Position numbers and translations under genes: made by a program
Assembly (NCBI GenBank): GCA_035550055.1
Contig: DASZRO010000106.1
Coordinates: 1-52,056, forward strand
Length of the DNA stretch: 52,056 nucleotides
Reading direction: 5' to 3'
Source of the DNA: Mycobacteriales bacterium
GTDB taxonomy: Bacteria > Actinomycetota > Actinomycetes > JAFAQI01
In this document: piece by piece, positions 1-52,056 of the stretch
Numbering within the stretch: position 1 is the first letter of the stretch
Layout: each line of letters begins with the position of its first letter
The notes under the pieces: model-generated
What the model was told of the DNA's origin: nothing
What the model saw: only the letters and a program-made list of their open reading frames with translations
Database searches by the model: none

Positions 1-665
1 CCCAGGTCGTAGACCGCGGCGTGCAGCCGGCCGGGGCTGAAGATGTCGTCGAGGAACATCGCGCGCATCTCGGGTCGGTTCAGCACCCGCCGATCGCCCG
101 CCGGTGACAGCCAGCCGTAGGCGATGATCGCCGGCGTACCCAGCGGGCGGAGTACGCCGACGAGGCTCGTCAGCGTGACGGCGAGCGGCTCCCGCAGATG
201 GACGAGCAGCGGCTGAAGCTGTGCCGTCAGCTTCACCGGTCCGCCGTCTGCCGCCTCGGGCCCGACCGACGGCGCGACGCCGCCGAGCACCGCCGCCGCT
301 GCCACCCGAGGCGCGAGCGCGTACGCCGAGGCCAAAACATACGGACCGCCGCCGGAGAGCCCCACCATCGCGAACTCGTCGATGCCCAGCAGATCCACGA
401 CGACCTCGAGGTCGGTCGCGAACTCGAGCACGGTGTCGTACTGGTACGGCGTGGAGTGACCGCATCCCGGCCGGTCGATGGCGATCAGCCGGAGGTTCGT
501 CTCCTTGGCGGCGACCCGGGCCTCCTGCGGGATCTGGCGGCGTCCGCCGGGCGTGCCGTGCAGCCAGATCACCGGACGGCCGCCCGGGTTGCCGTACTCG
601 GCGAAGGACATCTTGCGCCCGTCGGGCAACCATGCGTTGCCCTCCAGGCGAGGTGACGTCAGCAT
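1..665 (-). CDS. alpha/beta hydrolase, C-terminus cut off by window edge
   Basis: About 221 residues are visible on the minus strand from an ATG at 665; the stop lies outside the window. The chain opens MLTSPRLEGN and carries the oxyanion-loop HGTPGG and the nucleophile elbow GLSGGG, both typical of alpha/beta-hydrolase-fold hydrolases. The remaining catalytic acid and histidine would be in the missing part. It starts 43 bases after the stop of the upstream esterase on the same strand, so the two are probably co-transcribed. The substrate cannot be read from the sequence; proline iminopeptidase-like and ester hydrolase roles both fit. Confidence 0.85.
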   Translation of the reverse strand, partial: MLTSPRLEGNAWLPDGRKMSFAEYGNPGGRPVIWLHGTPGGRRQIPQEARVAAKETNLRLIAIDRPGCGHSTPYQYDTVLEFATDLEVVVDLLGIDEFAMVGLSGGGPYVLASAYALAPRVAAAAVLGGVAPSVGPEAADGGPVKLTAQLQPLLVHLREPLAVTLTSLVGVLRPLGTPAIIAYGWLSPAGDRRVLNRPEMRAMFLDDIFSPGRLHAAVYDL

Positions 666-708
666 CTGCCCGCCCCACTCGTCGGCGCCAGGTTCATCGG
701 CTCGACGT

Positions 709-1944
709 TCATCGCTGCTCGTGGGCGGCGTGGACCCAGCGGACGAAGCGTTCGACCGCGCGGATCACGTGCGCGCCACGGATCGAGTGGAAGACGTCGA
801 AGCCGTGCTGCGTGCCGGGCAGCTCGGCGTAGACCACCGGCTCCTTGCTGACCTCCCGCAGCCGACGGACCAGTTCGCGTGCCTCGGCGACCGGCACCAG
901 TGAGTCGTGCGCGCCGTGCACCACGAAGAACGGCGGCGCGTCGGCACTTACCTGCAGCAGCGCGGTGGCGCTGTTGTAGCGCTCGACGTCTCGGCCGCCG
1001 AACATCGCGCGCCTGAGGAACCAGTCCAGCCGCTGCTTGCCGGCCCTGGTGTCGAGCGTGTTGGCGATGTCGTACACCCCGTAGAACGGCACGCACGCCT
1101 GCAGCGAGGTGTCGGCGGCTTCGAAGCCGGGCTGGAACGCCGGATCGTTGGCGGTCAGTCCGAGCATCGCCGCGAGATGGCCGCCGGCCGATCCGCCGGT
1201 CACCGTGAGGAACGACGGGTCACCGCCGTATTGCGCGATGTTGGCGCGGGTCCAGGCGACGGCGCGCTTCAGCGCAACGAGGTGGTCAGGCCATTTCGCC
1301 TTCGGCGAGAGCGGGTAGTTGGGCGCGACACACACGAAGTCGCGTGCCGCGAGGTGGTTCATCAGCGGAATGCCCTGTTGGTTCTTCTGGCTGAGGATCC
1401 ACGCGCCGCCGTGCACCTGGATGACGACCGGCAGGTTGCGACCGCCGGCGCGCGGAACGTAGACGTCGAGCTTGTGCCGGAACTGGCCGTCGCCGACGTA
1501 GTCGATGTCGGTGATGCGGCGCACCCGGGGCTCTTTGATGTCCCATGGCCGCAGCACCGTCTTCCACGGCGTGACGAGGTCCGATTCGGTCGGCGGCGCA
1601 TCGAGGCGCGTGAGGTAGTCGCCGCCGAGCGTCTCGCGGAGTGCGTCCTCCACGACGCCGCGTGACCGCATCGCTTGCCGGATCATGACGGCCAGGCCGG
1701 CGGCGGAGGCCGCGTTGAGGCCGAGCGCGACGCGGTCGCTGTGCGTGAGTCGACCGCGGCGGCCGGCGACGTACGCCGCGCTTCCCACCGCAGTGACCGC
1801 GAGGTTCTGCGGCGCGAGCTCGCTGGTCAGCCAGCCGCCGAAGAAGCTCGGGATCGCGAGCGGGTTGGCTCCGACCGCGGGGCGTAGCGCATTGGCGGTC
1901 AACGCTGCGCCGAGTGCAGACGCGCGCAGGAACCGTCGGGGCAT
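709..1944 (-). CDS. alpha/beta hydrolase, hormone-sensitive-lipase-like esterase
   Basis: A 411-residue esterase. The first about 100 residues hold hydrophobic stretches (around SFFGGWLTSELAP and ASAAGLAVMI) and may anchor it to the membrane. The catalytic part has HGGAW, the oxyanion motif of the HSL/BD-FAE type, then the nucleophile elbow GGSAGG, the acid in HGAHDSLVP and the histidine in GTQHGFDVF, so the triad is complete. The frame is open up to 2088, but the residues before the ATG at 1944 look like non-coding translation; MPRRFLRASALGAALTANAL reads as a natural N-terminus. Divergent from the thioesterase at 2060 across 115 bases. Confidence 0.85.
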   Translation of the reverse strand: MPRRFLRASALGAALTANALRPAVGANPLAIPSFFGGWLTSELAPQNLAVTAVGSAAYVAGRRGRLTHSDRVALGLNAASAAGLAVMIRQAMRSRGVVEDALRETLGGDYLTRLDAPPTESDLVTPWKTVLRPWDIKEPRVRRITDIDYVGDGQFRHKLDVYVPRAGGRNLPVVIQVHGGAWILSQKNQQGIPLMNHLAARDFVCVAPNYPLSPKAKWPDHLVALKRAVAWTRANIAQYGGDPSFLTVTGGSAGGHLAAMLGLTANDPAFQPGFEAADTSLQACVPFYGVYDIANTLDTRAGKQRLDWFLRRAMFGGRDVERYNSATALLQVSADAPPFFVVHGAHDSLVPVAEARELVRRLREVSKEPVVYAELPGTQHGFDVFHSIRGAHVIRAVERFVRWVHAAHEQR

Positions 1945-2059
1945 CCGTTCATTCTCGCAGCCCCCCGCCGCGACGCCCCGCTCCCCCGCGGTGTATCTCT
2001 GAGAGCCGCAGACCGCGCGTCGTGGTCGCGTGTCGCCGACATCACTCGAAGGGCTCACG

Positions 2060-2557
2060 ATGGCTGAACGATGGACGCCGGACCGCACCGATCGCAGGTG
2101 CTATCCGGGCCCTGGGCTCGACCTGCCCGTGTTGTTCGGCGATCTCGACACGAACATGCACGTGAACAACGTCATGATGGGCCGGTTCTTCGAGGAGAGC
2201 CGCGTCGACACCCATTTCCGCGCCGGCGTACCGCACCTCCTGCACGCACTCGGCATGCACAACCTCATTGCCCGCGTCGCGATCGACTACGTGCGAGAGG
2301 CGCGTTACCGCAAGCCGCTGCACGTCCGGCTGCGCGTCGCCTCGATCGGGACGACGTCAGCCACCTACGAACAGGCCGCCTGGCAAGACGAAGAATGCGT
2401 CGCGCTCGCTGAGGTCGTCGCGGTCTGCCGATCCGCGGACGGCGCCGCCGCCTGGCCCGACGAGGCGCGCGCCGCACTGGAGCGGCTCGCGGACCCGACC
2501 CGCAGGCACCACGCGGCCGAGGCGGAGACGCCCGGTCCTCCGCCTGTTCCGAAGTAG
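2060..2557 (+). CDS. 4HBT-type acyl-CoA thioesterase (hot-dog fold)
   Basis: 165 residues, the usual length of single hot-dog thioesterases. The motif FGDLDTNMHVNNV near residues 23-35 is the family signature, with the catalytic Asp in GDLD and HVNN on the central helix; FFEESR follows as expected. It should hydrolyse an acyl thioester in the cytoplasm; chain specificity is not readable. An ATG at 2060 is chosen because GAAGGG lies 6 bases upstream; a start at 2030 would add ten unlikely residues. The stop codon TAG (2555-2557) falls inside the left arm of the palindromic repeat at 2551, so the repeat sets the C-terminus PVPK. Confidence 0.85.
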   Translation: MAERWTPDRTDRRCYPGPGLDLPVLFGDLDTNMHVNNVMMGRFFEESRVDTHFRAGVPHLLHALGMHNLIARVAIDYVREARYRKPLHVRLRVASIGTTSATYEQAAWQDEECVALAEVVAVCRSADGAAAWPDEARAALERLADPTRRHHAAEAETPGPPPVPK

Positions 2558-2629
2558 CACACAACCCGGCTCCGGGAAGGGGACAAAAGGGGCGGAGCGG
2601 GAAAATCGATACGGGTTGTGTGCTACTTC
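2551..2629 (+). repeat. 79-bp palindromic dispersed repeat, copy 1
   Basis: Perfect 18-bp inverted repeat, GAAGTAGCACACAACCCG at 2551-2568 against its complement at 2612-2629 (20 bp if 2549-2550 and 2630-2631 are counted), around a 43-base loop rich in G and A. An almost identical copy in the same orientation lies at 40548-40626; similarity runs eight bases past the right arm (GGGGAGGG) to 2637, with three substitutions over 87 bases. It could fold into a long hairpin in RNA and may act as a terminator, but conservation of the loop as well as the stem fits a non-autonomous mobile or REP-like element better. Bases 2638-2716 hold no recognisable gene. Confidence 0.9.
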
Positions 2630-2716
2630 GGGGAGGGCTTGCCCTTTTCGCTGCGCCGTAGGCTCGCGCTACGTGGAGGACTCGCCGCAGCGGGAGCCGA
2701 ACTGGGATCGGGGCCG

Positions 2717-4252
2717 GTGACCGAGCCCATCGTCGAGACCGACAGCGGCGCGTTGCGTGGCAGCCGCGCCGGCGACGTCGCGACCTTCGCGGGTGTTCCC
2801 TTCGCGCAGCCACCCGTCGGCGAACTGCGGTTTGCCCCGCCGCAGCCGGTCGATGCCTGGCCCGGCATCAAGGAGGCGACCGAGTTCGCGCCGGACGCAC
2901 CGCACGGCGGTGCACGCCGACAATCGGATGAGCCGCAGCCCACGCCGAGCGGGGCCTTGGCCGGGTTCGCGGCATTGGCCGGAGGCGGACGGCCGTGGTC
3001 GGAAGACTGCCTCTATCTCAACGTGTGGGCGCCCGTCGGCGCGGACCGCGCGCCGGTCATCGTCTGGCTGTACGGCGGAGGGTTCGAGGGAGGCTCCGCA
3101 AGCCCGCCGATCAGCAACGGCGCCGCACTGGCGAAAGCGACCGGCTGCGTCGTCGTCGCACCGACGTACCGCGTCGGCGCACTCGGGTTCGCCCACCTCG
3201 CCGACCTCGGCGGCGCGGAGTGGTCGGGGTCGACGAACCTCGGTCTGCAGGACCAGGTCGCGGCACTGCGGTGGTGCCGCCGCAACGTCGCGGCGTTCGG
3301 CGGCAACCCGGCCAACGTCACCGTCGCCGGCGTGTCGGCCGGTGCGTTCTGCATCGGCGCCATGCTCGCCACGCCCTCAGCATCCGGGCTGTTCAAGCGG
3401 GCGATCCTGAGCAGCGGCAGCACGCAGCGCATCTTCCCGGCGGCGACCGCGACCCGCATCGCGCAAGGCCTGCTCGAGGCGCTTCGTGTCGATGACCTCG
3501 ACGACCTGCGGCAAGTCGAGGCGCAACAGATCCTCGACGTACAGCTGTCCGTCATCGACTCCGACATCGGCTTGCGCAACCTCCCCGGCGGCCGGTCATG
3601 GGGCGTCGTGCTCGACGGGACCGTGCTGCCCGAGCACCCGCACGACGCGCTGGCACGCGGGGCGGCTCGCGACGTCGCCCTGCTGGTCAGCGCGAACCGT
3701 GACGAGATGCGGCTGTTCCAGGCGACGCAACCCGACACCTTCCCGCCCACCGACGAGGCGGCGCTGCTCGCAGAGATCGAACGTGCCGGCTTCGCCGAGA
3801 CACGCGCCATGTACGACGCCTACCGCGAGCGGCTGTCGGCGACGGGCGTACCCACCGGCCTTACCGAGGTGCGCGCGGCGTTCCTCACCGACCAGATCTA
3901 CCGGGAGCCGGCGACCCGAATGGCGCAGACCCAGGTCGCGGCGGGCGGGCGCGCGTGGAGCGCGCTGTTCTCCGATGCTCCGCTGGGCCCAGCGGTCGGG
4001 GCGTGTCACGGCGCCGACGTGCTCTACCTGTTCGACCTGATCGCGATGATGGGCGTCGCCGACCCGCAGCGGCTCGCGGTCCGCGACGAGCTGCACGCCG
4101 CCTGGCGAAGCTTCGCCGCAACGGGCGACCCGGGCTGGCCGACCCACCAACCCGGCGCAACGCGACAGTTCGGCGGCGAGGCCAAGTTCGTGATCGAGCC
4201 CCCCGACGACCGGGTCGCTGAGTTGCGTCGCACCCCGACGACGGCGACCTGA
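2717..4252 (+). CDS. type-B carboxylesterase
   Basis: 511 residues, normal for bacterial carboxylesterase/para-nitrobenzyl esterase. In order: GVPFAQPPVG and EDCLYLNVW, both family hallmarks, the oxyanion loop YGGGFEGGS, the nucleophile elbow GVSAGAF, the acid in SANRDEMRLF and the histidine in CHGADVLYLFD. It hydrolyses carboxylic esters; no signal peptide is visible, so cytoplasmic. The GTG at 2717 gives MTEPIVETDSGALRG, which aligns with the usual start of the family; the frame is open upstream to 2618 but that part begins inside the repeat and reads as noise. It ends eight bases from the convergent SBP1 gene with no terminator-like hairpin between them. Confidence 0.9.
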   Translation: MTEPIVETDSGALRGSRAGDVATFAGVPFAQPPVGELRFAPPQPVDAWPGIKEATEFAPDAPHGGARRQSDEPQPTPSGALAGFAALAGGGRPWSEDCLYLNVWAPVGADRAPVIVWLYGGGFEGGSASPPISNGAALAKATGCVVVAPTYRVGALGFAHLADLGGAEWSGSTNLGLQDQVAALRWCRRNVAAFGGNPANVTVAGVSAGAFCIGAMLATPSASGLFKRAILSSGSTQRIFPAATATRIAQGLLEALRVDDLDDLRQVEAQQILDVQLSVIDSDIGLRNLPGGRSWGVVLDGTVLPEHPHDALARGAARDVALLVSANRDEMRLFQATQPDTFPPTDEAALLAEIERAGFAETRAMYDAYRERLSATGVPTGLTEVRAAFLTDQIYREPATRMAQTQVAAGGRAWSALFSDAPLGPAVGACHGADVLYLFDLIAMMGVADPQRLAVRDELHAAWRSFAATGDPGWPTHQPGATRQFGGEAKFVIEPPDDRVAELRRTPTTAT

Positions 4253-4260
4253 CCGCAGGA

Positions 4261-5829
4261 TCAGTCGATCGGGTGCAGGCCGCCGAAGTACTTCATGCAC
4301 GTGCACGAGGAGTCGAAGCGAAAGTCACGGACCTCGCCGGGCAGCCCATGGTTGCTAGCCGACAGCTCGGAGCTGTACGTCGAGGCCGGGGCAAAGCGCG
4401 CCCCGACCTTCGCCATCCCGGCGGCGAGATCCGCGGCAGTGAAGCCGCCGCCCGCCTGCGCTGCCGCGACGAACAGCCGGATCGCGTCGCACACGCCGCG
4501 GAAGTTCTCGACCTGAAGCCCAGTGGTGTCGCGAATCCCCGCGGCCTTGGCATAGGCGTCACACTGCCGAGCCTGCGCACTGGGCGCCGGGACAGGTGAG
4601 GCGTCGGTCGGGGTCCAGCTGATCCCGACCTCGCCGACAAGTTCCTTGTGGGGCAGGTCGGCCACCTGTTGGTTAGGCAGCGAGAACGACGTGACTCCCG
4701 ACCGCGGGAAGTAGTGCTGCTGACTTGCCGCGTCGTAGAAGAACAGCTCCTCGAGGGCGATCGGCGGGATGTTGAGCACGTGCGTCACGCCGGCCGCCGC
4801 GAACTGGAGCACCGCCGAGCCCATCTCGGTGGTGTAACCGTCGAGTGAATCCTTGTAGGAGAAGGCCTTCGCGACGTCGTACCCGGCGCTTCGGACATCG
4901 CTGGCGAGGCGTTCCGCCAGCTCGGAGCCGGCCGGCGTGTCGGGCTCGAGGATCCCGACCTTCACCGTCGTGCCGCCCGACGTCGATCCGGTGTGCGCGT
5001 TCCACTTGTCGAAGAAGCCGTCGGCCGACAGTCGCTGCACCATCGTGTGGGCGATCACGTCGACGTTCGGCTCGGCCAACGTGTAGAGATACGGGCCCCA
5101 CTGCTGATACTCCGCGGCCCCGATCAGCGGGGAACCGGCCTCGATGTCGGGGATGCCGGTCGGCTTCAGACACACCGGCAACGGGACGGCTGGCAAGAAG
5201 TTGATCGCCTCGCTCACCCGATGGTCCTGGCTGAAGTACTCACAGTCGCTCTGCGCGGCCGAGGTCGCGTTGGCTTCGATGGACAGAGTGGACGTGTTGT
5301 GAAAGACCGCGACGATCTTGCGGCCGAGGACCCCGCCCGCCTTGTTGAACGCCGCGAGCAGGGCCGCAACGTCGTCGTTGAGGTTGCCCGGGCTGAAGTC
5401 GATGCCGACGCCGGGCAGCGTCCCGGGTGCGTCGTTCTCGGTCGGGATGCCGAGGTACACGTCATCCTTGTCCCAGCCCGGCCCGGTCGCCGGGATCGCC
5501 GCGGGGTCGGACGGCGGGCGGCCGGCGTCCCGGGGAGGGCCAGCGCTCGCGCCGGCGGCAGTGCTCGCGGTCGCGGTCGGTGGGACGCGACGTCCGGTGT
5601 TTCCGGCCGGCGCACCGCCCGACGTCGGGCGCAGCGGCCTCGCGGCCGGGCCGGTCGGGTCCGAGGGCGCCGTCACCGCGGGTCCCGAGCCGGGCGCCGA
5701 CAGCTGCCCGGCTTCGGACGTGGCGGCCGGCCGATCGCCGACCTGCAGCGTCGTTCCGCAGGCACCAAGGACACAGACGAGCACTGCCCCGACCGCCGGC
5801 ATGCCGCCACGACGAACCGTCCTGTACAT
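4261..5829 (-). CDS. SBP1: lipoprotein substrate-binding protein of LIV-type ABC transporter
   Basis: 522 residues. A lipoprotein signal peptide ends in VLGAC (lipidated Cys about residue 24), followed by CGTTL and a Pro/Ala/Gly/Thr-rich linker of about 90 residues. The rest is a type-1 periplasmic-binding fold of the Leu/Ile/Val class (GVGIDFSPGNLNDDVAALLAAFNKAGGVLGRKI, then a SQDHRV segment). It ends SSCTCMKYFGG, a CxC motif shared by all four SBPs here. It should bind a small amino-acid-like or amide ligand at the outer membrane face. The ATG at 5829 is preferred over TTG at 5832 because GAGGAGG then sits six bases upstream. The ATG overlaps the TetR stop by one base (TGATG), so the two are translationally coupled. 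Confidence 0.85.
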   Translation of the reverse strand: MYRTVRRGGMPAVGAVLVCVLGACGTTLQVGDRPAATSEAGQLSAPGSGPAVTAPSDPTGPAARPLRPTSGGAPAGNTGRRVPPTATASTAAGASAGPPRDAGRPPSDPAAIPATGPGWDKDDVYLGIPTENDAPGTLPGVGIDFSPGNLNDDVAALLAAFNKAGGVLGRKIVAVFHNTSTLSIEANATSAAQSDCEYFSQDHRVSEAINFLPAVPLPVCLKPTGIPDIEAGSPLIGAAEYQQWGPYLYTLAEPNVDVIAHTMVQRLSADGFFDKWNAHTGSTSGGTTVKVGILEPDTPAGSELAERLASDVRSAGYDVAKAFSYKDSLDGYTTEMGSAVLQFAAAGVTHVLNIPPIALEELFFYDAASQQHYFPRSGVTSFSLPNQQVADLPHKELVGEVGISWTPTDASPVPAPSAQARQCDAYAKAAGIRDTTGLQVENFRGVCDAIRLFVAAAQAGGGFTAADLAAGMAKVGARFAPASTYSSELSASNHGLPGEVRDFRFDSSCTCMKYFGGLHPID

Positions 5830-6512
5830 CAACGCCTCCTCGGGTTCGACGCTGACGGGTGAGCGGCTCGCCCGAGCACGTTCCTGATCGCTCGCTCGAA
5901 CTGCGGCAGGGTCGCGGCCGCCTGATCGTGCGGTGGCGCGCCGCTGAGCTCAGCGAGCACCGCGTTGGCGCGCGCCGTCGCCGGGAACTTCGCCGCGTCG
6001 GGCAGCCGGGCGTCCGCCTGCGCGTGCTTGATGGCGGTCGAGGCGCCGGCAAAGATGGCGCCGAAGAGCACGATGACGAACTCGTACGCCGCCTGCACCG
6101 CGGCGACCGGATCGACGGCCATCGACTCGAAACAGGTCAGCACCGCCTCCATCACCGCGGCCAGTGGGTCGCTGCCCTCGGCGAACAGCAGCGGCGTGGC
6201 GCGAGGATGCCTGAGCCACCCGGCGCGGATCCGAAGCGCGAAGTCGAGCAGGCTCGCTTCGGGCGCAAGGTCGGGCGACGGCGTACCTCCGGCCTCGTCG
6301 ATGATCCGGACGGCGACCAGCCCGAGGAGCTCGTCGAGATGGGTGAAGCGGCGGTAGAGGTTCGCCGGATAGCTGTCGAGCGCCACCGCCAAGCGACGCA
6401 TCGACAGGCCTTCGAAACCGTGGTCGTCGATGATCGCGAGCGCCACGGTCACGATGCGGTCGAGCGATGGGGTCGCCGCGCCGTAGACCCGCGCCGCCGG
6501 CCGCGCGCTCAT
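5829..6512 (-). CDS. TetR-family repressor coupled to SBP1
   Basis: 227 residues. The N-terminal helix-turn-helix is clear: VALAIIDDHGFEGLSMRRLAVALDS then YPANLYRRFTHLDEL, where TetR proteins usually have a Tyr-x-His/Arg-Phe turn. The C-terminal half is the variable ligand-binding domain. It lies directly upstream of SBP1 and overlaps it by one base, so it most likely controls its own operon in answer to the SBP1 ligand or a breakdown product. A perfect palindrome ends 12 bases before its start codon (6524-6544). The start at 6512 is supported by GAGAG five bases upstream. Confidence 0.88.
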   Translation of the reverse strand: MSARPAARVYGAATPSLDRIVTVALAIIDDHGFEGLSMRRLAVALDSYPANLYRRFTHLDELLGLVAVRIIDEAGGTPSPDLAPEASLLDFALRIRAGWLRHPRATPLLFAEGSDPLAAVMEAVLTCFESMAVDPVAAVQAAYEFVIVLFGAIFAGASTAIKHAQADARLPDAAKFPATARANAVLAELSGAPPHDQAAATLPQFERAIRNVLGRAAHPSASNPRRR

Positions 6513-6523
6513 CGGAGCTCTCG

Positions 6524-6544
6524 AATGCTCACAGTGTGAGCATT
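6524..6544. promoter_or_regulatory. perfect 21-bp palindromic operator of the TetR-SBP1 operon, with -10 box
   Basis: Arms AATGCTCACA and TGTGAGCATT flank a single central G. TetR-family dimers commonly bind such perfect palindromes of this size, often with GCTCAC/GTGAGC halves. On the minus strand a -10 hexamer CATAAT (6547-6542) overlaps its right end, so a bound repressor would cover the promoter and the transcription start (about 6535). A -35 box is weak (TTGGAG, 19-base spacer). No plus-strand gene starts here, so autoregulation of TetR-SBP1 is the simplest reading. Confidence 0.8.
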
Positions 6545-6559
6545 ATGACGCCTGACCGG

Positions 6560-7981
6560 CTATGCGCTCCAAACCTCGGGGTGGCGATCGGCCCAACCGA
6601 TTGCCTGCTCGAGCTGCGCGGCCAATGAGATCAGCCGCTCGTCCGCGGCGGCGGGACCGGACAGCTGCACGCCGATGGGCAGGCCGGTCGAGGTCGCGTG
6701 CACCGGCAGGCTCACCGCCGGCGTCCCAGAGATGTTGGCCATCGGAGTGAAAGCACTCCACCGGCCCATCGCCTGGAAGGACTCCTCGCCGTCGTCGAGG
6801 CGCAGTTCCGACGTCGGCTGCGGCGGCGCGGTCGTCGTCGGGGAGAGCACGACGTCGTAGTCCGCGAGCAGGCTGCGATAGCGCACCGCTGCGTTGTAGA
6901 GCGTGGTCTGGGCCTGCGAGAGGTCGACCGCGGAGTACGGGCCGAGCTGGGCGAGCCACCGGGTGTACGGCATCAGCTTGTCGTGCAGCTCGGCCGGGAT
7001 GACCGTGGCGAGCAGGACCGCCATGCTGGTCGCGAGGATCACCTTCGCCGCCGGGCGCACCTCGTCGGCAGCCGGTAGTGCCGCGAGATCCAAGGGCACG
7101 AGCTGATGTCCGAGATTCTCGAGCACCCCTGCGGTACGCCGCACCGCGTCGAGGCAGTCCGGCGCGACCTCGATGTCAGCGCTGGGCGCTTCCAGCACAC
7201 CGATGCGAAGCGCGCCCGGCTCCCGCCCGACCGCTCGACGGAACCCGTCCGACGTCGCGGCGGCGTGCCACAGGTCGACGCCGACCGCCGGACCGACGGC
7301 GTCGAGGAACAGGGCGGTGTCGGCGACGGTCCTGGTCAACGCCCCCTCGGTGGCGAGCGCGAGCCAGCCGATGCCGGAGCCTGCGCTGCGCCCGCGCGTC
7401 ACCTTGAACCCGACCAGCCCGCAGTTCGCCGCGGGCGTCCGCAGCGACCCGAGCCCGTCACTGCCGTGGCCTACCCCGACGAGACCGGCCGCGACGGCTG
7501 CTGCCGCTCCGCCGCTCGAGCCGCTCGCCGACAACCCTTCGCCGTACGGCGTCTCGGTGTCACCGATGAGTGCCGTGTCGGTGTAGCAGACCGGGCCGAA
7601 CTCCGGTGTGTTCGTCTTGCCGACGAACACCGGGCCGGCCGCACGCAACGCCGCGACCACCGGGCCGTCCGCGGGTGTCACCAGGTCGGCGAGTGCCGCG
7701 CTGCCGAACGTCGTACGCATGTCCGCCGCCGGATAAAGGTCCTTCAGCGCCACCGGGACGCCGTGCAGCAGGCCGGCTGCAGCCCCAGCCGCCCGCTCCT
7801 TGTCACGAGCTCGGGCGGCCTCCAGCGCCTCGTCGGCCACGACCGTGATGAAGCAGCGCAGCCGGCCGTCGAGCCGATCGATGCGATCGAGATAGTGCGA
7901 GGTGAGCTCGAATGACGAGGTCTCGCCTGAGGCCAGCGCCGCGACCTGCTCGGTGATCGTCAGGTCGTGCAGCTCGCTCAC
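6560..7981 (-). CDS. amidase-signature-family amidase
   Basis: 473 residues. The Ser-cisSer-Lys triad of the amidase signature family is complete: Lys80 in VALKDLY, the cis-serine in SGSSGGAAAA (residues 153-162), and the nucleophile Ser179 in GSDGLGSLRTPAANCGLVGFK. It hydrolyses a carboxamide to acid and ammonia in the cytoplasm; GatA is unlikely because no GatB or GatC is nearby. The GTG at 7981 overlaps the upstream hydrolase stop by four bases (GTGA); the open frame further upstream is out-of-frame hydrolase sequence. Last gene of a TetR-hydrolase-amidase operon divergent from SBP2, which suggests an imported amide as substrate (inference). Confidence 0.9.
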   Translation of the reverse strand: MSELHDLTITEQVAALASGETSSFELTSHYLDRIDRLDGRLRCFITVVADEALEAARARDKERAAGAAAGLLHGVPVALKDLYPAADMRTTFGSAALADLVTPADGPVVAALRAAGPVFVGKTNTPEFGPVCYTDTALIGDTETPYGEGLSASGSSGGAAAAVAAGLVGVGHGSDGLGSLRTPAANCGLVGFKVTRGRSAGSGIGWLALATEGALTRTVADTALFLDAVGPAVGVDLWHAAATSDGFRRAVGREPGALRIGVLEAPSADIEVAPDCLDAVRRTAGVLENLGHQLVPLDLAALPAADEVRPAAKVILATSMAVLLATVIPAELHDKLMPYTRWLAQLGPYSAVDLSQAQTTLYNAAVRYRSLLADYDVVLSPTTTAPPQPTSELRLDDGEESFQAMGRWSAFTPMANISGTPAVSLPVHATSTGLPIGVQLSGPAAADERLISLAAQLEQAIGWADRHPEVWSA

Positions 7982-8988
7982 GATGCCGTGACCTCGACAC
8001 CCCACGCGCCGGACGTCGCTGCCACGGCGGTCTGGCGCACGACCGCGGCGACCAGCTCCGGCTGATCCAGTGGCACGAGGTGCCCGCTGCGCGTCGCCAA
8101 CACCTGGCGGCCGAGCGGGACCGCCGCCGCCTGCTGCGCGTGCAGCTTGCCGATGGTGTCGCGCGCCTTCTCCTCCGCCGCGGTCCGCGCCGGCGCGGCG
8201 GCAGTGATCACGGTGAGCGGGACCGGCGGCAGCGGATGTTGCGCGGTGGTCGCCGCGACCTCCGCGAGCGCGGCCGGCAAGCCGACGAGCTCTGCCGCCA
8301 CCGCTCGCAAGCCGTGCACGGTGCACAGCGTAAGCCGGGTCGAGGTGGCCAGCAGAGTCCCGTCCGCGATCGGCTGACGAGCTTGCGCGGCGACGACCTT
8401 CGCGTACGCCCGTCCGACCACCCGCGCGGTGCCGAACCGCGCTGTCGCGACCACCGCACGGACCGCACGTGCGAACCGGTCGGAGGACCTGCGGGCCGCG
8501 TCGTCGTCGAGCATCGCCTCGTGGGAGGGGTCCACCAGCACCAGGCCGGCGACGTGATCAGGGAACAGCGAAGCGACCAGCCGGACGGTGAGGCCGCCCA
8601 TCGAGTGACCGACGAGGATCCAGGGTGCGGGTACGTCGAGCTCGGTGAGCAGCCGCTCGATGCGGTTCGCGGCCGCGACCGGGGTGTGGCGACCACCCGG
8701 CGGCGACCAGGCGAAGCCCGGCCGGTCGTAACGGACGACGGTGAAGTCAGCGGCGAGGTCGGCGGACACCGCGGCCCACTCGATGCTCGAGCCGCCCAGC
8801 CCGGAGTCGATCAGCACGGTGGGACCGCTGCCCTCGACCACGACGTGGACGAGCTCGTCGCCGACCTGGACCAGCCGGCCGGGTGGCGCGAAACGGCGCC
8901 GGTCTCGCGCTTCGAGCCACCGCTGTAACAGCGCCGCGCCGACCAAGCAGACCGCGACCGCCGCCACGACGGTGAGGGCGATCGTCAC
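7978..8988 (-). CDS. membrane-anchored alpha/beta hydrolase
   Basis: 336 residues. An N-terminal hydrophobic segment (MTIALTVVAAVAVCLVGAALL) looks like a signal anchor. The hydrolase core follows: SGLGGSSIEW as oxyanion region, YDRPGFAWS, the nucleophile elbow GHSMGG, VDPSHEAML, and a late TRSGHLVPLDQP supplying the histidine. The GTG at 8988 is chosen because GTGA overlaps the TetR stop at 8985 by four bases; earlier in-frame residues look non-coding. It is the middle gene of the TetR-hydrolase-amidase operon. Substrate unknown; ester or lactone cleavage is possible. Confidence 0.85.
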   Translation of the reverse strand: MTIALTVVAAVAVCLVGAALLQRWLEARDRRRFAPPGRLVQVGDELVHVVVEGSGPTVLIDSGLGGSSIEWAAVSADLAADFTVVRYDRPGFAWSPPGGRHTPVAAANRIERLLTELDVPAPWILVGHSMGGLTVRLVASLFPDHVAGLVLVDPSHEAMLDDDAARRSSDRFARAVRAVVATARFGTARVVGRAYAKVVAAQARQPIADGTLLATSTRLTLCTVHGLRAVAAELVGLPAALAEVAATTAQHPLPPVPLTVITAAAPARTAAEEKARDTIGKLHAQQAAAVPLGRQVLATRSGHLVPLDQPELVAAVVRQTAVAATSGAWGVEVTAS

Positions 8989-9605
8989 GCCATGCCGCCC
9001 AGCACGCACTGGTCGAGCGCGGCGAGGACGAGCCGCTCGGTGATCACCTCTGGACCGAGCATGGCGCGCGTGCACAGCATCGACCAGCACAGGTCCGTGA
9101 TCACCTCGACAAGGTCGATCGCGGGGAGCGGGAGCACCTCGCCCGAGCGCGCGGCGATCGCCTCCAACACCTTCGCCTGCTCCCGGTGCTCGCGCTGGCG
9201 CTGAGGCAGCCGGCGTTGCCGCGTCTCCGGGTCGCGGATCGCGGCGAGCACGAACTCCAGCGACAGCACGGTCAGTTCCGGCTGGGTGTCAGACTGCTCG
9301 ACGATGCGACGGCCGAGATCGGCGACGCATTCCCGCACCGTCGGCGCGTCCGGGTCGAAGACGGTCCCCTCGCTGCCCGTGTCCTCGAGAAGGGTCACCA
9401 TCAACTCGGCCTTGCTGGCGAAGTTGGAGTAAATGGCCCCCACGGTCACTCCGGCGGCACTCGCGATCTCGGCGTGCGTGGCGCCCAGGATCCCTCGCTC
9501 CGCCACCACTTTGCGGGCAGCGTCGAGCAGGGCACGCCTGGTCTGCTGCTGACGCTCCTTGCGGGTCGGCGGGCGCGCGATCGCCTCGTCATCCCCGGTT
9601 GACAT
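8985..9605 (-). CDS. TetR-family repressor divergent from SBP2
   Basis: 206 residues. Helix-turn-helix is textbook: LLDAARKVVAERGILGATHAEIASAAGVTVGAIYSNFASKAEL. The ATG at 9605 (MSTGDDEA) lies inside a 42-base pseudo-palindrome shared with the divergent SBP2 promoter; its -10 hexamer GATACT (9618-9613) is only seven bases before the ATG, so the mRNA is probably leaderless. It heads an operon with a hydrolase and an amidase and likely represses both this operon and SBP2 by binding the shared site (inference). Confidence 0.9.
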   Translation of the reverse strand: MSTGDDEAIARPPTRKERQQQTRRALLDAARKVVAERGILGATHAEIASAAGVTVGAIYSNFASKAELMVTLLEDTGSEGTVFDPDAPTVRECVADLGRRIVEQSDTQPELTVLSLEFVLAAIRDPETRQRRLPQRQREHREQAKVLEAIAARSGEVLPLPAIDLVEVITDLCWSMLCTRAMLGPEVITERLVLAALDQCVLGGMA

Positions 9606-9640
9606 ACTCGCCAGTATCTGGATACTGCCCGATATGTCAA
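9599..9640. promoter_or_regulatory. symmetrical divergent leaderless promoter pair and TetR operator
   Basis: A 20-2-20 base inverted repeat with 16 of 20 matching pairs. On the plus strand TTGACA (9599-9604), 16-base spacer, GATACT (9621-9626), seven bases, ATG of SBP2 at 9634. On the minus strand TTGACA (9640-9635), 16-base spacer, GATACT (9618-9613), seven bases, ATG of TetR at 9605. Each start codon context ATGTCAA is the reverse complement of the other promoter's -35 region TTGACAT. The core CAGTATC-TG-GATACTG is a perfect 7-2-7 palindrome and the likely TetR operator. No Shine-Dalgarno sequence is evident for SBP2. Confidence 0.8.
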
Positions 9641-11172
9641 TGGTCCCGCGGATGGGCCGCGGCCACGTCCGTGCGGTGTGCGCCGCAACCGTGGTCGGGA
9701 TGGTCGCGATCGCGGGCTGTGGCACCACGATCCCCTCCCGGGAGTGGCCCGGCGCGCTCGCCCAGACCCAGAGCTCGGACCCCGACCTCGGATTGACCGT
9801 GCCGACACTGCCTGCGGGCGGTTCATCCAATGCCGGGGCCACGGCACCGCCCGGCACACCGCAGCCGAACGACACGGCGCCCGCCACCGCCGGCGCGCCG
9901 TCCGGCACTGGGCCGCGCCCAAGCAACCCCGCGGGCTCGCCGAGCGTTGCGCCCGGCACCCCGCGCGGCACCCGCTCCCACGCGCCGATCGAGGTCGGCA
10001 CGTACTCACTCGACGGCGGCAACGGCGCGCTGTCCAGCCTGGGACTCAGTGGCCTGGTGATCCCCGACAACCGGCCGGTGTTCGACGCGTTCGTCCGCTA
10101 CACCAACGCTCATGGCGGCCTGGGCGGCCGCAAGATCGTGCCGGTGTACTTCACCTATCACGAAGGCGCGAACCCGCAGACCCAGGACGCGGCAGCATGC
10201 TCGGCGTTCACCCAGGACCACCATGTCGCCTTCGTCATCGGCGGGGAGAATGCGGGCGCCGGCGAGCTGTTGCCGTGTCTGGCCAGCCACGGCGTGCCGC
10301 TGATCGGATCCGGTGGTGGCGGGGACGCCAGCTACTTCGCGCGCTATCGCAACTACGACTACGAGCCCGACCAGATGAACTTCACCACCGGTCTGGAAGC
10401 GCTGGTCGCGAACCTGAAGTCCCGTGGCTACCTCAACGGCGTCAAGAAGGTCGGCGTCATCCAGTACCCGGGCCAGGTCTACACGAACGCCGTCGACAAC
10501 GGCCTTGCACCGGCGCTGAAGTCCGTCGGCCTGGAGATCAACGCCCGCTACACGACCGGCTCGACGACCGACGACAGTGCGATTGCGAGCTCTGCGTCCA
10601 GTGCGGAGCTGCGGTTCGCCGCCGAGGGCATCAACCTGGTGCTGTTCATGACACCCGGCGGCGCGGCGGAGCTGTTCTTCATGACGACCGCGAACATCCA
10701 GCACTACGACCCGAAGTACGGCATCTGGAGCGCGGACTCGCCGTACGTGCTCGAGAAGGTCGCGCCGAAGAGCGAGCTGGCCAACACGATCGGCATCGGC
10801 TACGAGCCGGGCCTCGACGTCGCCTCGGCCCAGGACCCGACGGCGCAGACCGCCGCCGGGAAGTCCTGCCTCGCGTTCGGCCGCAAGCTCGGGCTCAACG
10901 AGTCCGGGCTCGCCAACGCATTGGTGCGAGCCGCCTGCGACGACTGGTTCCCGCTGATCCGGCTGGCCAAGCGGGACCCGCAGACGCTGGACTCGGCAAC
11001 CGCTCTCGCCAAGGGCTTCGACAGCCTCGGCTCCTCCTACCAGTCCGCCAGCACGTTTGCGATGCGCTTCACCGCGGACCGCCACGATGAAGCACACGGC
11101 TATCGCGACCTGGCCTACGACCACGGCTGCTCGTGCTTCGACTACGTCGGTGCGACCCACCTGACCGACTGA
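9634..11172 (+). CDS. SBP2: lipoprotein substrate-binding protein of LIV-type ABC transporter
   Basis: 512 residues. Signal peptide with lipobox AIAGC (Cys about residue 29), then CGTTI and a long low-complexity Pro/Ala/Gly/Thr linker. The Leu/Ile/Val-type binding fold follows, with the segments NAHGGLGGRKIVPVYF, FTQDHHVAFVIGGEN and AELRFAAEGINLVLFM. It ends HGCSCFDYVG, the CxC motif of the local SBP family. The start at 9634 is chosen because it fits a leaderless transcript from the promoter at 9599-9626; ATGs at 9640 and 9652 are alternatives. It overlaps the next gene by one base (TGATG). First gene of an operon that runs to PucR at 15233. Confidence 0.85.
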   Translation: MSMVPRMGRGHVRAVCAATVVGMVAIAGCGTTIPSREWPGALAQTQSSDPDLGLTVPTLPAGGSSNAGATAPPGTPQPNDTAPATAGAPSGTGPRPSNPAGSPSVAPGTPRGTRSHAPIEVGTYSLDGGNGALSSLGLSGLVIPDNRPVFDAFVRYTNAHGGLGGRKIVPVYFTYHEGANPQTQDAAACSAFTQDHHVAFVIGGENAGAGELLPCLASHGVPLIGSGGGGDASYFARYRNYDYEPDQMNFTTGLEALVANLKSRGYLNGVKKVGVIQYPGQVYTNAVDNGLAPALKSVGLEINARYTTGSTTDDSAIASSASSAELRFAAEGINLVLFMTPGGAAELFFMTTANIQHYDPKYGIWSADSPYVLEKVAPKSELANTIGIGYEPGLDVASAQDPTAQTAAGKSCLAFGRKLGLNESGLANALVRAACDDWFPLIRLAKRDPQTLDSATALAKGFDSLGSSYQSASTFAMRFTADRHDEAHGYRDLAYDHGCSCFDYVGATHLTD

Positions 11173-12113
11173 TGGCCCGCGGATCCGACGGGGCGCTCGC
11201 CGCGCTCGCAGCGATCGGCAACACTCCCCTGCTGCCCATCCCGCTGCCTGCGGGCATCCCCGGCAGGTTGCTGGCCAAGGCGGAGTACCTGCAACCCGGC
11301 GGCAGCATCAAGGACCGCGCCGCGCTCGGCTGCGTCGAGCACGGGCTGGCTTCGGGTGAGCTGTCCGCCGGTCAAGCCGTCGTCGAGATGACGAGCGGCA
11401 ACATGGGCGCCGGGTTGGCGGTCGTGTGCGGCGTGCTCGGTCATCCGTTCACGGCCTACGTGTCGGCAGGGAACTCTCCGCAGCGCGCCGTGATGATGCG
11501 CGCACTCGGTGCGAGCGTCGTCCTCGTCGACCAGGTCGACGGCCGGCCCGGCCAGGTGACCGGGCCCGACATCGAAGCGGCCGCGGCACAGGCCCGTCAC
11601 GACGCCGCCGCAACAGGCGCGTGGTATGTCGACCAGTTCCACAACTCGGGCTCGGTGCACGCCCATGAGCGCACGGGCGAGGAGATCTGGCAGCAGACCG
11701 ACGGCGCCATCGACGCCTTCGTGGCATGTGTCGGTTCCGCCGGCTCGTTGATGGGCTGTGCTCACGCGTTGAAGGCACATCGGGCGCAAATCGCGATCCT
11801 CGCCGTCGAGCCGGCGACCTCCCGGCCGCTCGCCGGCCGACCGATCTCGGACCCACGACATGCGCTGCAGGGCAGCGGCTACGGCATCGTGCCTGCGCAC
11901 TTCGACCCGTCGCTCGTCGACGGCTACCTGGCCGTGACGGACGAGAGCGCAACGGCGACGCGGCGGTGGCTCGGCGAACGCTGCGGCCTGCACGTCGGCT
12001 ACACCGCCGCGGCCAACGTCGCCGCGGCAACCGACTGGCTGGCCGCACAAGAGCACGACCTCACTGTCGTGACAGTGTTGTGCGACACCGGCCTCAAATA
12101 CCTGTCCGAGTGA
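11172..12113 (+). CDS. PLP-dependent cysteine-synthase-family enzyme
   Basis: 313 residues, fold-type II PLP enzyme. The Schiff-base lysine is in GGSIKDRAA (Lys47), and the substrate-binding loop is TSGNMGAG. The phosphate-binding loop reads VGSAGS rather than the usual GTGGT, and the substrate loop has Met in place of Thr, so a strict O-acetylserine sulfhydrylase role is doubtful; a beta-elimination/replacement or dehydratase activity on another amino acid is possible. The start overlaps the SBP2 stop by one base, implying coupled expression with that binding protein, and hints that the SBP2 ligand may be an amino acid or derivative. Confidence 0.8.
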   Translation: MARGSDGALAALAAIGNTPLLPIPLPAGIPGRLLAKAEYLQPGGSIKDRAALGCVEHGLASGELSAGQAVVEMTSGNMGAGLAVVCGVLGHPFTAYVSAGNSPQRAVMMRALGASVVLVDQVDGRPGQVTGPDIEAAAAQARHDAAATGAWYVDQFHNSGSVHAHERTGEEIWQQTDGAIDAFVACVGSAGSLMGCAHALKAHRAQIAILAVEPATSRPLAGRPISDPRHALQGSGYGIVPAHFDPSLVDGYLAVTDESATATRRWLGERCGLHVGYTAAANVAAATDWLAAQEHDLTVVTVLCDTGLKYLSE

Positions 12114-12123
12114 GGGGGCCGAC

Positions 12124-13800
12124 ATGACCGCGAGCCGGCAACGGTGGAACGTCGACGTCGCGATGCGGGACGGCGTCGTGCTGCGGGCAGACGTGTACTT
12201 CCCGCCCGGCGGGGTCGACGGCGGGCCGTACCCGGTCGTGCTGGCGCGCACGCCGTACGGCAAACAGAACCCGGTGTACGTCGATGGTGCCCGCTACCTC
12301 TGCGAACACGGCTACGCCTGTGTGCTGCAGGACACCCGCGGGAGGCACGACTCCGAGGGGAGCTGGGAGCCGTTCGGCAACGAAGGCAGAGACGGCTACG
12401 ACACCGTCGAGTGGTGCGCCGCCCAGCCGTGGTCGACCGGGCGAGTCGGCACGATGGGCGGCTCGTACGGCGGGTGGGTCCAGTGGTCGCTGGCTCGCGA
12501 GAAGCCGCCGCATCTCACGGCCATGGTGAGCACCGCGTCGTGCGGGGCCTGGTTGGAGGAGCTTCCCTTCAACAACGGCTGCGTGATGCTCGTGATGCTC
12601 GGCTGGCTGAGCTTCGCGAGCGGCCGGGTGATGCAGAACCCGCAGCTCGTCCAGAACTGGCACGAAGTGTTCCGCCACCTGCCGCTGCGCGAGATGCCGA
12701 CGGTCCTCGGCCGCGACCTCCCGCTGTGGAGCGAGTGGCTCGACCACCCGTCGCTCGACGAGTACTGGCGCGAGCTTCGCCTCGACGACGCGTTCGCGCA
12801 CATCGACACGCCGGTCCTGCACATCACCGGCTGGTGGGACGACGACCAGCCGGGCGCCCTGTCGATGTACCGCGGAATGGTCTCGGGCTCACCCGGCTCG
12901 CCAGACCAGGCGCTGATGATCGGCGCGTGGGACCACGCCGGGACCCGGCTGCCGCGGCAGGTGCTCGGCGGCGTCGACATGGGACCCGACGCGGTCCACG
13001 ACGTCCTCGACATCCATCGACGCTGGTTCGACAGATGGTTGAAGCAGACAGACGACACGACCGCACCGGTCCGGCTGTACCTGACGGGGCGCTACCAGTG
13101 GGTGGAGACGGTCTCCTTCCCGCCGCCGGGCACCGCGCCGCTCGTGTGGCATCTGGACAGCGGCGGCCGCGCCAACAGCCTCATGGGCGACGGGACGATG
13201 GGCCCGGCACCGGCATGCGGCGCGGAGGAGGACGTCTACCGCTACGACCCGGCGGACCCGGTGCCTGCGGTGATCGACGAGAACTTCTACTCCCCGACGG
13301 TCGTCGAGACCCCTCTCGACCACCGGTTCAAGCACCGCCGCGACGACGTGCTGGTCTACACCAGCGATCCCGTCAGCGACGAGCTGGCGGTCGTCGGCCA
13401 TGCCGAGGTGCAGCTACACGCGGCTACTGACGGACCGGACACCGACTGGTTCGTGGCACTGCACGACGTCGCGCCGAACGGCACCTCGATGGTGCTCAGT
13501 GACGGCCGGCTGCGGGCGAGGTACGCCGAAGACCTCGCGACACCCAGGCTGCGCGAGCCCGGCCGGGTCTACGCCTACACCATCCGCACCGGCGCGATCG
13601 GCCACGTGGTGCGCCCGGGACATCGGCTCCGGCTCACGGTCACCAGCAGCGACTTCCCGGTGTGGGACCGCAACCTCAACACCGGCGATGCGATCGCCGA
13701 CGGGACGAAGCTGCGCGTCGCGACGAACCGCGTCCGGCACACCCCGGACGAGGCATCGTCGGTGACGCTGCCGATCGCGCCGCCCGGCCTGCTCGACTGA
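12124..13800 (+). CDS. CocE/NonD-type (S15) alpha/beta hydrolase
   Basis: 558 residues, typical for X-Pro dipeptidyl-peptidase/cocaine-esterase-like hydrolases. RDGVVLRADVYFP is the family's opening motif; LARTPYGK, QDTRGRHDSEG and the nucleophile elbow GGSYGGW (Ser114) follow; the acid is in HITGWWDDDQ and the histidine in GAWDHAGT. The C-terminal third is the jelly-roll domain (residues about 330-555). No signal peptide, so cytoplasmic. GAGGGGG lies just upstream of the ATG. It sits ten bases after the PLP enzyme in the SBP2 operon. Either peptide or ester/acyl-amide cleavage is possible. Confidence 0.88.
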   Translation: MTASRQRWNVDVAMRDGVVLRADVYFPPGGVDGGPYPVVLARTPYGKQNPVYVDGARYLCEHGYACVLQDTRGRHDSEGSWEPFGNEGRDGYDTVEWCAAQPWSTGRVGTMGGSYGGWVQWSLAREKPPHLTAMVSTASCGAWLEELPFNNGCVMLVMLGWLSFASGRVMQNPQLVQNWHEVFRHLPLREMPTVLGRDLPLWSEWLDHPSLDEYWRELRLDDAFAHIDTPVLHITGWWDDDQPGALSMYRGMVSGSPGSPDQALMIGAWDHAGTRLPRQVLGGVDMGPDAVHDVLDIHRRWFDRWLKQTDDTTAPVRLYLTGRYQWVETVSFPPPGTAPLVWHLDSGGRANSLMGDGTMGPAPACGAEEDVYRYDPADPVPAVIDENFYSPTVVETPLDHRFKHRRDDVLVYTSDPVSDELAVVGHAEVQLHAATDGPDTDWFVALHDVAPNGTSMVLSDGRLRARYAEDLATPRLREPGRVYAYTIRTGAIGHVVRPGHRLRLTVTSSDFPVWDRNLNTGDAIADGTKLRVATNRVRHTPDEASSVTLPIAPPGLLD

Positions 13801-13802
13801 CC

Positions 13803-15233
13803 GTGACCACCATCGGGTCGGTGCTCGCGTCCCTGGCGCCGCTGGTGTCCGCGCCAGGACCGGCCGACCGGACAACCGAGCTCACCGAAGTGGTCGTGCT
13901 CGGCCCCGGCGATGATCCCGCCGAGTCGCCTGGCGCTCTCGTCGTCTGCTTCGGCGAGGTCATGCCGACCTCTGCCGCCGCCGTACTCGTCAAGGGCGAT
14001 CCCCCGGTGATCGACGTACCGGTGCTGGTTGCCGATCCCGCGGTGCCGTGGAACCAGCTGCTGCACCTGCTCGAAGCGGTCGTGACGGGCAGCACCGACG
14101 CGGCGACCGACCTGTTCGCCTTCGCCAACGCCGTGGCGGCAGCCGTCGGCGGTGCGGTGGCGATCGAAGACCGCGACCGCAGGGTCCTCGCCTATTCCTC
14201 CCTCGACCATGCGATCGACGACGCTCGCCGGCAGGGAATCCTCGGCCGGGCGGTCCCCCACTTCGGTCGCAACGACAAGGTCTACCGGTCCGTCTACCGC
14301 AGCAACGAGGTCGTGAGAGTGCCGGCGGACGGCGAGGTGCTGGCGAGACTCGCCGTCGCGGTTCGCTCCGGCCCGGAGGTTCTCGGCTCGATCTGGGTGA
14401 TCGACGACGGGGCCCTCGATGTCACAGCCCTTGCAGCCGCTGGCCGGCTCGCCGCACTCCATCTGCTCCGCGCGCGGTCCCTCATGCACGCCGAACGCCG
14501 GGCGCGTGGCGAGATCCTTCGCGGGCTGCTCGACGGACGCTCCTCGCCGCACCTGGCGGGCGCTCGACTTGGCGTGGCGTCTTCCACGCCAGTAACGGTC
14601 ATCGCCTTCGGAATCGGCACGAGCGGCGCGGACGAGGTGAGCGCGGAAGCCATCGCCGACCTCATTCACGTGCAGGCCGCCGCGATCGCGCCGCGGACCA
14701 CCGTCCTCGTCGAGCTCGCCACCGTCTACGCGGCGATCCCGGGCGACGTGACCCGAGCTGCACTGCGCGACCTGGCGACGACGGTGCTGGAGCGTGCCAC
14801 TGCGGTGACCGCGGCTCCCCTGTCCGCAGCCGTCGGCGCCACCGTCTCCTCACTGGCCGAGGCGGCGTGCTCCCGAGCGGACGCCGACAGCGTGCTGGCG
14901 ATCCAGCCGCCGGCTGCGGTCGGACTGGTCGAAGACCGGATGGCGCAGCTCGTCCTGCTCGAGCTCGGGCGCCACCTTGCCGCCACGCCCCGACTACGCG
15001 TCGGGTGTGTGGACCGCATGCTCGACGCCGACGCCCGCGAGGGCACGGCGTACGCCGAGACGGTGCTCGCCTACGTCGCGAGCAACGGCGCGGTCGGTGA
15101 GGCGGCCCGGTCGATCTACGTGCACCCGAACACCTTCCGCTACCGCCTCCAGCGGGCGCGGGAGCTGTTCGAGCTCGACCTCGACGACCCGGACAGCCGC
15201 CTCGCGATCTGGCTGACGCTGCGAGCCCGTTAG
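13803..15233 (+). CDS. PucR-family regulator, SBP2 operon
   Basis: 476 residues. The C-terminal PucR helix-turn-helix is clear: YVASNGAVGEAARSIYVHPNTFRYRLQRARELFELDLDDPDSRLAIWLTL. The N-terminal part has a GAF-like region (AVGGAVAIEDRDRRVLAYSS). Such proteins usually activate amino-acid or purine catabolic genes on binding a metabolite. The GTG at 13803 begins two bases after the S15 hydrolase stop; the upstream open frame is antisense-like noise. Its TAG stop overlaps the TAA stop of the convergent racemase gene (15230-15233). As last gene of the SBP2 operon it may also control the racemase/GNAT unit nearby (inference). Confidence 0.88.
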   Translation: MTTIGSVLASLAPLVSAPGPADRTTELTEVVVLGPGDDPAESPGALVVCFGEVMPTSAAAVLVKGDPPVIDVPVLVADPAVPWNQLLHLLEAVVTGSTDAATDLFAFANAVAAAVGGAVAIEDRDRRVLAYSSLDHAIDDARRQGILGRAVPHFGRNDKVYRSVYRSNEVVRVPADGEVLARLAVAVRSGPEVLGSIWVIDDGALDVTALAAAGRLAALHLLRARSLMHAERRARGEILRGLLDGRSSPHLAGARLGVASSTPVTVIAFGIGTSGADEVSAEAIADLIHVQAAAIAPRTTVLVELATVYAAIPGDVTRAALRDLATTVLERATAVTAAPLSAAVGATVSSLAEAACSRADADSVLAIQPPAAVGLVEDRMAQLVLLELGRHLAATPRLRVGCVDRMLDADAREGTAYAETVLAYVASNGAVGEAARSIYVHPNTFRYRLQRARELFELDLDDPDSRLAIWLTLRAR

Positions 15234-16339
15234 CGCCGACCCACCAGCTCGCTGCGATCGACGAGCAGCTCCGCCAGCATTTCGGGGAGCGGGTCGACGC
15301 CGATGCCCGGTCCGGTCGGCACCGTCAGCTGCCCGTCGTCGAGGACGAACGGGGTCGTGATGTCCGCCGCGTAGTAGCGGTTCGACGCCGAGACGTCGCC
15401 TGGCAACGTGAAGCCGGGCAGCGATGCCAGCGCAGCGTTGGCTGCTCGACCGATCCCGGTTTCCAGCATCCCGCCGCACCAGACCGGCACACCGTGGGAG
15501 AGGGCAACGTCGTGCACCCGCGTCGCCTCCAGATAGCCGCCGACCCGACCGGGCTTGATGTTGATGACCGAGCACGCCCCGATCGCGATGGCGTCGGCTG
15601 CCGATGCCGCAGAGACGATCGACTCGTCGAGGCAGATCGGAGTGCGCAACCGCCGCGCCAGCTCGGCGTGGCCCCGCACGTCCTCCTCGTCCAGCGGCTG
15701 CTCGTGGAAGAGCAGGTCGAAGTCGTCCAATCGGGCGAGCTGCTCCCAGTCCGCGACGGTGTAGGCCGCGTTCGCGTCGGTCTGCAACGTGACGTCGCCG
15801 AACGCCTCACGGACCGCCTTCACGGGCTCGAAGTCCCAGCCGGGCTCGATCTTGAGCTTGATCCGCACGTACCCCTCGTCGAGGTAGCCACGGACCGCGT
15901 CGAGGAGCTCGGCGAGGGAGTCCATGATCCCGACCGAAACGCCGGCCGGTATCCGCTCGCGCACCCCACCGAGCCGGCTGGCGAGCGACGTGTTGGCCGC
16001 GCGCAGCTCCGCGTCGAGCACCGCGGTCTCGAGCGCCGCCTTCGCCATGCGATGCCCTTTGATGGGACGCAGCACGTCGCCGACTCCGGCCGCCGTCAGC
16101 TCGCTCGCCGCGAGCAGCCGGGGCACCAGATGATGCCGTAGGACGTGGTCCACACCGTCGACGTACTCGCTGCTGTAGAGCGGGTCGCTCAACGCGACGC
16201 ACTCCGCCCACCCTTCCGCGTCGGCGCTGCGCACGTGGACGAGAAGTACGTCGCGTTGGGTCTGGGTGCCGAACGAGGTGCGGAACGGCGCCAGGAGAGG
16301 GACGGCCAACCGCAGCAGCTCCAGCGACTCGATCTTCAT
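15230..16339 (-). CDS. enolase-superfamily N-succinylamino acid racemase / o-succinylbenzoate synthase
   Basis: 369 residues. Active-site residues are all present: Lys161 and Lys163 in RIKLK, metal ligands Asp188 (TDANAAY), Glu213 (HEQPL) and Asp238 (LDES), and Lys262 (INIKPGR). These positions are almost collinear with the bifunctional Amycolatopsis NSAR/OSBS enzyme (Lys163, Asp189, Glu214, Asp239, Lys263). No other menaquinone gene is in the window, while a GNAT gene overlaps it by four bases (ATGA) and an M20 deacylase is divergent, so amino acid racemisation is favoured over menaquinone synthesis. MKIESLEL at 16339 is the family start. Confidence 0.85.
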   Translation of the reverse strand: MKIESLELLRLAVPLLAPFRTSFGTQTQRDVLLVHVRSADAEGWAECVALSDPLYSSEYVDGVDHVLRHHLVPRLLAASELTAAGVGDVLRPIKGHRMAKAALETAVLDAELRAANTSLASRLGGVRERIPAGVSVGIMDSLAELLDAVRGYLDEGYVRIKLKIEPGWDFEPVKAVREAFGDVTLQTDANAAYTVADWEQLARLDDFDLLFHEQPLDEEDVRGHAELARRLRTPICLDESIVSAASAADAIAIGACSVINIKPGRVGGYLEATRVHDVALSHGVPVWCGGMLETGIGRAANAALASLPGFTLPGDVSASNRYYAADITTPFVLDDGQLTVPTGPGIGVDPLPEMLAELLVDRSELVGRR

Positions 16340-17139
16340 CCGGTGACCTCGCCGGGAGGTGTGACCACCAGCGCGCCGTCGGTGGTGACACCGCCCATCG
16401 AGTACCCGTGGTCGAGGGCGTCGGCGAGCGATGCCCGGACGGCGAGCCGCCATTCCAGCCCGGCCGACGGGTCACTCGCCCGCAGCGCTTCGATGTCAGC
16501 CGGCAGCGCGATCGTGCGCGCACCGATCGGCAGCGGGCCGTCGAGCAACCGGATGCGCCCCGCCGCCGCCTCGACGGTGCGGGTGCCGGTGAGATCCCAC
16601 CGCCAGACGATGCGATCGCTGCGGTCGTGCGCGTTGAGGCCGTCGGTCATCGGCCCGTAGTGATCGACCCGATAGCCCACAACCTCCGCGCCGAGCGCGT
16701 GCGAGTTGAACGTGACGTTGCGAAGGACCAACGGGTCACTGGTCCAGCTGATCGTGGCCAACCCGTGCCTGAGCGCCCATGCGCGCTGGTGTCGCTTCAG
16801 CGCCAGGCCGAGCCCGCGCCGTCTGCCCCCCGCGACGACTCCGGTGATGTGGCTGTGCAGCGACGCGTTCGCGGCAAGGAACGCCAACGATGCGGCAACC
16901 AGCTGTCCGGTGCCGTCGTAAGCGGCGTAGACGTAACCACCGCTGTCCTGCACCGCCCGCAGCAGGTTGGCGGGAACCGGCGGCTGCGACGCCCGCCAGA
17001 TCTCCTGAAGCAGCGCGGCGGCCCGCAGCGTCTCCTGCGCGGTGTCGATCTCCATGATCCGTACGCCGGCGTCAGTCGCGCTCCGGGCGGCCAGATCGGC
17101 CGCGGCGTCCACCACGGTCGCCTCACTGGCCAACGTCAC
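16336..17139 (-). CDS. GNAT-family acyltransferase, candidate D-amino acid N-succinyltransferase
   Basis: 267 residues. The acetyl-CoA/succinyl-CoA binding motif is in GVVAGGRRRGLGLALKRHQRAWAL, followed by ATISWTSDPLVLRNVTFNSHALGAEVVGY, typical of the predicted-acetyltransferase group (COG3375-like) that neighbours N-succinylamino acid racemase genes. In the known Geobacillus pathway the GNAT enzyme succinylates the D-amino acid before racemisation. It overlaps the racemase start by four bases. The start is a GTG at 17139; no Shine-Dalgarno is seen but a weak hexamer GACAGT sits six bases upstream, consistent with a leaderless mRNA. Substrate assignment rests on context. Confidence 0.8.
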   Translation of the reverse strand: MTLASEATVVDAAADLAARSATDAGVRIMEIDTAQETLRAAALLQEIWRASQPPVPANLLRAVQDSGGYVYAAYDGTGQLVAASLAFLAANASLHSHITGVVAGGRRRGLGLALKRHQRAWALRHGLATISWTSDPLVLRNVTFNSHALGAEVVGYRVDHYGPMTDGLNAHDRSDRIVWRWDLTGTRTVEAAAGRIRLLDGPLPIGARTIALPADIEALRASDPSAGLEWRLAVRASLADALDHGYSMGGVTTDGALVVTPPGEVTG

Positions 17140-17256
17140 CTGCCAACTGTCTCGTCTGCGTCCCGCTCACGCGCCGTGCGGCGGAACAGAACTCGGCGGG
17201 TTCGTTTGGCCCGTCCGGACAAACCGCCGCTGCCTGCGGAGCGCCAAACTGACCCG

Positions 17257-18348
17257 ATGGACGGCTGGGTGCTCGACTCACTCGCGGAGCTCGTGACCGT
17301 CGAGTCGCCATCCGGGGACAGCGACGCGACACGGCAAGCCGTAGAGGCGTTCGCGGACGTCGTACGCCGTCACCTCGACCCGCAATCACCCGACCGCATC
17401 GAGGTGAGCGGGCGTACCCACCTTTGCTGGACGTGGGGCGAGCCGGTGCTGTTGGTCGTCGGCCATGTCGACACGGTGTGGCCGGCCGGGACGATCGACC
17501 GGTGGCCCTTCGCCGTCGACGGAGATCGGGCGAGTGGGCCCGGCGTGTTCGACATGAAGTGCGGGCTGATCCAGGCGGTGCTCGCGCTCTCGCGGCTGAG
17601 CCGGCTCGACGGGATCCGGCTGCTGGTGACCACGGATGAGGAGCTCGGCTCGCCGACGTCGGCCGAGCTCGTCAAGGACAGCGCTCGCGGACTGCGGGCG
17701 GCGCTGGTCTGCGAACCGTCCGTCGACGGCGCGGTCAAGACTGCCCGCAAAGGCATCGCGCTCTATGAGGTGACCGCGACCGGCCGGGCGGCGCATGCCG
17801 GGCTCGAGCCGGAGAAGGGCGCCAACGCCGGCCTCGGCCTGGCGCACGCGCTGGTCGCGGTGACCGACCTCGGTGACCCGCAGCGCGGCACGACCGTGAC
17901 GCCGACGCGGCTGGAAGCCGGGACGACGAGCAACACCGTGCCGGCCGAAGGGCGGTTCGCGATCGACGTGCGCGCGGTCGAGGAGGCCGAGCTGGACCGT
18001 GTCGACCGGTCGCTGCGCGAGGTGCTGGCCGACTGCTCGAAGCGAGTTCCCGGCGTGAGCCTCGAACTGACCGGAGGCGTCAACCGGCCGCCGCTGCACC
18101 CGGACGCGTCAGCGTCGCTGTTCACCCGGCTCCGGCGCATCGACCCGGCGATAACCGGCAAGGCGGTCGGCGGCGGCTCGGACGGCAACTTCACCGCGGG
18201 CATCGGCGTACCGACGCTGGACGGGCTGGGGGCGGTCGGCGACGGAGCGCACGCCGAAGGCGAGCACGTCGTTGTCTCCGCGATCGAGCCTCGAGCCGCG
18301 CTGCTGGCGGCGCTCGTCGACGACGTTCGCGGGGGCGACGGGCGGTGA
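17257..18348 (+). CDS. M20-family metallopeptidase, candidate N-acyl-L-amino acid deacylase
   Basis: 363 residues. Zinc ligands are in place: His70 and Asp72 (VGHVDTVW), Asp99 (PGVFDMKCG), catalytic Glu128-Glu129 (TTDEELGS), Glu153 (CEPS) and His332 (GAHAEGE); the dimerisation-domain His180 (AAHAG) is also there. M20 enzymes of this carboxypeptidase-G2/ArgE/DapE type remove an acyl group from an amino acid. Divergent from GNAT and the racemase across 117 bases, it would supply the last step, hydrolysis of N-succinyl-L-amino acid. ATG at 17257 is the natural N-terminus; the open frame upstream to 16408 is antisense to GNAT. Confidence 0.88.
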   Translation: MDGWVLDSLAELVTVESPSGDSDATRQAVEAFADVVRRHLDPQSPDRIEVSGRTHLCWTWGEPVLLVVGHVDTVWPAGTIDRWPFAVDGDRASGPGVFDMKCGLIQAVLALSRLSRLDGIRLLVTTDEELGSPTSAELVKDSARGLRAALVCEPSVDGAVKTARKGIALYEVTATGRAAHAGLEPEKGANAGLGLAHALVAVTDLGDPQRGTTVTPTRLEAGTTSNTVPAEGRFAIDVRAVEEAELDRVDRSLREVLADCSKRVPGVSLELTGGVNRPPLHPDASASLFTRLRRIDPAITGKAVGGGSDGNFTAGIGVPTLDGLGAVGDGAHAEGEHVVVSAIEPRAALLAALVDDVRGGDGR

Positions 18349-19796
18349 CGACGGTGTTGCGGGGCGGGCGGCTCGTCGACCCGGCCAACGGGATCGACGA
18401 GCTCGCCGACGTTGCGATCGATGGCGGGAAGGTCGTCGCAACCGGCCCCGACCTGACCGGTGACTCTGCGATCGACGTCAGCGGGCTGATCGTCGGCCCG
18501 GGCTTCGTCGACCTGCACAGCCACACCCACTCGGTGGCCGGGCACCGCCTGCAGGCCTTCGACGGGGTGACCACCGCGCTCGACCTGGAGGCGGGCCTGT
18601 TCCCTGTCGCGAAGGCCTACGCCGACGCTGCTCGAGCGGGGCGGCCGCTCAACTACGGGTTCGCCGCGAGCTGGGGTGGCGCTCGCTCGCGCGTGCTCGC
18701 CGGGGTCGAGCAGGACGCCGACTTCCACAAGGCGCTCGATGTGCTGGGCGACCCGCGCTGGCAGCGGTCATCGACCCCGCCGGAGCTCGCCTCATGGCTC
18801 GACCTGCTCGAACGCGAGCTTGCCGACGGCGGGCTCGGCATCGGTGTGCTGATGGGGTACGCGCCCCGCTCCGATCCGGCCGAGCTCGTGGCGGTCGGCC
18901 GACTCGCCGAACGCTCGAACGTCGCGACGTACACCCACGTCCGTGAGCTCGTCGAGGCCGACCCGACCACGCCGGCGGACGGGTCGACCGAACTGACCAC
19001 TGTCGCGGCCGAGACCGGCGCACGCATGCACCACTGCCACGTCAACTCGACGTCACGGCGTCACATCGACCGGGTGCTCGCGACGATCGCCGACTCGCAG
19101 CAAGCCGGCGCGCGAGTGACCGTCGAGGCTTACCCGTACGGCGCAGGCAGCACCGGCATCGGCGCGTTCTTCCTCGCGCCGCAGCGACTGGCCGCTTGGG
19201 GTCTGGTCCCGCAGTCACTGGTCGTGGTCGCGACCGGCGAGCGGATCGCGACCGAGGCTCGGCTGCGTGAGCTGCGGGCGAACGACCCCGGCACGACCGT
19301 GCTCGTCGAGTTCCTCGACGAGCACGTCGAGGCCGACCGGCTGCTTCTGCGACGGTCGCTCAGCTTTCCCGACGCGATCATTGCCAGCGACGCGATGCCG
19401 GTGCTGTGGCCGGACGGGCGCTGGGAGAGCGAGGACTGGCCCCTGCCGCCCGGCGGTTCGACGCATCCAAGGACGGCCGGCACCTTCACCAAGACGATTC
19501 GGCTGATGGTCGGCGGCGGCGAGTGGACCTGGCGCGAAGCCTTCCGGCGCTGCGCCGCCCTGCCGGCCCGGGTGCTGGAGTACTGCCCGGCGATGACCCG
19601 CAAGGGCCACCTCGGGGTGGGGGCCGACGCCGACGTCGTCGTACTGGACCCGACGGTCGTCACCGACCAGGCAACTTTCCACGACTCGACGGCCACGGCT
19701 TCAGGCGTACGCCACCTGCTCGTCAACGGTGAGCCCGTCATCCGCGACGGCGAGCTCGTGCCGGACGCCCGACCCGGTCGTCCCGTTCGCAACTAG
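18345..19796 (+). CDS. M38-type amidohydrolase, N-acyl-D-amino-acid-deacylase-like
   Basis: 483 residues. TIM-barrel amidohydrolase: metal-binding HSHTH at residues 58-62 in PGFVDLHSHTHS, a possible bridging acid in DLEAG (Glu82), THVRE (His198), HHCHVNS (His230, His232) and SDAMPV as late catalytic Asp. The N-terminal and C-terminal beta-sandwich (VLRGGRLVDPANG, GADADVVVLDP) are typical of the dihydroorotase/D-aminoacylase branch. It probably removes the acyl group from an N-acyl-D-amino acid, which would complement the M20 enzyme whose stop it overlaps by four bases (GTGA). Dihydroorotase or hydantoinase roles cannot be excluded. Confidence 0.85.
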   Translation: MTTVLRGGRLVDPANGIDELADVAIDGGKVVATGPDLTGDSAIDVSGLIVGPGFVDLHSHTHSVAGHRLQAFDGVTTALDLEAGLFPVAKAYADAARAGRPLNYGFAASWGGARSRVLAGVEQDADFHKALDVLGDPRWQRSSTPPELASWLDLLERELADGGLGIGVLMGYAPRSDPAELVAVGRLAERSNVATYTHVRELVEADPTTPADGSTELTTVAAETGARMHHCHVNSTSRRHIDRVLATIADSQQAGARVTVEAYPYGAGSTGIGAFFLAPQRLAAWGLVPQSLVVVATGERIATEARLRELRANDPGTTVLVEFLDEHVEADRLLLRRSLSFPDAIIASDAMPVLWPDGRWESEDWPLPPGGSTHPRTAGTFTKTIRLMVGGGEWTWREAFRRCAALPARVLEYCPAMTRKGHLGVGADADVVVLDPTVVTDQATFHDSTATASGVRHLLVNGEPVIRDGELVPDARPGRPVRN

Positions 19797-19804
19797 GAGA
19801 TCTC

Positions 19805-21670
19805 ATGCGCACCCTTCGGCGGATCACCGTCGGCACGTTGGTGGCTGCCCTCACCGCGACTGGCGCGATGGCGACCGCGCCGGCAGATGCCGCCGCCCCG
19901 AAGTTCGCCTCCGAGGCCATCAGCTTCCGGTCCTTCGACGGGACGGTGCTGCACGCCGCCGTCGGCTGGTACGGCGAGCTGAAGCCGCGGCCCGTCATCG
20001 TCGAGGACGGGCCCTACTCGAGCCCGGTGAACACGCTGAGCTGGCTCGGTCCGGCGTACAACGTCGTCGAGCTGCAATGGCGCGGGACCGGCCTGTCGGC
20101 GGGGGCGCTCGACACCACCGGGCCGAATGACCAGCGAGATCTCTCGTCGTTCCTCGGCTGGGCGTGCCGCCAGCCGTGGAGCAACGGGCGGCTCGGCGTG
20201 TACGGGTTCTCGGCGAGCGCGATCGTCGCCTACAACTCGATGCACCTGCCGATGCCGTGCGTGAAGGCGTTCTCCCTGATGGCCGGCAGTGTCGACCTGT
20301 ACCGCGACCTGCTCGACATCGGCGGCATCCCGAACCTCGGCGCCGGCGCCTTCGTCGAGGCCGCAATCGGCGGGACCACCTTGCTGTCCGGCACCAAGCG
20401 CCTCGAGACCGCGCCCCAGACCATCCCGCAGACGCTCGCCGCCTATCCGGCAGCCGCGCTCGACGTGCTCGGCAACCCGACGGAGGACGGGTTCTGGCGG
20501 CAGCGCACGTTCCGCGGGGACCGCGACCGGATCCCGATCCTCGCGGATACCAGCTTCTACGACGTCGAGCCACGCGGGCCGTTCCTCGCGTTTCGCCAGA
20601 CCGAGAAGTACGGCACCCACCTGCTCGTCGACGGCGCGCACGACGGCCATCCCGCGGGGACGCCCGGACCGTTTCCGCAGTTCCGCAACTGGTTCGACCA
20701 CTACCTGCGCGGCTTGCCGCTGAGCACTGCAAACCGCCCGAAGGTGAGCCTGTACGCCTCCGACGGCAGCCGCGAACAGTTCCTCGCCGACCACGTGACC
20801 CATCTGACCGGATCGCGCTGGCCGTTGCCCGGCACGCGATGGACGCCGCTGTATCTCTCGCCGGCGCGCAGCCACAGCGTCGGCTCGATCAACGACGGCT
20901 CGCTGACCCTCGGCCGCCCTACCGGCTCGACGGTGCAGTCCTACCCGTACCTGCCGTCCGAGCCGACCGAGACCTCGGTGCACACGATCGGCGTCATTGC
21001 GGGCGCAGGGCTGGACCAGGCCGCCCAGGTCGTTCCGGCGATCACCGACCTGAGCCTGTCAGCGCCCACCTCACTGACCTACACGACGCCGCCGTTGCGG
21101 CACGCCGTCACTGCGGTGGGGCCGGCAGCGGCCGACATCTGGCTGTCCTCACTCGCACCGGTCACCGATCTCTACGTGGTCCTTGCCGACGTCCGACCGG
21201 ACGGTCAGGCGTTCCCGGTGGGTACCGGCGCATTGCGGACGGCGTACCCGTCGGTCGACGTCGCGCGTTCGTTGACCGACCGGCACGGGCAGATCGTCGA
21301 CCCGTACAACCGGTTCGCGGTCCGCGACCCTGCCGCTCCCGGCGCGATGCGTCGCTATCAGGTCGAGCTGTTGCCGATCGGCAACCACTTCGCGGCCGGC
21401 GACCGCATCCGGGTCTACATCCTCGGCGCACCCGCGGAGCAGCTGCCCTCCCCGGCGGGCGTCGACTCGGTCCGGGTGGGCGGCCTCGACGCGTCAGACC
21501 TGTTGCTCCCGACGGTGGGCGGCACCGCGCGCGGGCTTGTGACCGGAGCTCTGGTGGCTCAGCGGCGCGTGCGGCGCTTGGGACGCGACGGGAAGGACTT
21601 CCGGCCGGTCCGCAGGTCCTCGGCCAGCTCCGCCGCCTCACGCACGAACTCGTCGACCGCCGCGCGATAG
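19805..21670 (+). CDS. secreted CocE/NonD-type (S15) hydrolase
   Basis: 621 residues. A Sec signal peptide (RRITVGTLVAALTATGAMA) with likely cleavage after ADA near residue 30 puts it outside the membrane. The hydrolase core has DGTVLHAAVGWYG, EDGPY, LQWRGTGLS, the nucleophile elbow GFSASA, and DGAHDGH carrying the histidine; a C-terminal jelly-roll follows. AGGAG lies four bases before the ATG. Its last about 37 codons (from 21559) are antisense to the small membrane protein gene on the minus strand, and that Arg/Ser-rich tail looks like read-through of opposite-strand sequence. It could release peptides or acyl amino acids outside the cell for the local binding proteins. Confidence 0.85.
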   Translation: MRTLRRITVGTLVAALTATGAMATAPADAAAPKFASEAISFRSFDGTVLHAAVGWYGELKPRPVIVEDGPYSSPVNTLSWLGPAYNVVELQWRGTGLSAGALDTTGPNDQRDLSSFLGWACRQPWSNGRLGVYGFSASAIVAYNSMHLPMPCVKAFSLMAGSVDLYRDLLDIGGIPNLGAGAFVEAAIGGTTLLSGTKRLETAPQTIPQTLAAYPAAALDVLGNPTEDGFWRQRTFRGDRDRIPILADTSFYDVEPRGPFLAFRQTEKYGTHLLVDGAHDGHPAGTPGPFPQFRNWFDHYLRGLPLSTANRPKVSLYASDGSREQFLADHVTHLTGSRWPLPGTRWTPLYLSPARSHSVGSINDGSLTLGRPTGSTVQSYPYLPSEPTETSVHTIGVIAGAGLDQAAQVVPAITDLSLSAPTSLTYTTPPLRHAVTAVGPAAADIWLSSLAPVTDLYVVLADVRPDGQAFPVGTGALRTAYPSVDVARSLTDRHGQIVDPYNRFAVRDPAAPGAMRRYQVELLPIGNHFAAGDRIRVYILGAPAEQLPSPAGVDSVRVGGLDASDLLLPTVGGTARGLVTGALVAQRRVRRLGRDGKDFRPVRRSSASSAASRTNSSTAAR

Positions 21671-21969
21671 GCGGCGTCCTGGCGGCGCGAGAGGTGGATG
21701 CTCCACGCGCCGAGCGCCAGACCGAGCAGACCGATCGCCATCAGCCCACCGGAGACCAGCCACGGCATTTGCAGCGGCACGTAATAGGTACGCGCGGTGC
21801 CACGCCACGCCAGCCCGAACATCACGCCCGCGACGACCGCCAGCCCCACCAGAAGCGCGATCGCGCGTACCCCACGGTCACGGAACGGCACCAGCCAGCC
21901 GGGCAGGACGATGCTGACCGTTCGCGCGTCGAGCGCGGCCAGCCCGTCGGGGGGATCCTGGTCGGTCAC
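21559..21969 (-). CDS. small two-TM membrane protein B of the fusion-transporter operon
   Basis: 136 residues, not a family I can name. Two transmembrane helices (AIALLVGLAVVAGVMFGLAW and LVSGGLMAIGLLGLALGAW) flank a short external loop ending QMPW; then SRRQDAAYRAAVDEFVREAAELAEDL forms a likely cytoplasmic coiled coil and a basic tail. The pattern MPW/YLVSxxL-TM-SRRQD matches the gene just upstream, so the two are paralogues. The GTG at 21969 overlaps that gene's stop by four bases; residues further upstream in frame are noise. Last gene of the transporter operon; an assembly or scaffold role is a guess. Confidence 0.75.
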   Translation of the reverse strand: MTDQDPPDGLAALDARTVSIVLPGWLVPFRDRGVRAIALLVGLAVVAGVMFGLAWRGTARTYYVPLQMPWLVSGGLMAIGLLGLALGAWSIHLSRRQDAAYRAAVDEFVREAAELAEDLRTGRKSFPSRPKRRTRR

Positions 21970-22358
21970 CGGTCGATAGACCGCTGTAGGTCGTGCAGCG
22001 CTTCGGCGATCGTCTCCATCTGCCGGGCGCGCGCCGCACCGTCTTGCCGTCTGGAGCTGACGTTGATGACCACGAGGCCGGTCATGACCAGGCCGAGCCC
22101 GGGCAGCGCGGCCGAGACGAGATACGGCATCTGCCGCCACACGTCGGCCAGCCCGGCGATCTTGGACCAGGCGATGCCGAGCAGGGCGAAGCCGGCGAGC
22201 GTGAGCACCACGCCCAAGTAGGTGGGCAGCAGTGAGGCGGGGTCGCTGAGGCCTCTGAGCCGGGCGGGCCGCGCCGCGAAGTCGATCGCGCCGACCGACT
22301 CAGGACCGGGCAGGCCGGCGGTTTCCCGCACCTCGGGTGACGGCGTGACCGTGCTCAT
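21966..22358 (-). CDS. small two-TM membrane protein A of the fusion-transporter operon
   Basis: 130 residues. Two transmembrane helices (YLGVVLTLAGFALLGIAW and YLVSAALPGLGLVMTGLVVI) with the loop ADVWRQMPYLVSA between them, then VSSRRQDGAARARQMETIAEALHDLQ as a likely cytoplasmic coiled coil. It resembles the downstream protein B over the second helix and the SRRQD segment. It starts 13 bases after the anchored surface protein gene. Small coiled-coil membrane proteins in transporter operons may modulate or stabilise the complex; nothing in the sequence proves that here. Confidence 0.75.
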   Translation of the reverse strand: MSTVTPSPEVRETAGLPGPESVGAIDFAARPARLRGLSDPASLLPTYLGVVLTLAGFALLGIAWSKIAGLADVWRQMPYLVSAALPGLGLVMTGLVVINVSSRRQDGAARARQMETIAEALHDLQRSIDR

Positions 22359-22371
22359 CCCATCTCCTTCG

Positions 22372-23352
22372 TCATCCGTGTCTCATCGGAGTCGCGTCAC
22401 TCGTGAACAACCTTGTCAGGAACACCGCGACCGCGAGCAGTGCGATCGGGAAGAGAAACGCCATCGGGTACTTGAACCCGCGCGAGAACGCCACTGGCGT
22501 CGTCGCCGTGGTCGCAGGCGCTGCGATGTCCGGAGCGGCAGGCTGCACCGGCACCGTCGAGTCCCCAGGTGGCAACGTCAGCTGTGGCGGCGCCGCGGCC
22601 GTCGCGGTGGGCGACGGCGACGCTGAGGGCGAGCCGGCAGGCCCTGATTCGTCGGGCCCCGGCGCGAACTCGATCGACGTCGAGATGTGCGGCGCGCCCG
22701 CGAGCTTGCGGCCGTCGAAGGCCACCGACCAGGCGGCGGTGAGCGCGATCTTGCCCGGCCCGGCCAGAATGGCGATGCCGTCCTCCGGCTCCCCCTTGGC
22801 CCAGGCGGCGACGAACGGCGTGAGATCCACGGTGAAGTCGTTCTTCGCAGCGTCGTAGTGCAGCTTCGCGGCGTTGGCGCAGTTGACGGCCGGCAACGTC
22901 GCGGGCGTTCCCGCGGCGCCATCGGCGAACGCCGACGTGACCAGGCAGGCCTCCGCCGTCGCCGACGCGGGTGACTCGTTGCCCGCGGTGGCACCCGAAG
23001 CCAGCGGCAGCGTCATCGTTGCCCGGCGTACGTCGGCACCCGCCGGCAGCGATCCGAGGTCGGGTTCGAGGTAGGTCTGCGCGGTCTGTTGGCCAAGCAG
23101 GACGCCGACGTGAAGGGTGTTGGCCGGGTACAGCGACAGCGGCAGCGCCGGCGGACAGCCGACGGGCAGGGCGCACAGGTTGATGATCGAGGGTGCGTAC
23201 CACCCTTCGGCCGAGTCTGCGACCATGACGGTCTTCGACGCCGGCTGCCCCGTGTCGGTGACCGGAAAAGCCGACGCGGCAGCGCCGACGAGCAACCAGG
23301 ACACCGACATCGTCGCCCCGAGCGCGAGCAGGGTCGCGCGGCGCCGGCTCAT
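22372..23352 (-). CDS. C-terminally anchored extracellular beta-domain protein
   Basis: 326 residues. N-terminal signal peptide (ATLLALGATMSVSWLLVGAAASA), an all-beta region (residues about 30-235; VRRATMTLPLASGA, FTVDLTPFVAAWAKGEPEDGIAILAG) that recalls DNRLRE-type beta-sandwich domains of surface proteins, a Pro/Ser/Thr-rich stalk (GSPSASPSPTATAAAPP) and one C-terminal transmembrane helix (YPMAFLFPIALLAVAVFLTRLF). No LPxTG sorting signal is seen. It overlaps the LivHMG gene by four bases (ATGA), so it is made with the transporter and probably sits on its outer side. A ligand-capturing or docking role is inference. Confidence 0.75.
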   Translation of the reverse strand: MSRRRATLLALGATMSVSWLLVGAAASAFPVTDTGQPASKTVMVADSAEGWYAPSIINLCALPVGCPPALPLSLYPANTLHVGVLLGQQTAQTYLEPDLGSLPAGADVRRATMTLPLASGATAGNESPASATAEACLVTSAFADGAAGTPATLPAVNCANAAKLHYDAAKNDFTVDLTPFVAAWAKGEPEDGIAILAGPGKIALTAAWSVAFDGRKLAGAPHISTSIEFAPGPDESGPAGSPSASPSPTATAAAPPQLTLPPGDSTVPVQPAAPDIAAPATTATTPVAFSRGFKYPMAFLFPIALLAVAVFLTRLFTSDATPMRHG

Positions 23353-26312
23353 CGGGCCGCCCGGTTGTCACTTGCCGCGGTGCCGCCGGATCGCTCGATC
23401 GCCGTGACGCTGCCACCGAGGTAGGCGTCGACGACGGCAGGCTCGTTACGAACCTGTTCGGGCGGCCCGTCGGCGATGACGACGCCGTCGGCCATCGCGA
23501 CGATGCGGTCCGAGATCCCCATGATGAGCGGGATGTCGTGCTCGATCACGACCAGCGTCAGGTCGAGCTGGCGTTTCAGATCCACCAGCAGCGCGCCCAG
23601 TGCCTCGGTTTCGCGCTGCGCGATCCCGGAGGACGGCTCGTCGAGGAGCAGGCAGACCGGCTCGAGCGCGACCAGGCAGGCGATCTCGGTGATTCGCCGG
23701 GTCCCGGTCGAGAGCTCCTGGATCTGCTTGTCCCGGTAACGCTCCAGCCCCATGGCCGCGACCAGTGCACGGGCGCGGCGTTCCTTGCTCCGCTCGCCCA
23801 GGGCGACGCCTGCCGTCGAGGTCAGGAACCGCGTCGGCTGGACCCGCTCGAAGGCCAGCATGACGGTCTCCTTGACCGTCATCGTCGGGAACAGCGCAGC
23901 GTCCTGGAACGACCGGATCAGGCCCAGCTTCGCCCGCTCCTCCGGGCCCAGATGGGAGACGTCACGACGGTCGAACCGCACCTGGCCGGCGTCAGGTCGG
24001 GTGAAGCCGCCGAGCAGCTCGAACGTCGTGGTCTTGCCCGCACCGTTGGGCCCGATCAGCCCGACCGTCTCACCGGCGCGCACGACGATCGAGACGTCGC
24101 GGACCGCGTGCACCCCGCCGAAGCTCTTGCGGAGGTGACGCGCTTCCAGCAGCGTCGTCCCGCTCGTCGGGCGGCGCTGCACCGGAACCGCGGCTCGGTC
24201 GCGGGCACGCAGCTGCGAGATCGTGGACGCGGTGGGACCCGCCGTCGTGTCCTCACCGGCGTACAGCGGCTCCGGGTCGATGCCGTGCCAACGCGCGATC
24301 ATCTTCACGATCCGGTCTCGTAGCGGCTCGACCAGCTGAATGAGCCCACCCGGCTTCCACAGGATCACGCCGAGGACGCCGAGGTTCGTCGCGGCCAGCG
24401 CGATGTTGCCGATGTTCAGCAAGGGCAGGCCGATGATCCACAGCGCGCCGAGCAAGGGGCCGGACAGGGTGAACACCCCGCCGAGGACGGTCATGACGAC
24501 GACGTTGACGCTGGCGTCGGTCGGGAAGGTCGTGGCACCGATCGAGGACAACGAATGACCGTACGCCGCGCCCCCGATGCCCGCGATGAAGCCTGCGATC
24601 AAATAGCCCTGCATCTTGACCGCACTCGCCTTGATCGTGAACGCGCGGGCGTTGTCCTCGTTGTCTCGGATCGCGACGAGCAACCGCCCGAACCCGCTAC
24701 GGCGGATGTTGCGCACCACCACGATCGAGAGCACGAACAGCGTCAACGCGAAGTAGTAGTAGGAGTGACCGGTGTCCAGGGCGTGGCCGAAGACGACCGG
24801 AGCACCGGGATCCCGGCCGTCACCGAGCATCCACGACTGCGGAAGCAGCCAGGCCGGCGTGGCGAGGGCGAAACCGAGGGTGGTCAGGGTCAGCATCAGC
24901 CCGCGGATCCGAAGCGACGGCAGGCCGATGATCACCGAGACCAAGCCCGCCGCCAGCCCGGCGTAGAGCAACGCGAGCGGGAAGTCCCCGATCCGGCCCG
25001 ACACCTTGTACGACACGACGGCGCCGATGGCCGCCACTGCGAACTGCCCGAGCGTCAGCTGCCCCGCCAAGCCGGTGAGCACGCAGATCGACAGGCCGAC
25101 GATCGCGAAACAGAGGATCTGGGTGAAGTCGACCGAGACGCTGTTGTCGACCATCAGCGGCAGCAACGCCAGCACCGCGACCACCACCACCGCGACGGTC
25201 GGCGCGAGCGCGCGAACCATCGGCAGCTGCTGCAGCCGATGCGGGATCGGGCGCAGCCCCTGGACCGCCGCCCAGCTGCCCTTCTCCTCGTCGCGGCCGC
25301 CCCGCTGCCGCTGGAAGAGCAGCGCGAGCAGGATGATCACGAACAGGGTGATCTCGACCAGGCCTGACTGCGGGTAGTTCCACAGCAGGATCTGCTCGAG
25401 GATGCCGAGCCCGACCCCGCCGGCGAGCGCCATCGGCAGGTTCTGCATCCGGCCGACGACCGCCGCCGTCATCGCCCGCAGCAGCAGCTCCGGCCCGAAG
25501 CTGTCCCCGCTGGTGAAGCCTTGGGTTGGCGCGGTGAGGATCGCGGTCAGCGCGCTCAGCGCGCCGGCGATCGCCCAAGCGAGCGTCGACATCCGCGCGG
25601 CGAAGACACCCGACATTCGGGCCGCTTCCGGGTTCGCCGCGGCCGCCCGCAGCGCCAGGCCGAAACGGCTGCGCTTGAGGAACACCGCAAGCGCCAGCAC
25701 CACGACCGGGCAGATGATCAACATGCCCGAATACGCCTGCGTGACGCGCAACGCGCCGATGTTGAACGCCGGCAGGAACGACGGCTGCGGATACAGCGAA
25801 CCGGCCGACGCCGTCGAGTTGATGACCAGCGCGAAGACGACGAGGAACTGCCCGACGCCGAGCGTCGCGACGACGCTCATCAGCCGCGGCGCGTCACGAA
25901 GCCGGCGCACGACCCCGGTCTCGGCTGTGGCGCCGGTGAGCGCCGCGACGATCAAGGCCATGGGGAAGGCCACCCAGTACGGGATGTGCCACTTGACCGC
26001 TGCGACGCCGAAGAAGGCGGACCCGAAAGCGCCGACCTGACCGTGAGCGAAGTTGATGATCCGGTTCGTCCGGTAGATCAGGACCAGGCCCACGCCCAGC
26101 AAGCCGTAGGTGAGGCCCGTGATGGTCCCGAGCACGATCACCGGGAACGGCGTCGACGCGTGAATCACACCGTGGCGGGCGAGCAACGCGCTGCCCACCT
26201 TCGCCACGACGACGGCGAGGACGAAGGCCGCGAAGGCGAGCGATCCCCTGCGCGTCGGCATCGGGATGCGCCGGCCGGGAGCGCCGTCGAAGGCGGGGAC
26301 GCTCGCGCTCAC
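23349..26312 (-). CDS. LivH-LivM-LivG fusion: LIV-type ABC permease/permease/ATPase
   Basis: 987 residues holding three subunits of a branched-chain-amino-acid-type transporter in one chain. LivH permease, about residues 55-335 (YRTNRIINFAHGQVG is the LivH hallmark); LivM permease, about 365-665 (GLAGQLTLGQFAVAAIGA, RDNEDNARA, IAGFIAGIGGAAYG); linker about 670-720; LivG ATPase 720-970 with Walker A GPNGAGKT (754-761), signature LSTGT (867-871), Walker B CLLLDEP (887-893) and His925. The signature departs from the LivG norm LSYGQ. It overlaps MFS-LivF and the surface protein gene by four bases each. It should form the membrane pore that imports ligands from the SBPs. Confidence 0.92.
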   Translation of the reverse strand: MSASVPAFDGAPGRRIPMPTRRGSLAFAAFVLAVVVAKVGSALLARHGVIHASTPFPVIVLGTITGLTYGLLGVGLVLIYRTNRIINFAHGQVGAFGSAFFGVAAVKWHIPYWVAFPMALIVAALTGATAETGVVRRLRDAPRLMSVVATLGVGQFLVVFALVINSTASAGSLYPQPSFLPAFNIGALRVTQAYSGMLIICPVVVLALAVFLKRSRFGLALRAAAANPEAARMSGVFAARMSTLAWAIAGALSALTAILTAPTQGFTSGDSFGPELLLRAMTAAVVGRMQNLPMALAGGVGLGILEQILLWNYPQSGLVEITLFVIILLALLFQRQRGGRDEEKGSWAAVQGLRPIPHRLQQLPMVRALAPTVAVVVVAVLALLPLMVDNSVSVDFTQILCFAIVGLSICVLTGLAGQLTLGQFAVAAIGAVVSYKVSGRIGDFPLALLYAGLAAGLVSVIIGLPSLRIRGLMLTLTTLGFALATPAWLLPQSWMLGDGRDPGAPVVFGHALDTGHSYYYFALTLFVLSIVVVRNIRRSGFGRLLVAIRDNEDNARAFTIKASAVKMQGYLIAGFIAGIGGAAYGHSLSSIGATTFPTDASVNVVVMTVLGGVFTLSGPLLGALWIIGLPLLNIGNIALAATNLGVLGVILWKPGGLIQLVEPLRDRIVKMIARWHGIDPEPLYAGEDTTAGPTASTISQLRARDRAAVPVQRRPTSGTTLLEARHLRKSFGGVHAVRDVSIVVRAGETVGLIGPNGAGKTTTFELLGGFTRPDAGQVRFDRRDVSHLGPEERAKLGLIRSFQDAALFPTMTVKETVMLAFERVQPTRFLTSTAGVALGERSKERRARALVAAMGLERYRDKQIQELSTGTRRITEIACLVALEPVCLLLDEPSSGIAQRETEALGALLVDLKRQLDLTLVVIEHDIPLIMGISDRIVAMADGVVIADGPPEQVRNEPAVVDAYLGGSVTAIERSGGTAASDNRAAR

Positions 26313-28549
26313 GATGCCGCTCCGGCGCCCTGCAGGAAGACCGCACGCAACAGGTCGTCCCTGGCCAGCAGATCCTCGGCGCGCCCGTCGAAGCGCATCT
26401 CGCCCTTCTCCATGAAATAGGCGTGCTCGACGAGGTTGAGCGCGATGTTGACCGACTGCTCGACCAGGACGACCGCGGTGCCGTCGTCGTTGATCCGCCG
26501 CACCATGTCAAGCAGCTGCCCCACGATGACCGGCGCCAGCCCGAGCGACAACTCGTCGATCAGCAACAACCGCGGACGGATCATCAGGGCTTTCGACAGT
26601 CCGAGCATCTGCTGCTCACCACCCGAAAGGGTGGCGGCCAGCGAGTTACGGCGTTCGTACAGCCGAGGGAACGCCTCGAACGACGCCTCGATCGCGCGGT
26701 CCACGGCAGCCCGGTCGCGACCCAACGTGAACCCGTACGTGCGCAGGTTCTCCACGATCGTCATCGGTCCGAACACCGCGCGGCCACCGGGGATCTGCGT
26801 GATGCCCAGCCGGAGCCGTCGCTCGGCGTCGAGGTAGGTGATCTCCTGCCCGCGGTAGCGCACACTGCCGCGACTGGGCAGACCGATCCCGGAGATCACC
26901 TTCAGCAGAGTCGACTTGCCTGCGCCGTTCACTCCGAGCAACGCGACCATCTCGCCGTCATCGACGGTGAAGTCGACATCGAAGAGCACCTGGAGCTGAC
27001 GGTAGGCGAAGTCGACTCCGCGCACCGACAGCATCGGCAGGTGGGCGCCGCTGGCCTTGAGCCGGCGGATCTCCTCGTCTTCGAGGACCGCGTCGATCAT
27101 CTGGTCCATGTCGGTCTGGATCAGCGATCCGGCGGTCCCGATGACATAAGCGGCGAGCACACCGGGAATCGCGATCGACACCATCGTTCCGGCGACGCCG
27201 TACTGGGTCTGGATGCCCGACAGCAGGAGCGCGCCGACCGTGCCGCCGATGGCGGCGAAGATGCTGGCCAGGGACTGCGCGTGCGCTCGCATGTTGGCGG
27301 GGACGATCGACAGCAGCGACACCCCGAGCGCAGGGGTCAGTACGGCGATGCAGCCGCCGGAGATGCCGAAGCACACGACCATCGGCCAGAACCACGGCAT
27401 CACGCCGCCGAGCGCGATGAAGATCACGCCCAGGCCGAGCAGGTAACCGCCGACCCGCAGCAACCGCGGCGGGTCGGCCCGGAACTGCTTCTCCCCCAAC
27501 CTGCCGTAGGCCAGCAGCGCCACCACGCCGGCGGCGGCGTAATACGCGAAGAACAGTCCGCGCTTTCCGGGACCGAGGTTCCACTTCTGGTCGAGGAAGA
27601 AGGAGATGAACGTCAGCAACGGCACGATGAGGATGCCGAGTACGGCGAAGCCGGCGCAGATGCGCCGGTTCGTGGGCACCAGCAGCACTCGCCGGCAGAT
27701 CTCCCAGAATCCGAGCGCGACATCGGACTCCTCCAGCTCGGCAATCGGACGGGTCGCACCGTGCGCCTCCCGCACGCGCGCCCGCAGCTGCTCGGTGTCC
27801 CACTTGCCGAACCCGGGGTCACGCAGCCCGAGGGACACCAGCGTCATCGCGATCGAGGTCACGCCGAGCAGCAGGAAGACCCCCCGCCAGGTGAACCCGG
27901 CGATGCCTGCGAGCAGGCCCACGAGCGCCGGGGCGAGGACGTTGCCGAAGGTGCCGAAGGCCTGGTAGGTCGACACCGCCCGCACCCGCGCAGCCGGCGG
28001 GTAGCTGTCGACGACGAGCGGATAGTGCAGCGACTGCGCGCTGCCGGTGCTCAGTCCGTCGCACACCAGGATGCCGATCAGGCCTAGCAGCGACGTCACG
28101 AAGCCGGTGAACAGGGTCAGGACGCTCCACAGGAACCCCGTCACGATGCAGAGCAGCGCTCGGCGAGCCCGGCCTTGGGTGAGCGCGGCGATCGGCAGCG
28201 GGGCGACAGCGACCGCGAGCGCACGCAGCCCGATCGCCGCGCCGATGGCACCGATCGAGATGCCGAGGGTGCGGCTGATCTCAGGCGTGAGGACGGTGAA
28301 GGCGAACGCCTGGAAGTTGTCCGAGATGTAGAGCAGGCCGAGCGCGATGACCGGGTAGTACGACAGCCCGTGGGTCCGCAGGATCCGGCGGAAGGACTCG
28401 GTGTTCGCGTCGCCGATGACGCCGAGCTGGCTGCGGGCGACGTCGTGCAGCGACGCCCGGGTCTGCTCGATGTCCGACAGCGCCTCTGCCGGCGCCGGCG
28501 CCGCCGCCTCGAGCGAGGGGGCGCTCACTGGGCTGCTGCGGCGAGCCAT
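26309..28549 (-). CDS. MFS transporter domain fused to LivF-type ABC ATPase
   Basis: 746 residues. Residues about 65-475 are a complete-looking major facilitator domain with many hydrophobic helices (TFGNVLAPALVGLLAGIAGFTWRGVFLLLGV; SLASIFAAIGGTVGALLLSG). Residues 505-740 are an ABC ATPase of LivF type: Walker A GVNGAGKST (539-547), signature LSGGEQQ (641-647), Walker B LLLIDE (661-666), and the VEQ switch normal for LivF. As LivG is on the neighbouring gene and no free LivF exists in the window, this ATPase is the natural partner, which would bring an MFS domain into an ABC complex. The ATG at 28549 overlaps the lipoprotein stop by one base (TGATG). Confidence 0.9.
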   Translation of the reverse strand: MARRSSPVSAPSLEAAAPAPAEALSDIEQTRASLHDVARSQLGVIGDANTESFRRILRTHGLSYYPVIALGLLYISDNFQAFAFTVLTPEISRTLGISIGAIGAAIGLRALAVAVAPLPIAALTQGRARRALLCIVTGFLWSVLTLFTGFVTSLLGLIGILVCDGLSTGSAQSLHYPLVVDSYPPAARVRAVSTYQAFGTFGNVLAPALVGLLAGIAGFTWRGVFLLLGVTSIAMTLVSLGLRDPGFGKWDTEQLRARVREAHGATRPIAELEESDVALGFWEICRRVLLVPTNRRICAGFAVLGILIVPLLTFISFFLDQKWNLGPGKRGLFFAYYAAAGVVALLAYGRLGEKQFRADPPRLLRVGGYLLGLGVIFIALGGVMPWFWPMVVCFGISGGCIAVLTPALGVSLLSIVPANMRAHAQSLASIFAAIGGTVGALLLSGIQTQYGVAGTMVSIAIPGVLAAYVIGTAGSLIQTDMDQMIDAVLEDEEIRRLKASGAHLPMLSVRGVDFAYRQLQVLFDVDFTVDDGEMVALLGVNGAGKSTLLKVISGIGLPSRGSVRYRGQEITYLDAERRLRLGITQIPGGRAVFGPMTIVENLRTYGFTLGRDRAAVDRAIEASFEAFPRLYERRNSLAATLSGGEQQMLGLSKALMIRPRLLLIDELSLGLAPVIVGQLLDMVRRINDDGTAVVLVEQSVNIALNLVEHAYFMEKGEMRFDGRAEDLLARDDLLRAVFLQGAGAAS

Positions 28550-29127
28550 CAGTAGCTCGCCTTGTGGATGCGCACGTCGAGCTCCCATGCACTTTCGCCG
28601 ATGCGGTGACCCGACGTGTCCATCAGCACGATCGTGATCGTGTGGACCTGCAGCGTCTGCTTGCTGTTCGTGAGATCGGGGATCTGCGGGAGCCGGATCG
28701 AGGTTTTCGTCGTCGTGAAGACGTCATGCTCGCTCAGATAAGCCCGGTTCGGGCATTTCGGATCGCTCTGACACGCCGCATCCCCGTCCGCGACGCTCTT
28801 CATCGTCGCGCCCGGCTTGATCGGCGCCTGGTCGACGAAGATCGCGAAATAGCCGGCGTCGCGGCTCGGCGGCTGACTATCCTCGGCCGCGATCTGGAAG
28901 TCCGACATCGTCCACGACACCGTCACCGGCTGCGTCACGGTCGAGCGGCTCTTGGGACTGACGAAGTGCAGCCGTTTGTCCACCCGGAAGTTCAGATCGT
29001 GGATGTGGGTGAGCCCGCACCCGGACAGCCCGAGGACGGCGGCTACCGCGGCAGCGGCAAGCCGCCGGCTCGCGCGCGCGGGGCGCACCGGCGCCTCCTG
29101 GCTCGTTCGACGGGTGGAAACCCTCAT
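28549..29127 (-). CDS. lipoprotein, first gene of the fusion-transporter operon
   Basis: 192 residues. Lipoprotein signal peptide with basic n-region, hydrophobic RLAAAAVAAVLGLSGC and lipidated Cys about residue 37. The mature part (LHFVSPKSRSTVTQPVTVSWTMSDFQI, then YFAIFVDQAPIKPGA, later HTITIVLMDTSGHRIGESAWELDV) reads as a single Ig-like beta-sandwich with one short disulphide-like pair (ACQSDPKC). I do not recognise a named family. Translationally coupled to MFS-LivF by a one-base overlap, so probably an outer-face component of that transporter. The ATG at 29127 gives a clean signal peptide; the frame is open upstream to 29349, but that would hide the signal peptide. Confidence 0.78.
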   Translation of the reverse strand: MRVSTRRTSQEAPVRPARASRRLAAAAVAAVLGLSGCGLTHIHDLNFRVDKRLHFVSPKSRSTVTQPVTVSWTMSDFQIAAEDSQPPSRDAGYFAIFVDQAPIKPGATMKSVADGDAACQSDPKCPNRAYLSEHDVFTTTKTSIRLPQIPDLTNSKQTLQVHTITIVLMDTSGHRIGESAWELDVRIHKASY

Positions 29128-29218
29128 GGTGGCCGCTGCCGACCGGGAACGTCGTCGTGCCGCCGTACCAAGTGGTGACCGATTCACTGTGCTGGCGGCC
29201 CACACACCGGAACCTTCG

Positions 29219-30751
29219 TCACGCCAGCAGCCGGACCTGCAGCTCTGCCAGCAGCCGCTCGTCGGGGTCCTCCAGGCTGAAGCCGCCGATCTCCTGAGCC
29301 TTCGCGATCCGGTAACGGACCGTGTTGACGTGGAGCCCGAGCTGGGCACCGGCGGCCTTCATGTCGCCGACGTTCGCGAAGTACGCCCGCAGCGTCGCCA
29401 CCAGCTCGCTGCCCTGGGCGCGGTCGTGGTCGGCCAGGGTGATCACCGGTCCGGCGAGCAGGGCCGGATGGGCCAGCGCGACCTCGCGGAACTGCTCCAG
29501 GCGGTAGCTCGCCTGCACGTGCTCGCTGTCGGTCAACCCGCTCCACCCGCGTCGCTCGGCGAGGGCGAGCAGCGAGTCGACCGACTCGCGGACCTGAGGG
29601 GTTTCGGTGAGGGCCCGGTAGGTGCTGCTCAACATCGCTCGGTGCGGGGCGGCCGACTGCAGCCGGGTGTGCATGTCGGACACGATCCGCAGCGCGCTCT
29701 GCCGCTGTGCGGGCTCGGCGCAGGCGAACAGCAGGTACGCCGTGTCGGCGCCGACCGCCACGCGGGCCTGCACCCGATAGGCGTCGCAGTAGCCCCGCGC
29801 CAGTGACATCAGCCGGCGCGCCGTCGCAGCGCGATCACGTTCGTCGGTGGCGATCGGGCGCAGCCCCGCCAGCACGAAGCCGTTGTCGATCGCCACCGAC
29901 AACCGCTCGGCGACAATCCGTTCGGTCCGCGCCCCGCCGAGCAGCGCGTCGAAAGCCGCATCGTCCGCCCCGACCCCGCCGGGCCCCGCTGCGGCGTGGC
30001 GAAGCAGCGAGATCGCCGCCACGTCGGCCGCTCGGCGAAGCCGCTGCTCGATCTCCGAAGCCGGCAGCTCATCCTCCGGTTGGAGCCAGATGGTCGCGAG
30101 CAGCTCGGCGCCGGCGCGCGCGGCGACCGCGTAGCGCCGCCGCATCCCCGCGATCCGGCCGTCAGGGATCGCAGCGACCTCGCCGCGTTGCAGCTGGTCC
30201 AGGATGCCCGCCGCCCGCAGCTGGTCCAGCGCCTGCGCCGGGGCCCGCCGACCGAGGATCGTCTCGCTGCGCACCTCGTCCATCGGCCGGCCCCCGGAGT
30301 AGGCGAGCAGCTGCCAAGCCGGATCGTGCAACACCACCGATCCGCCACACAGCGAGGCGATGGCGTCGGCCAGCCCGAACAGTGAGTCCTCCTGGCCGAG
30401 GGCGCCGCCGCCGACCGACGTGAGGGTTCGTAGCAGCGCCACGAGATGCGCCCAGTCGGCGGTCGGTTCGACCATCAGGACCGCCACTGCGTCCTCCGGT
30501 CGCGGATCGCAGGCGGCGCCCTTGAAGACCACCCCCGTCGTACCGGCCGCCGTTGCCGCGACGAGCAGCTCGGCAGCCGCGCCGTCGTCGTACCGGAAGC
30601 CGGGCGCGACCACCAGGGCACCGCGGGGCGGCGCCACGGGAAAGGCGGGGTCGGTCACGACGACGTCCCCGACCGCGGCGGACAGCCGGCCCGACCGGCC
30701 GAGCACCAGAGCCGGCCCGAGCCGGTCGGCGACCTCGGCAACCGTCAGCAC
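29219..30751 (-). CDS. PucR-family regulator upstream of the fusion-transporter operon
   Basis: 510 residues with the full PucR layout: N-terminal PucR domain (MLTVAEVADRLGPALVLG), a GAF-like middle (LCGGSVVLHDPAWQLLAYSGG) and the C-terminal helix-turn-helix ANVGDMKAAGAQLGLHVNTVRYRIAKAQEIGGFSLEDPDERLLAELQVRL. Such proteins sense nitrogen or amino-acid metabolites. AGGAGG lies a few bases before the GTG start at 30751. It ends 91 bases before the lipoprotein gene on the same strand, so it may be co-transcribed with or may activate the transporter operon. It is divergent from the alpha-hydroxyacid oxidase gene. Confidence 0.9.
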   Translation of the reverse strand: MLTVAEVADRLGPALVLGRSGRLSAAVGDVVVTDPAFPVAPPRGALVVAPGFRYDDGAAAELLVAATAAGTTGVVFKGAACDPRPEDAVAVLMVEPTADWAHLVALLRTLTSVGGGALGQEDSLFGLADAIASLCGGSVVLHDPAWQLLAYSGGRPMDEVRSETILGRRAPAQALDQLRAAGILDQLQRGEVAAIPDGRIAGMRRRYAVAARAGAELLATIWLQPEDELPASEIEQRLRRAADVAAISLLRHAAAGPGGVGADDAAFDALLGGARTERIVAERLSVAIDNGFVLAGLRPIATDERDRAATARRLMSLARGYCDAYRVQARVAVGADTAYLLFACAEPAQRQSALRIVSDMHTRLQSAAPHRAMLSSTYRALTETPQVRESVDSLLALAERRGWSGLTDSEHVQASYRLEQFREVALAHPALLAGPVITLADHDRAQGSELVATLRAYFANVGDMKAAGAQLGLHVNTVRYRIAKAQEIGGFSLEDPDERLLAELQVRLLA

Positions 30752-30859
30752 GCCGTGCCTCCTGGGTTCTCAGCTGGGGTGGCGTCCATTGTCGCCTGCT
30801 ACAACGAGGACCGGCTCAGTCTGGCGGCGCGGGCGGTTACGGGACCGTTTGCGCACCTC

Positions 30860-30871
30860 TACGTTGGCGCG
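30860..30871 (+). promoter_or_regulatory. -10 box of a probable leaderless promoter for the alpha-hydroxyacid oxidase
   Basis: TACGTT (30860-30865) fits the actinobacterial TANNNT -10 pattern and lies six bases before the GTG at 30872, the spacing expected when transcription starts on the start codon. No Shine-Dalgarno sequence is present and no convincing -35 box is seen. The divergent PucR promoter lies in the same 120-base gap; TTGTAG-CAGG-CGACAA (minus strand, about 30790-30805) is an imperfect inverted repeat that a regulator could bind. Confidence 0.5.
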
Positions 30872-32101
30872 GTGGCCAAGCGAACGCGCCGCATACCCCG
30901 TCCCGCCGAGCTGCGCGAGCTGGTGCCGGGACGCCCGACGCTGCCGACCAACCAGGCACGGCTCGCCCGCGCCGCCGACATCTCGGACTTGCGCCTGCTG
31001 GCGCAGCGCCGGGCGCCCCGGATGGTGTTCGACTACGTGGACGGGGCGGCCGAGGACGAGCGGTCGATGCGAGAGTCGATCGCGGTGTTCGACCAGGTGC
31101 GGTTCCGGCCCCGCGTGCTGCGCGACGTCTCGGAGGTCGTCACGACCACCGAGCTGTTCGGGCGCACCGTCGCGATGCCGCTGGTGCTCGGGCCGACCGG
31201 CTTCACCCGGATGATGCACCAGGAGGGCGAACCCGCGGTCGCGGCAGCCGCGGCTCGCGCCGGCGTCCCGTACACGCTGTCGACCATGGGCACGACCAGT
31301 GCCGCCGACGTCGCCGCGGCCGCGCCACAGGGATGGAACTGGTACCAGCTCTACGTCGTTCGCGACCGCGCTCGCAGCGGTGAGCAGCTCGCCCGGGCCC
31401 GCGACGCCGGGATGGACGTGCTGGTCCTCACGGTCGACGTACCCGTTGCGGGCGGTCGGCTGCGCGACGTACGTCACGGCATGACGATCCCGCCGACCGT
31501 GCGGTGGCCCAGCGCAATCCAGGCGGTCCGCCATCCCGCTTGGTGGTTCGATTTCCTGACCGGCGAGCCGCTGCGGTTCGCGACCGTCGACGGTGCACCC
31601 GGCGACCTGGCCGGTCTCATCGGCAAGATGTTCGACCCGAGCGTCACGATGGCCGACCTCGAATGGATCCGTGAGGTGTGGCCGGGTCGCATCGTCGTCA
31701 AAGGGGTGCAGGACGTCCGTGACGCGAAGGACCTGGCCGGCGTCGGTGTCGACGGGCTCGTCATCTCCAACCACGGGGGTCGCCAGCTCGACCGGTCGCC
31801 GTGCCCGCTCACGCTGCTGCCGCAGATTCGAGACGAGGTCGGCGACCGGCTGGCGGTCCTGCTCGACGGTGGGGTGCGCAGTGGCGCCGACGTCGCGGCG
31901 GCGGTCGCGCTCGGCGCGGAGGCCGTCCTCATCGGCCGCGCCTATCTGTACGGGCTGACCGCGGCCGGCGAAGCGGGCGTCGATCGCGCACTGACGATCT
32001 TGCGTGCCGAGCTGGTCCGCACCCTCCAGCTGCTCGGTGTCTCCGACGTATCCGCACTCGACGCCGACTGCGTCTCCTTCCAGCCAGAGGTGCTCCGATG
32101 A
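30872..32101 (+). CDS. FMN-dependent alpha-hydroxyacid oxidase/dehydrogenase (LldD family)
   Basis: 409 residues, FMN TIM-barrel. Family residues are present: Tyr in FDYVDGAA (55), the STMGTTS loop (137-143), Tyr161 in WYQLYV, Asp189 in LTVDVP, Lys277 in VVKGV, and the catalytic His301/Arg304 in SNHGGRQLD; DGGVRSG and GRAYLYG bind the FMN phosphate. It oxidises an L-2-hydroxy acid such as lactate or mandelate to the keto acid in the cytoplasm; the exact substrate is not readable. GTG at 30872 is the natural start (MAKRTRRIPRPAEL). First gene of a coupled operon with a hydrolase, an aminopeptidase and SBP3. Confidence 0.9.
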   Translation: MAKRTRRIPRPAELRELVPGRPTLPTNQARLARAADISDLRLLAQRRAPRMVFDYVDGAAEDERSMRESIAVFDQVRFRPRVLRDVSEVVTTTELFGRTVAMPLVLGPTGFTRMMHQEGEPAVAAAAARAGVPYTLSTMGTTSAADVAAAAPQGWNWYQLYVVRDRARSGEQLARARDAGMDVLVLTVDVPVAGGRLRDVRHGMTIPPTVRWPSAIQAVRHPAWWFDFLTGEPLRFATVDGAPGDLAGLIGKMFDPSVTMADLEWIREVWPGRIVVKGVQDVRDAKDLAGVGVDGLVISNHGGRQLDRSPCPLTLLPQIRDEVGDRLAVLLDGGVRSGADVAAAVALGAEAVLIGRAYLYGLTAAGEAGVDRALTILRAELVRTLQLLGVSDVSALDADCVSFQPEVLR

Positions 32102-32922
32102 CCACATCCCCCGACGTACGCCGAGAGGTCGTCCGGATTCGTGACGTCGACGTCGACGTGAGCATCTACGGCACTTCTGGCGTACCGGTCGTCCTGATGC
32201 CAGGCGGCGCCGTCGCGTGCTCCGGGTACTTCCCCGACCTGGTCGAGGGACTCGCCGGCCAGACGGTCATCGTCCACGACCGGCTCGGCACGGGGACGTC
32301 GCGAACTGCCGAACCGATCTCGGTCCGCAGCTGGAGCGATGACACCGCCACGCTGCTCGACGGGCTCGGGATCGAGCGCGCCCTGCTGGTCGGCCACAGC
32401 CTCGGCGGGGCGCTGGCAGCGCAGGTGCTGCTCGATCACCCGGAGCGGGTCGCGGGCGTCCTGCTGCTCGACCCGACGCCCCTCAACGACCGGCCGCTGT
32501 GCACGCGGGCATCGAAGGGTGCGGCCGCGCTGGCGCGGTTGTGCCGGCTGCCGCTCGTCGGCGGCGGATTCGAGGCGCTGCTCAAGCGCAGCGGTCGGCC
32601 CCGCCGGCTCCGTCCGAGCGCGCGTCAGTCCTTCGACCGCACCTTCTCCGGCTCGTGGCTCGAGGACACCGCAGCCTCGGTCCGGTTGCTCATCGAGGAC
32701 GCCGACGCGTTCTGCGCACGGGAGGTGTCGCCGACCCGGGTGCCGGCGCTCCTGGTCAGCGCGGACCGCAAGCCGACCAACAAGGCCCGAATCGCTCACA
32801 CCGAGCTCGCCGCGATGCTCGGCGCACGGCTCGAGATCTGGCCGAAGACCCAGCACAGCCTCCACCTGCAGAAGCCCGACCTCGTCGTCACCCGCACCCG
32901 CGAGCTGTTGGAGTCATGTTGA
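32098..32922 (+). CDS. alpha/beta hydrolase
   Basis: 274 residues, compact alpha/beta-hydrolase fold. PGGAVACSGYF is the oxyanion region, HDRLGTGTS follows, GHSLGG is the nucleophile elbow, LLLDPTPLND the next strand, and TQHSLHLQKPD carries the catalytic histidine. No signal peptide. It overlaps the oxidase stop by four bases (ATGA) and the aminopeptidase start by seven, so the three are translated together. Substrate unknown; with an aminopeptidase next door, an ester or amide of an amino or hydroxy acid is plausible. Confidence 0.88.
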   Translation: MTTSPDVRREVVRIRDVDVDVSIYGTSGVPVVLMPGGAVACSGYFPDLVEGLAGQTVIVHDRLGTGTSRTAEPISVRSWSDDTATLLDGLGIERALLVGHSLGGALAAQVLLDHPERVAGVLLLDPTPLNDRPLCTRASKGAAALARLCRLPLVGGGFEALLKRSGRPRRLRPSARQSFDRTFSGSWLEDTAASVRLLIEDADAFCAREVSPTRVPALLVSADRKPTNKARIAHTELAAMLGARLEIWPKTQHSLHLQKPDLVVTRTRELLESC

Positions 32923-34382
32923 GCATCTCGACCGGCGCCAGTCATCGCGCGCGCTCCCGCTTCGTCGCCAGCGGCGAGCCGTTGGCCGGCGTCGACGCCC
33001 TCGTCCTACTCGCAACCACGAGCGATGACGGCCCGGCCCTGCTGCCGACGCGGGCGGCAACTGCCCAGCTGCGCGAGCAGATCGCCGGCTCGCTCGGTGC
33101 GGTCGGGTTCGCGGGCAAGCCGGGTCAGCTCGCCCGGATCCCGTTGTCGGCATCCGATGGGCCGAGCGGCGCGACCGTCGTCGGCGTCTCGGCCCAGCCG
33201 AGCGAGGAGGAGCTCCTCGGCGCGATCGGCAGCGGGGTACGCGCCAGCAGCGGTGCCGAGCGCCTCGTCGTCGACGTCGACGTGGACGCAGCGGCGGGGC
33301 TGCTGCGCGCCGCTCTCGCGACGTACCGCTTCACGGAGTACCGGCCGGCCCTCGCCGATGGGGCGACCCGCGACGTGGCGCTCGTCGCCGACGGCGCGCC
33401 AGACTCCGAACGCATCGCCGACCTGGCTGCGGCGGTCTGCTTCGCCCGCGACCTGGTGACCCTCGCACCGGCCGACAAGACTCCGGAGCGCGTCGCCGAG
33501 ATCATCCAGACGGCTGCGGCGCAGGTCGGCGCGGAGTGCCGCATCTACGACGAGGCTGAAATCCGTGACCTGGGCATGGGCGGACTGCTCGCGGTCAGCA
33601 GGGCATCGGCGCATCCGCCCCGGCTGGTTCGCCTCGACGCGCCCGGCGCGGGTGACGCGCGGGTCGCGGTGGTGGGCAAGGGACTCACCTACGACGCGGG
33701 CGGGCTCAACCTCAAGCTCGCGATGCTCGAGTCCATGAAGCTGGACATCGGCGGCGCGGCGGCCGCAGCCGCCGCCGCGTTGTACCTCGCCGCGCACCCG
33801 GGCCGAGCCGGCCTGACGGTGTGGCTGCCGCTCTGCGAGAACGTCACGTCCGGCAACGCCTACCGCGGCGGCGACGTGCTGCGCATGCGCAGCGGGCTGA
33901 CGGTTGAGGTCATGAACACAGACGCCGAAGGCAGGCTGGTGCTTGCCGACGCGATGAGCCTTGCGGCCGACGAGCGCCCGGTTGCGCTCGTCACGATCGC
34001 GACGCTGACCGGCGCGGCATGGCGTGCCCTCGGAGCGAGGACCGCCGCGTTGATGTCGGCGGATGACGCACTCGCCGAGCGGGTCCTCGCCGCCGCCGCA
34101 GCCGGTCATGAGGACGTCTGGCGCATGCCGATGCGTGCCCACTTCGGGAAGACCCTCGAGTCGAAGATCGCCGACCTCAACAACCTCGGGGACGCCCAGA
34201 ACGGCCAGACCATGGTGGCCGCGGCGTTCCTGAGCCGGTTCGCTCCCGATGACCTGCCGTTCGCGCATTTCGACATCGCGGGCCCGGCGTACAACCACGG
34301 CGAGGCCTACGACCACGTACCCGCCGCCGGAACCGGCTTCGGCGTCGCCACTCTCGTCGAGTTGCTGAACCGGCCGTGGTGA
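32916..34382 (+). CDS. M17 leucyl-aminopeptidase-family metallopeptidase
   Basis: 488 residues. The two-metal active site is intact: GKGLTYDAGGLNLK (Lys255, Asp260), MKLDIGGAAA (Asp277) and NTDAEGRLVLADA (Asp336, Glu338, Arg340), positions that match the E. coli PepA set with an offset of about 15. It removes N-terminal residues from peptides in the cytoplasm. The N-terminal domain (1-160) is shorter and more divergent than in PepA. It overlaps the hydrolase upstream by seven bases and SBP3 by four, tying peptide breakdown to ligand uptake. Confidence 0.92.
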   Translation: MLSISTGASHRARSRFVASGEPLAGVDALVLLATTSDDGPALLPTRAATAQLREQIAGSLGAVGFAGKPGQLARIPLSASDGPSGATVVGVSAQPSEEELLGAIGSGVRASSGAERLVVDVDVDAAAGLLRAALATYRFTEYRPALADGATRDVALVADGAPDSERIADLAAAVCFARDLVTLAPADKTPERVAEIIQTAAAQVGAECRIYDEAEIRDLGMGGLLAVSRASAHPPRLVRLDAPGAGDARVAVVGKGLTYDAGGLNLKLAMLESMKLDIGGAAAAAAAALYLAAHPGRAGLTVWLPLCENVTSGNAYRGGDVLRMRSGLTVEVMNTDAEGRLVLADAMSLAADERPVALVTIATLTGAAWRALGARTAALMSADDALAERVLAAAAAGHEDVWRMPMRAHFGKTLESKIADLNNLGDAQNGQTMVAAAFLSRFAPDDLPFAHFDIAGPAYNHGEAYDHVPAAGTGFGVATLVELLNRPW

Positions 34383-35872
34383 GACGGCGCACCCTCGCCA
34401 CAGTCCTCAGCTGCGTCGCGTTCACCGGCGCGTGCGGTACGACGCTGAACGTTTCCGATGCGCCGGGCGGCACGCCGGCCGGCGAGAACCTCGAGGTGAC
34501 CACCGCGCCGCCACCGATCACGGTCGGCCACCCGCCGGCGCGGACGCCACCACAGCAGACGGGCGCGGTGCCCGGTCTCAGCGGCTCGCCCGCACACGCC
34601 GAGACGCCTACGCCTCCCACCTCACTGCACGCTGGTGCGACCGGTTCACCCACCAAGGCTGCGCCGACGACCGCACCGGTCACGACCGGCTCCGGCCCGG
34701 TGCGGGTCGGCGTCCTGTACGTCGGTGGCGTGAGCGCGCTCGCATCCGCTCTCGGCATCCCCGGCCTGTCGACCGGCGACCCCTCGGCCCAAGCGAAGGC
34801 GATCGCCGACTACATCAACCCCCACGGCGGCCTTGCCGGGCGACCCATCGCGCTCTATCCCGAGCCGGTCAATGTGTCGCTCACCGCCGCCAACACCGAC
34901 TCGGCGTACGCCGCAGCGTGTGCCGGCCTGGTGCAGGACGACAAGGTGAGCTTCGTCGTCAGCTATACGAACCTGTCCGCCATAGACCTCGCCTGCTACG
35001 TCCACGCGGGAGTGACCGTCCTCGACGACCAGGCGGAAGTGCCCGACAGCACGGCGAACGCCGACGAGAACACGTTCGCCGCTCCCGGAGAGCTCGCGGT
35101 CGGCCGCGCAACAGTGGCACTGGTCGACGATCTGTGGCGTCGAGGGTGGCTGAACTCCAAGAGCAAGGTCGGCGCGCTCACCTGGGACACACCCGACGGC
35201 CAGGACTTCGCCAGCCACTACCTGGCGCCCGCGCTGTCTCGGCACGGCTTGGCGCTTGCCGCGACGGCGTACGTCAGCCAGGGCACGAGTGGCGCCAACC
35301 AGGCCGGATCGGTGCTGCAGTTCCGCACCAAGGGCGTCAACCGGATCATCCCGATCGCCACCAGCCCACTGTTCTTCATGGAGGCGGCTCAGACCCAGGG
35401 CTATCACCCCGAGTACGCCGTGACGTCGATCTTCGGACCGGGCGCGTTGGTCGAGTCCACCGCTCCCAAAGCGCAGCTCACGGGCGCCGCCGGCATCGGC
35501 TGGGACAAATACCTCGACATCGGCGCCGGCAAGATGCCAGGCCCGGTCAGCGGCAACGAGACACTCTGCTTCAAGATCATGGCGGCGGCCGGTCAACAGT
35601 CGTCGAGCAACACCGTGAAAACATTCCAGACCGCGCTGTGCAACGACTTGTTGTTCCTCCAAGCCGCCAGCAAGCGGTTCGGGCTCGGGCCCGACATGCT
35701 CACCCTCGCCCGACAAGCCCGATTCGGCTTCCCGCCCGCGGACGCCTTCGCGATCCGACTCGAACCCGGGCGGGCGGACGGCGTCTCGGCGTATCGCGAC
35801 GTCAGCTACGAAACCAGCTGCGGCTGCTTCCAGTACACCAGCGGCAACCGGGCGCTTCCGGCGGTCGGCTAG
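34379..35872 (+). CDS. SBP3: lipoprotein substrate-binding protein of LIV-type ABC transporter
   Basis: 497 residues. Lipobox FTGAC (Cys about residue 19), CGTTL after it, then a Pro/Thr/Ala-rich linker of about 85 residues. The Leu/Ile/Val-type fold includes IADYINPHGGLAGRPIALYP, CAGLVQDDKVSFVVSY and SVLQFRTKGVNRIIPI. It ends TSCGCFQYTSG, the local CxC signature. Start at the second of two tandem GTG codons (34379), which overlaps the aminopeptidase stop by four bases (GTGA); 34376 is the alternative. Its stop TAG shares the palindrome CTAG with the convergent SBP4 stop. Confidence 0.85.
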   Translation: MRRRTLATVLSCVAFTGACGTTLNVSDAPGGTPAGENLEVTTAPPPITVGHPPARTPPQQTGAVPGLSGSPAHAETPTPPTSLHAGATGSPTKAAPTTAPVTTGSGPVRVGVLYVGGVSALASALGIPGLSTGDPSAQAKAIADYINPHGGLAGRPIALYPEPVNVSLTAANTDSAYAAACAGLVQDDKVSFVVSYTNLSAIDLACYVHAGVTVLDDQAEVPDSTANADENTFAAPGELAVGRATVALVDDLWRRGWLNSKSKVGALTWDTPDGQDFASHYLAPALSRHGLALAATAYVSQGTSGANQAGSVLQFRTKGVNRIIPIATSPLFFMEAAQTQGYHPEYAVTSIFGPGALVESTAPKAQLTGAAGIGWDKYLDIGAGKMPGPVSGNETLCFKIMAAAGQQSSSNTVKTFQTALCNDLLFLQAASKRFGLGPDMLTLARQARFGFPPADAFAIRLEPGRADGVSAYRDVSYETSCGCFQYTSGNRALPAVG

Positions 35873-37392
35873 CTGACGGAATAGGTGGGGCCCATGTACT
35901 CGAAGCAGGAGCACTTCGGCGCCCAGCCCCACTGCCGGTAGACGGATGGCCCGCCGCGCTCGTCGGCGGCCTCGCGACCACGCCCGCCGTACACCGACGC
36001 GAGCTGCGTCTTGCCGATGACCGACTTCAGCGCCGCAACGACCGGACCGGCGGAGGTCTGCCCGCCGTCCGCAGCCAACGCAGCCGCGTACAGCTCGAGG
36101 CCGTCGCAGGACGTGAAGATCCCCATGTAGTCGTTGTAGCCGCTCGGGCGCAGCCCCTCCGACTTCGCCATGTCCAAGCAGCGCCTCTCGGCGGGGGTCC
36201 AGGCGTAGGGCTGATGGTTCGCATCGACGTCGGCCGATGGCTCCCAGCCGAAGCCGTGGAAATGCGACAGCGTCGTGGCGGGAAGGTTGCCCTCGAACGC
36301 CGCGCCCGCGGACGTCATCAAATACTGCGGGTGCCAACCCTGGGTCTCAGCGGCAAGCGCGAAGAACAGCGCGGCCGGCCCCTCGGCGAAGACGGTGGTG
36401 ACCCCTTCGGCCCGGAAGCGCAGCTCGGCGCTGCCGACCTGCCCGACCTCCTTTGCGTCATCCCCCGAACCCTGGGCGCAGTCGAGAGTGAACGTCACGA
36501 AGTTGATGTGGTGTGCGGTGAGGTACGGCGCGGCGAGGTGGCTGAAGCCCACGTTGTCATCGGCACAGGTGTCGAGCATGACGCCGAGCTTGGTCTTCGG
36601 GGTGAGCAAGCCCGCGGCGATCGCGCCACTGATCCCGATCTTGTAGTGCAGATCCACGCTCGGGTTGGTGGTGGACACCAGCGTCGGGAACTGGCTCTGG
36701 TCGGCGATGTCACCGGGCGCGTAGCCCCCGTAGAGGTGCGGGACGCCCGCCTTCGCCAGGCAGCTCTCGAAGGACTCCAGGTAGACGAAGATGTAGCCGA
36801 CGACTGCGGCGACGTGATGGTCCTGGGTGAAGTCCGCGCACGCCGCCTGGAAGGCCCCCGACCAGTTCGATGCCGCGGTGTCGGTCACGCCGTAGATCGG
36901 CACGATCTTGCGGCCGTCGATCCCGCCGCGCTTGTTCATCGCGGCGACCATCGCGTTGTCGATGTCCTCGTCGGCGATCGTCTGACCCGAGTTGGCGATC
37001 CCGAACGAGCCCAGGTTCGACACCTTGGTGACGATGAAGCCGATGTCGATCGGCGAGGTGTCGGCAGGCTTTGCCGTCGCACTAGAACCGGTCGCCCGGC
37101 CGCCTGGCGCAGCCGCCGTGCCACCGCTCGGCGAGATCCCCGGCGTACCGCCGGCGACACCACCGGCGCGCGTGCCCGCACCAGCGCCGCGGGCGGGGGC
37201 AGCAGCGCTCGGCATCGATCCGGCCGCGCTGCTCGGCGTCGATCCGCCGACCAACGGGCTGGACCCGGCCGCCGGCGCGGCGGCGGCGTTGCCGCCTGCG
37301 GCCGGGCTCTGGTAGCTCGCCTCGATGGTGCTGCCGCACCCGCACAGCACCCCAACGGCAGCCAGCGCGACAACAGACCGGGTCAGCAACAC
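35869..37392 (-). CDS. SBP4: lipoprotein substrate-binding protein of LIV-type ABC transporter
   Basis: 507 residues. Short signal peptide with lipobox VLCGC (Cys about residue 19), CGSTI after it, and an Ala/Gly/Pro/Ser linker of about 100 residues. The fold includes MNKRGGIDGRKIVPIYG, FTQDHHVAAVVGYIF and SAELRFRAEGVTTVFAEG; it ends PKCSCFEYMG with the CxC motif. The GTG at 37392 is preferred because a promoter TTGACA (37427-37422), 17-base spacer, TTTCGT (37404-37399) places the start codon six bases later, giving a leaderless mRNA and a proper signal peptide. The frame is open upstream to 38241 but is antisense to LacI there. Confidence 0.82.
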   Translation of the reverse strand: MLLTRSVVALAAVGVLCGCGSTIEASYQSPAAGGNAAAAPAAGSSPLVGGSTPSSAAGSMPSAAAPARGAGAGTRAGGVAGGTPGISPSGGTAAAPGGRATGSSATAKPADTSPIDIGFIVTKVSNLGSFGIANSGQTIADEDIDNAMVAAMNKRGGIDGRKIVPIYGVTDTAASNWSGAFQAACADFTQDHHVAAVVGYIFVYLESFESCLAKAGVPHLYGGYAPGDIADQSQFPTLVSTTNPSVDLHYKIGISGAIAAGLLTPKTKLGVMLDTCADDNVGFSHLAAPYLTAHHINFVTFTLDCAQGSGDDAKEVGQVGSAELRFRAEGVTTVFAEGPAALFFALAAETQGWHPQYLMTSAGAAFEGNLPATTLSHFHGFGWEPSADVDANHQPYAWTPAERRCLDMAKSEGLRPSGYNDYMGIFTSCDGLELYAAALAADGGQTSAGPVVAALKSVIGKTQLASVYGGRGREAADERGGPSVYRQWGWAPKCSCFEYMGPTYSVS

Positions 37393-37398
37393 CCGGCT

Positions 37399-37467
37399 AC
37401 GAAACCGCCGGAACGGGCGTCTGTCAAGCGCTTGGATCGAAGGACTTCGATGCCCTATGGTGCCGCC
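37399..37467. promoter_or_regulatory. divergent leaderless promoters and LacI-type operator between SBP4 and LacI
   Basis: CAAGCGCTTG (37425-37434) is a perfect 10-bp palindrome with a central CG, the shape of LacI/CcpA-family operators. It overlaps the SBP4 -35 box TTGACA (37427-37422) and a weak LacI -35 box TTGGAT (37432-37437). A second perfect inverted repeat, ATCGAAG-GA-CTTCGAT (37436-37451), lies beside it. The LacI -10 TATGGT (37456-37461) is six bases before its ATG at 37468, mirroring the SBP4 arrangement. A bound repressor would block both genes. Confidence 0.7.
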
Positions 37468-38463
37468 ATGGCGTCGCCCACAATCTACGACGTCGCCACG
37501 AGCGCCGGGGTGAGCATCTCGACGGTGTCGCTGTGCCTCAACAACCCCTCGCGCGTGGCGTCGGCGACCCGCGACCGGGTCCTCGCGGCGGCGGACTCGC
37601 TGGGCTACGTGCCCAAAGCCGACGCGGTCAGCCGGGCCCGCCGAGCGGTCGGCCGGATCGGGGTGATCGCGCCGTTCACCTCCTACCCCTCCTTCGCCCG
37701 GCGCCTCAACGGAGTCCTCACCGAGCTCGCCGCCAGCAATCTCGAGGTGGTCGTCTACGACCACGCCTCGGCGGCGGTCTCGCCGTTGCTGGCGAGCCTG
37801 CCGCTCACCGGCCGCGTCGACGGCCTGCTCGTGGTGTCGTTGCCGATCGACGAGCAGGTGTGCCGCCGGCTCCAGGAACAAGCGATCCCGGCCGTGTTGC
37901 TCGACATCGCCCAGGACGGCTTCGACGTCGTGACCACCGACGACGCCGCGGGCGGACGGCTCGCCGCCCAGCATTTGCTGGAACGCGGGCACACCCGGAT
38001 CGGCTTCCTCGGTGAGGGATGGGTTGCCGACCACGCCCACCAGTCGCAGTGCGAGCTGCGCCTCGCCGGATTGCGGGCGGCGAGCGCGGCCGCCGGTCAT
38101 CCGGTCGACGACGCGCACGTGCGCTTCACCGCACACGACATCGACAGTGCCCGCACCGCCGCACACGAGCTCCTCACCGGGACCGACCGCCCGACGGCGG
38201 TGTTCGCCCATGACGACCTGCTCGCCGCCGCGGTCCTGCAAGCCGCCGGTTCACGCGGACTCGCGGTGCCGTCAGACGTGGCGGTGATCGGCTTCGACGA
38301 CTCGGAGATCGCGGTCGCGCTCGGCCTGACAACCATTCGCCAGCCCTTCGAGGCAAGCGGTCAGGTCGCCGCAAGGGCGTTGCTCGAGCGGATGGCCGAT
38401 CCGGTGCTGCCCACCCGCACGACCACCCTCGACCTCGCGCTCGTCGAGCGCACGACGACCTGA
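37468..38463 (+). CDS. LacI-family repressor divergent from SBP4
   Basis: 331 residues. The LacI helix-turn-helix opens the protein (PTIYDVATSAGVSISTVSLCLNNPSRVASATRDRVLAAADSLGYVP), including the hinge helix, and the rest is a type-1 periplasmic-binding-like sensor (RIGVIAPFTSYPSFARRLNGVL, TTDDAAGGRLAAQHLLERGHTRIGFLG, VIGFDDSEIAVALGLTTIRQP). The ATG at 37468 (MASPTIYDV) is the family start and fits a leaderless promoter; an ATG at 37450 would add six residues. Probable control of SBP4 and of the S12 hydrolase that follows 11 bases downstream. The effector is probably the sugar-, nucleoside- or amide-like ligand of that unit, not identifiable here. Confidence 0.9.
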   Translation: MASPTIYDVATSAGVSISTVSLCLNNPSRVASATRDRVLAAADSLGYVPKADAVSRARRAVGRIGVIAPFTSYPSFARRLNGVLTELAASNLEVVVYDHASAAVSPLLASLPLTGRVDGLLVVSLPIDEQVCRRLQEQAIPAVLLDIAQDGFDVVTTDDAAGGRLAAQHLLERGHTRIGFLGEGWVADHAHQSQCELRLAGLRAASAAAGHPVDDAHVRFTAHDIDSARTAAHELLTGTDRPTAVFAHDDLLAAAVLQAAGSRGLAVPSDVAVIGFDDSEIAVALGLTTIRQPFEASGQVAARALLERMADPVLPTRTTTLDLALVERTTT

Positions 38464-38474
38464 CAGGAGCCCCG

Positions 38475-39713
38475 ATGCACGTCGCAGCAGGATTCGAGCC
38501 GGTCCGCGAACTGCTCGACAACTCCCCGATGCTTCGCGATGGCGGTGCCGCCTTCGCGGCGTACGTCGATGGTGAGCTCGTCGTGGACGCCCACGCCGGG
38601 GTGTCCCGACCAGGGGTCCCGTGGCGGCCCGACAACCTCGCCGTGCTGATGTCGATCACGAAGTCGTTCGCCGCAATGTGCATCCAGATCCTCGACGACC
38701 GCGGGGAGATCGATCTCGACGCCAAGGTCGCGAGGTACTGGCCCGAGTTCGCGGCCGCCGGCAAGGCCGAGGTGACGGTGCGGCAGGTCATGCGGCACAG
38801 CGCCGGCGCAATCACCGTCCCGCCGCAGCTGGAGCTGCTCGCGGGTGACGGCAACGGCTGGGACGCCTACGACGCCATCGCCGAGGCGATCGCCGCCCAG
38901 CCACCGGCCTGGCCGCCGGGAACCAAGCACGGCTACCACGCCCTCACCTTCGGCTGGCTGGTCGCTGAGATCGTCCGCCGCATCACCGGACGCAGCGCTG
39001 GGGACTTCTTCCGCAACGAGGTCGTCAAGCCACTCGACCTCGACATCGTGATCGGTGCCGACGACGCCGACCTCGCCCGCGTCGCACTGGTCACGGAGTT
39101 CGACACGGCCGCGCTGCCGTACCCCATGCGCAAGATGATGGAGACGCTCTCTCGGAAGATGTGCGATCCGACCACGCCGGCGGGCATGGCATTCGCCGGC
39201 AACGGCACCGACTCGGTCATCTCCCGCGTCGTCGATCTGGTCGCTCACGGCGGCATCCTGCGCGCCGAGGTGCTCGCGAGCAGCGGCCTCGCGACCGCGC
39301 CCGCGTTGGCGAAGTTCTTCGGGATCCTCGCCCTCGGCGGCGAGGTCGACGGCAAACGCATCGTGTCCGCCGACTCGGTGCGCAAGTGGACGATCCCCGA
39401 GGTCACCTCGAGCGACTACGTCTCGACGAGCGCGTTCCCGTCCTGGCTCGTGACGGCGTTACGGCTGGAGCGGCTGAGCAGGTCGACCCGCACGCTCGGC
39501 TACCTCTACAACAACCCACCGGCTCGCGGCCCCCGGCCATTCGGCCCGACCCCGACCGCCGTCGGCGGCATGGGTGCCGGCGGGCAGGTGGGATTCGCCG
39601 ACCCGGTACGACGGGTCAGCTGCGGCTTCGTGCGCACCGCCTTGTCCCACAAGCCCGACTTCGGCAACCAGCTGATCGCGAAGTTCTACGAGTGCTTGGA
39701 CGGTCGCAGCTGA
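38475..39713 (+). CDS. S12 serine hydrolase (beta-lactamase fold esterase / D-aminopeptidase-like)
   Basis: 412 residues. The S-x-x-K catalytic motif is SITK, about residues 57-60, in DNLAVLMSITKSFAAMCI; a YxN-like Tyr is in HGYHALTFGWL; HSAGA lies between. Fold is class-C beta-lactamase/DD-peptidase type, no signal peptide, so a cytoplasmic esterase, amidase or D-stereospecific aminopeptidase rather than a true beta-lactamase. AGGAG sits just upstream of the ATG. It follows LacI by 11 bases and is followed by a PucR-type regulator, so it belongs to the SBP4/LacI unit and may process the SBP4 ligand. Confidence 0.85.
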   Translation: MHVAAGFEPVRELLDNSPMLRDGGAAFAAYVDGELVVDAHAGVSRPGVPWRPDNLAVLMSITKSFAAMCIQILDDRGEIDLDAKVARYWPEFAAAGKAEVTVRQVMRHSAGAITVPPQLELLAGDGNGWDAYDAIAEAIAAQPPAWPPGTKHGYHALTFGWLVAEIVRRITGRSAGDFFRNEVVKPLDLDIVIGADDADLARVALVTEFDTAALPYPMRKMMETLSRKMCDPTTPAGMAFAGNGTDSVISRVVDLVAHGGILRAEVLASSGLATAPALAKFFGILALGGEVDGKRIVSADSVRKWTIPEVTSSDYVSTSAFPSWLVTALRLERLSRSTRTLGYLYNNPPARGPRPFGPTPTAVGGMGAGGQVGFADPVRRVSCGFVRTALSHKPDFGNQLIAKFYECLDGRS

Positions 39714-39766
39714 GCAGCTCCGCCGGCCGGGTCCGCAGCGGTCCGGCGTCGGCGCCCGAGGACCTG

Positions 39767-40519
39767 ATGGCCGAGCTCGTCGAACTGCTGCACGCCAACC
39801 TGAGCGTCAACGACGAGCCGGTCGGCGAGGACGTCGCTGCGCTCCGCCGGGCGCTTCGGGGAACGCCTCGAGCGCAGGACGAAACGGTGCTACGCGGGCG
39901 GTTCGAGTCGGCTCGACTCTGCCTGGTCGAGGCGACCGGATCCGAGCTGTTCGCCGTCCGAGCCGAGCTTCGTCGTACCCCGCGGTTGCTGGTCGACGGG
40001 TGGCACGATGCGCTCGTCGTCCTCGTCCCCGGTTTGCCGCGCAACGCGGACATCGCCTCCCACGCGAGCATCTGCCGGACGGTGAGTCGCATCCATCGGG
40101 TAGCGCCGTCGGCCCTCGTGGGGGTGAGCTCACCGGTCGACCGACTTGCGCACGCCGCCCGGGCGCTCGACGAGGCCAGCCGCGCCCTGCGCGAATGCCC
40201 CCAGGGCTGCGCGGTTTACGCCGACGACGTCTGGTTCGCCGTCGCGATCTCCCGGCTCCGCGACAGCCTGGCGGACAGCCTCGCCGTCGGCGGGCCCCTC
40301 GCGCGGCTCGATGAACTCGGGAAGGGCGGCGCCGAGCTGCGCGCGACATTGACCACCTGGCTGCGCCACGACGGCGACGTCCGCGGCGCGGCCCAACAGC
40401 TGCACCTGCACCCGAACAGCCTGCGTTACCGGCTTCGCCGCGCGGCTGAGGTCACCGGCATCGACTTCGCCGACCCGCTCCAGCGACTGGTCACTCTGCT
40501 CGCACTGACCGGCGACTGA
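39767..40519 (+). CDS. short PucR-type transcription regulator
   Basis: 250 residues. The C-terminal PucR helix-turn-helix is intact: WLRHDGDVRGAAQQLHLHPNSLRYRLRRAAEVTGIDFADPLQRLVTLLAL. The N-terminal PucR and GAF-like domains found in the other two PucR proteins of this window are missing, leaving a CdaR-like middle part that has no clear sensor motif. The ATG at 39767 has GAGGA four bases upstream; the frame is open before it but runs antisense-like under the S12 gene. It ends 28 bases before copy 2 of the palindromic repeat. Confidence 0.8.
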   Translation: MAELVELLHANLSVNDEPVGEDVAALRRALRGTPRAQDETVLRGRFESARLCLVEATGSELFAVRAELRRTPRLLVDGWHDALVVLVPGLPRNADIASHASICRTVSRIHRVAPSALVGVSSPVDRLAHAARALDEASRALRECPQGCAVYADDVWFAVAISRLRDSLADSLAVGGPLARLDELGKGGAELRATLTTWLRHDGDVRGAAQQLHLHPNSLRYRLRRAAEVTGIDFADPLQRLVTLLALTGD

Positions 40520-40547
40520 ATCCTTCGAATATCTCCGTCCGCCGTTC

Positions 40548-40626
40548 GAAGTAGCACACAACCCGGCCCCGGGACGGGGACAAAAGGGGCGGAGCGGGCA
40601 AATCGATACGGGTTGTGTGCTACTTC
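40548..40626 (+). repeat. 79-bp palindromic dispersed repeat, copy 2
   Basis: Perfect 18-bp inverted repeat (40548-40565 against 40609-40626) around a 43-base loop, same arms and orientation as copy 1 at 2551-2629, with only three substitutions in the 87 bases that also include the right-hand GGGGAGGG (to 40634). It lies in the 166-base convergent gap between the PucR-type regulator and the small basic protein. The position would suit a bidirectional terminator, but copy 1 lies between two genes of the same direction. The remaining gap, 40635-40685, is G/C-rich with nothing I recognise. Confidence 0.9.
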
Positions 40627-40685
40627 GGGGAGGGGGCGCACCGGCGCGGCGGGCGCGCGCGGCGGGCACTCGTGGCGGAGGGCGC

Positions 40686-40919
40686 TTACGACTTGCGCGC
40701 GGTCGCCTTGCCGCCCTTGCGACCGGCCTCGCGCTTCTGCGCGGTCGTTCCGCCCTGGGAAGAGTCCGACCGGCGGGTGCCTGATCCGCTCGCCTTGCCG
40801 CCGCGACTCGAGGCGCCCGGGGAGTTCGCGATCTTCGCCGCGCGTTCCTTGGACATCCCCTTGTCCTTGAGCGCCTCGTACTGCTTCTCGTTCTTCACGT
40901 TCGCACGGGTTCCAGGCAT
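40686..40919 (-). CDS. small basic KGG-like protein (DUF7218-like)
   Basis: 77 residues, Lys/Arg/Gly/Ser-rich and likely disordered. The N-terminal MPGTRANVKNEKQYEALKDKGMSKERAAKIANSPG is a conserved block in many actinobacteria; the C-terminal REAGRKGGKATARK resembles stress-related KGG repeats. GGAGG sits six bases before the ATG at 40919, so this short gene is well supported. Function unknown; nucleic-acid binding is suggested only by charge. Confidence 0.8.
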   Translation of the reverse strand: MPGTRANVKNEKQYEALKDKGMSKERAAKIANSPGASSRGGKASGSGTRRSDSSQGGTTAQKREAGRKGGKATARKS

Positions 40920-40985
40920 GTCGTACCTCCGATCCGGTTGTTCCCTGGAACTGCCCGAGCATGTGTCCGGCCGGACCGGCGAGGG

Positions 40986-41849
40986 CTACTGCTCGACCAC
41001 TCGCGGAAGCTCGTCGAGCAGCTCGCGGGCGAGGTAGCCGACCGCGCCGACCCGGTGAGCGAGCCGGTCGCCCGCGCCGGCGTGCGCGGTCAGCCCCCAC
41101 AGCGCAGCGGCCGTCGGCGTCGCGCCGCGGGCGGCGAACCCGGCGATCGCGCCGGCCAGCACGTCTCCCGAGCCGGAGGTGCCCAGGCCGCTGTTCCCCT
41201 TCGGCGTGCGCCACATTTGTCCGCTTGCCGAGGCGACGGTCGACCCGAGCACGACGACCGCCTGAAAGCGCCGCGCGATGGCGGCGGCGCGATCACCGTC
41301 ATCGCCGGCCGACCCCGAAGAGTCCTCGAGAAGCATGTCGGCCTCGGTCGCGTTCGGCGTCAGGATCAGCGCAGGGCGAGCGGTCTCACCGGTGAGCGCC
41401 TCGCAGGTGAGCGCCAACGCATCGAGGACGACGGGGATCTCCCGCGGCAACCGGTCGAGCAGTTCGGCGACGAAGCGGCGGGCCGATTCCGGGGCGCGCA
41501 TGCCCGGCCCGAGCAGCACGACGTCTGCCCGCTCGGCGGCGTCGAGCGCTGCGGCCGCGGCAGCAAGGGACAAGGCGCCGGCGCCGGTCTCCGGCAACCC
41601 GATGACGGCGGCCTCGGGAAGCGCGACCGCCGCGGCGACCGCCGTACTCGCGACCGTGGCGACAGTCAGCCGCCCGGCTCCGGCGCGCAGTGCCGCGAGG
41701 CCGGCGAGCAACGGAGCGCCCGGCGTCGAGACCGAGCCACCGATGACGGTGACCGACCCGCGATCGTTCTTGTCCTCGGCTCTGCGCGGGTCCGGCAGCG
41801 GCCACCGCTGGCGCAGCGCCACCCCGTCGACGAGCTCGGGTTCAGTCAT
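40986..41849 (-). CDS. nnrD: ADP-dependent NAD(P)H-hydrate dehydratase
   Basis: 287 residues, ribokinase-like fold. Motifs: VTVIGGSVSTPGAPLLAGLAALRAGAGRLTVA, LLGPGM, LTPNATEADML and the catalytic GLGTSGSGDVLAGAIAGFAARG. It repairs hydrated NAD(P)H in the cytoplasm. The epimerase domain with which it is often fused is absent, so this is a stand-alone dehydratase; length fits. It overlaps the histidine phosphatase upstream by eight bases. Confidence 0.88.
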   Translation of the reverse strand: MTEPELVDGVALRQRWPLPDPRRAEDKNDRGSVTVIGGSVSTPGAPLLAGLAALRAGAGRLTVATVASTAVAAAVALPEAAVIGLPETGAGALSLAAAAAALDAAERADVVLLGPGMRAPESARRFVAELLDRLPREIPVVLDALALTCEALTGETARPALILTPNATEADMLLEDSSGSAGDDGDRAAAIARRFQAVVVLGSTVASASGQMWRTPKGNSGLGTSGSGDVLAGAIAGFAARGATPTAAALWGLTAHAGAGDRLAHRVGAVGYLARELLDELPRVVEQ

Positions 41850-42564
41850 GTGAGGTGACCGGGGTTCGGGCGGCCTGCTCGACAGCGGTCGTGTCGGCGA
41901 AGGCGTCCAGCGCGAGGCGCCCGTCTTCGCGCTCGTAGCGGGTCACCGAGCAGTTCGGGACGAGCCCCGACAGCGCGACTGCGTCAGGTACGGCGAGCTG
42001 CTCGACCACGTAACGCGTCACCAGCACCGTGACGTCGTGGGTGAAGACCATCACCCGCTCCTCGGGAGCGGTGAGCCGCAGCTCGAGCAACGCCGACCGG
42101 ACACGCAGTGCGACGTCCGCCCACGACTCCCCTGCCGGCGGGCGGTACCAGAACTTGCCGAGATAGTCGTGCCGGCTCGCCTCATCCGGAAAGGCGTCCA
42201 TGACGCCCGCGCGGGTGAGCCGGTCCAGCACGCCCTGCTCACGGTCACGGAAGCGCTCGTCGACGAGGCGCGGCAACGCGTCGAGCTGCGCCACCCCCAA
42301 GGCGATCTCAGCGGTCTGCTGGGCGCGCCGGTACGCCGAGCTGACGACCAGGCTGGGCTTTCGGTCCGCTGGTTGCTCCTTCAACCAGTGACCCAGCGCC
42401 TCGGCTTGCCGCTCGCCGGTCTGCGACAGCGGTACGTCGATGTCGTTGACGGCGATGTCGAGGCGCAGCGAGCGGGCCTGAGCGGCGGCGAAGTCGGCGA
42501 CGTTCGCCGTGCTCTCGCCGTGCCGGACGAGCCAGAGCGACCTCGGCCAGGGGAACTCCTGCAC
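41842..42564 (-). CDS. histidine phosphatase family protein
   Basis: 240 residues. The catalytic RHG motif is at the N-terminus (LWLVRHGESTANV), with LSQTGERQAEALG, SSAYRRAQQTAEIAL and FTHDVTVLV completing the phosphoglycerate-mutase-like active site. Substrate unknown: a sugar phosphate, nucleotide or phosphoprotein are all possible. The GTG at 42564 has GGAAG seven bases upstream. It is divergent from Hsp20 and coupled to nnrD by an eight-base overlap. Confidence 0.85.
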   Translation of the reverse strand: MQEFPWPRSLWLVRHGESTANVADFAAAQARSLRLDIAVNDIDVPLSQTGERQAEALGHWLKEQPADRKPSLVVSSAYRRAQQTAEIALGVAQLDALPRLVDERFRDREQGVLDRLTRAGVMDAFPDEASRHDYLGKFWYRPPAGESWADVALRVRSALLELRLTAPEERVMVFTHDVTVLVTRYVVEQLAVPDAVALSGLVPNCSVTRYEREDGRLALDAFADTTAVEQAARTPVTSHD

Positions 42565-42667
42565 GTCACTTCCGGTGCCCAGTGCGTGCCGGTTTCACGC
42601 CCTGTCGTCAACGCGACCCGCGTCGCCGGGATGGAGCCGCAGCGTTGAAATTCCAGCCCGAGAGAAC

Positions 42668-42697
42668 TTGCGAATCGAGTTATAGGTTGTCTACACT
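42668..42697 (+). promoter_or_regulatory. probable promoter of the hsp20-merR operon
   Basis: TTGCGA (42668-42673), 18-base spacer, TACACT (42692-42697). Around the -35 box, AACTTG-CGAAT-CGAGTT (42665-42681) is an imperfect inverted repeat that could bind the HspR-like product of the downstream gene, but it does not match the CTTGAGT-N7-ACTCAAG HAIR consensus well. The rest of the 196-base divergent gap holds no recognisable element. Confidence 0.45.
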
Positions 42698-42760
42698 CCA
42701 GTTGTTCAGTTCGGAAGGTGCCGCCTGCCGGGCGCGCCTTGAACCCTTGGAGGTGTGCAG

Positions 42761-43186
42761 ATGCTGCTGGAGCGCTTTGACCCCTTCCTCGCCGAGTTCG
42801 ACCGAGTCGCCCAGCGCACGTTGGGCACCGCCGACGGCATCGGTCTGCCCATGGACATCGTTCGCAGCGGTGACGACCTGGTCGTCCGCATGGATCTGCC
42901 GGGCGTCGTGGAGCAGGACATCTCGATCACCCTGGAGAACCGGACGCTGACGATCGCCGCGCCGCGTCGTACCGCCTACGGCGAGGGCGACCAGGTGCTG
43001 TTGCAGGAGCGGTTCGACGGCGAGATCAGCCGCCGGGTACGGGTGCCCGAGTGGGTCGACGGCGAGGCCGTCACTGCCGACTACAACGCCGGCGTGCTGA
43101 CCGTCCACCTGCCGCTCGCCGAACGTGCGAAGCCCCGCACGATCACCGTCGGAGCCGGCGCGCCTGCCGCGGAAATCGGCAGCTGA
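42761..43186 (+). CDS. Hsp20-family small heat-shock protein
   Basis: 141 residues, normal for bacterial alpha-crystallin-type chaperones. The alpha-crystallin domain spans about residues 30-125 (MDIVRSGDDLVVRMDLPGVVEQDISITLENRTLTIAAPRR; FDGEISRRVRVPEWVDGEAVTADYNAGVLTVHLPL), ending with the A-GVL-T-V motif. It holds unfolded proteins in the cytoplasm. TTGGAGG seven bases before the ATG at 42761 decides the start over GTG 42755. Followed three bases later by an HspR-like regulator. Confidence 0.92.
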   Translation: MLLERFDPFLAEFDRVAQRTLGTADGIGLPMDIVRSGDDLVVRMDLPGVVEQDISITLENRTLTIAAPRRTAYGEGDQVLLQERFDGEISRRVRVPEWVDGEAVTADYNAGVLTVHLPLAERAKPRTITVGAGAPAAEIGS

Positions 43187-43189
43187 CCG

Positions 43190-43501
43190 ATGATTCACCG
43201 TGAACAGCGGCCTTACGACGACCCCTCGCGGCCGCTGTTCACGGTCGGCCAGGTCGCCGAGATGCTCGATGTGCAGCAGGCGTTCCTGCGTCGCCTCGAC
43301 AGCCACGACCTGGTCTCACCCGCCCGCTCCGAGGGCGCGCAACGGCGTTACTCGATCTCCGACATCGACCGGGTGAACGAGATCCGGGTCCTCGTCGAGG
43401 AAGGTCTCACGCTCGCCGGCGTACGCCGGGTGTTGGAGCTGCAAGCGCAGGTCGCCCGGATGAAGGCCGAGATCGCCACGCTTCGCAACGCCGCGTCCTG
43501 A
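43190..43501 (+). CDS. MerR-family, HspR-like regulator
   Basis: 103 residues. MerR helix-turn-helix at the N-terminus (LFTVGQVAEMLDVQQAFLRRLDSHDLVSPARSEGAQRRYSISDIDRVNEIRVLVEEGLTLAGVRRVLEL) followed by a short coiled coil (QAQVARMKAEIATL); no effector domain, as in HspR. It lies three bases after Hsp20 in the same operon, so autorepression of the heat-shock operon is the likely job. Ends 49 bases from a convergent hydrolase gene with no terminator hairpin that I can see. Confidence 0.88.
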   Translation: MIHREQRPYDDPSRPLFTVGQVAEMLDVQQAFLRRLDSHDLVSPARSEGAQRRYSISDIDRVNEIRVLVEEGLTLAGVRRVLELQAQVARMKAEIATLRNAAS

Positions 43502-43550
43502 CCGCACGCCACGATCTGACCGCACGCCGTCGCCGCGGACCCCGCCGACG

Positions 43551-44300
43551 TCAGCCGTCGAGGAATCGCGCGGTGAGCGCCGCAGCGACCGCGGGCGCGG
43601 CGTAGTCGACGGTGTGGGCCGCGCCCGCGACCTCCGCGGTCTGCGCGTCAGCGGCGAGGCCGGCAAGCCGGTCGAGCCACGCCGCCGGTGCGATCCGGTC
43701 CTCGCTGCCCCGGATCAGCAACACGGGCTGCCGCACGCAGCCGATGCGCTGCTCCGGCTGGTCGTTCAGACCCGCGAGCAAGGCGAACCACGGCGTCCGG
43801 ACCCCGCTCTGCGCGTAGCTGCGCAGCAATGACACCGCCAGTGACGGCGGTTCCTTCGGCGCGATCCGCAGCCATCGGGCGAACACCGTCGGCAGCGTGC
43901 GCGCCGCGGCGTCGAACGTCGGGCCGATCAGCACCAGCCGCCGCGCCGCCGACGCTGAACGAGCTGCCGCGGCCAGGACGATCTCGGTGCCGAACGAGTT
44001 GCCGATCAGGTCGACCGGCTCGCCGACGTAGCCGTCGAGGAACTCCAGCAAGGCGTCGGCGAACTCGTCCACGGTGCGGCATCGCCGCGGCGCGCGGCTG
44101 TGACCGAAACCCGGCATGTCCGGTACGACGACCAAGCGGCCGGTCGCGGCGAGCTCCGTCGCGTGCGGCATCAGGTAGTCCCCCGCGCCGAGTCCGGGCA
44201 CCATCACGACCGGCGGAACATCGCCACCGTGCTGACCGACCGAGCGAATGTGCCACGTCGTCACGCCGATGGTGCGCCGGCAGCTGCGCGGGTCAGTCAT
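43551..44300 (-). CDS. alpha/beta hydrolase
   Basis: 249 residues. Motifs PGLGAGDYLMPHA (oxyanion), PDMPGFGHS, GNSFGTE (nucleophile elbow with Asn/Phe instead of the usual residues but the G-x-S-x-G frame kept), RGSEDRIAPAAW (acid) and GAAHTVDY (His). The ATG at 44300 overlaps the upstream unknown gene's stop by four bases, and earlier in-frame residues are noise. Class resembles meta-cleavage hydrolases and carboxylesterases; substrate not determined. Confidence 0.88.
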   Translation of the reverse strand: MTDPRSCRRTIGVTTWHIRSVGQHGGDVPPVVMVPGLGAGDYLMPHATELAATGRLVVVPDMPGFGHSRAPRRCRTVDEFADALLEFLDGYVGEPVDLIGNSFGTEIVLAAAARSASAARRLVLIGPTFDAAARTLPTVFARWLRIAPKEPPSLAVSLLRSYAQSGVRTPWFALLAGLNDQPEQRIGCVRQPVLLIRGSEDRIAPAAWLDRLAGLAADAQTAEVAGAAHTVDYAAPAVAAALTARFLDG

Positions 44301-45688
44301 TGCGCGAGCCACTGCACGCCGTAGCGCTCCCCGCCGGCGACGACGGCCTGCTCGACGTGCTCGATCGGCAACGGCGCGGGCAGCGGCAGAGGCGAGCCGA
44401 AACGGCGCAGCGAGTCCGAGTAGTTCACCAGCGAGGCGAAGTCGGCAGGCCATCGGCGGGCGGCCACGCCCGCGAGCTCGGTCACCATGCCGCGTTCGGT
44501 GCCGACCTCGAGCCAACGTTCGGCCGCGGCGTAACCCGCGGAACGTACGCCGTGCGGGAACAACGTGACGAGCAGCTCGGCGAGCGCGGGTCGATCGGCT
44601 GCCGCGAGGTAGGTGTCCAGCGTGGCGAGTGACGGCTCGGTGCCGAACGTGAGCCACAGCGGCACGCTGCGCGTGGCGAGCATCCAAGTCGGCTCGACGC
44701 AGATGAAGGTCTCGGCGACCAGCCGCGACGGGCGCTCCCCCATCCCGGCAAACCAGTCGCGGTAGATGTCAGCGACCAGACCGCTGGGCGACTGGGGGTC
44801 CGGAAAGCGGATGCGGACGAGCCGGTAGCCCTCGGCGGAGGCGAGCGCCGCCAGGTCGTCGGCCAGCGCCTGCTCGAAGCCCCACTCCGCCTCGGGTGAG
44901 TGGTCGTCGACACCCGGGAAATCCCACGTGCCGACCGACGCGCGCTGCTCGCTCAGGAAGCGGCTGACCCGCTCGCTGCCGTCGACGTACTCCTCCGGGT
45001 CGAGGCCGCCGACCGCGCCTTGCTGGTAGACGTGCCGCTCGCCGCGCCGGGTGACCGGCCACGCCGTGGTGCAGTCGACGACGAGGATGGTGCCTCCGGG
45101 CACGAGCGTGTCACGCAGGTAGCGGCGGTAGGCCTCGGTCAGCGCGCGCAGCTTCATGCGGAAGTAGGCGATCCTTGCCACCATCAGCCGGTCCTGGTTC
45201 GGGTCGTGCATCTGGTGGATCTGCAGCCCGGGCTCACGCTCCAGCAACCGCTGCGAGGTGGTGGCCGCCAAGGAGGCATCTGACCGGCAGTCGTCAGGGT
45301 CGCCGCGGCGCTTGACCGGAACCAGGAACGTCTGCGGCAGCCACGGCACGCCCATCGCGGCGCACAGGTGCATGATCGCGCCGTTCGACGACCCGATCGC
45401 AACGGCCGGGCAGCGCCGCGGTCCGTACCTCTCGGTCACCCACGAGCTGAACCGCTCCGGGTCGACGTCGACGAGCTGGTCAGGCCGGACACCCTCGGTT
45501 GCTCCGTAGCGGCAGAACGTCTGCTTCCTGATCTGCTCGGGCAACAACCCGCTGGCCCGGACCAGGTGCGCGGCAGTCCGGGATCGACCGAGGCGGCGGT
45601 ACGGCTCGCGATGCAGCGCCGCCGCGAGGGCCCGAACCAGGCCGGTGGCCGAGTCGAAATCCGCGACGAACCGCGGCGGGCTGGTCAT
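44297..45688 (-). CDS. protein of unknown function with a GSSNG motif
   Basis: 463 residues, no family that I can name. An internal VAIGSSNGAIMHLCAAMGVPWLPQTFLVPVKRR looks like a hydrolase-type nucleophile turn, and VPGGTILVVDCTTAWPV and GYRLVRIRFPDP look like Rossmann-type strands; a Trp- and Arg-rich C-terminal half follows. No signal peptide or transmembrane helix. It overlaps the downstream alpha/beta hydrolase by four bases, so the two work together. Stops are well placed and codon use matches its neighbours, so it is a real gene; function open. Confidence 0.7.
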   Translation of the reverse strand: MTSPPRFVADFDSATGLVRALAAALHREPYRRLGRSRTAAHLVRASGLLPEQIRKQTFCRYGATEGVRPDQLVDVDPERFSSWVTERYGPRRCPAVAIGSSNGAIMHLCAAMGVPWLPQTFLVPVKRRGDPDDCRSDASLAATTSQRLLEREPGLQIHQMHDPNQDRLMVARIAYFRMKLRALTEAYRRYLRDTLVPGGTILVVDCTTAWPVTRRGERHVYQQGAVGGLDPEEYVDGSERVSRFLSEQRASVGTWDFPGVDDHSPEAEWGFEQALADDLAALASAEGYRLVRIRFPDPQSPSGLVADIYRDWFAGMGERPSRLVAETFICVEPTWMLATRSVPLWLTFGTEPSLATLDTYLAAADRPALAELLVTLFPHGVRSAGYAAAERWLEVGTERGMVTELAGVAARRWPADFASLVNYSDSLRRFGSPLPLPAPLPIEHVEQAVVAGGERYGVQWLAQ

Positions 45689-45761
45689 GACGGGCTCCCC
45701 GGCGTCTGTCCCTGACCACTCCCCGTCGCGGAGGTCGCGAAACGCGCGAGACGGCCGCCGA

Positions 45762-46721
45762 CTAACCGGCGAGCGCGGCGCCGATGCGCACGGTGAATCC
45801 GTCGCTGTCGGCGATCATCGCGACGTCGAGGTCGAGCTGGTGGGTGATCCACAGCCCCCGCCCCGCCTCTTCGGCGTCCGGGCTCGGGAGCAGCCCGACC
45901 AGCGGGTCGGCCGGGCCGTCGCCGCGGTCGTGAACGGCTAGCAGGACGCGGTCGTCGGCGAGCCAGCCGCGCACGGTCACCGGGGCGCGGCCGTGGCGGT
46001 GCGCGTTGACGAGTGCTTCGGTTGCCGCGAGAAGCAGCGCGTCGAGCCCGTCTCGGCCGATGCGATCACCCACGAGGTCGCGGATGGTGCTGCGAACGTC
46101 CGAGGGCGCGGGAGCCGCCAGCACGACGGCCGGTGCCGTGAGCTCCAGCGGATCCGCCGGCGCCGACCGGAAGTCAGCGAGCCGTCGCGGCTCCCGGTAG
46201 CTGTCATTGGTGAGGTGCGTGCCGTCGTGACCGAGCACGATCTGATGCAGGCTCCGCGCCTGGGTGATGACATCCGCGGGCGCGATCCGCGTGTCGTACA
46301 GGCAGGGCGCCCACACCGGCAGGTCACCGAGGGCGCGATCGACCGCCGCCTCGTAGCGGTCCCACCCGACGTAGGAGATGCCGTAGCCGGGATGGGGCAC
46401 GTTGCCGGCAATGCGGACCCGGGGCGCTCCGGCCGAGAGCCGTCGCTGGATGGCGGTACGCCAGCTGCCCAGCGCCTTGGCAGGCGTGGCATACGGACTC
46501 GCGTCGCTGATGTAGGAGATCGTCGGGGTCTCGGGCAGCCAGTTCCGCAGCAGCGCCGTCTTGTGCTCGTCGTAAGCGAAGATCACCGGCTCGCCGTTCG
46601 CCGCACCTTGCTGCGCGAACGGGACGATCAACGCCCGGAAGTCCTCGTCGGATCCGTAGAAGCCGACCTCGTGGAGGTAGCCGGGCGCAGCCTCGCGCGT
46701 CGCGGGGGCGTGCGCGCTCAT
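45762..46721 (-). CDS. MEDS-domain sensor fused to anti-sigma-factor-type ATPase
   Basis: 319 residues. Residues 15-170 form a MEDS (DcmR-like sensory) domain (GYLHEVGFYGSDEDFRALIVPFAQQGAANGEPVIFAYDEHK; GDLPVWAPCLYDTR). Residues about 215-318 are a HATPase_c_2 domain of the RsbW type: N-box EALVNAHRHGR, G1 VHDRGDG and G2 GRGLWITHQLDL. Such proteins switch stress sigma factors by phosphorylating an antagonist, here probably in answer to a small ligand. AGGAG eight bases before the ATG at 46721 decides the start. No sigma factor or antagonist gene is next to it. Confidence 0.85.
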   Translation of the reverse strand: MSAHAPATREAAPGYLHEVGFYGSDEDFRALIVPFAQQGAANGEPVIFAYDEHKTALLRNWLPETPTISYISDASPYATPAKALGSWRTAIQRRLSAGAPRVRIAGNVPHPGYGISYVGWDRYEAAVDRALGDLPVWAPCLYDTRIAPADVITQARSLHQIVLGHDGTHLTNDSYREPRRLADFRSAPADPLELTAPAVVLAAPAPSDVRSTIRDLVGDRIGRDGLDALLLAATEALVNAHRHGRAPVTVRGWLADDRVLLAVHDRGDGPADPLVGLLPSPDAEEAGRGLWITHQLDLDVAMIADSDGFTVRIGAALAG

Positions 46722-46932
46722 CGACAGAACTCCTGCGCCGGGTTCGACATATCGGGGATCGCGGCGGGTCGGTGCACGCGCATCGGGTGTGGAACCGTTT
46801 CCGTCACCCCCACTGCCGCCGCTGCGACTGTAACGCGTGCCCGCGAGAGCACCTGGCAACTGGTGTCTCGCCACGCTGTGGCCTGCGCCACGCGGCCGAT
46901 TCGGGCGGCGCGGCGGCGGGTATCCGCCCGGT

Positions 46933-47985
46933 GTGCAGACTCTCGCGTCGCGGGACGCCACGGCCGCGACCGTCGTACGCGAGCAGTGGGCGGACCTGGT
47001 CACCAACGCCGGACACGACCTGTCCACTCCGCTCGGGGTGGGCGCTGCGGCCACCGCGCTGCTGGAGGTGATGCCGCCGTTGGCATTGCCCGGCACCGGC
47101 CGCACCTGGGAGCGGTTCGAGGCCCTCGCGGCGATGGGTGCCGCCGACCTGTCCGTGGCGCGGATCCTGGAGGCGCACTTCGACGCCGAAGCCATCCTGC
47201 ACGAGCTCCACGCGGCGGACCTCGCGCAACCCGGCCGGCTGTGGGGGGTGTGGGCGGCGCAACCGCCGACCGCCCGCGTCGAGGCGCGCCGCGGCGCGGG
47301 CGAGTCCTGGTCGTTGGCCGGCACCAAGGCGTGGTGCAGCGGCGCGACGGTGTGCTCGCACGCGCTCGTCACCGCGACAGCCGCCGACGGGCCCCGGCTG
47401 TTCGCGGTCGCGCTCGCCGACCCGGCCGTGCGCCCCGGCCCGGACGAATGGGCGAGCGCGGCCCTCGCGGCTGCCGACACCAGGGCGGTCGAGTTCCGTG
47501 ACGCCTCCGCACGGGCGATCGGCCGAGCCCAGCACTACGTCGCCCGGCCCGGGTTCTGGCACGGCGCGGTCGGCGTCGCGGCGGTCTGGTACGGCGGAGC
47601 GCTCGGCGTCGGCCGCCGACTGCTCGAGGCGGGCCGCCGCGGCGACATCGGTGACATCGGCCGGGCCCATCTCGGTGGGGTCGGTGCATCGCTCGCGGCG
47701 GCGCGAGCGGCGTTGCGCGACGCGGCGACGGCGATCGACGACGATCCGCAGGACGCGTCAGGATGCGCCGCGATCCGAGCACGCGAGACCCGAGCCGTCG
47801 TCGAGGCGTCGGCGCTCGAGGTGATCGACCGGGTCGGCCGGGCGCTTGGGCCGGGGCCGCTGGCGTCGGAGCCCGAGCATCAGCAGCGCGTCGCGGATCT
47901 CACCTTGTATCTGCGGCAGAGCCACGCGGAGCGCGACCTCGCCGATCTCGGCGAACGCCTGATCTCCTCCCCGCTCACGTGGTGA
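46933..47985 (+). CDS. acyl-CoA-dehydrogenase-like protein of an ACAD/PIG-L/MT/GT cluster
   Basis: 350 residues, acyl-CoA dehydrogenase fold. Recognisable parts: GAADLSVARILEAHFDAEAIL, SLAGTKAWCSGATVCSHALVTA (the beta-domain flavin region) and the C-terminal helical domain (ACAAIRARETRAVVEASALEVIDRVGRALGPGPLA). It is shorter than a classical ACAD and I do not see the usual catalytic Glu, so the reaction may be an unusual flavin oxidation. GTG at 46933 is the likely start; upstream in-frame residues are noise. It overlaps the PIG-L gene by four bases. Confidence 0.78.
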   Translation: MQTLASRDATAATVVREQWADLVTNAGHDLSTPLGVGAAATALLEVMPPLALPGTGRTWERFEALAAMGAADLSVARILEAHFDAEAILHELHAADLAQPGRLWGVWAAQPPTARVEARRGAGESWSLAGTKAWCSGATVCSHALVTATAADGPRLFAVALADPAVRPGPDEWASAALAAADTRAVEFRDASARAIGRAQHYVARPGFWHGAVGVAAVWYGGALGVGRRLLEAGRRGDIGDIGRAHLGGVGASLAAARAALRDAATAIDDDPQDASGCAAIRARETRAVVEASALEVIDRVGRALGPGPLASEPEHQQRVADLTLYLRQSHAERDLADLGERLISSPLTW

Positions 47986-48704
47986 CGGTCGAGATCGCCC
48001 AGGACGGCACCGCCGAGAGCGAGTGGCAGAGCTGGCTCGGCAGTCGGGACTGGCCTGCACTCGACGCGGTCGAGCCCGGGCGGCGGGTGGTCGTGGTCGC
48101 CGCGCATCCCGACGACGAGGTGTTGGGGGTCGCGGGGCTGCTCTCGCGCCTGGCGCGACACCACCCGATCGTCGTGGTCTGGGCGACCGACGGCGAGGCC
48201 TCCCACCCGCACTCCACCGCCGTAGCTCCCAGCGAGCTGGCGCGGATCCGGCGCGCGGAGTCGCGCCGCGCACTGACGCGGCTCGGCATCGCCCCGGTGT
48301 CTGCTCGCCATCTCGGTCTGCCGGACAGCGGGCTGGCCGACCGGGAACACGACCTGCGACGTGAGCTGGAACGCCTGGTCACCCCGTACGACATCGTGAT
48401 TGCGCCGTGGGCGCACGACGGCCACCCCGACCACGAAGCCGCCGGGCGAGCCGCACGGTCGCTGGGCACCACCTGCTGGGAGTACCCGATCTGGGCCTGG
48501 CACTGGGCCGGTCCGGACGACCCGCGAGTGCCGTGGCAGAGCCTGCGACTGGTGCCCGGCGTCGACACGGAGCGCAAGGCTGCCGCGATCTGCGAGTTCG
48601 CCAGTCAGGTGCAGCCGCTGGGACCCGACCCGGCGGACGCACCGATCCTCCCGCCGCAGGTGCTGGCGCACTTCACTCGACCCTTCGAGGTCGTGTTCGG
48701 ATGA
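47982..48704 (+). CDS. PIG-L family deacetylase
   Basis: 240 residues. The zinc-binding AHPDDE motif is at residues 41-46 (VVVVAAHPDDEVLG), with the second histidine in AHDGHPDHEAAG. It should remove an N-acetyl group from a glucosaminyl or similar substrate, as MshB and LpxC-like PIG-L proteins do. The second of two tandem GTG codons (47982) gives the normal four-base GTGA overlap with the ACAD stop. It overlaps the methyltransferase start by four bases. Confidence 0.85.
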   Translation: MTVEIAQDGTAESEWQSWLGSRDWPALDAVEPGRRVVVVAAHPDDEVLGVAGLLSRLARHHPIVVVWATDGEASHPHSTAVAPSELARIRRAESRRALTRLGIAPVSARHLGLPDSGLADREHDLRRELERLVTPYDIVIAPWAHDGHPDHEAAGRAARSLGTTCWEYPIWAWHWAGPDDPRVPWQSLRLVPGVDTERKAAAICEFASQVQPLGPDPADAPILPPQVLAHFTRPFEVVFG

Positions 48705-49303
48705 CCCTGCATCAGGAATACTTCGACCGGATGTACGCCACGTCTGCCGACCCGTGGTCGCTGGACAGCCGCTGGTACGAACAACGCAAGTACGCGATCA
48801 CGATGGCCGGCTTGTCCCGGCCGCGATATCGCTACGCCTTCGAACCCGGCTGCTCGGTCGGCGTGCTGAGCGCGCAGCTGGCCACCCGCTGCGACTCCTT
48901 GCTGGCAGCCGACGTCGCCCCGGCCGCGGTCGCGGCGACCCGGGCCCGCCTGGCCGACGCGCCGGGAGCGGCGGTTGAGGTCATGAACATCCCGGCGCAG
49001 TGGCCGGTGGGCAGCTTCGACCTCATCGTGCTGTCGGAGGTGGGCTACTACCTGTCCCCCGACGACCTCGACGCCCTGGTGGCTCGCGCCGTCGGGAGTC
49101 TCGACAGGGACGCAGAGCTGTGCCTGGTGCACTGGTGCCATCCGGTCGCGGACTATCCGATGCTCGGCGACGAAGTCCACGACCGGTTCCTCGCCGAACC
49201 CGGGTTGCGATCTCTCGCTCACTACGACGATCCCGACTTCCGGCTGGATCTGCTGACCTGGGCCGACGCCCCGACACCGGCCCAACGCGAAGGCCTCGTC
49301 TGA
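48701..49303 (+). CDS. class I SAM-dependent methyltransferase (NodS-like)
   Basis: 200 residues, Rossmann methyltransferase of the nodulation-protein-S type. EYFDRMYATSADPWSLDSRWYEQRKYAITMAGL is the NodS-like start, FEPGCSVGVLSAQLA is the SAM-binding loop, and AADVAPAAVAATRARL carries the acidic ribose ligand. NodS N-methylates deacetylated chito-oligosaccharide, which fits the PIG-L deacetylase next to it. Four-base overlap with the PIG-L stop and one base with the glycosyltransferase. Confidence 0.87.
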   Translation: MTLHQEYFDRMYATSADPWSLDSRWYEQRKYAITMAGLSRPRYRYAFEPGCSVGVLSAQLATRCDSLLAADVAPAAVAATRARLADAPGAAVEVMNIPAQWPVGSFDLIVLSEVGYYLSPDDLDALVARAVGSLDRDAELCLVHWCHPVADYPMLGDEVHDRFLAEPGLRSLAHYDDPDFRLDLLTWADAPTPAQREGLV

Positions 49304-49986
49304 TGACCGCCGTCATCGACAAGGTGGCCGTCGTCATCCCGGCGCACGACGAGGAGTCGCTACTGCCGGCCTGCCTGGACGCGGTGCGACTGGCGATCGA
49401 GTGCGTCGACGTGCCGGTCGAGGTCGTCGTCGCACTCGACGACTGCCGGGACGCGAGTGCGTCGGTCGTCGCCGTTCGACCGTGGGCGGCCACCGTCGAG
49501 CTGTCGGCTCGCAACGTGGGCGCCGCGCGCGCCGCCGCCACCGCCTACGCGTTGGGTGTGACCGCCCGGTCGGTGGCGGAGCGGATCTGGATCGCGACGA
49601 CCGATGCCGACACAGTCGTCCCGGCGCATTGGCTGGCCAGTCAGCTCGCGCTCGCCGATGCCGGCTACGACCTGGTGATCGGCACCGTCGACGTCGACGA
49701 CTGGTCCGCCCATCCGCCACACACCGGCCCGAGATGGCGCGCGACCTACACCCCTGCCGACCATCATCCGCACGTGCACGGTGCGAACCTCGGAGTGCGC
49801 GCCTCGGCGTACCTCGAAGTCGGTGGCTGGCCGACGGTCGCCGTCGACGAGGACGTCTCGCTGGTCGCGGCGCTCACCGGACGACGCATCGCCCGCAGCG
49901 CGGCGCATCCGGTCATCACGAGCGCCCGCACCGATGCTCGCGCCCGTGGCGGGTTCGGCGACACGTTGGTGGCACTCGCCGGCTGA
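49303..49986 (+). CDS. family 2-type glycosyltransferase
   Basis: 227 residues, GT-A fold. VAVVIPAHDEESLLPACLDAVRLAI is the nucleotide-binding start, TTDADTVVPAHWL holds the DxD motif, HVHGANLGVRASAYLEVGGWP the acceptor-side region and VDEDVSLVAAL the catalytic acid. No transmembrane helix, so soluble or peripheral. Its ATG overlaps the methyltransferase stop by one base (TGATG), closing a coupled four-gene unit. Sugar donor unknown. Confidence 0.88.
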   Translation: MTAVIDKVAVVIPAHDEESLLPACLDAVRLAIECVDVPVEVVVALDDCRDASASVVAVRPWAATVELSARNVGAARAAATAYALGVTARSVAERIWIATTDADTVVPAHWLASQLALADAGYDLVIGTVDVDDWSAHPPHTGPRWRATYTPADHHPHVHGANLGVRASAYLEVGGWPTVAVDEDVSLVAALTGRRIARSAAHPVITSARTDARARGGFGDTLVALAG

Positions 49987-50029
49987 CCGAGCTGGTGTGC
50001 GGACCGCGACCGCCGGGTAGCCCGCCGAC

Positions 50030-50914
50030 ATGACCCTCGACGAGCGCCTGGACGAAGTGATCGAGGAGGTCGAGCGGGCGAGGCTGCTCGACCCGGCCGG
50101 CAACGCCGTGCGCGCGGCCGGGCAGCGGGTGCTCGGCAACCCGCGGGCACGCGACGTGCTGTCCGGAAGGCCGATCGGGCACGCGCTGCACCCGGCGCTC
50201 ACCCTGGTGGCCGGCGGATCGCTGCTCGGCGCGACGCTGCTCGACGTCGTCGGCGGACGCGGCGGCCGTGACGGCGCGCGCCGGCTGGTCGCGGTCGGTC
50301 TGCTCGCCGCGTTGCCGACGGCGGCGAGTGGCTGGTCGGACTGGCTCGACACCGAGGAGGCGGAAAGCCGCGTCGGACTGGTGCACGCGCTCAGCAACGG
50401 CATCGCGCTACTCGCCTACACCCGGTCCTGGCGATCCCGCCGGCGCGGCCGGCTCGGCCTGCCGAGCAGCTTGGCCGGCGCGGCGGCGCTCGGAGCGGGC
50501 GGTTGGCTCGGTGGCCACCTCGCCTTCGCGCTGGGGGTCGGGGTCGACACGACCGCGTTCCAGACCACAGCGACGGACTGGACCGACGTCGCGGCAGCCG
50601 CAGACATCGACGACCGTCTCCAGCAGGTCGACCTCGAAGGTGTCCCGCTGCTGGTGACCAGGGTCGACGGCCACGTCGTTGCGGTCGCCGACCGCTGCAC
50701 CCATCGCGGCGCGCCGCTGTCCGACGGCACCCGCGACGGCGACTGCGTCGTGTGTCCGTGGCACGCCAGCGTCTTCTCGCTGCGCGACGGCAGGGTGCGG
50801 CGCGGACCCGCCACCCGCTCCCAGGCCAGCTATGAGGTGCGTGAGCTCGACGGGCGCATCCAGGTCCGGCGCAACGAGAACCGGTCGCTGCGGCGCAACC
50901 CGGTCGGGACGTAG
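50030..50914 (+). CDS. DUF2231-type membrane protein with Rieske [2Fe-2S] domain
   Basis: 294 residues. Residues about 45-170 hold four hydrophobic helices of DUF2231 type (HALHPALTLVAGGSLLGATLLDVVGG); residues 195-285 a Rieske ferredoxin domain with ligands Cys223/His225 (DRCTHRGAPL) and Cys242/His245 (CPWHASVF). This places a Rieske cluster on the cytoplasmic face or close to the membrane, for electron transfer to an unknown partner. The ATG at 50030 lacks a clear Shine-Dalgarno. Gap to the aldehyde dehydrogenase is 110 bases. Confidence 0.88.
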   Translation: MTLDERLDEVIEEVERARLLDPAGNAVRAAGQRVLGNPRARDVLSGRPIGHALHPALTLVAGGSLLGATLLDVVGGRGGRDGARRLVAVGLLAALPTAASGWSDWLDTEEAESRVGLVHALSNGIALLAYTRSWRSRRRGRLGLPSSLAGAAALGAGGWLGGHLAFALGVGVDTTAFQTTATDWTDVAAAADIDDRLQQVDLEGVPLLVTRVDGHVVAVADRCTHRGAPLSDGTRDGDCVVCPWHASVFSLRDGRVRRGPATRSQASYEVRELDGRIQVRRNENRSLRRNPVGT

Positions 50915-51024
50915 CGGCACGCACCGCCGAGAGCCGCATCGGTCGCCCCTAGCGGAAGGCGGGACGGCCGGCGCTCGACGGGATCCGATAGAAAAAGGGT
51001 CACCCCACCGAGCCGGAGGCTGCC

Positions 51025-52056
51025 GTGACCGCACCCGTCGTCCACCCCGATCGCTTCTTCATCGACGGCGAGTGGGTGATGCCCTCCTCCTCCGCGACGA
51101 TCGACGTCATCGACTCCTCGAACGAGGAGGTCTTCTTCTCGGTCGCCGAAGCACAGGCCGCCGACATGGAACGGGCGATCTCCGCAGCGCGCGCCGCCTT
51201 CGACAGCGGGCCGTGGCCGTTCCTCGCCCACCGCGAGCGCGCGGAGTACCTGCGCCGGCTGAGCAAGGAGCTGTCAGCACGCGCCGACGCCCTCGGTGAG
51301 ATCTGGCCACGGGAATCCGGTATCCTCGCGATCATGGCGAAGTACGCCGCGCCGGCGTTCGCCACCACCTTCGACTACTACGCCGGGCTCGCCGACACCT
51401 TCGCGTTCGAGGAGCGCGCACAGCCCACCGGAGGCGGGTCGTTCGGGCTGATCGTGCGCGAGCCGGTCGGTGTGGTCGGCGCGATCATCCCGTGGAACGC
51501 GCCGATCCAGCTGGCGATCTACAAGATGGCACCTGCTCTTCTCGCCGGCTGCACCGTCATCCTCAAGGCGTCTCCGGAGGCGCCGGGCGCGGCGTACCTG
51601 CTCGCCGAGTGCGCCGAAGCCGCAGGCCTGCCCGCCGGCGTGTTCAACGTGCTGACCGCCGACCGAGAGGTCTCGGAGATGCTGGTCCGCGACCCGCGCA
51701 TCGACAAGATCGCCTTCACCGGATCGACCGCGGCCGGGCGCCGGATCGCTGCGCTTTGCGGCGAGCGGATCGCCCGCTACACCCTCGAGCTCGGCGGCAA
51801 GTCCGCCGCCGTCATTCTCGACGACGCCGACTTCGCGCAGGCCGCCGCGACGATCGCCGGCGCGGAGTGCATGATCTCCGGCCAGGTCTGCTCCTCGCTC
51901 ACGCGCCTCGTCGTCCCGCGCAAGCGCCACGACGAGTTCGTCGACGCGCTGGCCGGCACGTTCTCGCAGATCGTCGTCGGCGACCCGTTCGACCCGGCGA
52001 CGCAGATGGGTCCACTTGCGATGGCGCGTCAGCGCGACAAGGTGCTCGACCTGATC
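51025..52056 (+). CDS. aldehyde dehydrogenase, C-terminus cut off by window edge
   Basis: 344 residues visible, starting MTAPVVHPDRFFIDGEWV. NAD(P)-dependent aldehyde dehydrogenase: VGAIIPWNAPIQLAIYKMAPALLAGC, KASPEAP, the cofactor loop FTGSTAAGRRI, catalytic Glu in LELGGKSAAV and catalytic Cys in GQVCSS. Oxidises an aldehyde to an acid in the cytoplasm; substrate not readable. GGAGG five bases before the GTG at 51025 sets the start. The remaining about 130 residues lie past the window. Confidence 0.92.
   Translation, partial: MTAPVVHPDRFFIDGEWVMPSSSATIDVIDSSNEEVFFSVAEAQAADMERAISAARAAFDSGPWPFLAHRERAEYLRRLSKELSARADALGEIWPRESGILAIMAKYAAPAFATTFDYYAGLADTFAFEERAQPTGGGSFGLIVREPVGVVGAIIPWNAPIQLAIYKMAPALLAGCTVILKASPEAPGAAYLLAECAEAAGLPAGVFNVLTADREVSEMLVRDPRIDKIAFTGSTAAGRRIAALCGERIARYTLELGGKSAAVILDDADFAQAAATIAGAECMISGQVCSSLTRLVVPRKRHDEFVDALAGTFSQIVVGDPFDPATQMGPLAMARQRDKVLDLI

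Follow-up and report, generated by a model that had tools for sequence, protein, structure and literature searches.

The 42-bp element at positions 9599-9640 (TTGACATACTCGCCAGTATCTGGATACTGCCCGATATGTCAA) is a near-palindrome between two divergent genes, and it is likely to be a compact, self-regulated divergent control region, in which two leaderless sigma-70-type promoters and a TetR regulator acting on two ATAC-N6-GTAT sites would keep both operons co-repressed. All claims made here are based on sequence comparison, for which we have used the motifs and their geometry, leaderless usage in the genome, the spacing of operators among relatives, a match to the tetR half of the element in a related genome, and a parallel case in another genus. 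The source genome is a 3.54-Mb, 122-contig assembly, and the window refers to the whole stretch of 52,056 nucleotides that was analysed.

Genes and layout of the proposed control region

On both strands the element reads TTGACA, 16 nucleotides, GATACT, seven nucleotides and ATG, exact to the base as described in the original prediction, and the perfect 7-2-7 palindrome that had been claimed for its exact centre is present. The features are as follows (SBP, substrate-binding lipoprotein).

7978-8988, minus strand: alpha/beta hydrolase gene; GTG start overlaps the tetR stop (GTGA)
8985-9605, minus strand: tetR, 206 aa, TetR_N helix-turn-helix domain (PF00440; Pfam 5.2e-13)
9599-9604, plus strand: -35 box TTGACA of the SBP promoter; overlaps codons 1-3 of tetR on the opposite strand
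9603-9605 (reads 9605-9603), minus strand: ATG start of tetR and predicted leaderless transcription start (9605, plus or minus 1)
9604-9617: predicted operator O1, ATACTCGCCAGTAT (exact ATAC-N6-GTAT); overlaps the tetR -10 box, +1 and start codon
9612-9627: central 7-2-7 palindrome CAGTATC-TG-GATACTG; probable junction of the inner half-sites of O1 and O2
9613-9618 (reads 9618-9613), minus strand: -10 box GATACT of the tetR promoter; 16-nt spacer, 7 nt to ATG; same GATACT-N7-ATG in locus L039
9621-9626, plus strand: -10 box GATACT of the SBP promoter; 16-nt spacer, 7 nt to ATG
9622-9635: predicted operator O2, ATACTGCCCGATAT (one mismatch, weaker); overlaps the SBP -10 box, +1 and start codon
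9634-9636, plus strand: ATG start of SBP and predicted leaderless transcription start (9634, plus or minus 1), from the geometry and the genome-wide -10/start peak at 6-8 nt
9634-11172, plus strand: SBP gene, 512 aa, Peripla_BP_6 (Pfam 1.9e-13), lipobox ..VAIAGC in the translation
9635-9640 (reads 9640-9635), minus strand: -35 box TTGACA of the tetR promoter; overlaps codons 1-3 of SBP
11172-12113, plus strand: PLP-dependent, cysteine-synthase-like gene; ATG overlaps the SBP stop

Because of these overlaps of start and stop codons, the hydrolase gene is assigned to the tetR operon and the PLP gene to the SBP operon. Each -35 hexamer consists of the TG of the opposing ATG and the next four bases, the two -10 boxes are 2 bp apart, and the predicted starts of tetR and SBP are 29 bp apart. 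The core elements interleave in the manner of overlapping divergent promoters, and since each -10 box sits within the spacer of the opposing promoter, two polymerases are predicted to be unable to sit there together.

Elsewhere in the window, a second TetR-like gene (5829-6512, minus strand) precedes another Peripla_BP_6 lipoprotein gene (4261-5832). Just upstream of this TetR-like gene there is a perfect 19-bp palindrome, ATGCTCACA-G-TGTGAGCAT (6525-6543), which is likely its operator. Across two long minus-strand reading frames, positions 24001-28000 show a strong skew of A over T (about 0.2).

Leaderless starts

Leaderless starts are common in this genome. In 452 kb of it, where 341 genes were roughly called by a simple codon-composition filter, TANNNT was found 35 times at 6 nt, 20 times at 7 nt and 7 times at 8 nt upstream of candidate starts, versus about 1.7 times per position elsewhere (62 in total versus about 5 expected). 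The tetR and SBP genes both have GATACT-N7-ATG with no Shine-Dalgarno sequence, and the distance fits the genome peak. The first T of TANNNT is missing from GATACT, and GANNNT is only weakly enriched at 7 nt, which counts against the proposed reading; the perfect -35 box may compensate for the off-consensus first base. A candidate divergent leaderless pair with mirrored starts CCTTCAC...GTGAAGG, 31 bp apart, is found in the same genome (L114, G000:C5 near 84922), and its gene starts are uncertain. In Mycobacterium tuberculosis, leaderless genes make up a quarter of the genes (PMC3898074).

In a genome of the same family (G009), a related TetR and SBP are encoded head to tail and co-directionally (L039). 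The tetR start in L039 reads TTGACG-N17-GATACT-GCACGGT-ATG, where ATACTGCACGGTAT runs into the ATG and the predicted operator extends from the -10 box into the start codon. Judged from these motifs, L039 reproduces the tetR half of the element and supports the -10 box, the -35 box, the start codon and their overlap with the operator. Between the lipoprotein half and the tetR half, 16 of 20 positions agree, from GATACT through ATGTCAA, and the lipoprotein half may be an inverted copy or a product of convergence.

The match of L039 to the tetR half alone is in favour of an unlikely alternative, namely that only the tetR promoter is real. In that case the likeness on the SBP side would follow from operator symmetry, and SBP would use a translation start at 9640 or 9652 or be driven by a promoter elsewhere. 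Further in-frame ATGs of SBP stand at these two positions, the SBP in L039 has a shorter N-terminus, and O2 is the weaker operator site. However, the perfect TTGACA at 9599 extends beyond the ATAC-N6-GTAT sites and is thus not explained by operator symmetry, no nearby alternative promoter-like site for SBP was found in a scan of 9000-10200, and a Shine-Dalgarno sequence is absent before all three SBP ATGs (9634, 9640 and 9652). We prefer the reading with two promoters; the proposal of leaderless, fully overlapping divergent promoters, each start codon lying in the opposing -35 box, gains support from the genome-wide -10/start peak, the tetR layout in G009 and the parallel in another genus.

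Probable operator sites and proposed co-repression

Among the regions upstream of 17 TetR relatives (E < 1e-9), 13 ATAC-N6-GTAT sites were found in 10, with none at the other spacings of 0-12 and 0.016 in shuffles; the pattern was not found at 21 more distant TetR loci. In the present element, a palindrome of this shared pattern overlaps the regulator's own promoter, and the protein has the helix-turn-helix domain of TetR-family autoregulators. Two exact copies 17 bp apart were found in L032, L033 and L041, and one exact and one near copy with the same spacing in L043. The centres of O1 and O2 are 18 bp apart, each 9 bp from the central palindrome, and both this spacing (18 versus 17 bp) and the mismatch in O2 count against the assignment. 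The combined operator pattern occurs once in the whole genome, here, so the regulator is probably local. On this comparison, the TetR sites are probably 9604-9617 and the weaker 9622-9635, with the central 7-2-7 palindrome mainly their junction, and the likely operator unit of this TetR group is revised to ATAC-N6-GTAT.

In the proposed mechanism, a single 42-bp stretch would hold two divergent leaderless sigma-70-type promoters, and the TetR encoded on the left-hand side would bind at the adjacent O1 (good) and O2, probably as two dimers. Each site would cover the -10 box, +1 and start codon of one gene and the spacer of the opposing promoter. Core elements of both promoters would be covered by TetR bound at O1 or at O2, so that the tetR-hydrolase operon, which encodes it, and the SBP-PLP enzyme operon would be repressed jointly; a putative ligand would relieve the repression of both. 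On DNA free of TetR, RNA polymerase would be placed in only one orientation at once.

It had originally been suggested that one TetR dimer shuts both genes and that polymerase exclusion could make a switch. Co-repression of both genes is retained, judged from the operator position, and the single central dimer is not, because ATAC-N6-GTAT occurs in 10 of the 17 relatives, as compared with GTAT-N4-ATAC in one and GTAT-N3-ATAC in three. The central palindrome would be the appearance of two adjacent inner half-sites, so that a pair of neighbouring dimers is more likely than a single one on the centre. A single dimer on the central palindrome, combined with polymerase exclusion as a switch between the two genes, would agree with the perfection and exact central position of this palindrome, and overlapping promoters do exclude two polymerases (PMC12825309). 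Nevertheless, basal activity of the E. coli bidirectional promoters tested was too low for polymerase competition, which was found only after activation (PMC12825309), and the weight of exclusion here depends on promoter strength. Moreover, one repressor acting on both genes from the same DNA is expected to give co-repression and induction, and a bistable switch is unsupported; a lone co-repressor provides no second stable state, and nothing in the sequence sets up two alternative states. A toggle would need an additional component. A second repressor would be one example and an antisense overlap, as proposed for scbR/scbA (PMC7384680), another; neither is seen here. We therefore regard the single-dimer switch as very unlikely and retain co-repression from two adjacent sites.

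Symmetry of the element and possible constraint on coding sequence

Sigma-70-like matches in 9000-10200 are only these two promoter sites, and they are also the only genome-wide matches to TTGAC-N17..19-ATANT-N6..8-ATG (reversed control, 0). A search for TTGACAT-N28-ATGTCAA gave a single match in the window (0 of 100 shuffles) and no second one in the 3.54-Mb genome. With 16 of 21 complementary pairs, 9599-9640 is the top-scoring centre of all 42-mers in the window. Near-equal palindromes are not rare, the window having 7 centres with at least 15 pairs, but chance symmetry around a short intergenic gap is highly improbable, as the best centre of all coincides with the midpoint between two start codons, each with a consensus promoter (P = 6.5e-5 for self-complementarity with the start codons held fixed; promoter matches in shuffles, mean 0.0).

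The second codon is TCA in both tetR and SBP, and TCA accounts for 4.6% of Ser codons here. This is expected if promoter DNA constrains coding sequence, and the coding sequence of both genes looks constrained by the promoters.

Related genomes and a parallel case

One other genome of the genus and 12 others of the order were compared, and SBP relatives were sought within the order. No close relative of the TetR was found in the genus, family, class or GTDB contig collection, the best match having about 40% identity over most of the protein. When related genomes were checked for conservation of the symmetry, neither these TetR matches, none of them close, nor a class-wide pattern search gave another genome with the divergent TetR-SBP mirror. 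In another genome of the family, TTGACATCGAGAGTTCTCTGCTAGAGTATCTCGATGTCAA adjoins an inverted repeat TATCTC-N8-GAGATA (L054, G008:C308:3543-3582), and this is not clearly a mirrored start pair. TetR-like regulators adjoin Peripla_BP_6 lipoprotein genes repeatedly (L039, L018 and window positions 4261-6512; head to tail in L039 and 4261-6512), which suggests a regulator/binding-protein cassette.

Mirrored arms of the form TTGACAT-N26..31-ATGTCAA were searched with a class-wide pattern search and a genus search. ORF checks indicated that most matches in other actinobacteria are not mirrored starts (4-residue ORFs, repeats and single-sided genes). A control pattern was rarer than the arms, and this excess was set aside as evidence for mirrored starts, since it reflects operators in general.

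A true parallel was found in another actinobacterial genus (that of G199), where a MarR regulator and an FMN-reductase/GNAT protein are divergently encoded in 15 orthologous pairs with ATGs 29-31 bp apart. The MarR -10 box is TANNTT 6 nt before the ATG in all 15 pairs, and the reductase -10 box is TANNTT 7 nt before the ATG in 13, the box being shifted in the other two, which are both 31-bp cases. Within the MarR start ATGTCAA, the opposing -35 box is TTGACA in 15 of 15, and within the reductase start it is TTGACA, TTGTCA or TTTCCA; exact TTGACAT...ATGTCAA arms on both sides of the gap are found in 7 genomes. As in the present element, both genes are apparently leaderless, with such arms and with -10 boxes in both directions (TANNNT in the MarR pair). 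The pair differs in having a MarR in place of a TetR, an unrelated target, another operator and spacers of 17-20 (16 here), and it is conserved in 15 genomes. By this comparison, the mirror layout has an independent second occurrence beside an unrelated regulator, where it is maintained. In L098 and L095-L109, a palindrome, TTCGTTTCCATGGAAACGAA, is centred on the reductase start codon and is probably a MarR operator; in L098 it is perfect.

We tentatively raise a broader possibility, for which we see less than an even chance, that mirror leaderless promoter pairs have been selected and have evolved repeatedly as a minimal actinobacterial module. In such a module the same bases would serve as start codon, opposing -35 box and operator. 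This would lock the coding sequence to promoter strength and to repression of both genes, and polymerase exclusion would set their ratio. The conserved parallel makes two ideas testable, namely the competition of overlapping leaderless promoters and promoter selection dictating the first codons of proteins.

Comparison with known systems

Divergent pairs with overlapping promoters under TetR regulators include actII-ORF1/ORF2 and tcmR/tcmA. In our search of the literature, where subscription journals were sparsely covered, we found no description of start codons within each other's -35 boxes. Rv0078/Rv0077c of M. tuberculosis is likewise an actinobacterial TetR with a divergent gene; the starts are 61 bp apart, the transcription starts overlap, and the operator lies over both +1 sites and is bound by the repressor as two dimers (PMC6016246). 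However, that pair has 5' untranslated regions, start codons in opposing -35 boxes are not described there, and its dimers are staggered 7 bp on one 21-bp palindrome, versus two ATAC-N6-GTAT sites 18 bp apart here (PMC6016246). In dimer-of-dimers TetR operators (QacR, CprB and Rv0078), a single palindrome carries two dimers offset by a few bp.

The Rv1129c/prpD pair of M. tuberculosis resembles the present one as a divergent regulator/enzyme pair with both genes leaderless; in the accessible part of that report, closely juxtaposed divergent promoters are called common in this species, and mirroring on the same bases with start codons in opposing -35 boxes is not described (PMC3898074). The E. 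coli bidirectional promoters of Warman et al. also use pseudo-symmetric DNA on which opposing polymerases exclude each other, but they share one -10 box and have starts typically 18, 10 or 23 bp apart (PMC12825309), whereas the present element has two separate -10 boxes and more distant predicted starts. In scbR/scbA of Streptomyces coelicolor, a TetR repressor controls itself and a divergent gene from overlapping promoters, with convergent transcription across a 53-bp overlap and antisense RNA (PMC7384680). The predicted starts here point outward, and therefore no antisense overlap is expected.

Since leaderless mRNAs make such compact overlap possible, two divergent genes and a repressor site can share about 40 bp, with promoter elements inside codons 1-3. 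The element is a compact variant of the known overlapping divergent promoters under an autoregulated repressor, rather than a new kind of system.
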